Source of the DNA: Ruminiclostridium sp.
GTDB lineage: Bacteria; Bacillota; Clostridia; Oscillospirales; Ruminococcaceae
DNA length: 41,978 nucleotides
Direction of reading: 5' to 3'
Assembly (NCBI GenBank): GCA_017395555.1
Contig: JAFPUE010000003.1
Location: 1 to 41,978 of the forward strand
Below the pieces are notes generated by a model. It had not been told where the DNA came from, searched no databases, and saw only the letters and a program-made list of their open reading frames with translations. Below are positions 1-41,978 of this stretch, piece by piece. The first letter of the stretch is position 1. Each line of letters opens with the position of its first letter. Both the position numbers and the translations under genes were made by a program.

Positions 1-954
1 CTTGATATGCTGCCCGTTGAGCTTCAGAATGCCGTCTGTAATTTCGATTCTGCGGAAACCGATGCGCTCGCCGATAAGCTCGGACTCCGTCTCAATTTCA
101 AGTCTGTACAGATACGGGCTTTCGGCAGACCACAGCTTCACGCCGCCGATCGTGCTTTCAAAAGTGCCGCCGTCCGTGGCTTCTCCCGAGCATATCAGAT
201 TTTCCCCGTCGTAAAGGTGCAGCTTAACGTCCGCACCCTGCACCGAAACGCAAAAGTTACCGTCGCTGTCTGCCGTGATACGGTAGTTTTCGAGCCGCCT
301 TTCCGGGCGGGATAACACATACACGTCGCGGAAGATTCCCGACAGACGGAACTTGTCCTGATCTTCGAGATATGTTCCGTCGCACCATTTCAGAACTGCG
401 GCGGTGATGCGGTTTTCGCCCTCCCGGAGCAGGTCTGTGATGTCGAATTCCGAGGTGTGGTGCGATACCTGCGAGTAACCCGCGAACTGCCCGTTCACAT
501 ACAGGTAAAAGCAGCTGTCAACGCCCTCGAAGCACAGTATTTTCCGCAGTCCGTCGGGCGTGTATGAATAGCTCCTGCCGTAAACGCCCACGGGGATATC
601 GTCCGGCACATACGGCGGGTCGAACGGTATCGGGTAGCACACGTTTGTATATTGTGCCTTGTCGTAGCCGTGGAGCTGCCAATTCGACGGCATGGGGATT
701 TTTGCCGCGCTTTCCCGGTTTATGAAATCGTCGGGCATATCTATGATGCTGTCGTAGTATGTGAAGCCCCACTCGCCGTTCAGCAGTTCGAAAAACTGCG
801 AATTATCACGCTCCGCGAACGCGTCCTGACCTTTCGCGAACGGTATAAAATAGGCGTGGTCGGGAAGCGTGCCGATGTGCAGCTTTTCCGGGTCTTCGTG
901 AAATGTCATAAAGCTCTTCGGCGAGCCGTTTTCCGAAATAAGAGAGATGTTCAT
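1..954 (-). CDS. GH2 beta-galactosidase (LacZ-type), N-terminal part, cut by window edge
   Basis: Beta-galactosidase of glycoside hydrolase family 2, which removes terminal beta-galactose; probably cytoplasmic, since no signal peptide is visible. The visible ~318 residues cover the sugar-binding domain and the start of the Ig-like domain. Typical LacZ stretches are readable: MPSNWQLHGYDKAQYTN, YPIPFDPPYVP, and WCDGTYLEDQDKFRLSGIFRDV. The catalytic Glu residues lie beyond the window. The start is ATG at 954, with GGAGG a few bases upstream. It is the last visible gene of a leftward operon, 12 bases after the sugar-binding lipoprotein, which suggests it trims imported oligosaccharides. Confidence 0.9.
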   Translation of the reverse strand, partial: MNISLISENGSPKSFMTFHEDPEKLHIGTLPDHAYFIPFAKGQDAFAERDNSQFFELLNGEWGFTYYDSIIDMPDDFINRESAAKIPMPSNWQLHGYDKAQYTNVCYPIPFDPPYVPDDIPVGVYGRSYSYTPDGLRKILCFEGVDSCFYLYVNGQFAGYSQVSHHTSEFDITDLLREGENRITAAVLKWCDGTYLEDQDKFRLSGIFRDVYVLSRPERRLENYRITADSDGNFCVSVQGADVKLHLYDGENLICSGEATDGGTFESTIGGVKLWSAESPYLYRLEIETESELIGERIGFRRIEITDGILKLNGQHIK

Positions 955-966
955 TTTTGCCTCCGG

Positions 967-2499
967 TCATGAGTTTTTCAGTTTTTCTCTGTAATCGTCG
1001 AGAATTGTTTCGATCGGATAATAGTACGATTCGCGAAGCTGTGTGAACGAAGCTCCCGCCCACAGAGGTCCGTCCAGCAGCGACTCATCGCCTCCCTGGA
1101 ACATCGCACCGAGATCGGCGTTAAAACCGTTCACGTTATCGAACAGCATTACGAATTTGCCGTTTTCCGGAGTTATCATATCCTGCAGAATATCGTACTG
1201 TTCTTCACTGTAATACGCGTTGAATTTTACTTTTCTCGCAGCTCCGCAGTTCGGACATTCGGTAAGTTCTTCGGTATTGTTTTCTACAAAGCTGTACTTG
1301 CACTCGGGGCATTTGCCATAGTATTTGGAGCTTGAATCGGTCTGCTCTGCTTTTTCTTTTGCGACATTCTCGGGGTCGGTCTTTTCTTCACGATTGAGCG
1401 TTATCCAATCTATCGCACCCTTGATATTCTTAGCCCCTGCAGGTATCATATATCCGAAGGAATCGTAAGCTATGTAGTAGTTGTCCGCGTTCGGGTCGCG
1501 CGGGAACGGGAGAAATACCATATCATACTCAATATTCTTCTTGTACAGCGACTCACACGCCGCTCCGTAAGTCCAAACAGGCTCCATGCCGAGGAAAAGT
1601 GTATTACCGTCCACAAAAGCCTCGCCAGGGTCAACATAGCCGGTTCCGGTAAGTCCCTGTCTGTACAGATCTTCGAGATATTCCATACAGCGTACTATCT
1701 TTTCGGAGTTCAGATTATTGATGATCTCGGTGTCCTGCACGTCGATTATCTTGGTTCCTGTGGTAGCGATGAAGCTCATAGCACCGACACCGGTGTAGCC
1801 GATATGGTCGGGAGAAATATCACACCATTTTCTCAGCAGGTCGCGGAAGGTATCCCATGTCCATTCGCCGTTTCTGTAAAGCTCCATAGGGTCCGTGAGA
1901 CCGTATTCCTCAATAACGCGTCTGTTGTAATTTATCGCGAAGTTCGAGGACAGCATATAGGGAACATAATAATGCTTTCCGTTGTATCTGAATTGCTCGG
2001 CTATATCCTTCATTCCTACCCACAGATCGCTGTCAAGATCGATATAGCTGTCAATCGGGGTGTACATATTCCTCGATATGCCGTGAGGGAACGAAGCCCA
2101 TTCGTAACGTGTGATGTCGGGCGAGGAATCCGCCGCGACAAGCGTACCGAGACGCTCAAAATACGCGTTGCCGCTTGAGCATATTTCCTGATCTATCGTT
2201 CCGCCGTAGCGAGACTCGAACAGATCCACAAGATCTGCAGACGCACCCACAAGATCGTAGTATATCAGCAGCTTTACTGTGCCGGTGGGCTGGTTTTCGT
2301 CTATTTCCTTGACCTCCGCTTCGGTGAATATCACATTTGCAGGGTTTTCTGTTGTTACCGCCGCTTCCGTCTGCGCTGCCGATGCCGTCTGACCCGTTTC
2401 GCCGGTTGCCGGAGCCCTTCCGCTGTTTCCGCAGCCCGATGCTGCAAGTATTGTCGCAGCAGCAAGAACTGCCGCTATCCTGTTTTTCTTCATAGTCAT
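967..2499 (-). CDS. ABC sugar transporter substrate-binding lipoprotein with inserted zinc ribbon
   Basis: Extracellular solute-binding protein of the carbohydrate-uptake type, 510 residues, anchored as a lipoprotein: signal peptide with lipobox LAASGC, Cys23. A Ser/Thr/Ala-rich linker follows, then a two-lobe binding fold with the family-like stretches WTWDTFRDLL and GYMIPAG. Unusually, residues 397-418 hold CPEC-x14-CPNCG, a four-Cys zinc-ribbon signature. The same insertion occurs in the paralogue at 6124-7701. AAAGGAG precedes the start; ATG at 2493 is an alternative start. It sits 10 bases after the GH5 gene, in the same operon. No permease genes are in the window. Confidence 0.88.
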   Translation of the reverse strand: MTMKKNRIAAVLAAATILAASGCGNSGRAPATGETGQTASAAQTEAAVTTENPANVIFTEAEVKEIDENQPTGTVKLLIYYDLVGASADLVDLFESRYGGTIDQEICSSGNAYFERLGTLVAADSSPDITRYEWASFPHGISRNMYTPIDSYIDLDSDLWVGMKDIAEQFRYNGKHYYVPYMLSSNFAINYNRRVIEEYGLTDPMELYRNGEWTWDTFRDLLRKWCDISPDHIGYTGVGAMSFIATTGTKIIDVQDTEIINNLNSEKIVRCMEYLEDLYRQGLTGTGYVDPGEAFVDGNTLFLGMEPVWTYGAACESLYKKNIEYDMVFLPFPRDPNADNYYIAYDSFGYMIPAGAKNIKGAIDWITLNREEKTDPENVAKEKAEQTDSSSKYYGKCPECKYSFVENNTEELTECPNCGAARKVKFNAYYSEEQYDILQDMITPENGKFVMLFDNVNGFNADLGAMFQGGDESLLDGPLWAGASFTQLRESYYYPIETILDDYREKLKNS

Positions 2500-2509
2500 T
2501 TTTCTCCTT

Positions 2510-4306
2510 TCATACAGCCGCGAATGTGAATGTTATTTCGATCGTGTTTATTGTTTCCTTTGCGCCTGCTTTCCAGATCTGTGCGGAGGCTTCTTCGGCA
2601 GTGCCGTCACCCATGCGCGGGTCGTCGGGAACAGCGGAGACCCACCCGTTGTACAGGTTCATTCGTGTGCATTTCCCGTCGTCCGTGCAGGTGTAGCCCT
2701 TGCCGTCGAGCGTTTTCTCCTCGCCGTTCACCTTGAAGCTCTTTATTGTGATGACATGATCGGGGTAGAGTATTTCGCCGTTGTAAATGCCGAGCGCGGA
2801 GAATGTCACACCTTTTCCTCCGCCCGCGCCGGACAGATCGAGAGAAACGGTGTATTCGCCGTCGCCGGTTATAAGCGCATTTGTCGCTTTGACATTGACG
2901 GTCTTGTTTGTCGGATCGTAGATATCGCCGACGCTGTAGGATACCGCATAATCGCCGCTCTGATACATTATCCATGCCACTGCCGTATCGTCCGTTGCGG
3001 GAATATCGCCCTCATCGGACATTCTCGCTTCTGCCGCTTCGAGCGCCTCCGCCATACCTTTACGGGCATTGTCGGCTATCTGCTCATCGGTCAGTGAGGA
3101 CTGCGCGGAGTAGCTTCGGTCAAGGAACAGCTTAGCAATAGTCTCGTCGTATATCTTACCGTCTCTTCTGCGGTACAGACCATTGCAGTCCCACAGCAGA
3201 GGGCAGTAATTGTACAGGTCGCAGTTATTCAGAAAGTTCGTGAAATAGATGTCTGTGTCGGGCTTCGGTGTTGGCTTACCGTCGGTAAGTACGCCGTATT
3301 CTCCTATTATCACGCCGTAGCCCTGCTCGGTAAATTTTGTCATTTTCGCAAGCGTCTCGTTCTGCTCTTTGTACTGTATAGGCGAGCCCCACTGATTGAC
3401 AGCCTTGGTCCCGCAGTAATCCCACGGTCCGTAGTAATGCACAGAGACTATCAGCTTGTTTTGCGCGCTGTCTTCCGGCATTCTGTATCTGTCATCGCTT
3501 GTGTGATCGAAGTCGGTGTTATAGCCTGCGATAAGCAGGAACCTGTCCTCGTTCTTACCTCCCGTTGCGCGGACTGTCTTTACAAACTCGCTGTTTATCT
3601 CATATATCTTGTCGAATATCTCATCGGGCTTCAATGCGCCGGAATCGGCATAATTATCCTTGTTGTTCAGCCCGTCGCCGAGATCCTCGTTCGCAGATTC
3701 GAGCACGAGCTTATACGAATAATCTCTGAATCTGTCGGCTATCTGCTGCCACATAGCCTTGTACATTTCCATAGCGGTATTGCGGGTCTCCTGTGACGCA
3801 GAGCCGAACATTCCCCACCAGCCGCCGTCCCAGTGATCGTTTACTATGACATACATATCTGCATTCAGCGCATAGTTCACTATCTCCTCGACGCGCGCAA
3901 AAAGCCGCTCGTCTATCGTGTAGTCGCCGCTCTCGTAGTTCATTCCGTTCGTCCACGCCACGGGAACGCGCAGGGTATCAAAGCCCGAAGCTTTCATTCC
4001 GTCTATCATTTCCTGCGTGGTGTGCGGCATACCCCAGAGGCTTTCAAAGCTGCACGGGTCCTGTCCGTTAAGATAGCCCTGATGATTGTACGCCTCCATT
4101 GTGTTTCCGAGGTTTATGCCGTTGCCCATGAGCTTCGTAACTTCAAGCGCTGTCAGTTCGTTCTTTTCCTCCGGAGCGGTCTGCTCGGAAACCTGTGTTT
4201 CAGACGGTGTCGCTTCCGCGGGAGCCTGTGGCGCGGTGCAAGCGGATATTGTCATTATTGCTGCAGCAAGACAAGCGGCGGACTTCCTGAAAAATGATGT
4301 TTTCAT
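2510..4306 (-). CDS. GH5 glycanase/cellulase lipoprotein with C-terminal beta-sandwich domain
   Basis: Secreted glycoside hydrolase family 5 enzyme, 598 residues, likely an endo-beta-glucanase or related beta-glycanase on the cell surface. The signal peptide ends at Cys23 (ISAC lipobox), followed by a Pro/Glu/Thr linker. GH5 landmarks: GINLGNTMEA, LRVPVAW, VNDHWDGGWW, acid/base Glu207 in SANED, HYYGPWDY, and nucleophile Glu336 in IIGEYG. Residues ~430-598 form a beta-rich module that may bind carbohydrate; I could not assign a CBM family. The start ATG overlaps the fucosidase stop (ATGA, 4 bases) and has AAAGGGG upstream, so the two genes are translationally coupled. Exact substrate unknown. 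Confidence 0.9.
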   Translation of the reverse strand: MKTSFFRKSAACLAAAIMTISACTAPQAPAEATPSETQVSEQTAPEEKNELTALEVTKLMGNGINLGNTMEAYNHQGYLNGQDPCSFESLWGMPHTTQEMIDGMKASGFDTLRVPVAWTNGMNYESGDYTIDERLFARVEEIVNYALNADMYVIVNDHWDGGWWGMFGSASQETRNTAMEMYKAMWQQIADRFRDYSYKLVLESANEDLGDGLNNKDNYADSGALKPDEIFDKIYEINSEFVKTVRATGGKNEDRFLLIAGYNTDFDHTSDDRYRMPEDSAQNKLIVSVHYYGPWDYCGTKAVNQWGSPIQYKEQNETLAKMTKFTEQGYGVIIGEYGVLTDGKPTPKPDTDIYFTNFLNNCDLYNYCPLLWDCNGLYRRRDGKIYDETIAKLFLDRSYSAQSSLTDEQIADNARKGMAEALEAAEARMSDEGDIPATDDTAVAWIMYQSGDYAVSYSVGDIYDPTNKTVNVKATNALITGDGEYTVSLDLSGAGGGKGVTFSALGIYNGEILYPDHVITIKSFKVNGEEKTLDGKGYTCTDDGKCTRMNLYNGWVSAVPDDPRMGDGTAEEASAQIWKAGAKETINTIEITFTFAAV

Positions 4307-5739
4307 ACTTTTCCCCTTTCATTCACAATATCGTTCGCAGCACTGTAAACCCCGATGAACGAGATCACCGGCTCTGTTCTCGAATCTGTTATTCGTATGC
4401 GCATGCAGTCGGTTTCAATGCTGCCGAGCGGGACTATACGCTTATATCCGACAGTCGTACTGCGATACACCTCGCGGAAGTAGCCGTTTTCATATATATC
4501 TATGGCAAAGCTCTCTATGCGTTGGCTTTTCAGTATATTCTCCTTGATAACCGCATATCCGAGCTTTTCCTTTTGTTTCAGCTTTATCATAATGTCTGCG
4601 TTGCTCGAAGTCGGCATATAGCTGCTTTCGTAGCTGTCCTCGATGACGTTCTCTATTCCAAAGCCGGACTTTTGACTTTCACAAGTCAGTTCCGCTTCGG
4701 GAACAAGGTTTTCCGCGAACGCCGCTTTCAGAAGCTTCCCAAGCTCCGCGAGCCTGCGCACATCGTTCTCGTGCATCAGTCCGTCCGTCGTGGGCGGGAT
4801 ATTGAGCAGGAACGTGCAGTTCCCGCCGACAGAGCGTATGTAGATATCCACGAGCTCGGCGAGCGATCTGACCTTGTCGTTCTCGCTCTCGTGCCAGAAC
4901 CAGCCCGGGCGGATAGAGGTGTTCACTTCGGCAGGGTACCATATCAGCTTCTTTTCGTTTGCGAGCATCTGTCTGCTGCCGAGGTCGCCGTCGCGTGCAT
5001 CGACACGGCGCTGCCTGAACTCATCGCTGTCCTCGTGCTGGCTTTTTTCGGAGATTATCTCGCTGTCGCGTGCTCTCTCCGGAACTACGCTCCATTCCGC
5101 AGCTCTTGTGTGACCCGCCTCGTTGCCGCACCAACGGATATCCGGACCGCAGACAGATATACAGGCATCGGTCTGTAATGTCCGTATTACCGCATAGTAT
5201 CTGTTCCAGTCGTAGTATTGCTTTTTCCCGTTCGGACCCTCGCCGCAGGCACCGTCGAACCACACGGAGAACACATCACCGTAGTTCGTGAGCAGCTCGG
5301 TAAGCTGCCCGACGAAGAAGTCGTCGTAAGCCTTGCCGCTGCCGTACAGCGGGCAATTTCTGTCCCACGGCGAGAGATACACGCCGAACTTTATGCCGCC
5401 TTTTCTGCACGCGTCCGAGACCTCGCGGACGATATCCTTACCGTAGGGACTGTGCATGACGTTATGCGCGGTCAGCTTCGTGTCCCATAGACAGAAGCCG
5501 TCGTGATGCTTGCAGGTGAGTATCAGACCTCGCATTCCCGCCGATTTGACGGCATTTACCCACTGCTCCGCGTCGAGCGTGCGGGGAGCGAATATTTCGG
5601 GTGATTCGGTACCGTCGCCCCATTCCTTGTCCGTAAAGGTGTTCACGGTGAAGTGAATGAACGCATAGAATTCAAGCTGCTGAAATTTTACCTGCCTTTC
5701 GGAAGGTATTACTCTTATCAATTCTTTGTCAAGCTCCAT
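4303..5739 (-). CDS. GH29 alpha-L-fucosidase
   Basis: Family 29 alpha-L-fucosidase, 478 residues, releasing alpha-linked fucose with retention of configuration. The signature LTCKHHDGFCLW is at ~74-85, SPWDRN at ~123-128, and the nucleophile is Asp162 in VWFDGA. A small C-terminal beta domain (~390-478) resembles the discoidin-like end of family members. No signal peptide is seen, so it is probably intracellular. The start at 5739 was chosen because GGAGGT precedes it; the frame is open further upstream into the MITE-like element but without a convincing start. First gene of the fucosidase-GH5-binding protein-GH2 operon, which points to use of fucosylated plant or host glycans. Confidence 0.92.
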   Translation of the reverse strand: MELDKELIRVIPSERQVKFQQLEFYAFIHFTVNTFTDKEWGDGTESPEIFAPRTLDAEQWVNAVKSAGMRGLILTCKHHDGFCLWDTKLTAHNVMHSPYGKDIVREVSDACRKGGIKFGVYLSPWDRNCPLYGSGKAYDDFFVGQLTELLTNYGDVFSVWFDGACGEGPNGKKQYYDWNRYYAVIRTLQTDACISVCGPDIRWCGNEAGHTRAAEWSVVPERARDSEIISEKSQHEDSDEFRQRRVDARDGDLGSRQMLANEKKLIWYPAEVNTSIRPGWFWHESENDKVRSLAELVDIYIRSVGGNCTFLLNIPPTTDGLMHENDVRRLAELGKLLKAAFAENLVPEAELTCESQKSGFGIENVIEDSYESSYMPTSSNADIMIKLKQKEKLGYAVIKENILKSQRIESFAIDIYENGYFREVYRSTTVGYKRIVPLGSIETDCMRIRITDSRTEPVISFIGVYSAANDIVNERGKV

Positions 5740-5796
5740 GCAGAGACCTCCATAAATAATGATCGTATTCCATTGTAAGAACAGGTTTTCTTTTAA

Positions 5797-6020
5797 GGGT
5801 ATCTCTAAAAACCGCTTTGAAAAGAGAAAATGAGATAGCCGCGTCGGATACAAGGAAAGCCGACGAAGCCGGGCTAGCGCCCGGTTAGGAGGTTTGACGC
5901 AGTAGACGGTCACGGCAGGAAGCCGTGGTATTGCCGCCAAAAGCGCGCAGGACGCGCGCATACAAAGCGGCATAAAGTGGATAGCTCTTTTTCTCTCAAA
6001 TTGGGTTTTTAGAGGTTCCC
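5797..6020. mobile_element. MITE-like element, copy 1 (224 bp)
   Basis: No coding capacity. Imperfect terminal inverted repeats of ~40 bases begin GGGTATCTCTAAAAACC on the left and, read inward from the right, GGGAACCTCTAAAAACC. It is flanked on both sides by TTAA, a likely 4-base target duplication. A second, inverted copy lies at 8825-8981 and shares both ends and a core containing TTGACGCAG. This copy carries extra sequence of roughly 65 bases in its right half. It separates the fucosidase operon from the upstream binding-protein gene and may have altered read-through or promoter position. Confidence 0.8.
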
Positions 6021-6023
6021 TTA

Positions 6024-6045
6024 ATATCCACATTTTCGTGGATAT
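6024..6045. other. Perfect hairpin beside the MITE-like element
   Basis: ATATCCAC and GTGGATAT form an 8-base stem around a 6-base loop, directly at the edge of the MITE-like element. Downstream of the 6124-7701 gene it could stabilise the mRNA end or assist termination. Confidence 0.5.
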
Positions 6046-6047
6046 GC

Positions 6048-6095
6048 ACAAAGCCCTTCGGTATGACCGCGCTTACGGCAACTTACGGGCTTTGT
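6048..6095 (-). terminator. Probable hairpin terminator of the binding-protein gene
   Basis: ACAAAGCCC pairs with GGGCTTTGT (9 base pairs) around a ~30-base loop, 29 bases after the stop of the 6124-7701 gene. There is no good U tract on the minus strand, so termination may be partial. Confidence 0.4.
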
Positions 6096-6123
6096 TATGC
6101 ATGTGTGAACTGCTTATACGGTT

Positions 6124-7701
6124 TTATCCCGCGATCATTCCGCGGTATTCATCAAGGGTTGCTTCAACTATGCTCTCGTATTCGGAAAGAATATGATTGT
6201 ATGTATCTCCGTCAACTATCGGGGCATTATAGATCGTGTCAAGCGTGTCTATCATATCCTGACCGAAACCGCCGTGACACGAAAATACAAAAGTAAACTT
6301 CGACGGATCCACAAGATCGTCAAATATCTGCATCTGTTCGGGAGTATATGTGAGCTTCCACTTTGCTTTTCTCGGAGTCCCGCACTCGGGGCAGGTCTCG
6401 CCGATCTCGCCGCGCTCACTCTCAAACTTATACTTGCACTCGGGGCATTTGATGTAGTAGTAACCGCCGTCGTAAAGAAGCTTTTCGCGTTCAGCCTCTA
6501 CCACTTCCGGATCGCTTGCGTACATTCTCGAAGCGAGGATAAACGAAGCGGCACCCTGTATATTTGCGGCTCCGGAAGGGACCACATATCCGGATGTCTG
6601 ACCGGTCATATAGTATGTGTCCGATTCGGGATCACGAGGCATAGGGACTGTTCTGATCTCACCCTCGAAATTGTTCTGGAACCACCTTTCCTGACCGCAG
6701 GGGAGCGCCCAGTCAAGCGGCATCACAAAGAACAGAGTCCCCGTCCATGAATCAAGGTTATCCGGACCGTGCCAGCCCTCCCAGAAAATATCCTCACGAT
6801 AGAGCTTCTCAATAAACTCCATTGCTCTGTATGCGTTGGGACTTTTCATATTATTGATTATTTGATCATCCTTCAGTTCTATTGCAGGCGTTCCGGTCGT
6901 TGCGGTAAGCTGCGCACCGAATGTACCCGGCCACGACAGAGGATACTTTTCGGCATTGGAATCTTTCCAACGAAGCATTATATTCTCAAATGCGTTCCAG
7001 TCCCATTCTCCCGCAAAATAAAGATCCATAGGGTCTGTCATGCCGATCTCCTCGATCTCTTTCGAGCAGTATGTAACGCCGTATTCGGTTGTGGTGAGTG
7101 CATAGGGGAAATAATAGTGCTTTCCGTTGTATTCAAACCGGTCTATTATCCCGCCAATATCCGACCAGACCGGACTTTCCTTGTCGAGCCATTCATCAAG
7201 CGCAGTGAAACGGTTGTTTATGAAAAGGCTCGGATAGAAGTCACCGGAAAATCTCATTATATCCGGAGATTGTCCCGATGCCATCAGTACACCGAGTCTG
7301 TCGTTAATTTCCAGCGAGCTGACAATCTCGGTCTCTACGGTACCTCCGAAGCGTTCGGCGAACAGCTCGGCTATATCTTTTTCGGGAGATACATTGTGAA
7401 AATCGAAAAAGCAGAGCGCGTGTATGGTTCCGGCTTTCTTACCGGCTTCATAGAGCTTACCCGCGCCGCTCTCATTCTGTGCGTCAACTGTGCTGATATC
7501 CGCCATTTCGTCGTAATTTACCTGAACATCGATCTCTCTGTTCGGGTCAAGAGTAGTTATAGCGGCAGCGGTGGTCTCAGCTGCCGCATCCGACGCGGTT
7601 GTACTGTTGGTGCCTCGGGCTCCGCCGCCACCGCAGCCCGAGGTTCCGACAGCAAGCACGGCAGCAAGTATGGCTGAAGTTAATTTTTGTGATCTTTTCA
7701 T
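6124..7701 (-). CDS. ABC sugar transporter substrate-binding lipoprotein with inserted zinc ribbon (paralogue)
   Basis: Second carbohydrate-type solute-binding lipoprotein, 525 residues from ATG 7701; AAGGAGG seven bases upstream fixes this start rather than 7740. Lipobox GTSGC gives Cys23, followed by a Gly/Thr/Ala linker. It is clearly homologous to the 967-2499 protein, with shared stretches such as NGKHYY and PMPRDP. It also carries CPEC-x14-CPECG at residues 419-440 in the equivalent position near the C-terminus. A perfect GTAAACGTTTAC palindrome lies just upstream of its ribosome binding site, suggesting LacI/CcpA-type control. Divergent from an AraC regulator that may also control it. 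Confidence 0.88.
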   Translation of the reverse strand: MKRSQKLTSAILAAVLAVGTSGCGGGGARGTNSTTASDAAAETTAAAITTLDPNREIDVQVNYDEMADISTVDAQNESGAGKLYEAGKKAGTIHALCFFDFHNVSPEKDIAELFAERFGGTVETEIVSSLEINDRLGVLMASGQSPDIMRFSGDFYPSLFINNRFTALDEWLDKESPVWSDIGGIIDRFEYNGKHYYFPYALTTTEYGVTYCSKEIEEIGMTDPMDLYFAGEWDWNAFENIMLRWKDSNAEKYPLSWPGTFGAQLTATTGTPAIELKDDQIINNMKSPNAYRAMEFIEKLYREDIFWEGWHGPDNLDSWTGTLFFVMPLDWALPCGQERWFQNNFEGEIRTVPMPRDPESDTYYMTGQTSGYVVPSGAANIQGAASFILASRMYASDPEVVEAEREKLLYDGGYYYIKCPECKYKFESERGEIGETCPECGTPRKAKWKLTYTPEQMQIFDDLVDPSKFTFVFSCHGGFGQDMIDTLDTIYNAPIVDGDTYNHILSEYESIVEATLDEYRGMIAG

Positions 7702-7716
7702 TGTGAAGCCTCCTTG

Positions 7717-7728
7717 GTAAACGTTTAC
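7717..7728. promoter_or_regulatory. LacI/CcpA-type operator palindrome
   Basis: GTAAACGTTTAC is a perfect 12-base palindrome between the promoter region and the ribosome binding site of the binding-protein gene at 6124-7701. With its flanks it fits the catabolite-responsive element pattern (TGWAARCGYTWWCW) at 13 of 14 positions. A LacI-family repressor or CcpA could block transcription here. No such regulator gene is in the window. Confidence 0.65.
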
Positions 7729-7787
7729 ATTGCTTGGCATAACACTCTATATGCCAAAAACGATCGACACGGATCATCTCGTAATGC

Positions 7788-7816
7788 TTGACATATCCGG
7801 GATATAATTGTATAAT
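7788..7816 (+). promoter_or_regulatory. Consensus sigma-70 promoter for the AraC gene
   Basis: TTGACA (7788-7793), 17-base spacer, TATAAT (7811-7816), a perfect match. It points to the AraC start at 7941 and leaves an untranslated leader of about 115 bases. Confidence 0.75.
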
Positions 7817-7851
7817 AATGTCATAGACATACTATAATCTATTCCCATTTT

Positions 7852-7879
7852 ATTATAATTATAACAGATATATTGACAA
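7852..7879 (-). promoter_or_regulatory. Possible promoter for the sugar-binding lipoprotein
   Basis: On the minus strand TTGTCA (7879-7874) and TATAAT (7857-7852) are 16 bases apart, giving a ~145-base leader that contains the GTAAACGTTTAC operator. The leader is also overlapped by the divergent AraC promoter. Confidence 0.45.
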
Positions 7880-7940
7880 TAATCAATAGTGTTTTGCGAC
7901 GTAATGTTGGATTATTACGACAGATAAAAAGAGGCAATAT

Positions 7941-8825
7941 ATGATCACATTCAATCTTGATTTTTTTGCCGGAAAAGGTGAGTTCCCTTTTTTCATTCAG
8001 TACGGATATCATGAATTCTCACTTTACGAACACGACCATGCCGATTTTTTTGAGCTGACTACTGTTCTCAAGGGCACAGCTATGCACAATATAGGCGATG
8101 AGAGCTGCTTTGTAAAAAAGGGCGATGTGTTCTGCGTTAATGACCAAACGGCGCACAGCTTTACCGAATGTCATGATTTTCGTATCTGCAATATAATGTT
8201 CAGACCCGGTACGATGTTTGCAGCGTTTCCGGAGCTTTCGGAATGTGAGGGATTCTCACTGCTGTTTGATCCTCGTCCTCACATTTCCGGCAGCGGTGCG
8301 CTTACAAACCGTATGCGCCTGAACTTATCGGATTTTGAACAGGCAAAAGCTATGACAGATGCCATGGCTGCCGAATACAACTCCCGTAAGCCTGCAAGAA
8401 ATGCCGCTCTTACTGCACAGTTCATATCATTTGTCTGCTTTCTTGTGCGAAGATACGAAGCCCGGCGTTCGGAAACCGATACCTCAACGGCTTTTTCAAG
8501 AGCAGTCGCTTATATCGAAAACCATTTCTCGGAAAAGATAACTCTCGATGAGATCGCTGCCATAGCCGGATTGTCCGTCCGGCAGTTCCAGCGACAGTTC
8601 GCAAATACATATCTCACCACTACCAGTGATTATATTACCGCGCTTCGTATGCAGAAGGCTATGCTTATGCTCACAAAAACAGATGACAGCATCGGAAATA
8701 TTGCAGGCGAATGCGGATTTTCCGATCCCGCTTTCTTTACGCGGAGCTTCACGAAATATACGGGATATTCGCCGAGAAGATTCAGGGAAGAGGAAAACAG
8801 AATGCATGACCCGTATAATATTTAG
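7941..8825 (+). CDS. AraC-family transcriptional regulator (cupin plus AraC DNA-binding domain)
   Basis: Cytoplasmic regulator of 294 residues. The N-terminal cupin sensor (~1-140) includes HDHADFFEL and KKGDVFCVN. Two C-terminal helix-turn-helix motifs (~185-285) end in the AraC signature GFSDPAFFTRSFTKYTGYSPRRFR. AGAGG lies before the ATG, and a consensus promoter is at 7788-7816. It is divergent from the sugar-binding lipoprotein gene, so sugar-responsive control of the neighbouring uptake and hydrolase genes is likely. The last base of its TAG stop is the first base of MITE copy 2, so the original C-terminus may have differed by a few residues. Confidence 0.9.
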   Translation: MITFNLDFFAGKGEFPFFIQYGYHEFSLYEHDHADFFELTTVLKGTAMHNIGDESCFVKKGDVFCVNDQTAHSFTECHDFRICNIMFRPGTMFAAFPELSECEGFSLLFDPRPHISGSGALTNRMRLNLSDFEQAKAMTDAMAAEYNSRKPARNAALTAQFISFVCFLVRRYEARRSETDTSTAFSRAVAYIENHFSEKITLDEIAAIAGLSVRQFQRQFANTYLTTTSDYITALRMQKAMLMLTKTDDSIGNIAGECGFSDPAFFTRSFTKYTGYSPRRFREEENRMHDPYNI

Positions 8826-8981
8826 GGAACCTCTAAAAACCCATTTGAGAGAAAAAGAGCTACTTGTGCCGATAGCTGCGTCAAGTCTCCTCTCCTTGCG
8901 CCAGCAAGCCTTCGGAGCCTTTCCTTGCTCTCTACACAATTATCTCATTTTCTCTTTTCAAAGCGGTTTTTAGAGGTACCC
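8825..8981. mobile_element. MITE-like element, copy 2 (157 bp, inverted relative to copy 1)
   Basis: Reverse-oriented relative of the 5797-6020 element. Its ends are GGGAACCTCTAAAAACCC and, at the other end, GGGTACCTCTAAAAACCGC read inward. TTTA flanks it on both sides (8821-8824, 8982-8985), consistent with a 4-base target duplication. The internal core is shared but shorter than in copy 1. It abuts the AraC stop codon on one side and a truncated helicase fragment on the other. Confidence 0.8.
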
Positions 8982-9043
8982 TTTAGACAGTATAACACAA
9001 ATGAACGCCATAGTTGTGTTACTTAGACCGCACATCATATTTT

Positions 9044-9473
9044 TTTATAAATGATATTAAGGCGGGCAGCAAAGTTTCTATTGCGGCTTCTTGCTTTTCA
9101 ATTTATGCCTATCGGGAATTGAAAGACCAGCTCGATAAGATTGACAGCTTGAAATTCATCTTTTCTTCACCTGCTTTTGTAAAGGGGGCGTCTACCAAAG
9201 AAAAGAGAGAATTTTATATTCCTCGTTTAAATAGAGAATCCGGGCTATATGGCACAGAGTTTGAAATCAAACTGCGGAATGAAATGACACAAAAGGCTAT
9301 TGCAAAAGAACGTGCCGAATGGATCAGAAAAAAAGCTGTATTCAAGTCAAATACAAGCGGCGATTTGATGAGCGGTTTTATCACTGTTGAGAATGGTGAT
9401 GCAGCTACTGCATATATGCCTATTAACGGGTTTACTACAACAGATATAGGCTGCGAAAGAGGTAATAACGCCT
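9044..9473 (+). pseudogene. N-terminal fragment of SNF2/DEAD-type helicase from a mobile element
   Basis: The open frame from 9014 reads GSKVSIAASCFSIYAYREL, REFYIPRLNRESGLYGTEFE, and FKSNTSGDLMSGFI. I recognise this as the N-terminal PLD-like region of SNF2-related helicases carried by Firmicutes integrative elements. Only ~145 residues remain. It lacks the true start and all helicase motifs and breaks off near 9473, where sequence of a GNAT gene begins in another frame. The 9014 ATG has no ribosome binding site. It is a scar of a lost mobile element beside MITE copy 2. Confidence 0.6.
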
Positions 9474-9653
9474 ACAATGGTGGACTATCTTTACAGCAAT
9501 GCCGGTATAGAGATAATCACAGCAAGCACTATGACGGAAAACAAGGCATCCGCAAGAGTGCTTGAAAAGAACGGTTTTATCAGGACAGCGACTTCTGTCC
9601 CCGAGGATTGGGGATATGAGCAGCCGACTGTTGCCGATAAGTGGTTCATATAG
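9474..9653 (+). pseudogene. C-terminal fragment of GNAT N-acetyltransferase
   Basis: Frame from GTG 9480 to TAG 9651-9653 encodes 57 residues including EIITASTMTENKASARVLEK and VPEDWGYEQPTVADKWF. This is nearly identical in pattern to the C-terminus of the intact RimJ/RimL-type acetyltransferase at 36573-37112 (EIITASTMIENKASARVLEK, VPEDWGYDTPTVADKWF). The N-terminal two thirds are missing and replaced by the helicase fragment. Non-functional remnant. Confidence 0.8.
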
Positions 9654-9669
9654 AAAAGGAGCTGATAAA

Positions 9670-10629
9670 ATGGATCTTGAATACTTACTGTTTCTGCAGA
9701 ATTTCCGCAACGGCATAAACGATGCTCTGACACCGTTTATGGAGATGATATCGCTTTTCGCGGTGTCGTACCTTATCATCGTACCCGCGTTTATCTACTG
9801 GTGTGTCGATAAAAGAAAGGGGCTGTACACTCTTGCGTCATACAATGTCTGTGTGGCGATAAACGCCGTCGTTAAGCTGACAGCTTGCGTTTACAGACCG
9901 TGGATACGGGACAGCCGGATTCTTCCCGCGGGTGACGCGATAACCACGGCTACGGGCTATTCCTTCCCGAGCGGACACACATCTACCGCAGTGCCGATAT
10001 ACGGCGGACTTGCTGTGGGAGCTTGGAAGAAGATGCGCTGGGTCTCTGTGATCTGTATCATCTGTATCGCGCTGACAGCCTTCTCCCGAAACTATCTCGG
10101 TGTACATACTCCGCAGGATGTGCTTGTGGGGATTACGCTCGGTATCGTTATATTATGGCTTATGTCCGTTCTTTTCAAGTATCTTGCGGCGCACCCCGAA
10201 AAGGAGAACATATTCCTCGCGGCAGGTGTTATACTTGGTATCGCGGCGCTCTTTTACATAACACTGAAGCCGTACCCAATGGACTTTATTGATGATAAGC
10301 TGCTTGTCGATCCGCAGAAGATGATGAAGGACGGCTATGGAGATATAGGGATAATGATAGCGTTCTGCGTCGGCCGTTTTGTGGAAAAGACATGGATAAA
10401 ATATGAGCCCGTTATGACAAAGAAAACACTTGTGGCGGGCGTGACCGGAGCTGTTCTCACATTCTTCCTTATCGAGACGATAAAATCCCCGCTGAGGGAG
10501 CTTCTCGGTCAGCATTGGGGAACTCTCACGGCAAATTCGGTGATTATGATATTCGTTGTTGCAGTATGGCCCGCTGTGATGAAAGCTGTGACCAGGAATG
10601 AGAAGTCGGATTTCGGTGTGACGGAATGA
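9670..10629 (+). CDS. PAP2-family membrane phosphatase
   Basis: Integral membrane phosphatidic-acid-phosphatase-type enzyme of 319 residues, likely acting on lipid phosphates such as undecaprenyl or phosphatidylglycerol phosphates. All three motifs are present: KX6RP in KLTACVYRPW (~78-87), PSGH (~106-109), and SRX5HXXXD in SRNYLGVHTPQD (~142-153). Several hydrophobic helices follow in the C-terminal half. Start at 9670 with AAAGGAG 10 bases upstream. The frame remains open to 9562 but that part is the GNAT scar. It ends in a strong bidirectional terminator. Confidence 0.88.
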   Translation: MDLEYLLFLQNFRNGINDALTPFMEMISLFAVSYLIIVPAFIYWCVDKRKGLYTLASYNVCVAINAVVKLTACVYRPWIRDSRILPAGDAITTATGYSFPSGHTSTAVPIYGGLAVGAWKKMRWVSVICIICIALTAFSRNYLGVHTPQDVLVGITLGIVILWLMSVLFKYLAAHPEKENIFLAAGVILGIAALFYITLKPYPMDFIDDKLLVDPQKMMKDGYGDIGIMIAFCVGRFVEKTWIKYEPVMTKKTLVAGVTGAVLTFFLIETIKSPLRELLGQHWGTLTANSVIMIFVVAVWPAVMKAVTRNEKSDFGVTE

Positions 10630-10697
10630 AAGTTGCATAGAAGAAATAACGATATATATTTAGTCAACAGACACGACTTTATCAGACAAAAAGAATA

Positions 10698-10750
10698 TAC
10701 AGCCCACAATCGGCGAAAGCAAGCCGATCGTGGGCTGTATTACTTTTATT
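10698..10750. terminator. Bidirectional rho-independent terminator
   Basis: A long hairpin with TACAGCCCAC and GTGGGCTGTA arms plus an inner ATCGGC/GCCGAT stem spans 10698-10739. A T-rich run follows on the plus strand, and an A-rich run on the other side serves the convergent phosphatase gene. Confidence 0.85.
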
Positions 10751-10777
10751 TTTTCACATTTCTTTGTTCGACGACAG

Positions 10778-11671
10778 CTATATCAGATAGTAAGAGCGCA
10801 GAAGCCCGATATCTTCATCGGAAACTCCGATCTTCTCACGGACAAACGCCTCGACAGAACCGCTTTCTTCCTTCATATAGTCGATCGCGTGACGCAGATA
10901 CTGTTCCTTTACGCCGCCGGAAAGCGCCGCCATAGCATTGGCGAGATCAGGCTCGTCGGGAAATAACGTCATAAACTGCTCTCTTGCGGCATCCTCCGCG
11001 CCAGCATAGAATTCGTTTGTGAGCAGAAAATCCTTCAATATCGTTTCTTCATCGACACCGAAAACATAGAGCAGAAGCGCCGCGCCTATACCCGTTCTGT
11101 CCTTTCCGTGTGAGCAATGCCATAGAACAGCCTTCTCACCCTTGCTCTTTAACAGCACATCAAAAAACAGCTTATACTGCTCCCGCACGCTGTCCTGTTT
11201 GAGAGCATTCGCATAAAAATATTCTCCAATTTCGCCGTCTTCGTATATCTTTTTCAGAATTGCGAGCCGCTCCTCCGGATCGGTGGCAGCATAGGACTTG
11301 GTGATAAACGCGGTTATCCCGACGGGCAGGTTTACCTGCTCCACGCCCTCAATAACGGGATCTGTATCCGTGCCCGCCTCTCCGCCGACACGCATATCAA
11401 TGACATATCCGAGGTTGTAGTCGTTTTTGAGAATTGCGATGTCTTCTTCCGTAGCAGTAGATAGCTTTGCGGTACGAAGCAGAAGTCCTCTCTTTATCGT
11501 CTTTCCGTCAACAGTATGATAACCGCCGAGATCGCGGGCGTTTATAATGCTCGTTGTGGTGAGCTGCTGTGACTCCTTTGTCACAATATTTCCCGGGACC
11601 GAGACTTCCACAGTCTTTTCGGGAGCCGCCGCATTACTGCCGCAGCCTGACACGGAGACCGCCATGATCAT
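10778..11671 (-). CDS. Tyrosine/dual-specificity phosphatase lipoprotein, start region frameshifted
   Basis: Protein tyrosine phosphatase-like enzyme of the Y_phosphatase3 type, 297 residues in the open frame. Signatures: NARDLGGY (~45-52), the P-loop HCSHGKDRTG with the CX5R catalytic Cys and Arg (~184-193), and the VIDMR segment. The open frame starts with MIMAVSVSGC, which is only the end of a lipoprotein signal peptide. The natural ATG at 11705, with CGGAG upstream, is one base out of frame because of a run of eight A. Seven A would give a complete signal peptide ending at the same lipobox Cys. Either a slip mutation, a variable tract or a sequencing error. Confidence 0.82.
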   Translation of the reverse strand: MIMAVSVSGCGSNAAAPEKTVEVSVPGNIVTKESQQLTTTSIINARDLGGYHTVDGKTIKRGLLLRTAKLSTATEEDIAILKNDYNLGYVIDMRVGGEAGTDTDPVIEGVEQVNLPVGITAFITKSYAATDPEERLAILKKIYEDGEIGEYFYANALKQDSVREQYKLFFDVLLKSKGEKAVLWHCSHGKDRTGIGAALLLYVFGVDEETILKDFLLTNEFYAGAEDAAREQFMTLFPDEPDLANAMAALSGGVKEQYLRHAIDYMKEESGSVEAFVREKIGVSDEDIGLLRSYYLI

Positions 11672-11744
11672 CGCCGCAATTGCAGCTGTTATTGTTTTTT
11701 TTCATTATTATACTCCGTTTTTTTACAGCCGTGTGCCTGAATAA

Positions 11745-12689
11745 CTATACCGAATAAGTCCTTTTCGTCCAATGTTTTGCGATAACCGCAAACAGCGGTT
11801 TTGTCGCAAGATCGTATATCAGATACAGCACGAAGCTGATAAGATACATTATTATCGTGCAGCCGAGGATATGTGCCGTGAGAAGCGCGGGATTTTCCTG
11901 CACAAACTGAGCTATGCCGCAGTATTCAAGCAGGTTTATGTGAATAAGATACGCAGGGAATGACGCGACCGAGAGCTTGTTTATCACCTTGCTGCTGCCT
12001 TTATTCATGTTCCGGAATATAAGAAATACGAGTACAGCCTCAACGATCACCAACGGGTGCTCATAATTGTACGCGGTCGTAGCAAAGATTTCTTTTCCGG
12101 TAACAGCCTTTTCAAGATATGTCAGTCCGAATATCGCCGCAACCGTCAGTAAAATCAGAAGCAAGAGCTTGCTCGAACCGGTTTTCTTTCCGCTTTCCTC
12201 GCGGTCTTTCAGATAGCAGCCTATCAGATACACGAGTACAAAATTCACTATCGTATATCCTTCCTGTGAACCGTAAAGACCGATCGTGCTCGCGCCGTAG
12301 ATCTTGTCCTGATAAAAATACTGGACAATGTCGGGGATTATGGCATATACCGAGAACAGTCCGATCAATATCAGTAACAGCGTCTTTTTACCGGAGCCGC
12401 TCAGATGTAACCATACAAGGTTTATGTACGGCGAGACCAGATACAGCGCAATATACACAAAAACGAACCAATAGCTCGGCGAGAAGTATCCCAGCACAGT
12501 TTTGAAATCAAGGCCGTTTCCCTTCGGAAGCTCTTTTATCAGACAGAACCCAAGTTCAAAAACAATAAGCTGAGCAAGAAGCCCTATCGGTTTTAAGAAG
12601 TCGCGTTTCATAGAGTTCCGCATAAAATAGCCGGATATAAGCACATAAAGATTTACCGCGCATATCGACAACGACTCAAAGAATGTCAT
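11745..12689 (-). CDS. Acyltransferase-3 family membrane protein, damaged 5' end
   Basis: Multi-pass membrane acyltransferase of the acyltransferase-3/OafA type, which modifies cell-surface sugars. Ten or so hydrophobic segments are seen, and LYVLISGYFM is typical of the second helix. Family homology continues upstream of ATG 12689 in the same frame to ~12825: QSNIELLRIIAACGVIILHY, which includes the characteristic helix-1 His. That extension runs into a TAA at 12831-12833 with no usable start codon. A good promoter exists at 12902-12930, so the start codon appears lost. Without helix 1 and the conserved His the shortened product is probably inactive. Confidence 0.72.
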   Translation of the reverse strand: MTFFESLSICAVNLYVLISGYFMRNSMKRDFLKPIGLLAQLIVFELGFCLIKELPKGNGLDFKTVLGYFSPSYWFVFVYIALYLVSPYINLVWLHLSGSGKKTLLLILIGLFSVYAIIPDIVQYFYQDKIYGASTIGLYGSQEGYTIVNFVLVYLIGCYLKDREESGKKTGSSKLLLLILLTVAAIFGLTYLEKAVTGKEIFATTAYNYEHPLVIVEAVLVFLIFRNMNKGSSKVINKLSVASFPAYLIHINLLEYCGIAQFVQENPALLTAHILGCTIIMYLISFVLYLIYDLATKPLFAVIAKHWTKRTYSV

Positions 12690-12901
12690 TATCGCCTGAT
12701 TTATGCTCCCGTCGGCAACAGCGGCAAATCCTCCGCCTATTTTCGGATTGTTGTAGTGGAGTATGATGACTCCACACGCTGCGATTATTCGCAGCAGTTC
12801 TATATTCGACTGTCTCTTCGTTCGTGATAATTACTTTTTATACTGTGACTCTTGATCAGTAAAGCTGAATTATTTTTAAAGAAACACATTTATTATTCTG
12901 T

Positions 12902-12930
12902 ATTATAGCACAAATTCGCAAAGTGGTCAA
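12902..12930 (-). promoter_or_regulatory. Promoter of the acyltransferase gene
   Basis: Minus strand TTGACC (12930-12925), 17-base spacer, TATAAT (12907-12902). The transcript contains an ATG ~80 bases upstream of the acyltransferase homology, but in a different frame that closes after ~29 codons. Confidence 0.7.
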
Positions 12931-13061
12931 TAATTAAAATAGTTAGTCTCTTCTCAAAATGAAATTACCCCACATCTATAGCCAAACGGCGGCGAATGTG
13001 CTATAATAAAAGTGCAAGGAAAAGAACAAAAACAGAGCCAAAAGCTGCCATTTTTTAAACT

Positions 13062-13252
13062 ATTGACAAATATATTCAAAAAATATTCGGTGGTATTGAC
13101 CTGACATGGCCGAAGCTGATAATATCTGCTGTTGCCGCGGGTGTGCTTACCGCGGTGATCGCGCTTATACCCGCATTTCATTATACCTCTGCGCACGCGA
13201 TAACGGTTACCTTCGAGGTGTGGATACTATTCGGTCTCATCATCTCATCCCG
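13062..13252 (+). pseudogene. Remnant of a small integral membrane protein
   Basis: The frame of 13092 reads GIDLTWPKLIISAVAAGVLT, then AVIALIPAF and ITVTFEVWILFGLIIS: a membrane protein N-terminus with two helices, of a type common in Clostridia and of unknown function. No start codon with a ribosome binding site precedes it, and the homology stops near 13250, after which the sequence is not convincing protein. The region 12830-13440 otherwise holds only the promoters described here. Confidence 0.5.
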
Positions 13253-13372
13253 CTCACTCCTTTCAGTCGATTTTGTGAATTTGAAAGCCATTGTCAAAGT
13301 CGATTTTCAGTTATAACAGAATCGCCCTGTTTTGTCAAGAAAAAGTTTTATGCGCCGTTGTATAAAAATCTG

Positions 13373-13401
13373 TTGACAAAAGCTGTGATATGTGCTAATA
13401 T
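13373..13401 (+). promoter_or_regulatory. Promoter of the DUF134-NifX/chrA operon
   Basis: TTGACA (13373-13378), 17-base spacer, TAATAT (13396-13401), followed directly by a 20-base inverted repeat and the AAAGGATG ribosome binding site of the gene at 13442. Confidence 0.75.
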
Positions 13402-13403
13402 AG

Positions 13404-13423
13404 TTATTGACAAATGTCAATAA
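13404..13423. promoter_or_regulatory. Operator-like inverted repeat at the transcription start
   Basis: TTATTGACA-AA-TGTCAATAA, perfect 9-base arms, sits just after the -10 box. A protein bound here would block the promoter. The adjacent gene product has a DUF134 DNA-binding domain, so autoregulation is the simplest inference. Confidence 0.6.
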
Positions 13424-13441
13424 CCGAGAAAGGATGATCCT

Positions 13442-14158
13442 ATGCCAAGGCCGGTAAAATCGCGCAGGATATGTGGAATGCCCGAATACTGCTGCTTCGC
13501 GCCGCTGGAAGACTGTTCGGAGACAGTTGTGCTTACCCTCGACGAATACGAGACCGTAAGGCTCATAGACTATACGGGACAGTCACAGGAGCAGTGCGCA
13601 GCGCAGATGGAAGTCGCACGCACAACTGTCACGGCGATTTATGACAGCGCACGCAGGAAGATCGCCGATTGCATTGTGAACGGCAAGCGGCTCGAAATAG
13701 CGGGCGGTAATTTCCGTATTGCCGAAAACGCGGCGGCGGAGAGCATCCCGAAGAAAGGAAACAATACTATGAGAATTGCGGTAACTTACGAGAACGGAAA
13801 TATATTTCAGCATTTCGGCAGAACGGAGCAGTTCAAGCTGTACGACATCGAGAACGGCACAGTGAAAAGCTCCGAAGTGGTCGGAACAAACGGTGCGGGA
13901 CACGGAGCTCTCGCAGGATTTCTGAGAGCGGCAGGAGCGGATATGCTTATCTGCGGCGGTATCGGCGGAGGTGCGCAGATGGCAATGCAGGAATCCGGTA
14001 TCGCGCTTTACGCGGGTAACAACGGCTCTGCCGATGACGCGGTGAACGCTTATCTTGCGGGAACGCTCGCGCAGAACACCGAGTCGAACTGCGATCACCA
14101 CGGACATGAGCACGGCGAAGGTCACGCCTGCGGAGAGCATGGTTGTGGGCATCACTGA
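13442..14158 (+). CDS. DUF134 DNA-binding domain fused to NifX/NifB-type metal-cofactor domain
   Basis: Cytoplasmic two-domain protein of 238 residues. Residues 1-~100 are DUF134, an HTH protein: MPRPVKSRRICGMPE, then the helix-turn-helix QSQEQCAAQMEVARTTV. Residues ~110-210 are a dinitrogenase iron-molybdenum cofactor domain (MRIAVTYENGNIFQHFGRTE, ICGGIGGGAQMAM). The last ~25 residues are a His/Cys-rich tail (HHGHEHGEGHACGEHGCGHH) that probably binds metal. The start has AAAGGATG upstream and an operator-bearing promoter. The following split chrA genes are nearly contiguous, so it may sense metal or oxyanion and control them. Confidence 0.88.
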   Translation: MPRPVKSRRICGMPEYCCFAPLEDCSETVVLTLDEYETVRLIDYTGQSQEQCAAQMEVARTTVTAIYDSARRKIADCIVNGKRLEIAGGNFRIAENAAAESIPKKGNNTMRIAVTYENGNIFQHFGRTEQFKLYDIENGTVKSSEVVGTNGAGHGALAGFLRAAGADMLICGGIGGGAQMAMQESGIALYAGNNGSADDAVNAYLAGTLAQNTESNCDHHGHEHGEGHACGEHGCGHH

Positions 14159-14159
14159 A

Positions 14160-14729
14160 ATGGGTGAAAAAGTACGGAAGAGCCTCGATCTGTTCCTGAC
14201 GTTCATGAAGATCGGCACGTTCACCTTTGGCGGCGGATACGCAATGATACCGCTGATACAGAAAGAAATCTGCGATAATAAGAAATGGCTAAAGGAACAG
14301 GATATCGCGGAAATAGTCGCTATCTCGGAATCTACTCCGGGACCGATAGCTATAAACGCAGCAACATTTGTCGGTCAGCGGGTTTCGGGGTTTGCCGGTG
14401 CCTGCGCGGCGACGCTCGGAGTTGTGCTCCCGTCGTTCCTTATAATATCTCTGATCTCACTGATACTGAACGAGTTTCAGAGTATCAAAGCTGTGCAGTA
14501 CGCATTCATGGGCATACGGGCGGCTGTGCTTGCGCTGATTCTCAAAGCGCTGTGGATGATGTTCAGAGCGACAAAGAAGAAAGCCGTTTCGTATGTTCTG
14601 ATGGGCGCATCATTTATCCTCACGGCATTTATAAAGATCGACGCAGTATTTGTCATTATCGGCTGCGGCTTGTTCGGGCTGATATGGTCGCTGCTGACCC
14701 GAAAGGAGCAAAGCAATGGTACTGATTGA
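14160..14729 (+). CDS. chrA: ChrA-type chromate/anion transporter, first half-size subunit
   Basis: Half-size membrane protein of the chromate ion transporter family, 189 residues, with about six hydrophobic helices. Family motif FTFGGGYAMIPLIQKE is at the N-terminus, followed by SESTPGPIAINAATFVG. Start ATG 14160 lies one base after the upstream stop. An in-frame ATG at 14139 (MVVGITEMGEK) with GGAG closer upstream is also possible. It overlaps the second half-size subunit by 14 bases; together they should form a heterodimer. Physiological substrate is unknown; chromate is only the family name. Confidence 0.85.
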   Translation: MGEKVRKSLDLFLTFMKIGTFTFGGGYAMIPLIQKEICDNKKWLKEQDIAEIVAISESTPGPIAINAATFVGQRVSGFAGACAATLGVVLPSFLIISLISLILNEFQSIKAVQYAFMGIRAAVLALILKALWMMFRATKKKAVSYVLMGASFILTAFIKIDAVFVIIGCGLFGLIWSLLTRKEQSNGTD

Positions 14730-15282
14730 CTTGTTCCTTACATTTCTGAAAATCGGCGCGTTCACCTTCGGCGGCGGTTATGCCATGATCGCAATGATAC
14801 AGTACGAAGCCGAGCAGCACGGCTGGCTCACACAGACGGAGCTTGTTGATTTTGTGGCGCTCAGCGAAAGCACTCCCGGACCTCTTGCGATCAACATGGC
14901 AACATTCGTAGGCATCAGAACAGGCGGTATTCCCGGTGCGATAATTGCTACTCTTGGAATTGTTCTTCCGTCATTCATCGTCATACTTATCATCGCGAAA
15001 TGTTATGAAAAATTCCGTAAAAGCAGGGTCGTCGGCGGAGTTATGGCAGGCCTGAAACCTGCAGTTGTCGGACTAATCGGAGCGGCGTTCATCTCTGTCG
15101 CGGGTACGGTATTCTTCCCGGCGGGACTTGATGTTTCAGCTTTTTCAGCTGTGAGCTTCTGGGTATTTATCGCGCTATTTGCGCTTACCACCGTGCTTGC
15201 TTTTAAGAAAGTTCATCCCATATTGATAATACTGCTGTCAGCCATTGTCGGCATTGCGGCGGGGTACGCTTTGGGGTTGTGA
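14716..15282 (+). CDS. chrA: ChrA-type chromate/anion transporter, second half-size subunit
   Basis: Paralogous half-size ChrA protein, 188 residues, with FTFGGGYAMIAMIQYEAE and SESTPGPLAINMATFVG. AAAGGAG is located within the 3' end of the preceding gene, so translation is coupled. The pair arrangement of two short ChrA proteins in tandem is well known in Firmicutes. Last gene of the DUF134-NifX operon. Confidence 0.88.
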   Translation: MVLIDLFLTFLKIGAFTFGGGYAMIAMIQYEAEQHGWLTQTELVDFVALSESTPGPLAINMATFVGIRTGGIPGAIIATLGIVLPSFIVILIIAKCYEKFRKSRVVGGVMAGLKPAVVGLIGAAFISVAGTVFFPAGLDVSAFSAVSFWVFIALFALTTVLAFKKVHPILIILLSAIVGIAAGYALGL

Positions 15283-15332
15283 ATATTCTATAATATTTGT
15301 AACGCAATAAAATGTCACAGGAAGGGCTCATA

Positions 15333-15788
15333 ATGAATAATTACAGAATAGAAAAAGCCGAATACAATGACCTGCCGGAAATTCTGAAGCTCCAGTATCT
15401 TGCTTATCAGAGCGAGGCAGCGTTGTTCGGAACGCAGGACATCCCGCCGCTGAAACAAACGCTGGAAGAAGTTGTTGATGAATTCAATGCCGGAATCATT
15501 CTGAAAATGGTCATTGATAACAGGATAATAGGCTCGGTCCGCGCAAAGGAACAGGGCGGTACAGCTTACATAGGAAAGCTTATGGTTCATCCGGAACACA
15601 GGTGCAAGGGTTACGGTACTATCCTTCTTTCGGAGATCGAAAAATGTTTTCCCAACAAGCGTTATGAGCTGTTTACAAGCACAAGGAGCAAGGACAACAT
15701 CAGGCTGTACGAAAAGAACGGATATTCAGCGTTCGACAGCAAAAAAATAAATGATGAGCTGGAATTTGTGTATATGGAGAAGTGCTGA
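15333..15788 (+). CDS. GNAT-family N-acetyltransferase
   Basis: Single-domain GNAT acetyltransferase of 151 residues. The acetyl-CoA pyrophosphate loop is visible as VHPEHRCKGYGTILL (~90-104), followed by the C-terminal NIRLYEKNGYSAFD. AGGAAGGG lies upstream of ATG 15333; ATG 15312 is possible but less well placed. Substrate unknown. Confidence 0.85.
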   Translation: MNNYRIEKAEYNDLPEILKLQYLAYQSEAALFGTQDIPPLKQTLEEVVDEFNAGIILKMVIDNRIIGSVRAKEQGGTAYIGKLMVHPEHRCKGYGTILLSEIEKCFPNKRYELFTSTRSKDNIRLYEKNGYSAFDSKKINDELEFVYMEKC

Positions 15789-15827
15789 ACATAAAACTAT
15801 GTGAATTATTCCGGGAGATAGAATAAG

Positions 15828-16736
15828 ATGTTTGAAAGTGAATTTGCAAAGACCGAATACATAGAGAATGACCGTGTAGTCTTCCATGTCTGGAAGAAAG
15901 AGGCACATTTTGATGATTACAGAAAGCCTGTCATCGCTTCGCTCGAAATGCTCAGAGAGCATAAGGACAGTATTTTTATAGTCGATGCAAGAAACGGTTT
16001 TGAAGATGTTAAGGAAGATGTCGATTGGGGATTCAGCTACTTCCTTCCCGAATTGAAGAAAACGGGCTGCAAAGTATGGGGCTTTATTCTTCCCGTCGTT
16101 TCCGATATCGAAGGCGAGATAGACTTGTGGACAGCGGAAATAGAGAAGAATTTCCGCGTTATAAGAGCGGAGTCCTATGACGAGATCCTGAAAAAAGCGG
16201 CGGAAAAGATAACTGTGGAATTACTGCCGTTACAGCCGGATGACCGCGAGCAGTTCATACTCGACAATCAGGAAGCATTCAATTACGGCGCGCTTGAGGA
16301 ATTCGGACTGCGCGATGACCATTATGAAGAAGATGATCAGATCATTTCCCGCGAAACGATAGAGCACTCGATAGACAGCGGCGAGGCATATCGCATAATC
16401 CATAACGGAGAAAAAGTCGGAGGAGTTATAATATCGACAGACGGCGAACGCGGCGATCTTGAAATACTGTTTGTGTCTCCTAAGGTACACAGTAAGGGCA
16501 TAGGCTATGCCGCATGGTGTGAAGTCGAGAAGCTGCACCCCGAAGTAAAGGTCTGGGAAACGGTCACGCCGTATTTCGAGAAGCGCAATATCCATTTCTA
16601 CGTAAACCGCTGCGGATTTCACATCGTAGAGTTCTATAACAGTCATCACCCCGACCCGAATGATCCCGACGCAGGCGGACACGATATTGACGAACAGTTC
16701 CCCGACGGAATGTTCAGATTTGAAAAGCGCATATAG
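15828..16736 (+). CDS. STAS-like domain fused to GNAT N-acetyltransferase
   Basis: 302 residues. The first ~125 residues have the alternating beta/alpha pattern of a SpoIIAA-like/STAS domain (VFHVWKKEAHFDDYRKPV, DSIFIVDARNGFEDVKED). Residues ~130-300 are a GNAT domain with EILFVSPKVHSKGIGYAAW as the acetyl-CoA loop and a C-terminal FYVNRCGFHIVEFYNSHH. GGGAG precedes the ATG. It follows another GNAT gene by 39 bases. The N-terminal assignment is inferred from pattern only. Confidence 0.75.
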   Translation: MFESEFAKTEYIENDRVVFHVWKKEAHFDDYRKPVIASLEMLREHKDSIFIVDARNGFEDVKEDVDWGFSYFLPELKKTGCKVWGFILPVVSDIEGEIDLWTAEIEKNFRVIRAESYDEILKKAAEKITVELLPLQPDDREQFILDNQEAFNYGALEEFGLRDDHYEEDDQIISRETIEHSIDSGEAYRIIHNGEKVGGVIISTDGERGDLEILFVSPKVHSKGIGYAAWCEVEKLHPEVKVWETVTPYFEKRNIHFYVNRCGFHIVEFYNSHHPDPNDPDAGGHDIDEQFPDGMFRFEKRI

Positions 16737-16889
16737 CTTTTTGTCGCTCTCAGAAGTATTCCGGTTGATAAATAAGAATATATAAAAGAAGTACAAGGTG
16801 TTTGCCTTGTCCTTTCCTGTTTTTTTGGATATCCTGATATAGCATACCGCATCGCTTACAGTACCACACAAGCCTGCCCGAACGCAGCA

Positions 16890-17164
16890 GCGTCAGCGTC
16901 CCACTTCTCCTTAGCAGTTTCGAGAGCCTTATTGATCCGCTTGTCAAATTCGCTCTGATATGCCTTGTTTTTGAGCACATCGTCGAAGCTCGGCTCGGTC
17001 TGCTTCTGCGAGTCGGTGCCTGCGGGAGTGTTCGCGTTTCCGGAAGTGTCTCCGGCTCCCGCGGAATCCTGTCCGCTTGTTCCCGCGCCTCCGCCGTCCG
17101 GAGCGGCGAAAGGACGGCACATAGCCGAGATGATTGCCAGTGCGTTGATAGCTGTGATTAACAT
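16890..17164 (-). pseudogene. Phage scaffold protein (DUF4355-like), truncated N-terminal part
   Basis: The frame running to 16856 starts at ATG 17164 with a strong AAGGAGG. It shows an Ala/Gly/Thr/Ser-rich stretch and then SFDDVLKNKAYQSEFDKRIN followed by KALETAKEKWDAD, the typical region of phage DUF4355 scaffold proteins. Normal members are about twice as long; here the homology ends near 16890 and the frame stops at 16856. Together with the MuF gene upstream on the same strand, it is the remains of a prophage head module in normal order (MuF, then scaffold). Confidence 0.65.
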
Positions 17165-17353
17165 AGTTTTCCTCCTTGCCCCCTGCGTTCTCTGCCCGCA
17201 AGGTTCATAAATTGTTTTGCCCGGCCGAATTCCTCCGGCCGTTCGTTTTGGATTATAAAGACAGCGCCGAAGCTGTTGCCCCGACGCTGAGATTATTGAA
17301 TTTTTGCAGGCGAATGCAAAAGCCTGTTGAAAATATTATCTTTCGAGCATAAG

Positions 17354-17383
17354 AAAACCGCTCACGATGTGGGCGGTTTTGTG
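17354..17383 (-). terminator. Hairpin terminator after the MuF/immunity-like pair
   Basis: AAAACCGC and GCGGTTTT pair around a short loop. On the minus strand it follows immediately after the stop codon of the 17384-17533 gene, and the A-rich arm supplies the U tract. Confidence 0.65.
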
Positions 17384-17533
17384 CTATTCACATAATTTCC
17401 AAAGCTCTTTTTTTGTTTCTTCGGTAAGTGGTTCATTTTTTCCTGTTATCTTTAATAACTCCTCCTGTAGTTCTTTGGCTTTTTCGTCAAACTCCTCTTG
17501 ACTACAACCATAAGAAGAAACTTTTTCAGACAT
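17384..17533 (-). CDS. Small 49-residue protein, candidate immunity protein for the MuF-linked toxin domain
   Basis: ATG 17533 starts one base after the MuF stop, with GGGAGTGAG upstream inside the MuF gene. The protein is 49 residues, acidic and helical in pattern (EEFDEKAKELQEELLKI), ending KKELWKLCE. I know no family. Its position directly behind a variable C-terminal domain of a MuF protein is where immunity proteins of phage polymorphic toxins are found; the function is inferred only from this. A terminator follows directly. Confidence 0.6.
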   Translation of the reverse strand: MSEKVSSYGCSQEEFDEKAKELQEELLKITGKNEPLTEETKKELWKLCE

Positions 17534-17534
17534 A

Positions 17535-18596
17535 TTATCTCACTCCCATCGTAAATACATAACCATACTTTTCAGCGTTTTTTTCTAAATAAGATTCTCC
17601 TGCCCGTGAGGCATATTCGATATATAGAGCATCATTAACATCGTTTTTGCTTATAATGCCTAATTTCAAATCGTTTGAAATCATTTTAGAAGCATTTGTC
17701 CAACTAACGACCTTTTTATATTCGTTAGCAAATTCTAAGTTGTCAGTTGCTTTCGCTGTTCTTAACAGAGAATAATATATACCTTGTGGGGTTGAAGCCC
17801 TTAATTCAAGAACTTTATCTTTAATGGCGTTATTAATATCATTAAATGAAAAACAACCTCCACTCGGATGATTATGAGTGAAAATATTGTCAACAAGTAA
17901 ATCCTTAGGCGGTTCAACACTATGTGCCTCACCACCAGTAACATTAATAACCTTACCTGTTCGGTCAATAATAGTTCCAACCTCATAGTTAAGATGTTCT
18001 TTTTCCTTCTCAACTTGATGTAAGGTTACGTTTATAGCATCTCGATTTTGCTCATATTCATCATATACAGAAAGTGGTTCTTTTTCTTCCATTATACCAC
18101 TATTTTCGGAATTGTCAACACTCTCGGCAGAATTTTCCGTTGTTCCGATCTGTTCCCGTTCCGCTATCATCTGATCGAGCCTTTGCTCAATCTCCTCGAT
18201 AGAGGTTCCTTCAAGCATCCTGTCGATATCAGCCTGGATATCTTCAAGCGTATCCTGCGGTGTGGTAACCTTACACCGACAGAACGGATGCATCGGAGGA
18301 CAGTTCACACCGACAGCCGCGTCGGCTATCTTGAACCGCTGACCGTCGAGATCGTCGCAGGTGTCGCAGACGTTCTCCGCGTTCTCTCCGAGTGAGATAA
18401 ACTCATACTCGTCGAAGCCTGCGTCCTTCATTCCTTTCAGCTCCGCCTGATTGATACAGTAGTTGCTCTCGGTGCGAACGACACGACGCGCCTTGTACAT
18501 TCCGACCTGAAAACGCTCCTCGATCTTCGCCGCCATTTTCGCTTCCGAAGCTCCGGTCAGTTCGCCCTTAAGGAGCACCTGCTTTCTCGCGGACAT
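17535..18596 (-). CDS. MuF-type phage head protein, 5'-truncated, with C-terminal JAMM-like domain
   Basis: About 353 residues from ATG 18596. Residues ~20-130 are a Mu gpF/SPP1 gp7-like head morphogenesis domain: RVVRTESNYCINQAELKGMK, CDTCDDLDGQRF, and PPMHPFCRCKV. After a Glu-rich linker, the C-terminal ~150 residues contain THNHPSGGCFSFNDINNA, an HxHP...SxxD pattern like JAMM/RadC metalloproteins, preceded by NYEVGTIID. The codons are more AT-rich in this part. The open frame extends to 18743, but that part is antisense to a RidA fragment, so the true N-terminus is lost. Probably a delivered toxin domain on a decayed prophage gene. Confidence 0.65.
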   Translation of the reverse strand: MSARKQVLLKGELTGASEAKMAAKIEERFQVGMYKARRVVRTESNYCINQAELKGMKDAGFDEYEFISLGENAENVCDTCDDLDGQRFKIADAAVGVNCPPMHPFCRCKVTTPQDTLEDIQADIDRMLEGTSIEEIEQRLDQMIAEREQIGTTENSAESVDNSENSGIMEEKEPLSVYDEYEQNRDAINVTLHQVEKEKEHLNYEVGTIIDRTGKVINVTGGEAHSVEPPKDLLVDNIFTHNHPSGGCFSFNDINNAIKDKVLELRASTPQGIYYSLLRTAKATDNLEFANEYKKVVSWTNASKMISNDLKLGIISKNDVNDALYIEYASRAGESYLEKNAEKYGYVFTMGVR

Positions 18597-18599
18597 GGG

Positions 18600-18725
18600 G
18601 ACTTCGCGACATTCAACGAGATCTACGGGAAATACTTCACATCGCTTCCCGCAAGAAGCTGCGTGGCGGTAAAGACACTTCCGAAAAACGTTCTTGTTGA
18701 GGTCGAAGTTATCGCGGAAGTCTGA
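18600..18725 (+). pseudogene. ridA: C-terminal fragment of RidA (Rid/YjgF) deaminase
   Basis: The plus-strand frame reads DFATFNEIYGKYF, then LPARSCVAVKTLPKNVLVEV and EVIAEV, the classic C-terminal third of RidA, including the RSCVAV segment with the substrate-binding Arg. The first two thirds are absent; the junction with the MuF gene is at about 18596-18603. A good terminator follows at 18743. Confidence 0.85.
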
Positions 18726-18742
18726 ATAAGGATTTACAAGCA

Positions 18743-18778
18743 AAGACCGTTCACAGGAAAGTGAACGGTCTTGGTTTT
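18743..18778 (+). terminator. Rho-independent terminator of the former ridA gene
   Basis: AAGACCGTTCAC and GTGAACGGTCTT form a perfect 12-base stem with a 6-base loop, followed by GGTTTT. Confidence 0.85.
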
Positions 18779-19086
18779 CATATAAACAGGCTTGTATCCG
18801 ACAACTCGGCAGAGCCTAAAAATGTAGCTACGCCGCCGAGCTCAACACCGTCGATAAGCTCCTCCTGACGTATGCCCATAATGTCCATTGACATCTGGCA
18901 GGCGACTATCCGGACACCATGGGAGATAGCGTTCCATTTTTCTATTATATCACATTTTTTACGATTTTGGAAGTAGAACCGGAAAGCCGCTGCGGTCTCT
19001 ATGTACACAATATCGTCGGAAACGTCAATGTTAATCCTTATATACTCTAATTGTTTTCCTGTTTTGGCGTACTCGTTGTAAGGCAT
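18778..19086 (-). pseudogene. Chimeric frame: unknown N-terminus joined to C-terminal DsrE-family fragment
   Basis: 102-residue open frame with GAGGATAACGAT before its ATG. The last ~47 residues (HGVRIVACQMSMDIMGI, EELIDGVELGGVATFLG) match the C-terminus of DsrE/DsrF-like sulfur-relay or CoA-disulfide-reductase-linked proteins. The first ~50 residues (EYAKTGKQLEYIRINIDVSD) look like the start of a mobile-element gene instead. The switch lies near 18921-18960 in an AT-rich stretch. A fused remnant; it could still be expressed but is unlikely to function as DsrE. Confidence 0.6.
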
Positions 19087-19239
19087 ATCGTTATCCTCTA
19101 TATTATGATTTATCTTACTTATTGTCTGATCCGCTTCGATAATCCGCTTGTAACAACCTTTTCGGGTAAATTGTTGTCTATAGATTGTATGAAATGAAGT
19201 ATTTAGGACATTATTTTTACAACAATAAATAAAAAACTC

Positions 19240-19268
19240 TTGACAATACTTCGGTCAACCGCTATAAT
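19240..19268 (+). promoter_or_regulatory. Perfect sigma-70 promoter of the Xre/nucleotidyltransferase pair
   Basis: TTGACA (19240-19245), 17-base spacer, TATAAT (19263-19268), 34 bases before the Xre start codon, which has AGGAGGAGG upstream. Confidence 0.85.
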
Positions 19269-19302
19269 GGTAGTAGAAGTAATATGAGAGGAGGAGGTAG
19301 CT

Positions 19303-19875
19303 ATGCTTATTAACGAACAGCTTGAAATGCAGAAAATGACAAAGTATAGGCTTAGCAAGGACAGTGGTGTTCCGCAGGCGACAATAAATGATATATGCAG
19401 CGGCAAGGCTGATCCGGAGAAGTGTGCTGCCGGGACGCTTTACAGACTGGCTAAGGTTTTGGGAGTAACAGTCGAGGATATACTGGAATCTGCAAAAGAA
19501 GAATATCGAAGTGCGTTTGAAACCTTCAAGAGTAATGTCTGTCATCATGTTAAGGATATGGGTGACATTGATTTTATGATAGATGTACTTGAATCCGATG
19601 AAATAAGGACTTTATACAACAAGCACTGGTATCCGGAAGCATTATATCTCCTTGCAATGCTTGATTATCTCTCGCGTGTCAATGATGTCGAAATTTGTAC
19701 AAAGTATAATGATATAAGATCAAGAAAGCTGTCAAAACCTATATACCCGACAGGCGTTATTTTAACAAGCGAAGTGTTAAAGTCTGATGAGCCTATGAGA
19801 AAAGCGGAAGAAGAGTCTATTCCCGAATTCCGTCGCTTCAATATAATTGAGAGCGAGGTGAGGAACGTTGTCTGA
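19303..19875 (+). CDS. Xre-family helix-turn-helix protein, candidate antitoxin
   Basis: 190 residues. An N-terminal Xre HTH (~5-65: QKMTKYRLSKDSGVPQATIN, LYRLAKVLGVTVEDIL) is followed by a ~120-residue domain of unknown family. A consensus promoter and very strong ribosome binding site suggest high expression. It overlaps the following nucleotidyltransferase-like gene by 8 bases, the usual order for a DNA-binding antitoxin followed by a toxin. It may repress its own promoter. Confidence 0.8.
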   Translation: MLINEQLEMQKMTKYRLSKDSGVPQATINDICSGKADPEKCAAGTLYRLAKVLGVTVEDILESAKEEYRSAFETFKSNVCHHVKDMGDIDFMIDVLESDEIRTLYNKHWYPEALYLLAMLDYLSRVNDVEICTKYNDIRSRKLSKPIYPTGVILTSEVLKSDEPMRKAEEESIPEFRRFNIIESEVRNVV

Positions 19876-20584
19876 TAAGCCTTTTACAAAAGAAAACCTT
19901 GACATGTACCTGAAGGAACTTGCAAAGGAGTTCAGAAAACGAAACGGGAAAACTGTACCGGCAGAGATCATCCTTATTGGCGGAGCATCAGTAGTCATCA
20001 ACTACGGGTTCCGTGAAATGACATACGATATGGATGCGATAATAAATGCTGCTTCCTCGATGAAGGATGCTATAAACTATGTGGGCGATAAGTTTGAACT
20101 TCCGAACGGTTGGATGAATGATGATTTTCGGAAAACCGGATCTTACACGCCGAAAATTTCTCAGTATGCTAAATATTATCGCACATATTCAAATATTGTG
20201 ACATTCAGCACGATAACTGGCGAATATCTTGTTGCTATGAAGATGATGTCCGGAAGAAAGTATAAGTATGATCTGTCCGACATCATCGGCGTGCTTTGGG
20301 AGCAGGAAAGAGCCGGTGATCCTCTTTCATTGGAAAGGATAAGAAAAGCTGTCGAAGACCTCTATGGTTCTTATGAAGTTATTTCCGGTGAAACAAGACA
20401 GTTTGTTGAACAGGCACTTCAGAACGGTGGCTATAAGGAAATGTATATGAGGACACGGCAGTTAGAAGCTGAGAACAAGGATAATCTGCTTGAGTATCAG
20501 GCTGAAAAGCCGGAAGCTATAACCACGGATAATGTTAATGACGTTATTGATGCTCTCAGAAAAAGAAAAGGGAACAGAAATTGA
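19868..20584 (+). CDS. Nucleotidyltransferase-like protein (DUF6036 type), candidate toxin
   Basis: 238 residues from a TTG start, with GAGGTGAGG correctly spaced upstream; translation is coupled to the Xre gene. IILIGGASVVINYGFREMTYDMD (in part, ~36-58) is the GG-x-S...D-x-D signature of the nucleotidyltransferase fold, as in AbiEii-type toxins. A conserved helical C-terminal half follows. A role in growth arrest or phage defence is inferred from fold and neighbour. It lies between a gene graveyard and an esterase, consistent with horizontal gain. Confidence 0.7.
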   Translation: MSDKPFTKENLDMYLKELAKEFRKRNGKTVPAEIILIGGASVVINYGFREMTYDMDAIINAASSMKDAINYVGDKFELPNGWMNDDFRKTGSYTPKISQYAKYYRTYSNIVTFSTITGEYLVAMKMMSGRKYKYDLSDIIGVLWEQERAGDPLSLERIRKAVEDLYGSYEVISGETRQFVEQALQNGGYKEMYMRTRQLEAENKDNLLEYQAEKPEAITTDNVNDVIDALRKRKGNRN

Positions 20585-20615
20585 AGCCCCGTAACGTAAT
20601 ATTACGGTGAATAGT

Positions 20616-21278
20616 ATGAACATAGCCAACAAAGAAATAACAATATACCCCGCGTGCAACGCCGGAAGTCCTCTCGTGATCCTGAACTCGTTCGGTGACG
20701 AGGGTGCAGCGGTGCATGAAGAATTGCGGAAGATGAAGACAGCGGACTTCGCGCTTGCCTCAATAAAAATCACGGATTGGAACACCGATTTGTCACCGTG
20801 GGCAATACCGCCGGTGTATAAGAACGACGAGCCATTCACTGGCGGGGCTGACGCATATCTGGAAACATTGACGGGTGAGATCGTACCCGCGATCATATCG
20901 GAACTCGGTAGCAAGCCTGCGTATATTGCATTGGTGGGGTATTCGCTCGCGGGACTGTTCGCCGTGTATGCTATGTATCGCGCCAAGCTGTTTTCGAGGA
21001 TCGCGAGCGCTTCGGGCTCGCTGTGGTATCCCGGATTTATGGATTGCGCAAAATCACACGAATTAGCGGCACTTCCCGAAAAGCTGTACCTCTCGCTCGG
21101 CGACAGGGAAGCGCGGACACGCAATCAGATCATGGTGAAAGTTGAGCAGAACACCGGAGACCTCCACGAATATTACAAGTCGCTCGGAATCGACACGATT
21201 TTCGTACTAAACGAGGGCAACCACTTCAAAGATGCGGGGCTCAGGATCGCAAAAGCTATAACTTGGATAACCGACTGA
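20616..21278 (+). CDS. Alpha/beta-hydrolase, esterase-like
   Basis: 220 residues from ATG 20616 (GTG 20607 is possible). The nucleophile elbow GYSLAG is at ~109-114, the acidic residue probably in SLGDREARTR, and the His in NEGNHF near the C-terminus. This resembles the Fes/IroE-like putative esterases that act on small acyl substrates. The ribosome binding site is weak, and a perfect 12-base palindrome CGTAATATTACG lies at 20595-20606 directly upstream, possibly regulatory. Confidence 0.8.
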   Translation: MNIANKEITIYPACNAGSPLVILNSFGDEGAAVHEELRKMKTADFALASIKITDWNTDLSPWAIPPVYKNDEPFTGGADAYLETLTGEIVPAIISELGSKPAYIALVGYSLAGLFAVYAMYRAKLFSRIASASGSLWYPGFMDCAKSHELAALPEKLYLSLGDREARTRNQIMVKVEQNTGDLHEYYKSLGIDTIFVLNEGNHFKDAGLRIAKAITWITD

Positions 21279-21939
21279 AATAATATGAATTGTGGGCGAC
21301 GTATAATCTCAAAGCATATAATAACGGTAGGATAAGTGACGCTTGAAAAAACATGACCAAACTTTTCTTCAACTTTTCGTGTAAAACTTCCCATGCCATA
21401 ATCAAAAATATTACAGTCTGTTATATATCTCCCGATTTCTGATATTAAGATCTGCGATAATTTTTTATCGGGCGAATGATTTTTGAAACATTCGTTAAAT
21501 GCGTTTTTTCGAGGGGGGTCCCGACGAAAAAATGAAAAGTATATGTATACTTTATGTGCTTGCAAGAATTAGAATTTTAGTTTGGAATACGTATACTTGG
21601 TTTTATGCCTTTTTGCAGACCCCGACACTTTGGATTGCAAAATTATACCGGGGTCATGTGAGACCTCGGCGTTTTGGTTTTACAATTTGTTAAACGTCCT
21701 GTATAAAAATTTGAGACCTCGGTGGTCGGAAATGTCTGGGGTATGATCCGGGATGTGCTTAAACGGAAATAAGGTTCGCCGTTATGACCGACAGGCTGCG
21801 CCGGCGGAGCTTTACTAATATCATTATCTCAAAGTCGCAATGTAATATACTTTCCGTTGGTCAGTATCGGATACCGGTCACGTTTATGGCAAATATACCG
21901 GAAATTTTATGTGATAGTGACAAATAACCCGGAACGATA
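21279..21939. other. Long non-coding stretch upstream of the NRPS genes
   Basis: About 660 bases without a convincing gene. A minus-strand frame across ~21290-21540 reads protein-like (ILISEIGRYITDCNIFDYGM, FTRKVEEKFGHVF) but has no start signal and no family I recognise; it may be a remnant. GAGACCTCGG occurs twice, at 21660-21669 and 21713-21722. The rest is unassigned. Confidence 0.4.
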
Positions 21940-21968
21940 TTGACATTTGTTGGTGAATATGCTACAAT
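21940..21968 (+). promoter_or_regulatory. Promoter of the NRPS operon
   Basis: TTGACA (21940-21945), 17-base spacer, TACAAT (21963-21968), 32 bases before the NRPS start codon. It overlaps the in-frame ATG at 21947, which excludes that start. Confidence 0.8.
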
Positions 21969-22000
21969 TATATGGAATATATATTAAATGGAGCACAGTC

Positions 22001-25000
22001 ATGATCAAAGAGTTTTATCCTCTGCCCCAGTCACAGAAAGGTATCCTCGTGGAATCTCTTTCTCGCCCGGACACAACCGTTTACAACATACCCAATTTGT
22101 ACCGTCTTTCCGACAAGCTCGATCTCATGCGCCTGAAAAAAGCCGTTGAGACTGCTGTAGCCGCACACCCATATCTGAATGCGGCGGTAGTGACAAACTC
22201 AGACGGTGAGTTCATGATAAAACGGGATGACGAAGCGGTACAGACAGTTGAGTACATTGAGACCGCACACCTCCCGAAGGATCTTGTGACCCCGTTTGAT
22301 CTTCTGAAAGAAAAGCTCTGCCGGCTGCGTATATATAAGACCGATGACGGCAGTTATCTCTTTATGGATTACCACCACATCGTATTTGACGGAACAAGCA
22401 ACAGCATACTGATGTCCGATATCGCCGCGGCTTACAACGGCGGTGATGTAGTCAGTGAGACATATACCGGATTCGATGCCGCTCTCGATGAGGAGAAGCT
22501 GCGGCAGACAGACAGTTATGAGAAAGCCGCAGCATATTTTGCGAAGCTCCTTGCCGAGGCGGAGCCGGATATGCTGCCCGAGGGTGATGTATATGAAAAA
22601 ATGCCTTCTTTGGGCTGTTTCAATATCCGATCAGAGATCGGCACCTCGGAGATCAGTGATTTCTGCAGAAAGAACGGCGTGCGTAAGACAGCTTTCTATA
22701 ATGCGGTGTTCTCGTTCGTGATGTGCAAATATAATTGCAGTGACAATGTCCTGTACACCACGGTAGATAACGGCAGGAATGATCCTCGTCTTGACCGTAC
22801 TGTATCTATGCTTGTAAAGACCATCCCTGTTTTCTGTCATCCGGATACGGAACAGACCGCCTCGGAGTTTGTGCGTGATATCGGCAGACAGATAGATGAA
22901 AGCAAAGAGAACAGTCTTTATTCTTTTGCAGAGATCGCGCATGAGCACCATATCACATCCGATATAATGTTTGGCTATCAGGGCAAAAATTTCCTTTTGG
23001 ATTCTGTGGCGGGAGAGCCTGCGGAGCATACACTTCTTCCCGGTAACGCGGCAAAAGCCCCGCTTCACATCGAGACTTATGAACAGGACGGAAAGCTCCT
23101 GTTTTTCGGCGACTACCGCAGCGATATATACAGCGCTGACTACATAAGCAGGTTGATCGCCTGTCTGGAGCAGGCAGTGCGGGAGTTTCTGCGGGACCCG
23201 CAACTTAAAGACGTTTGCTTTGCGGATGCACGCGCCATTGCGGAAATGGACGCCTTCAACGCCACCGGGACCGACTGGCCGGAAACGGATATAGTCTCGA
23301 TGTTCCGGGAGACCGCGGAAAAATATCCCGAACGCGAAGCGGTGATCTTCCGGGACGAGGTGCTTACCTACCGTCAGGTGGATGAGATCTCCGAGCGTAT
23401 AGCGGGCTTCCTGAGCTCGAAGGGCATCGGAAAAGGAAGGGTTGTTTCGGTGCTTATCCACCGCGGCATCGAAATGGTAACGGCATCGCTGGGCGCTCTG
23501 AAGACCGGGGCGGCATATCAGCCCCTTGATCCGAGCTATCCCACCGAGCGTCTCGGCTTTATGATGAAGGACGCAGACTGCGCTCTCCTGATCGCGGACG
23601 AGGATCTGCTGGAAAAGGTGCCGGAGTATAAAGGACCCGTCCTGCTTACAAAGGACATACCCTCTCTGCCGCTCTGCGGAAAGCTCACCTGCAAGCCGGA
23701 GCCGGAGGATCTTTTCATTCTCCTTTACACCTCCGGCACCACCGGCGTACCCAAAGGTGTTATGCTCGAACACAGGAACCTTGCCAATTTTGTAAGGCAC
23801 TTCCATAATACTTACGATCTCGACAAGGACGGCCGTGTATCCGCTTATGCAAGCTATGGATTTGACGCCTGCATGATGGATCTCTACTCGGCGCTGACAG
23901 TGGGTGCCTGCGTGTGCATCGTCGAGGAGGAGATACGGCTTGATCTTGTTGCGGTGGAGGATATGTTCAACCGCCTGAAGATCACGCACTGTTTTATGAC
24001 CACACAGGTGGCGAGACAGTTCTACACCCTTGCCACGGTGCCGACTTTGCGTTATCTGCTGACCGGCGGTGAGAAGCTGGTGCCGGTGGCTCCGAGAACG
24101 GATATCACGACAGTGTTCGATAACGTTTACGGCCCTACGGAGTGTACTATACTGTCAACATATAAGCACGTTGACAGGCTGTATGAGCGCGTCCCGATAG
24201 GCAAGCCTCTGACCAATTACAAGTGCTATGTTGTGGACAGCAGCCTGAACAGACTGCCGCCGTTCGTTCCCGGAGAGCTTCTTATCGCGGGACGCGGAGT
24301 AGGACGCGGTTATCTGAACCGTCCCGATCTCACCGAAAAGGCATTTATCAAAAATCCATTCAGCGACGATCCCGCATATGCCCGTGCATACCGTTCCGGC
24401 GACGTGGTGCGTCTGCTTCCGAACGGAGAGATCGACTTCATAGGCAGAAATGACAGCCAGGTCAAGGTGCGCGGTTTCCGCATCGAGCTGACCGAGGTGG
24501 AGGGCGTTATCAGGGAATTTCCCGGTATAAATGATGCCACGGTGCAGGCGTTCGAGGACGAGACCACAGGCGAAAAGTTCATCGCCGCCTATGTGGTCTC
24601 CGACAGCAAGGTTGACGTTCCCGCTCTCGATGATTTTATCCGCGAACGCAAGCCCTCCTATATGGTGCCTGCTGTCACCATGCAGATAGACAGAATACCG
24701 CTCAATCAGAACAGCAAGGTGAACAAGCGCGCTCTGCCCAAGCCCGAACCAAAGGTGCGCACTGACGCAGAAAAGACCGGGAATGCGGCACCGCTGAACC
24801 TGCTGGAACAGGAGCTTAAAGAGATAGTCTCCGGTATTGTAAACACAACGGAATTCGGCATCACCGATCTGTTCCGCGATCTGGGTCTGACCTCGATCTC
24901 CAGCATCCGTCTTGCCATGCAGATCTACAAGCGCTTCGATGTTCAGCTCGATACCCGGAAGCTCATCTCGGAGGGCTGCATACAGAGCATTGAGAACGAG

Positions 25001-28000
25001 ATACTTGCAGGTTTCCTTGATAAAGACAGCCGGAAAGACAGTGCTCCCGCCCCGGAGGCTGCTTCCGGGAAGAAGGCTTCTGCACAGTCCTGCCGCCTTA
25101 CCTTCGCACAGCAGGGTGTTTATACCGAATGTCAGGCCGATCCCGACTCGGTACGGTACAATCTCCCCATGACCTTGCGGTTCCCCGGGGGAACTGACGC
25201 AGCACAGCTTGAAGCCGCAGTGCGTAAGGTCATTGACGCGCACCCCTACATTCTCTGCCGGTTTGTTCCGGGCGAGGACAACGAGATCGTTCAGGAGCCT
25301 ATCACCGGTTTTGAGCTTGAAATACCTGTCACAGAGCTCTCTCCCGATGAATACGAGGCGCATAAGAAAGCCTTTGTCCGCCCGTTTGATCTTGCAAAAG
25401 GACCTGCCGTCAGATTTGAGATCGTTAAAACGGACTGCCTTGTCCTGCTTGCGGATATGCATCATCTCGTCAGCGACGGCGCTTCCGTTGATCTCTTCAT
25501 AAGCCAGCTCTGCGGCGCGCTTGACGGAGAGGAACCGGAGAAGGAAAGCTACAGCTATTATGATTTCGCCTCCGAGGAAAAGATCGCGCCGGAAACAGAG
25601 GAATTCTTTGCCGGTCAGATGGCAAACGCGGAAGAGGCAACACGGCTGATACCGGATGTTTTTGACGACGAACTTCCACATACGGAAAGGGAAGTGTCCG
25701 TCGGGACGGATATAGCCGCAGTGAAAGGCTTTGCAAAAAAAATCGGCGTGACACCGGCGGCGGTGTATCTTGCAGGGTGCTATATCGCATTCGGAAGATA
25801 TGTCTGCGAGGACACGGTTGCCATTGCCACGATATCCAACGGCAGACGAAACCTTAAAGTCGGAAACACATTGGGTATGTTCGTCAATACCCTTCCTCTT
25901 GTCATGCCGATCGACAATAAAGAAGCGGCAGCCGACTTTGTGCGCCGTGCGGCGGAAGGCTTCACGGAAACCATTGCAAACGAGAACTATCCCTTTGCCC
26001 GTATCGCGGCGAAGTACGACTTCCGTCCCGCAATATCCTACGCATATCAGATCGGTGTCATAAACGAGTATCGCACAAAGCTCGGTACAGTTGAAACAGA
26101 GCTTATAAGCCAGGATACCGCGAAGATCCCCGTGTCCGTTTTCATCAACGGTACGGAGGATGACGCGCAGATAGCTGTGGCATACGATTCCGCACTGTAC
26201 AGCGAGGAGATGATGCGCGGTCTTGCCGAAAGCATCGGAAATGCAGTGCGCGGACTTATGACCTGCCCGACAATATCGGAGATAAGTCTGACCGACGAAG
26301 CACAGTGGAAGGTGCTCGACGGTTACAACCGTCCGTGGGATCTCGGCTACGACAGGAACGATACTGTTGTTACAAAGTTCAGAAAGATCGTACAGTCTCA
26401 GCCGGACAAGACCGCCGCGGTGTTTAAGGACAAAGCATATACATACAAGGAGCTTGATGAGCTCACAGACCGTCTTGCGGCAAGGCTACGTCGTCATGTC
26501 TGCACTGTGACGGGAAAGGAATGCCTTAAAGAAGAAGTAGTGAGCATCCTTGTGCCGCGAAACGAGAATGTGTTCATTCTCCCTATGGCTGCGGTAAAGG
26601 CCGGTCTTGCCTATGAGCCGCTCGATCCCGGCTATCCCAAGGAGCGTCTGAACTTCATGGTTAAAGATGCGGGTGCCTGCCTGCTTCTGGCGGAGGACAG
26701 CCTTCGTGACCTCGTCGATGAATACGAAGGACCCGTGCTTACGGTGAGCGGGCTTTACGCAATGGACGATGCAGAGCCGGCGGCTTTTGAGCAGTCTCCG
26801 GATGATCTGTTCATTCTGCTTTATACCTCGGGCTCCACAGGTATGCCCAAAGGCTGTCAGATCGAGCACCGAAACGTAGTATCCTACGCTTACGGCGTGC
26901 GCAATGACTTCTACACACAAAATGACAGGATCGCCGCATACGCTTCCTTCGGATTTGACGTGAATATGTCTGATGTATTCTGCACGCTCTTAAACGGCGG
27001 CACGGTTTACCTTATCCCAGAAGATATACGCATGGAGCTCGGAGCCCTTGCGGGCTATTTCGACGAAGTAGGAATTACGGCGCTGCTGCTGACGACACAG
27101 GTAGGAGTTCAGTTCCTGACGAATTATCCGAGTATGAAGACTCTGCGTATGCTGGTAATGGGCGGCGAAAAGCTGCCCGCGGTGGATCCGTCCAGACTCT
27201 CATATACCATTGTGAACGGCTACGGACCGACAGAGAACTGCTGCGGGGTAAGCCTCTTCCCGATCAAAGCATGGGAGCCCAATATACCTATCGGAAAGCC
27301 TATGAGCACTATCCACGCCTATGTCCTTGACAAGACAGGACACAGGCTTCCCGCGGGCGCTGCCGGAGAATACTGTCTTTCCGGCCCGCAGGTCAGCAGA
27401 GGTTATCTCAACCGTCCCGACAAGACCGCCGAGGCCTATGAGCCCTGTCCGTTCAACGAATTCCGTATGTATCATACCGGAGATATCGTTCGTTACCGCA
27501 GGAACGGAGACGTTGAGTTCGTCGGACGCAAGGACGGTCAGGTCAAGATACGCGGCTTCCGCATCGAGACCAAGGAAGTGGAAAGCGTGATCCGCGGCTT
27601 CGCAGGAGTCCGTGACGTGACGGTACAGGCGTATGATTATGAGACCGGAGGAAAATACCTCGCGGCTTTCGTGGTCAGCGATACCGCACTGGACACAGCG
27701 CAGCTTGCCGAATATATAAAGACGCAGAAACCCGCTTATATGGTTCCCGCCGCGATAATGCAGATAGATAAGATACCTCTTACCATAAATCAGAAAGTTG
27801 ACAAGAAGGCCTTGCCGGAGCCCAGACTGCAAAAAGCCGCCTATGTTGCGCCTTCGGGCAGGACAGAAGAGGCTCTCTGCGCCGTATTCGGCAGCGTACT
27901 CGGTATCGAGCGTATGAGCGCGGAGGACGACTTCTTTGATGTGGGCGGCAGCTCAATACTTGCTATGAAGGTAGTCATAGCAGCGGAAAAAGCGGGTTAC

Positions 28001-29344
28001 AGCATAGTTTATAACGATGTTTTCGGCTATCCTACACCGAGAGCTATGGCAGCTTTCATAGACGAACGTGAAGGAAATGCAGCCCGGCCCGCCGAAATGC
28101 CGTCGGAAACCGATGCGCAGACAATAACCGAGATCGGCAGGGACGGATACGATTATGGCAGGATAAACGAGCTGCTTCGCCGTAACACAGTCGAGGCGTT
28201 CCGGGGTGGAAAACAAAACCCGCTGAACGATGTGCTCCTGACGGGCGCGACGGGCTATCTCGGCAGTCATGTTCTCCATGAGCTTATAACAAACCACGAC
28301 AACCGCATCTTCTGCTTTGTCCGTCCCGGAAAAGATCAGAGCGGACAGGAACGTCTCATGTCGCTGCTGCGGTATTATTTCAATGACGATTATTCCGGGC
28401 TCTTCGGTTCGAGGATATCCGTGATAGAGGGCGACGCAACGGACCCCGACGCGCTGATGTCATTTGCGGCTCCCTGTGCGGATATGACCGTTATAAACTG
28501 CGCGGCAAGCGTCAAGCATTTTGCACGCGGCGACGAGATAGAACGCGCAAATATGGGTTCGGTACGCAATCTTACCGCGTGGTGCGAAAAGAATAACGCC
28601 CGTCTGATACACATTTCCACAGGCAGTGTTGCCGGAGAACGGCAGAACGGTGTACCGCCGCTGAGCTTCCGTTTTGACGAGCACAGCCTGTACGCGGGTC
28701 AGATCATTGACAACAATCAGTATGTACACTCGAAATTCATGGCAGAGCGCCATGTCTATGAGGAAATACTCGACCGCGGTCTGCGCGCAAAGGTACTGCG
28801 TATGGGCAATCTTGCCCCGAGGGCGGAGGACGGAGAGTTCCAGATAAATTATACGACAAACAGTTACATGAACAGCTTCCGGGCATTCCGGGCACTGGGT
28901 ATGATAAGCTATGACGCGCTTGACCGGAATGTGGAGTTTTCTCCGATCGACAGCATTGCCAGGGCGGTAATTGCCCTTGCGGGAACGCCGGACGACTGCA
29001 TCTGCTTCATTCCGCTCAATCCGCACCGCCCGCTCATAGGCGATGTTGTACGCGCATTGAACGAGGAAGGATATACGGTTCGCGGTGCGGAGCCCGAGGA
29101 ATTTATGGCGGCGCTGCATGAAGCTCTTTCCGATGAGACGATGCGCGAGGCGGTAAGCACTCTGGCGGCTTACAACAGCGGCAGCGATACACAGGAGATC
29201 GGACCGGAGAGCTGCGACAATTCCCTCACGATGCAGATACTGGAGCGTCTCGGATTTTCGTGGCCGGAGACCGGCGTTTTCTACATACGGCAATTCGTTG
29301 CTAAACTGAAGCAAAAAGGCTATTTCGGAGGAGACCTATCATGA
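22001..29344 (+). CDS. Nonribosomal peptide synthetase C-A-T-C-A-T-reductase
   Basis: 2447-residue dimodular synthetase; start ATG 22001 has GGAG seven bases upstream. C1 (~5-415) has HHIVFDG at ~124. A1 (~419-900) has LLYTSGTTGVPKG, YGPTE, and a specificity code read as D-A-M-F-L-G-V-I-L, hydrophobic and Leu/Val-like. T1 carries LGLTSIS (~960). C2 (~1033-1425) has HHLVSDG. A2 (~1440-1940) has code D-V-S-L-V-G-G-C-G, unassigned. T2 carries DVGGSSILAMK (~1981). The terminal SDR-type thioester reductase (~2072-2447) has GATGYLGSH and the catalytic YVHSK. Known chemistry predicts an N-acylated dipeptide released as an aldehyde, which may cyclise. Overlaps the next gene by ATGA. Confidence 0.93.
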   Translation: MIKEFYPLPQSQKGILVESLSRPDTTVYNIPNLYRLSDKLDLMRLKKAVETAVAAHPYLNAAVVTNSDGEFMIKRDDEAVQTVEYIETAHLPKDLVTPFDLLKEKLCRLRIYKTDDGSYLFMDYHHIVFDGTSNSILMSDIAAAYNGGDVVSETYTGFDAALDEEKLRQTDSYEKAAAYFAKLLAEAEPDMLPEGDVYEKMPSLGCFNIRSEIGTSEISDFCRKNGVRKTAFYNAVFSFVMCKYNCSDNVLYTTVDNGRNDPRLDRTVSMLVKTIPVFCHPDTEQTASEFVRDIGRQIDESKENSLYSFAEIAHEHHITSDIMFGYQGKNFLLDSVAGEPAEHTLLPGNAAKAPLHIETYEQDGKLLFFGDYRSDIYSADYISRLIACLEQAVREFLRDPQLKDVCFADARAIAEMDAFNATGTDWPETDIVSMFRETAEKYPEREAVIFRDEVLTYRQVDEISERIAGFLSSKGIGKGRVVSVLIHRGIEMVTASLGALKTGAAYQPLDPSYPTERLGFMMKDADCALLIADEDLLEKVPEYKGPVLLTKDIPSLPLCGKLTCKPEPEDLFILLYTSGTTGVPKGVMLEHRNLANFVRHFHNTYDLDKDGRVSAYASYGFDACMMDLYSALTVGACVCIVEEEIRLDLVAVEDMFNRLKITHCFMTTQVARQFYTLATVPTLRYLLTGGEKLVPVAPRTDITTVFDNVYGPTECTILSTYKHVDRLYERVPIGKPLTNYKCYVVDSSLNRLPPFVPGELLIAGRGVGRGYLNRPDLTEKAFIKNPFSDDPAYARAYRSGDVVRLLPNGEIDFIGRNDSQVKVRGFRIELTEVEGVIREFPGINDATVQAFEDETTGEKFIAAYVVSDSKVDVPALDDFIRERKPSYMVPAVTMQIDRIPLNQNSKVNKRALPKPEPKVRTDAEKTGNAAPLNLLEQELKEIVSGIVNTTEFGITDLFRDLGLTSISSIRLAMQIYKRFDVQLDTRKLISEGCIQSIENEILAGFLDKDSRKDSAPAPEAASGKKASAQSCRLTFAQQGVYTECQADPDSVRYNLPMTLRFPGGTDAAQLEAAVRKVIDAHPYILCRFVPGEDNEIVQEPITGFELEIPVTELSPDEYEAHKKAFVRPFDLAKGPAVRFEIVKTDCLVLLADMHHLVSDGASVDLFISQLCGALDGEEPEKESYSYYDFASEEKIAPETEEFFAGQMANAEEATRLIPDVFDDELPHTEREVSVGTDIAAVKGFAKKIGVTPAAVYLAGCYIAFGRYVCEDTVAIATISNGRRNLKVGNTLGMFVNTLPLVMPIDNKEAAADFVRRAAEGFTETIANENYPFARIAAKYDFRPAISYAYQIGVINEYRTKLGTVETELISQDTAKIPVSVFINGTEDDAQIAVAYDSALYSEEMMRGLAESIGNAVRGLMTCPTISEISLTDEAQWKVLDGYNRPWDLGYDRNDTVVTKFRKIVQSQPDKTAAVFKDKAYTYKELDELTDRLAARLRRHVCTVTGKECLKEEVVSILVPRNENVFILPMAAVKAGLAYEPLDPGYPKERLNFMVKDAGACLLLAEDSLRDLVDEYEGPVLTVSGLYAMDDAEPAAFEQSPDDLFILLYTSGSTGMPKGCQIEHRNVVSYAYGVRNDFYTQNDRIAAYASFGFDVNMSDVFCTLLNGGTVYLIPEDIRMELGALAGYFDEVGITALLLTTQVGVQFLTNYPSMKTLRMLVMGGEKLPAVDPSRLSYTIVNGYGPTENCCGVSLFPIKAWEPNIPIGKPMSTIHAYVLDKTGHRLPAGAAGEYCLSGPQVSRGYLNRPDKTAEAYEPCPFNEFRMYHTGDIVRYRRNGDVEFVGRKDGQVKIRGFRIETKEVESVIRGFAGVRDVTVQAYDYETGGKYLAAFVVSDTALDTAQLAEYIKTQKPAYMVPAAIMQIDKIPLTINQKVDKKALPEPRLQKAAYVAPSGRTEEALCAVFGSVLGIERMSAEDDFFDVGGSSILAMKVVIAAEKAGYSIVYNDVFGYPTPRAMAAFIDEREGNAARPAEMPSETDAQTITEIGRDGYDYGRINELLRRNTVEAFRGGKQNPLNDVLLTGATGYLGSHVLHELITNHDNRIFCFVRPGKDQSGQERLMSLLRYYFNDDYSGLFGSRISVIEGDATDPDALMSFAAPCADMTVINCAASVKHFARGDEIERANMGSVRNLTAWCEKNNARLIHISTGSVAGERQNGVPPLSFRFDEHSLYAGQIIDNNQYVHSKFMAERHVYEEILDRGLRAKVLRMGNLAPRAEDGEFQINYTTNSYMNSFRAFRALGMISYDALDRNVEFSPIDSIARAVIALAGTPDDCICFIPLNPHRPLIGDVVRALNEEGYTVRGAEPEEFMAALHEALSDETMREAVSTLAAYNSGSDTQEIGPESCDNSLTMQILERLGFSWPETGVFYIRQFVAKLKQKGYFGGDLS

Positions 29345-30414
29345 AGCTGTTCCATGAACGGATAACGGAATACGCGGCACAGTTTCCCGATAAAGCGGCG
29401 GTGACCGATCCCCACGGAGAGATCAGCTACGCACAAATGGAGGCGCTGAGCGCGTCCTTCTCCAGTGTACTTTCGGCACTCGGAGTCGGAGCGGGGGACG
29501 CTGTCGCGGTCTATGTGCCGTATGTGAAGGAGATACTGCTCGGAGCGGTCTCGGTCTTTCGTGCGGGAGCTGTGTTCATTCCCTTTGATCACGGATATCC
29601 CACAGAGCGCCTGACGTATATGCTGGAGGATTCCGACGCAAAGGCGATAATGACAATGCGTGAGCTATGGGAACAAAAACCCCTCGGCTTTCCTGCGGAA
29701 AAAGTCATTTTTATGGACGAACCGCCTGCGCATGAACAAGCGGAGGTTCGTTACGAAGACCTGTCCGATGATTCCCCCGCGATGCTCCTTTATACATCCG
29801 GCACGACAGGAAAGCCGAAGGGCGTACTGCATATCCACAGTATGCTGCTGCATATCGTGGACTGGATGAATATACACGAGGGCGCGGAAATGGGCGGGAA
29901 GACCAGTTCCGGCGTCATCACAAGCTTTGCCTTCGTGGGAACGCAGATGTTCCTGCTCGGTCCCCTGTCAAAGGGCGGCACGGTCTGTATAGCTCCGGAA
30001 GAGGCTCGCAGCGATCTCGGATATCTGCATAAGTTCCTGCTGCAGCAGCACATAAGCCACATTTTCGTGCCTTCCGGACTCGCGACCATACTCGCGGAAG
30101 ACTATGATATCAGCGGAATATTCGTATTCGCCGCCGGTGAAAAGCTGAGGAATTTCAGACCGCTCGTTCCCGGAAATTTCCTGATAGACAGCTACGGCAG
30201 CACTGAAACGGGCGGTGTACTGTCGAAAAAGATATACGGAGACGAGGCGCGTATTCTCGTCGGAAAGCCGTTTGTAAATACCAAGGCCATGATTGCGGAC
30301 GAAGAGATGAAGCCGGCGAAGCCCGGAGAAGCGGGAGAACTGCTGATATCCAACGCGTTTATGTCTCGGCAGTATTGGAAGCAGCCGGAGCTTACCGCAG
30401 AAAATGGACGGTGA
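29341..30414 (+). CDS. NRPS second gene, part 1: adenylation domain, ends at a frameshift
   Basis: 357 residues of an adenylation domain (MLLYTSGTTGKPKGVLHIHS, YGSTETGG, GELLISNAFMSRQYWKQPE). AGGAGAG precedes the ATG, which overlaps the NRPS stop by 4 bases. The frame stops at 30412-30414. One extra A in the run at 30401-30404 would restore GAA-AAA-TGG and join it without loss to the next frame, so parts 1 and 2 are one gene (29341-32474). The A3/A4 region reads FAFVGTQMF where amino-acid-activating domains have FDAS; no Asp aligns with position 235, arguing for a carboxylic acid rather than an alpha-amino acid. Confidence 0.85.
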   Translation: MKLFHERITEYAAQFPDKAAVTDPHGEISYAQMEALSASFSSVLSALGVGAGDAVAVYVPYVKEILLGAVSVFRAGAVFIPFDHGYPTERLTYMLEDSDAKAIMTMRELWEQKPLGFPAEKVIFMDEPPAHEQAEVRYEDLSDDSPAMLLYTSGTTGKPKGVLHIHSMLLHIVDWMNIHEGAEMGGKTSSGVITSFAFVGTQMFLLGPLSKGGTVCIAPEEARSDLGYLHKFLLQQHISHIFVPSGLATILAEDYDISGIFVFAAGEKLRNFRPLVPGNFLIDSYGSTETGGVLSKKIYGDEARILVGKPFVNTKAMIADEEMKPAKPGEAGELLISNAFMSRQYWKQPELTAENGR

Positions 30415-32474
30415 CGGACGGCGAGACGTGGTGTCACACCGGAGACAGGGCTTTGCTTACCACCGAAGGAGATTTTGATATCCTCGGACGTATCGACAAC
30501 ATGGTCAAGCTGCGCGGTTTTCGCATAGAGACCGGAGAAGTCGAGGCGCAGGTCTCCGCAGCTGCGATAAAACTCGGCAGAAGCGACGTGAAACAAGTCG
30601 TGGTAGTCGTAAAAAACGTCAGCGGCACAGATCATCTTGTCTGCTACTATGAATCGGAACGGGAGATTGACAGTCAGGCTTTCACGGATGAGATAGCCAA
30701 AAACCTCACGGATTATATGATCCCGAAGATCTGGGTCAGAATGGACTCCATGCCGCGCAACGCCAACGGCAAGGTAATGCGCGGAGAACTGCCGCAGCCG
30801 AGCAGAGACCGGAAGAATACCCATTACGAGGCTCTTGACAGCGAGGTGCTTGCGCGTATTGTATATACGCTGGAGGATGTGCTTGACACGTCTGTGTCGA
30901 TAAGTCCGGACGACAGGTTCACCGATCTGGGCGGTACATCACTGACTGTGATCAGATACTGCGCGCTTCTTCGTGAACAGGGCATAAAGATCGCGAGCGC
31001 GCAGGTGCTCCGGCTGAACGTTCTGCGAAAGATCGCGGAGGAGGCGGAGGTAGCCTATGAGCGGCTCTGGACAGAGGAAGAGTACAGTGAGGTGCGGAAA
31101 GACTTTGCCGCGCGGGGAGAGAAGATACTGAAGGTGCTTCCCATTACCCCGGAACAGGACGATATGCTGTTTCAGCAGATACTGTATCCGGATCGCTTCG
31201 ATTTCAGAAACGCTATGTTTCTGCAGATCGACAGCCCTGTATCAGAGAAGGATCTCCGTGAGGTACTTGACATTGTTTCGGAGGAGAACGAAACACTTCG
31301 CTCCTCGATAGTATTCCATGATGTCGGAGTGGTACAGCAGGTCATAACAGACCGTAAGATACCGCTTGAAACTGTGGACACCGAAACGTTCGGAAGCCGG
31401 GAAATGCTCGAAATGAAAAACAGGCTTCTATATACACAGACAGATCTGCAGCGCTCCGGTCAGATACGGGTGATCTATCTGCGCACGGACGGCAGGTATA
31501 TGCTGTGTATTCTTACCAATCGCATAGCTTTCGGCAAAACAAAGCGAAATGCGTTTATTGCCCGGTTGATGGGACTGCTTGAAGAAAGATATCCTCAGGA
31601 TAAGGCGATAAGCGGTTGGCGTGAGCTGCTGGAGGAAAGCCTTTCGGAATTATTGGGAGCCTCTGCGGAGAAAAACGCGGACGTGATCGCAAAAACCGAT
31701 ACAGGCAGAAAAGTGCCGCCCGATATATCCGTCTATTCGGAGAACACGGGTCCGAAGCTCGTCTTTGTTCACACCGCAAACACCGGAAGCTCGGCATACT
31801 ACCGGCTTGCGTCAAGGATCTGCGATAAGGTCTCGTTTTCGGTGATCGAGCCGTTCAATCTGTATCATCCGAAGGAAGCGCGATACGGAATAAGAGAGAT
31901 CGCGGAAAGATATGTTTCGATCATTAAACGCAGTCAGCCGCAGGGACCCTATTATCTCGGCGGCTGGTGCTACGGCGGTGTTATCGCGCATGAAATGGCT
32001 TGTCAGCTTGAAAAGGCGGGCGAGGAAGTACGGTATCTGTTCATGCTGGATTCACACGCAACTACCGACGAACATCTGCGGAGCTCTTTCAGAGCTATGA
32101 GTTCGCAGGTCAACAGGTCATACTTTGAAACAAGCCCGCTGTTCGCCGATCTGAGAGAAGCCGGTATGCTGGAAGATATGATACGCAATTCCGAGCACTC
32201 GTCCGAGGACATGATGAATCATGACCCGTCCGTTTTTCACGGTAATGTTCTGTATTTCAAACCCGATCAGCTTCCGTCCGGAATACCGGAGAAAAGCCGA
32301 CTGTACTGGGAAAAGATGATGGGATTTGAAGCCGGGAACTATGAGAATTATTGCAGCCCTGAAAAGCTGCGGATCATTCATACGCCGCACGAGCATGACC
32401 TTATGATGGATGACCCGTCATTGAACATCATCGTGCCGGAGCTGATGAAAGCGATAGGGATTATTGAAAATTAA
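30375..32474 (+). CDS. NRPS second gene, part 2: A-domain C-terminus, carrier, degenerate C-like, thioesterase
   Basis: Homology begins at ~30405 (WTVTDGETWCHTGD), in the frame reached by a single base change. It completes the A domain (GRIDNMVKLRGFRIETGEVE, A10 Lys in NANGKVMRG). A carrier domain follows with LGGTSLTVI (~30935). A ~160-residue condensation-like lobe (31135-31620) lacks HHxxxDG and reads TNRIAFGKT there. The thioesterase (31735-32470) has nucleophile motif GWCYGG with Cys instead of Ser (codon 31968-31970), Asp in FMLDSH, and His in TPHEHD. The frame's own ATG at 30375 has no ribosome binding site, so part 2 is unlikely to be made alone. Confidence 0.83.
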   Translation: MEAAGAYRRKWTVTDGETWCHTGDRALLTTEGDFDILGRIDNMVKLRGFRIETGEVEAQVSAAAIKLGRSDVKQVVVVVKNVSGTDHLVCYYESEREIDSQAFTDEIAKNLTDYMIPKIWVRMDSMPRNANGKVMRGELPQPSRDRKNTHYEALDSEVLARIVYTLEDVLDTSVSISPDDRFTDLGGTSLTVIRYCALLREQGIKIASAQVLRLNVLRKIAEEAEVAYERLWTEEEYSEVRKDFAARGEKILKVLPITPEQDDMLFQQILYPDRFDFRNAMFLQIDSPVSEKDLREVLDIVSEENETLRSSIVFHDVGVVQQVITDRKIPLETVDTETFGSREMLEMKNRLLYTQTDLQRSGQIRVIYLRTDGRYMLCILTNRIAFGKTKRNAFIARLMGLLEERYPQDKAISGWRELLEESLSELLGASAEKNADVIAKTDTGRKVPPDISVYSENTGPKLVFVHTANTGSSAYYRLASRICDKVSFSVIEPFNLYHPKEARYGIREIAERYVSIIKRSQPQGPYYLGGWCYGGVIAHEMACQLEKAGEEVRYLFMLDSHATTDEHLRSSFRAMSSQVNRSYFETSPLFADLREAGMLEDMIRNSEHSSEDMMNHDPSVFHGNVLYFKPDQLPSGIPEKSRLYWEKMMGFEAGNYENYCSPEKLRIIHTPHEHDLMMDDPSLNIIVPELMKAIGIIEN

Positions 32475-32559
32475 TAATTGTGGTGTCGCCTTGCGGCAAC
32501 GGATCTGAAAGCTCCGCGGGCGGCACAATAATTTTAAACTGATTAAGGAGTATATCAAG

Positions 32560-32853
32560 ATGACAATTGAGAAGGAAGTAAACGGAAGCTGCGCTAAACT
32601 GATCCTGAACGGCTGGATGGATACCGAGAACGCTCCGCAGCTTGCAATTGCGGTGGACGCACTCAATCCCGAAGTAAAAAGTCTGGTGCTTGATATGGCA
32701 GGGCTTGAGTATATGTCCTCCGCCGGGATAAGGCAGCTTGTCGCTACTCACAAACGCATGAACGGCGAATTGACGCTGAAAAATGTACAGCCTGTGATAA
32801 TGGACGTCCTGAGCACATTGGGGTTTGACAAGAAACTGAAGTTCGAACCGTAA
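32560..32853 (+). CDS. STAS-domain anti-anti-sigma factor
   Basis: 97-residue SpoIIAA/RsbV-type protein. LVLDMAGLEYMSSAGIRQLV holds the phosphorylatable Ser in the MSSAG motif (~54). AAGGAG is well placed before the ATG. It starts 85 bases after the NRPS gene and ends 29 bases before a membrane phosphatase/kinase that should act on it. In the unphosphorylated form such proteins bind a partner kinase or other target. The real output target is not in the window. Confidence 0.88.
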   Translation: MTIEKEVNGSCAKLILNGWMDTENAPQLAIAVDALNPEVKSLVLDMAGLEYMSSAGIRQLVATHKRMNGELTLKNVQPVIMDVLSTLGFDKKLKFEP

Positions 32854-32882
32854 GCGTCCTGATTTACGGCAAGGGAAATGAT

Positions 32883-34865
32883 ATGAAAATAAAAGCATCC
32901 ATTCTGACACTAATTGCGCTGCTGCTGCTGGCTTCACTTTTACTCTCGGCAACAATAGTCTTTTCGTTCAGTTATAACTATATGCTTGAAGATGCCGAAG
33001 CACAGAGCGTAAGGGTATCCAAGGCGGCGGTCACAGCCGCTCTGACAGCCATAGGCTCAAAAGAAAACCTGTACGCCCTGTATGAAGACGAGGAATTAAG
33101 GGAGCAGCTCCATGAGACATTCCGCTTTATCTGTCAGCAGACTACTCTTAGATATCTGTATCTTTTTACAGTAGGAGAAGACGGGCACAGACACTACATA
33201 GTCTGCGCGGCTGATGCCGACGAGGACGATATGCGATTGCAGACAGAGTTCCCCTTTGGCTCGGTGCGTACTACATCGGTTTATCAGTCTGATATACGAA
33301 TTCTGAACAGGGAGAAGGATGCAGACTATGAGCTGATAAATAATGAGTACGGGTGGGTATGCATGACTATTGTTCCCGTGCTTGACAAAGAAAACAGGAT
33401 AATTGCCCTTATCGGTGCCGACGATCCCATAGAAGATGTCAGATATATAGCAACGCGTAACCTTATAACTCTGACGCTGCTCGGTATCATAGTAGTCTCG
33501 CTCTCTTATGCGATCGCTCTGCTGCTTATAAGAAAGACTGTGACACTGCCTATCATTGCTCTGTCGGAACGAATGAATGTATTTGCCACGGACAGAAAGG
33601 TAAGCATCGGCACCGATAAGCAAAACACATTTTATCCGGATGAGATCGCTGGCATAGAGAACGCGTTCGAGAAGATGACGGTGGATATAGACCTTTATGT
33701 AAATGACATAGAAGCTCTTACAAGAGATCGTGTCTATACCCAGACACAGCTTGATGTGGCAAGAAAGATCCAGAGCGGGATAGTTCCGCGGGAATATGCT
33801 ATGTCGGAAGATCGTTTCGATATATACGGATGTATGTTTGCGGCGAGAACGGTAGGCGGCGATTTCTACGATGTTTTCCGTCTGGACAACGGACAAATAG
33901 GCATTGCAGTCGGAGATATTTCGGACAAGGGTATTTCCGCAGCGCTGTTCATGGCTATGGTAAAAACATCCATCAGGGAAAAGATCAGGGCAGGACGCAC
34001 CCCGGCGGAAACTCTCAATCTCGTGAACCGGGAGCTTTGCGCTTCCAATCCCGGGAATATGTTTGCTTCTGTTTTTGCGCTGACACTCGATCCGGAGACC
34101 GGTATTGTCACCTTTGCGAACGCGGGACATGAAGCGCCGCTTATCCTTGGAAAAGCAACGTCATATCTTAATGTCATGAAAGGGATAGCCATAGGACTGT
34201 TTGAGGATTCGGATATCACCGATGAAAAGCTGGTGCTTTCCGACGGAGAGGGGATACTTCTTTATACGGACGGAATAACCGAGGCCATAGATAAAGATAA
34301 ACAGCAGTTCGGTAAGGACAGGTTAAGAGAAACCGTTCTCGGGAAATACCGGGATAATGCCGATCGTTATGATACACGGGCGCTTGTCTGTGACACTGTC
34401 CGGTCGGTCATGGCGTACACAAACGGAATGGATCAGTTTGATGATATTACCTGTCTCGCAGTCATCTGCAAGGACACCGGAAATGGTACAACTATCCTTC
34501 CCCCTGACGTAAAATCCTTCAGAGTTATAAAAGACATTATCCTGTCACAACTTGGTGAAAGCACCCGTACAAAGAACATTATCCTTGCCTGTGAAGAGGT
34601 CTTCGTAAACATCGCGAGCTACTCAGGGACAGATCGGATCGGTTTCAGCTGTAAACAAAGCAAAAGCACATGGCTGATAACATTCATCGACAACGGTACA
34701 GAGTTTGACCCTGTAAAATCAGAGCGGGAAAAAACGGAATTTGAACAGAGTGATCAAGGAGGAATGGGTATCATATTTGCGCGTAACAACTCAGAAGATA
34801 TGATCTACAACCGGATAGGCGGCAGCAATGTACTGACGATGGTGTTTGACACAGACGGCATTTGA
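32883..34865 (+). CDS. Membrane sensor with SpoIIE-type PP2C phosphatase and RsbW-like kinase domain
   Basis: 660 residues. TM1 ~8-30, an extracellular sensor of ~160 residues, TM2 ~195-216, a HAMP-like linker, then a PP2C/SpoIIE phosphatase ~290-510 (GGDFYD, GDISDKG, NAGHEAPL, LLYTDGITEA, FDDIT). Residues ~525-660 are a GHKL ATPase domain (CEEVFVNIASYSG N box, DNGTEFDP, GGMGI). It thus combines opposing phosphatase and kinase functions on the STAS protein encoded just upstream. AAGGG precedes the start. Directly behind the NRPS genes, it may couple an external signal to the pathway. A terminator follows. Confidence 0.9.
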   Translation: MKIKASILTLIALLLLASLLLSATIVFSFSYNYMLEDAEAQSVRVSKAAVTAALTAIGSKENLYALYEDEELREQLHETFRFICQQTTLRYLYLFTVGEDGHRHYIVCAADADEDDMRLQTEFPFGSVRTTSVYQSDIRILNREKDADYELINNEYGWVCMTIVPVLDKENRIIALIGADDPIEDVRYIATRNLITLTLLGIIVVSLSYAIALLLIRKTVTLPIIALSERMNVFATDRKVSIGTDKQNTFYPDEIAGIENAFEKMTVDIDLYVNDIEALTRDRVYTQTQLDVARKIQSGIVPREYAMSEDRFDIYGCMFAARTVGGDFYDVFRLDNGQIGIAVGDISDKGISAALFMAMVKTSIREKIRAGRTPAETLNLVNRELCASNPGNMFASVFALTLDPETGIVTFANAGHEAPLILGKATSYLNVMKGIAIGLFEDSDITDEKLVLSDGEGILLYTDGITEAIDKDKQQFGKDRLRETVLGKYRDNADRYDTRALVCDTVRSVMAYTNGMDQFDDITCLAVICKDTGNGTTILPPDVKSFRVIKDIILSQLGESTRTKNIILACEEVFVNIASYSGTDRIGFSCKQSKSTWLITFIDNGTEFDPVKSEREKTEFEQSDQGGMGIIFARNNSEDMIYNRIGGSNVLTMVFDTDGI

Positions 34866-34898
34866 TGATATGATACATTGCAGAAATAAAGTAAATCA

Positions 34899-34942
34899 AA
34901 CAGCTCCAAACCGTATTTATTGGTTTGGAGCTGTTGTTTTTT
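34899..34942 (+). terminator. Rho-independent terminator of the NRPS operon
   Basis: AACAGCTCCAAACC and GGTTTGGAGCTGTT form a 14-base stem with a 9-base loop followed by GTTTTTT. This closes the 22001-34865 transcription unit. Confidence 0.9.
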
Positions 34943-34957
34943 ATATCTGTCAAAGCG

Positions 34958-35062
34958 TCATCTCTGCCCGTAGTATCTGACACACAGCATGGTCAGATCG
35001 TCGAACTGTTCGGCATCGCCGGTCAACTCGTCAACGCTTTTTTTCATGGTATCAATCAGCGC
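34958..35062 (-). pseudogene. C-terminal remnant of a second SpoIIE-type phosphatase
   Basis: The minus strand reads IDTMKKSVDELTGDAEQFDD then LTMLCVRYYGQR and stop at 34958: the last motif of PP2C/SpoIIE phosphatases (FDDLTML). No upstream phosphatase sequence remains. Only ~34 residues, in the opposite orientation to the intact phosphatase next door. The rest of 34943-35136 shows nothing else. Confidence 0.6.
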
Positions 35063-35136
35063 ATAACATTCTGAAATCAAAAGCATCGAAGCAGCACAAT
35101 AATGGCAGATATATCCGCAATACAGAGCCAAAATAA

Positions 35137-35165
35137 TTGACTTAACTGTGAAAATGTGTTATAAT
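35137..35165 (+). promoter_or_regulatory. Promoter of the condensation-like acyltransferase gene
   Basis: TTGACT (35137-35142), 17-base spacer, TATAAT (35160-35165), 30 bases before the ATG at 35196. Confidence 0.8.
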
Positions 35166-35195
35166 CATAACATTATAGAATCGGAGAGGTAAAGA

Positions 35196-36464
35196 ATGGA
35201 ATACAGAGTAAACAATCTTATTTATGCCGCGGATAAAGATCTGCACGGCACGATCAGAACAGGAATAGTGCTGACTGAGCCGGTACACGCGGGTGCGCTC
35301 AGGAAAGCCGCCGATCTCGCTATAAAGCGTTATCCGTATTTTTCGGTAAAGCTCGTGAGGAGAGGCGAGGAATATGTGATGATACATAACGACGCGCCGC
35401 TGCCTGTCACGCCGGGCGGACGTGCGATACCGCTCGGTGGTCCGGAAAGCAACGGACATCTTTTCGCGCTGGCTTACGACAACAAACGGCTGTATATCGA
35501 CACTTCACATTTTGTTACCGACGGAAACGGCAAATTCCCGTTTATTAAAACCCTGCTGTACTGTTATCTGAATATTATTCACCCTGACGCGAAGTTTGAA
35601 ACTTCGGATATCGCAATGCCGGAAAGCGGAGTTCCGGACTATGAATCGGACGATTATCCGTTCCCGGAAAAGCCTGTACATACAAAACCGCTCGGTTCGG
35701 ACAGGCGCGCGGAAAATGTATTGATGCTCGACGATCAGCCCAAAGGATACGAAAGCATTGACAAGTGGACCTGCTTCCGCGTCCATGTAAGTCAGAAGGA
35801 TATGATGAAATACGCATCGAGCGTTGACGGCAGCCCCGCCACATTTATCGCGACGATAATGTACCGCGCGATCTCTGACCTGCACCCGGACTCGTCGCTT
35901 CCGATAGTCTGCGGGATGCAGCACCAGTACAGGAAGGCTCTCGGCAAACCGTTCAGTCATCTGTGTCATGTGAATATCGTTCCGATCACCTACACCGATT
36001 CAATGCGCGGAAAAGATACCGAGCTTCTGAACACTATGGCACGCGGAACAATAATTCTCCGTGCCGACAACGCGAATGACCTTCTTTCCGTGAATTCGCA
36101 TATAGAGAACGATCAGAAGATCAAGGAGCTTACGCTTGCGGAAAAGCACGACTATATGAAGAATTTTCTTCTTGACAAAATCGGCATGAACACCTTTGAG
36201 GTGAGCTATACCGGATGCGTTCCGTTCAGCGGGCTTGACAAGTATATCACCGATTTTTTCCCGATACTTGACATGAGTTTAAGCGGCGGAATCTCCATAG
36301 AGATATTCCCTGTCGGCGAGAACTTCAGCATAAACATAATGCAGAGAACCGATGACAGTAAATACGCTTTCAGATTTATAGAGCTGCTTATGGAAAAGGG
36401 AATAAAATGCTTATATGAAACACAGGAGCATTTTGAGATAAATGACTTTGTGCTTCCCGAATAA
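35196..36464 (+). CDS. Stand-alone condensation-superfamily acyltransferase (HxxxDG)
   Basis: 422-residue cytoplasmic protein of the CoA-dependent acyltransferase/condensation fold. The catalytic HxxxDG is seen as SHFVTDGNGK (~107-116). The N-terminal half has PHAGALRKAADLAIKRYPYF-like pairing helices typical of alcohol acyltransferase/PapA-type enzymes, and the C-terminal half has SLSGGISIEIFPVGENFSI. GGAGAGG precedes the ATG. It has its own promoter and terminator but lies directly after the NRPS operon, so acylation of the peptide product or of a precursor is a fair inference. It could instead act on an unrelated lipid or alcohol. Confidence 0.75.
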   Translation: MEYRVNNLIYAADKDLHGTIRTGIVLTEPVHAGALRKAADLAIKRYPYFSVKLVRRGEEYVMIHNDAPLPVTPGGRAIPLGGPESNGHLFALAYDNKRLYIDTSHFVTDGNGKFPFIKTLLYCYLNIIHPDAKFETSDIAMPESGVPDYESDDYPFPEKPVHTKPLGSDRRAENVLMLDDQPKGYESIDKWTCFRVHVSQKDMMKYASSVDGSPATFIATIMYRAISDLHPDSSLPIVCGMQHQYRKALGKPFSHLCHVNIVPITYTDSMRGKDTELLNTMARGTIILRADNANDLLSVNSHIENDQKIKELTLAEKHDYMKNFLLDKIGMNTFEVSYTGCVPFSGLDKYITDFFPILDMSLSGGISIEIFPVGENFSINIMQRTDDSKYAFRFIELLMEKGIKCLYETQEHFEINDFVLPE

Positions 36465-36474
36465 ACGGTGTTTT

Positions 36475-36510
36475 AAAACCGGCCGGATATGATTGAACCG
36501 GCCGGTTTTT
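36475..36510. terminator. Bidirectional terminator
   Basis: AAAACCGGCCGG and CCGGCCGGTTTT, a perfect 12-base stem flanked by A and T runs, lies between the converging acyltransferase and GNAT genes. Confidence 0.9.
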
Positions 36511-36572
36511 CATTATCTTTTTGTAAGGTCAGGAGCTTTATCCGCTTTTCCGAAATCGAGGAAAGCTGCGCG

Positions 36573-37112
36573 TCATCTGAACCATTTGTCTGCAACAGTC
36601 GGTGTGTCATATCCCCAGTCTTCCGGCACCGCGGCGGCTGTAAGAATAAATCCGTTTTTCTCCAGCACACGCGCGGAGGCTTTATTCTCTATCATTGTGC
36701 TTGCGGTAATTATTTCCGTATCGGTTTTTGTGTAGAGATAATCCACCATGAGCTTTACTGTCCCGGAAGCTATTCCTTTGCCCCAATAGGGCTGATCCAG
36801 CCTGTAACCGATACAGGTCTTCCGGATATCTTCCTTATACCCGTAAAACTCGGCAAGCCCGCATAAGCAGCCGATATCCTTCGGATATATGCCGAGAATG
36901 AGCGATTCCTTTGAATTGAACAGTTCTCTGTACATTTCGCTTATAACGAAATGAATATCATCGTATTTTTTCTCGAACAGAAAAGTCGGCAGGTACCGAT
37001 AAACGGTATCTTTCCGTGTCATTGTCATCAAAGCGTCCGCGTCGCTGTCATTTACCTGTTTTATAACGATACGGTCATCTTCAAGATGCGGTATTTCATC
37101 AAAGAGTTTCAT
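36573..37112 (-). CDS. GNAT acetyltransferase, RimJ/RimL type
   Basis: 179 residues from ATG 37112, chosen because GGGAG precedes it. RimJ/RimL-like features are RIVIKQVNDSDADALMTM at the N-terminus, IGYRLDQPYWGKGIASGTVK (acetyl-CoA loop), and ASARVLEKNGF. A C-terminal copy of the same family survives as a fragment at 9474-9653, so the genome has carried at least two paralogues. Substrate unknown; family members acetylate protein N-termini or small molecules. Confidence 0.88.
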   Translation of the reverse strand: MKLFDEIPHLEDDRIVIKQVNDSDADALMTMTRKDTVYRYLPTFLFEKKYDDIHFVISEMYRELFNSKESLILGIYPKDIGCLCGLAEFYGYKEDIRKTCIGYRLDQPYWGKGIASGTVKLMVDYLYTKTDTEIITASTMIENKASARVLEKNGFILTAAAVPEDWGYDTPTVADKWFR

Positions 37113-37317
37113 TTGATATCTCCCGATAGTATTAGTATTTATCACACAGCGTGCTGTGGCTTTTTATTTCCTGACGATATGCGATCGAAAGCAAAGTTCC
37201 GGTCATGTGCCTGCGGAAACATCACTATCCTTGTCATTGCCGAAGAAGATGTTGTTTTCGGGCATGTTTTTTATACGATACCTGCTGCCGTATTTTGCCG
37301 GTATGGGAGATTTGCAA

Positions 37318-38097
37318 TTATTCAAAATACAGGAATTCCGCCCACGGATACTGGCTCATGAACTCGCACTCATAGGCATTGACAGCGCCCGCGTCAAGCT
37401 CCTTGAACCGGTAATAGTCGCAGTCGAGAACATCGGGATTTACCGCGAGCGCATTGTAGCTGTGTACTACCGCCTCTTCCGCTCCGACGGCTTTGAGGCT
37501 TTTATTCATCGCGAAAATGTAAGTCTGCAAAAGATTCTGGAGCTTGTTGTCATACGCTTCGTCCTCAAATATCGCCGCGAACAGCTCGCGCTTGGTGCAG
37601 GAGTTCCCGTGACGGGAGACGAGATACGCGAACACTTCCTTTGCCTTGCTGCGCTCGAAGCGGACATGATCGCCGTTCGGGGTGAAAACGTCGAAATTCC
37701 CGAAGCACCGCACACGCAGCAGCACATTTGTTTTCGGGACGATCGGGAAGCGAAGATCGGACAGCTCCCGCTCGACATCCTCTTTGGTGACCGGCTTCAT
37801 AATGTAGCCGCTCGCCTTCATATCCATAGCGTCGCCCTTATATTCGGAGAAGCCCGTAACAAAGATTATGTTCATTTTCGGATTTACGGTTTTCAGCTCC
37901 TTCGCGAGTTCCACGCCGTTCATACCGCGCATATGTATGTCAAGAAACGCCACATCACAGCCGGCTTTCTTCACTTCTTCGAGCAGATCGGTCTGTTTCC
38001 TGTATGCCTTTACTTCGGCATCGGGCTTTGCTTCCTTAACTGCCTGCTCCAGCATTTTAAGAGCAAGCGGTTCATCGTCAAGACACAGTATCTTCAT
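37318..38097 (-). CDS. Response regulator with receiver and SARP/OmpR-like winged-helix output domain
   Basis: 259 residues. Receiver domain ~1-120: acidic pocket CLDDEP, phospho-acceptor Asp53 in FLDIHM, and Lys in IMKPV. The output domain (~128-230) has VRCFGNFDVFTPNGDHVRFE and KAKEVFAYLVSRHG, as in SARP/BTAD-type transcription activators common in Ruminococcaceae two-component systems. It overlaps the histidine kinase gene by 20 bases. Target genes unknown; the secreted protein gene directly upstream on the same strand is one candidate. Confidence 0.9.
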   Translation of the reverse strand: MKILCLDDEPLALKMLEQAVKEAKPDAEVKAYRKQTDLLEEVKKAGCDVAFLDIHMRGMNGVELAKELKTVNPKMNIIFVTGFSEYKGDAMDMKASGYIMKPVTKEDVERELSDLRFPIVPKTNVLLRVRCFGNFDVFTPNGDHVRFERSKAKEVFAYLVSRHGNSCTKRELFAAIFEDEAYDNKLQNLLQTYIFAMNKSLKAVGAEEAVVHSYNALAVNPDVLDCDYYRFKELDAGAVNAYECEFMSQYPWAEFLYFE

Positions 38098-39727
38098 TGG
38101 TTTCCTCCTTTTTGGGTATTGTTACCGTCACCGTCGTTCCGACACCTACTTCGCTGGTGATCGTTATGTCGGCACCGCACATATCTTTAAGTCGTTTTTT
38201 TGTGTTTTCCATTCCGACGTGTGAGCGCCCGTCATCTTTCTTTTCCGCAGTCGTGTCATATCCAACACCGTCGTCGGATATGATGACTTCATAAGCGCCG
38301 TCGGTCTCTTTCGTAGCTATCGTGACCGTGCCGCCGTCATCTTTCATTCCTACACCGTGTTTTACTGCATTTTCCACAAGCGGCTGTATCGACAGCAGAG
38401 GTACTTCAAAATCCGTTGCCTGTATATCGTATTCAATATTGAGCAGATCGTCGAAACGCAGCTTCTCGATATACAGATAATTTTGCAGATGTTCAAGTTC
38501 CTTCTTAAACGGCACGGGCGTTGTTTGTTTCAGCGAATCCATATTTCCGCGCAGATATTTTGCGAATGTTATCGTAGCCTGTTTCGCGGTTTTGGGATCT
38601 ATATCGCACATCATGGCGATAGATGTCAGTGCGTTGTACATGAAGTGCGGGCGTATCTGCGAGGTCATCACTGCGACTTTCGCCTCGTACAGCTCCCTCT
38701 CGGTCCTTTCCTTCGCAACGGCTATGCGGATATTCTCGTTGTTGTAGTGCTCGATCTCAAGCGAGAGATCGGCAATTGTATCCGCGAGATAGCCGAGCTC
38801 GTTGTTTGCCTTTATATCATACATTTTATTGACGATGCCCGGTGTGTTATTGTCCGCGGCATAACCGCGCAGCGCGTCCTGTATCCTTGCCGCCGGTCTG
38901 ATCGCTCTGTAATAAAGGTGCAGCATGATCATCACCATCATCACTGTCATGCCTATATTGATTATCACGATCGTGTTGATTATCGTATTTATGACCGACT
39001 GCCGCAGATCGTCCCAGTCATAAGCTAAGCCGACAACGGAATATAAACTGTCGTTTATCATTACCGGAAAGTAGCATATATAGAGATTTCCTTCAATCGG
39101 GAAGCTGCTTGTCCTTTCAAAGACCATTTCTTTGGACCCGCTTTCAAAAAGATCACGGAGGACGGTATGCTGTGAAAGGTCAATATCAAAATACTTTCCT
39201 TTATCGCTTTCGGAGTTTTTAAGCTTGAAATCTATAAGGACACGAATTCGTTCTTTATTCGCCGCACTAATATAAAAAAGATTTTCAAAGCTCCCGCTCA
39301 TGGTTGTGGACTCAAATTTATCCTTTGCGCCCCAAAGCAGTTCCTGGATTATCATATTCCTGATACTTTCGGGGATTTCGTCAAACTGACCTGTTCCGAA
39401 CAGATCCTGATCCGTAAGATACGGCAATACGGCTTCTACCTCATCATCCGTGAGCTTTCCTCTGTCATCGATCGGAAACATTTCCATATCGTCAAAGATC
39501 TGTTTACGGTCAGAATCGTCTTTGTATATTGCGTTGTTCTTCAAAGGGATATAGATCTCGGAACCGTTCATCATATCCGCAATTTGCTTTTCCTGCGCTT
39601 TAAGATAGCTGTTGACCGAGCTTATATATATAGTCTGCGCAACGGCACAGAGCATGAGCAGAAAAACAGGGATCGTTATCAACGCTATCTGCAGCAGCAG
39701 CTTCCGCCTGCGTTTTACTGTCTTCAA
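38078..39727 (-). CDS. LytS/YesM-type sensor histidine kinase
   Basis: 549 residues from TTG 39727; GGGGTGAT is correctly placed upstream, while the longer frame from 39754 would begin at the transcription start itself. TM1 ~10-35, an extracellular sensor domain of ~205 residues, TM2 ~245-272, and a HAMP-like linker. The His_kinase domain has SQIRPHFMYNALTSI (phospho-acceptor His at ~361). The ATPase has QPLVENAVKHG, DDGVGYD, and GMENTKKRL. Partner of the overlapping response regulator; signal unknown. Confidence 0.9.
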   Translation of the reverse strand: MKTVKRRRKLLLQIALITIPVFLLMLCAVAQTIYISSVNSYLKAQEKQIADMMNGSEIYIPLKNNAIYKDDSDRKQIFDDMEMFPIDDRGKLTDDEVEAVLPYLTDQDLFGTGQFDEIPESIRNMIIQELLWGAKDKFESTTMSGSFENLFYISAANKERIRVLIDFKLKNSESDKGKYFDIDLSQHTVLRDLFESGSKEMVFERTSSFPIEGNLYICYFPVMINDSLYSVVGLAYDWDDLRQSVINTIINTIVIINIGMTVMMVMIMLHLYYRAIRPAARIQDALRGYAADNNTPGIVNKMYDIKANNELGYLADTIADLSLEIEHYNNENIRIAVAKERTERELYEAKVAVMTSQIRPHFMYNALTSIAMMCDIDPKTAKQATITFAKYLRGNMDSLKQTTPVPFKKELEHLQNYLYIEKLRFDDLLNIEYDIQATDFEVPLLSIQPLVENAVKHGVGMKDDGGTVTIATKETDGAYEVIISDDGVGYDTTAEKKDDGRSHVGMENTKKRLKDMCGADITITSEVGVGTTVTVTIPKKEETNEDTVS

Positions 39728-39756
39728 ATCATCACCCCGCTTGTTTATCCTCAATA

Positions 39757-39785
39757 ATTATATCACAATTCCCGTTCTCCGTCAA
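39757..39785 (-). promoter_or_regulatory. Promoter of the two-component operon
   Basis: Minus strand TTGACG (39785-39780), 17-base spacer, TATAAT (39762-39757). The predicted transcription start is ~39750, about 20-25 bases before the TTG start codon. Confidence 0.8.
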
Positions 39786-39800
39786 CCGTGAATTGAATAT

Positions 39801-39828
39801 CCTCCGGACGACTGCTGCCGCCCGGAGG
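39801..39828 (-). terminator. Hairpin after the secreted-protein gene
   Basis: CCTCCGG and CCGGAGG arms with a GC-rich loop. The best T run is on the plus strand, so termination of the minus-strand gene ending at 39868 may be imperfect. Confidence 0.5.
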
Positions 39829-39867
39829 AGTTTTTATGATGTTGGTTATGTTATTATCCGGATGTTA

Positions 39868-41751
39868 TTACTTGGTCTTCGGACCCGGGATAGCAGACAC
39901 ATCAAGGGACTTCGGACCGCGGATAACGGCACCGTCATCGAGGATTATAGGAGTCTTGATGTTGTCTGCATCTGTTGCCTTGTGAGCGCCGATGAAGATG
40001 AAGTCGTTGCCGTAGCTCTTAATGTCATAAGGATCGGTGTACGAAGCGTGCTGAACTCTTTTGTAGGTCGTTACGGTAAGATCAACAACCTTGCACTCGG
40101 GGTCGTAAATGTCGATTACCTTGATAGTCTGTGTGTAATCATCTACCGTTCCAGTGAAGAAACCGCTTTCTTCTTCGTTCTTTTTCATGGAACCGGTGAG
40201 TTTTGCGTCAATTACGAGATAGCAGTGTTTACCATTGGTGGTTCCGGTTATCGTCTGATTGTTCTTGTCGAGGAATTCCTTTATGGACATACCGCTCTGA
40301 CGAACATAGTCAACGAACTCTCCCATTTCCTTTTCATTGAAGTACTGGTTCTTGTTCTGTGCTCTGAAAGAGTCGCTGTTGGGAACCTTTACGTTCTTGA
40401 CATTGAAATCAAGGACTATAGCTTCCTTCTGTGTGCCGTGGTTGATGTATCTGTTGCCTTCCTTCTCTTTGTCGGAAAAGCTCTGGAAGCCTGCTATACA
40501 GCCGATTATTCTGTCTAAAGTTTCCTGCTGCTTATCTGACTGGAACGACTGTGCTTCAGCCTTTGTGCACTTCTTGTATAACTCGTATATTTCGGGGTTC
40601 GCCTTGAGAGACTCAACCTGCTCGGGAGTAAGACCGCCAAGGTTATTGAAAGCGTCCTGGCACTGGAGAAGAAGTGTGTTTGCGTACATATACTGTTCTG
40701 TAAGTACCTGTGCGGACTCCATAGCGTCTGCGTGAGCCTCACCCGCGAACACATATTTTCTTTCCGCAATACCCATAAGTGTTCCGTAAAGATCGATGTC
40801 GAGCGCAGTCTTGCTGTCGTTGCCGATAGTTGTGCTGATCTGATCTGCCCACTGTCTTACGTTTGAAAGGTAGTTTGTGCCGTCCTGACCGTTGTTGACA
40901 TTTGCGAGAAGAACGAGCTTTTCCTCGGGAGTTGTGTTGGTATTGGACATAATGCCCTTTACAACGCTGGAAAGATCCTTAAGATTCGAGCTCATGTTTC
41001 TGAACATCTGACCGAGAGAAGCCTTTTCGCCCTCTTCCTTGGATACATTTTCGATATACTTTGTGTATCTGTTGATGTCGTCATTGATGTTGCTGATCCT
41101 ATTCTTGAGGTCTTCGTACTGCTTCCTGTTGTCTTCCGCAAGTCTGTTTATCGCTGCGACTGCGGGATCCTCACCTTCAAACTCGCCGCCGACGAGAGCC
41201 TTGAGAGGCTCGGAGAAGAACTTTCCGCCCGGGATAGCGTCGCCGAGAGTGTCAATGCCAGCTGTTACGAATCCGCCAATGACCTTCGTTATCATTGCCT
41301 TTGCTTCGTCGGACAGGAACCCTTCTTCCTCTACCTGTTCAGGGTGTTCGTAAATGTCGCTGCCGGGTGTGTATGTCTTTTTCTCTGTGGGAGCATTTGT
41401 CGTTGCGGGAGCTTTGGTCTCTGCGGGTGCAGCTTCCTCTGCGGGAGTTTCTGCTGCGGGAGCTTTGGTCTCTGCGGGTGCAGCTTCCTCTGCGGGAGTT
41501 TCTGCTGCGGGAGCAACGTACCACGGGTTGCTGCGCAGTACATCTTCGTAAAGAGCAGCTATATCTTCGGGATCGCCCGTTACCTGATCTTCTGCGGGAG
41601 CTTCGGCTACTGTCTCGGAGAGTGCGTCTAACTGGGAAAGTCTGATCAGTGTGTCGTCTGCGCTTGAAGGTATCGTGATAGTGGAAATTGCTGTGATTGC
41701 TGTGAGTGTTGCTGCGATGATCTTGGTTCTGATGTTCTTTGTGTTTTTCAT
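39868..41751 (-). CDS. Large secreted protein of unknown function with helical and beta-rich parts
   Basis: 627 residues from ATG 41751 (AAGGAGGG upstream), beginning with a signal peptide (KIIAATLTAITAISTITIPS SA). A second in-frame start at 41832 also has a strong AAGGAGG and would add 27 Thr/Asn-rich residues. Residues ~65-130 contain two 17-residue Ala/Glu/Pro/Thr repeats. A Gly-rich amphipathic segment follows (AMITKVIGGFVTAGIDTLG), then ~250 residues of long helices with coiled-coil character (EDNRKQYEDLKNRISNINDD). The C-terminal ~170 residues look beta-rich. The layout recalls helical pore-forming toxins, but I recognise no family and see no sorting signal. Confidence 0.75.
   Translation of the reverse strand: MKNTKNIRTKIIAATLTAITAISTITIPSSADDTLIRLSQLDALSETVAEAPAEDQVTGDPEDIAALYEDVLRSNPWYVAPAAETPAEEAAPAETKAPAAETPAEEAAPAETKAPATTNAPTEKKTYTPGSDIYEHPEQVEEEGFLSDEAKAMITKVIGGFVTAGIDTLGDAIPGGKFFSEPLKALVGGEFEGEDPAVAAINRLAEDNRKQYEDLKNRISNINDDINRYTKYIENVSKEEGEKASLGQMFRNMSSNLKDLSSVVKGIMSNTNTTPEEKLVLLANVNNGQDGTNYLSNVRQWADQISTTIGNDSKTALDIDLYGTLMGIAERKYVFAGEAHADAMESAQVLTEQYMYANTLLLQCQDAFNNLGGLTPEQVESLKANPEIYELYKKCTKAEAQSFQSDKQQETLDRIIGCIAGFQSFSDKEKEGNRYINHGTQKEAIVLDFNVKNVKVPNSDSFRAQNKNQYFNEKEMGEFVDYVRQSGMSIKEFLDKNNQTITGTTNGKHCYLVIDAKLTGSMKKNEEESGFFTGTVDDYTQTIKVIDIYDPECKVVDLTVTTYKRVQHASYTDPYDIKSYGNDFIFIGAHKATDADNIKTPIILDDGAVIRGPKSLDVSAIPGPKTK
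41405..41513 (-). repeat. Two in-frame 51-base tandem repeats
   Basis: Period 51 bases (copies start at 41411 and 41462), essentially identical, encoding 17 residues rich in Ala, Glu, Pro and Thr within the secreted protein. Copy number may vary between strains by slippage. Confidence 0.85.
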
Positions 41752-41901
41752 TGTCTTGCCCTCCTTAATGGCTGTTGTTGTGTTGTTGGTGTTTTTTGTT
41801 GTGTTGTTTGTTGTGATTGTTGTGTTTTTCATTTTGTTGTCCTCCTTAAAGACATTTGTTCTTGTTGTTGGTTCGGGATTTTTCCCCTTTGCTCTGTCTG
41901 C

Positions 41902-41910
41902 ATTATATCA
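41902..41910 (-). promoter_or_regulatory. Extended -10 promoter of the secreted-protein gene
   Basis: Minus strand TGATATAAT, an extended -10 box with no good -35, about 70 bases before the upstream ATG at 41832. The flanking sequence to 41978 is strongly AT-rich and holds no gene. Confidence 0.55.
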
Positions 41911-41978
41911 TACAGAACATTGCAACTTTATTGCAGATTTTTTGGTTTTTGAAAAATTTTTTAAATTTTTCCGAACCC

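Follow-up and report, generated by a model that had tools for sequence, protein, structure and literature searches.

The 41,978-nucleotide stretch of Ruminiclostridium sp. DNA analysed here, which we call the window, carries a nonribosomal peptide synthetase (NRPS) with the domain order C-A-T-C-A-T-R (gene 1) and, overlapping its end, a second NRPS gene with the order A-T-half C-TE (gene 2). We tentatively propose that the two form a peptide-aldehyde system in which the gene 2 enzyme works on the end of the gene 1 product that reduction sets free. The genes occur together and co-evolve; in gene 2 the adenylation domain has lost Asp235, the condensation domain has lost its HHxxxDG motif together with its C-lobe, and the thioesterase carries a Cys triad. 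The gene 1 enzyme most likely builds a short peptide with a reactive aldehyde end, and the source organism is probably a gut bacterium of rumen origin. The initial annotation predicted an N-acyl dipeptide aldehyde and overlooked the co-occurring partner, which leaves that prediction incomplete: the product is probably something other than a simple N-acyl dipeptide aldehyde, and may be formed by joining an acid to the peptide.

The reductase-terminated synthetase

Gene 1 lies in a single open frame of 2465 codons (21947-29344, plus strand; ORF list), and translation probably begins at the ATG at 22001, the start annotated initially. Pfam recognised Condensation, AMP-binding, AMP-binding_C and PP-binding stretches, two of each, with NAD_binding_4 at the C-terminus (E 5.4e-32), and together with BLAST placing they give the order listed in Table 1. 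The motif search found all motifs looked for in both C domains, both A domains, both carriers (with their serines) and the reductase; the earlier reading of C-A-T-C-A-T-R with intact motifs and a terminal reductase was borne out. One frame of this length with all motifs rules out chance or artefact. The enzyme has the two complete modules and the NAD(P)H reductase end that define a dipeptide-aldehyde NRPS, and since the reductase is intact, aldehyde (or alcohol) release is expected. The top NCBIfam match is the AusA model NF047350, whose best stretch covers residues 701-2456, but the score of 1291.9 bits is far under the equivalog cut-off of 2500; therefore gene 1 is not this known equivalog.

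Table 1. Features of the NRPS locus in the window
Feature	Position	Strand	Remarks
Gene 1, NRPS C-A-T-C-A-T-R	22001..29344	+	open frame from 21947
C1 condensation domain	22007..23266	+	HHIVFDG at 22373
A1 adenylation domain	23282..24766	+	code DAMFLGVIL
T1 carrier domain	24782..25021	+
C2 condensation domain	25067..26326	+	HHLVSDG at 25460
A2 adenylation domain	26357..27826	+	code DVSLVGGCG
T2 carrier domain	27833..28081	+
R, NAD(P)H reductase domain	28127..29341	+	TGATGYLG and YVHSK
Gene 2, first frame	29341..30414	+	A3 core, Val at 235; frame ends early
Gene 2, second frame	30375..32474	+	A3 C-terminal part (A8, A10), T3, half C, TE
T3 carrier domain	30810..31070	+	LGGTS
N-lobe-only condensation domain	31080..31652	+	without HHxxxDG
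Thioesterase	31725..32471	+	Cys nucleophile (GGWCYGG), Asp (LDSH), His (HEHD)
STAS-domain protein	32560..32853	+	anti-sigma antagonist type
SpoIIE-type phosphatase	32883..34865	+	C-terminal HATPase_c_2

The nine-residue codes of A1 and A2 were read from an alignment of A domains from the window and the fetched loci, and both are identical to those given initially. The code positions were set by motif anchors and compared by eye with alignments of A3 to LgrA. Judged from its code, the A1 pocket looks aliphatic, which supports the previous assignment, and the A2 pocket would be roomy, mostly uncharged and specific to this family, with a Glu in the pocket of the L011 copy.

In the same genome (87% complete) one PF01648 phosphopantetheinyl transferase was detected, on contig C34 beside a second reductase-terminated NRPS (locus L030, C34:1-20000). 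That protein of 2941 aa has three A, two C and one R domain, a single PP-binding stretch that passes Pfam and a first A domain without Asp235, and is accompanied by its own SpoIIE-type protein. On contig C11 (locus L031, 40000-56000) a stand-alone condensation-domain protein of 468 aa adjoins an AMP-binding protein of 514 aa. Upstream of gene 1 the window contains a phage Mu F / SPP1 gp7-type gene, an HTH protein and a DUF6036 nucleotidyltransferase-like gene (17535-18743, minus strand; 19303-20584, plus strand), an order reminiscent of toxin-antitoxin or mobile pairs.

The partner gene and its association with the last module

The stop codon of gene 1 overlaps the ATG of gene 2 (29341-32474, plus strand), as happens at 10 of the 15 junctions compared, counting that of the window. 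In the window assembly a frame break interrupts gene 2 near 30400, through either real decay or an assembly error, whereas 16 relatives have the gene unbroken; if the break is real, the window strain may lack the second step. Position 235 of A3 is Val in 15 copies, Ile in two and Met in one, so that Asp is missing in 18/18. An aliphatic replacement here is described as typical of keto-acid A domains in PMC10949194, which also reports an exception, as far as the consulted part goes. As a sequence feature, the loss of Asp235 would fit fatty or aryl acids too.

The thioesterase has a Cys nucleophile in 17/17 gene 2 copies. The condensation domain that precedes it gives a Pfam match to the N-lobe in all 17 (E 0.01 or better; the window copy scores 25.6 bits, under the cut-off of 30.6), and HHxxxDG was found in 0/17. 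Searched against the PDB, a profile of this half domain gave 15 matching sequences, 14 NRPS proteins plus a PDIM acyltransferase, with the matches at the beginning of the C domain (best E 4.6e-14), and the structure model of the half domain (pLDDT 89) was aligned by Foldseek to C domains (8f7f, TMq 0.72, TMt 0.34). The model of the whole gene 2 protein reached a pTM of 0.47, and a VIA-align search with it barely covered T3 and the half C. In the structure model Asp407 of the triad stands directly after the strand following that of the nucleophile, which we read as strand 6.

A genome contig scan with gene 1 as the query yielded 22 loci. A ruminant gut site is named in the records of eight, and nine RUG isolates are presumably rumen MAGs. 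By their MAG labels the loci belong mostly to Bacillota, and the others to Bacteroidota, Synergistota and Actinomycetota. In the loci with an A2-type last module A2 is the most conserved gene 1 domain (66-89% identity by segment); identity is lower in A1, C2 and R, and the first C domain is the most variable. The code of this last module ends in GCG in 17 loci and in GYG in L015, where it was read in part and gene 1 itself is split into two frames. Gene 2 was found in 18/18 assessable loci with this last module, window included, and in 0/3 loci whose reductase-terminated NRPS ends in another module (L024, with 2.5 kb left downstream of the NRPS, L026 and the contig C34 of the same genome). This co-occurrence was tabulated by hand, with a contrast group of only three loci; L013, L017 and L028, cut at contig ends, and the second NRPS of L010, which reaches the end of its locus, were left out of the count. 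The sample leans towards the A2 type, since gene 1 was the query and some search patterns lay in the last module.

Across the loci the N-terminal modules differ widely and the last module and gene 2 are constant. Gene 2 stands behind a gene 1 that begins with a C domain (window, L007, L009, L018, L021, L023), with an amino-acid A domain (L010, L014, L016, L020, L025, L027) or with an acid-loader-like domain (L008, L011), the N-terminus being cut or unclear in L012, L015, L019 and L022. Its presence behind all three forms means that it is not simply an N-terminal cap. Gene 2 lies upstream in L020 and convergent in L023, therefore the link between the genes is not tied to one gene order. Distances between gene 2 copies correlate with those between last modules (Mantel r 0.90, 15 loci) more strongly than with those between A1 domains (0.65; last module against A1, 0.67). 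All three correlations exceed every value obtained in 2000 permutations; they therefore all reflect shared history, and the contrast is one of strength.

Gene 2 was rare in wider searches, whose genome samples overlap and are not exhaustive. With the half C and TE as the query, 18 of 391 genomes of the class matched at E 0.001: the own copy at 5e-272 and 17 weak, partial matches, the best at 2e-18. The whole protein matched 8/297 family genomes at 1e-60, namely the own copy and seven at 27-32% identity that seem to be standard A domains belonging to other NRPSs. At 1e-35 nothing but the own copy was found among 394 genomes of the order and, for the relative G683, only G683 itself among 393 genomes of its order; in the G683 family 3/399 matched at 1e-60, two being loci already in our set and the third the distant G890. 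Viral contigs gave no match for gene 2, and none of 404 plasmid records at E 1e-5 covered 80% of the query.

In G890 (locus L071) the gene after a reductase-terminated NRPS (T-C-A-T-C-A-T-R in the fetched part) encodes an A-T-TE protein of 818 residues in which the GGWCYGG motif recurs. Neither a C domain, half or whole, was found in this protein nor Asp in its A4 stretch, where position 235 falls in an alignment gap. The last A code of this NRPS, DLGSVGTMG, differs, yet a gene 2-like A-T-TE protein follows, so gene 2 and the A2 code are not strictly linked. This one case suggests that the core is a Cys-dependent A-T-TE enzyme accompanying a reductase-terminated line, the half C and the A2 code being features of a branch. 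Downstream of the A-T-TE gene come a protein matching PF00144, one without assignment and a MatE-HATPase_c_2 fusion. The surroundings of the NRPS include a BlaR1-type M56 peptidase (L071:695-2125) and, at 6772-7854, a PF00144 protein of the beta-lactamase family.

The occurrence of the gene 1-gene 2 unit in MAGs labelled as several phyla suggests transfer within the gut community. SusD was detected in all five tested Bacteroidota-labelled MAGs (that of L017 was outside the test) and in 0/2 others; the NRPS contig of G683 has a single weak CarbopepD_reg_2 match, and none is listed for that of G685. Residence of the NRPS contigs in Bacteroidota has the labels and a single clade of the C-domain tree in its favour but is not proven, and L015 and L016, both short contigs, may have been misbinned.

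The neighbourhood was surveyed in 25 sequences (the window, the 22 loci, C34 and L071): STAS-like matches occur in 12 and SpoIIE-type matches of at least 240 residues in 11. Fusions of a MATE-type exporter with a C-terminal HATPase_c_2, the latter like an anti-sigma kinase, stand beside the reductase-terminated NRPS in L008 (6498-8294), L011 (6537-8333), L018 (8000-9976) and L071 (3778-5487), with the HATPase match at or over the Pfam cut-off in all except L018.

What the two enzymes may make

The reading that we tentatively prefer would proceed as follows. Gene 1 would join a first residue, chosen by the aliphatic-looking pocket, to a second, and its R domain would free the peptide by NAD(P)H reduction. 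A3 of gene 2 would load onto T3 an acid that has no alpha-amino group; an alpha-keto or alpha-hydroxy acid of aliphatic type is the likeliest. From T3 the acid would pass to the Cys thioesterase and be coupled to the peptide, presumably at its released C-terminal end. The half C may serve as a non-catalytic docking or scaffold piece, and the STAS and SpoIIE-type proteins may gate expression. Action at the released end is the most economical reading, since gene 2 stays with the last module behind varied N-termini. Within this reading we give little credence to the specific chemistry in which the peptide aldehyde and the alpha-keto acid on T3 are linked by the thioesterase through aldol addition and subsequent lactonisation, giving a peptidyl furanone or related warhead; if true, a peptide-aldehyde pathway in several rumen phyla would end in C-C bond formation by an A-T-TE partner.

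The N-terminus bears on the rival readings. In a tree of 45 C domains the window C1 groups with the C domains of L007 and L013, where the same domain is kept at the N-terminus, and next nests with internal C domains of L021 (98/90), L024 (100/95) and L011 (96/78 and 100/99). A separate clade of start domains comprises L009, L021-start, L023 and L028 (99/94), and those of L018 and the second L010 NRPS fall elsewhere on long branches. On a quick tree of 39 rows that omits L008_559, both L026 domains, L018_6 and both of the second L010 NRPS, constraining the seven remaining start domains to one group carries a cost of 27 log units, but with p-AU 0.079 such a clade is not rejected. Entries that we take to be starter C domains (CDA, RzmA) are absent from the 29 PDB matches of C1 and appear weakly among those of the internal C2; therefore the PDB search gives no support for a starter C1. 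The PvdL match as a sign of a lipo-starter C1 was discarded, as the PvdL entries are titled E2-C3-A3. The N-acylation of the first residue, read initially from the N-terminal C domain, has the tree shape against it, a grouping that the initial annotation itself had named as refuting; but as a start clade survives the AU test, it is unproven rather than refuted.

It is rather doubtful, though arguable, that gene 1 alone determines the product, an N-acyl dipeptide aldehyde of the ruminopeptin or gut bgc kind, with gene 2 as a side activity. The domain order is shared with the gut aldehyde NRPSs, the consulted part of its description gives ruminopeptin as an N-acylated Leu-Glu dipeptide aldehyde, the N-terminal C domain is retained in L007 and L013, the AU test does not reject a start clade, and gene 2 is frame-broken in the window; on the other side stand the nesting of C1 among internal C domains and the presence of gene 2 in every assessable locus with the A2-type last module and its co-evolution with that module. 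Loading in trans, with C1 joining the keto or hydroxy acid from A3-T3 to give an N-(hydroxy- or keto-acyl) dipeptide aldehyde, we regard as unlikely. A3 lacks Asp235, the window C1 lacks a donor in cis, and other members of the C1 clade mostly take carrier-bound donors in cis, for example L011_557 behind an acid-loader-like A domain; but in six relatives with gene 2 the synthetase starts with an amino-acid A domain and C1 is lacking, two carry the acid-loader-like A domain in cis, and a terminal TE is superfluous for loading. The A-first and acid-loader-first relatives likewise weaken gene 2 as a general N-terminal loader. That gene 2 removes stalled chains, by trans-editing or hydrolysis, is improbable: its own A domain and carrier and its pairing with one type of last module would be superfluous for editing, and Cys is rarer than Ser in the thioesterases of NRPSs, according to the part of PMC11298585 consulted.

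Peptide aldehydes are established as protease inhibitors. Those that gut bacteria make as acylated dipeptides reportedly inhibit cathepsins and proteasomes (PMC8518294, from the part consulted). If the partner enzyme captures or alters the aldehyde, as we tentatively propose, products predicted from the reductase NRPS alone would be wrong for this lineage, and the half condensation domain and cysteine thioesterase would be testable parts of a new release logic.

Comparison with known systems

Gut aldehyde NRPSs of the rup and bgc types have the order C-A-T-C-A-T-R, and AusA, the aureusimine synthetase, has A-T-C-A-T-R, compared with which gene 1 has an extra N-terminal C domain. Such gut enzymes, including that of ruminopeptin, were already known, as stated in the consulted parts of PMC12327764 and PMC8518294, and a survey counted 5,346 NRPS clusters in 8,160 rumen genomes (PMC8241843, in part). 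The rup system of Ruminococcus bromii and the gut bgc-type clusters share with gene 1 reductive release and their origin in gut Clostridia; however, the consulted parts of their descriptions do not mention an A-T-half C-TE partner, rup being compared by description only. The regulatory setting has been described too. The mru0068 NRPS of Methanobrevibacter ruminantium M1, described in 2010 with two C-A-T modules, has serine phosphatases, an anti-sigma antagonist and MatE as its neighbours; its text gives a terminal thioesterase and the supplementary legend a thioester reductase, and no A-T-TE partner is described there (PMC2812497, in the parts consulted). For the partner enzyme itself no description was found in the literature searched, most subscription papers being outside the search.

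The thioesterase of gene 2 shares its Cys-Asp-His triad with those of ObiF and SulM. In these, as far as the consulted descriptions go, Asp follows strand 7, whereas in the gene 2 model it follows the strand read as 6, so that of the two marks of beta-lactone and beta-lactam thioesterases gene 2 has the Cys but not the position of Asp. The non-reducing NRPS-like synthetases of terphenylquinones and furanones resemble gene 2 in their A, T, TE order and acid substrates, and the members described in the consulted part of PMC9047271 join two identical aromatic keto acids. These enzymes are defined by having no C domain; contrastingly, an N-lobe of a C domain lies between T and TE in 17/17 gene 2 copies, and a reductase-terminated NRPS gene is adjacent in every assessable locus.
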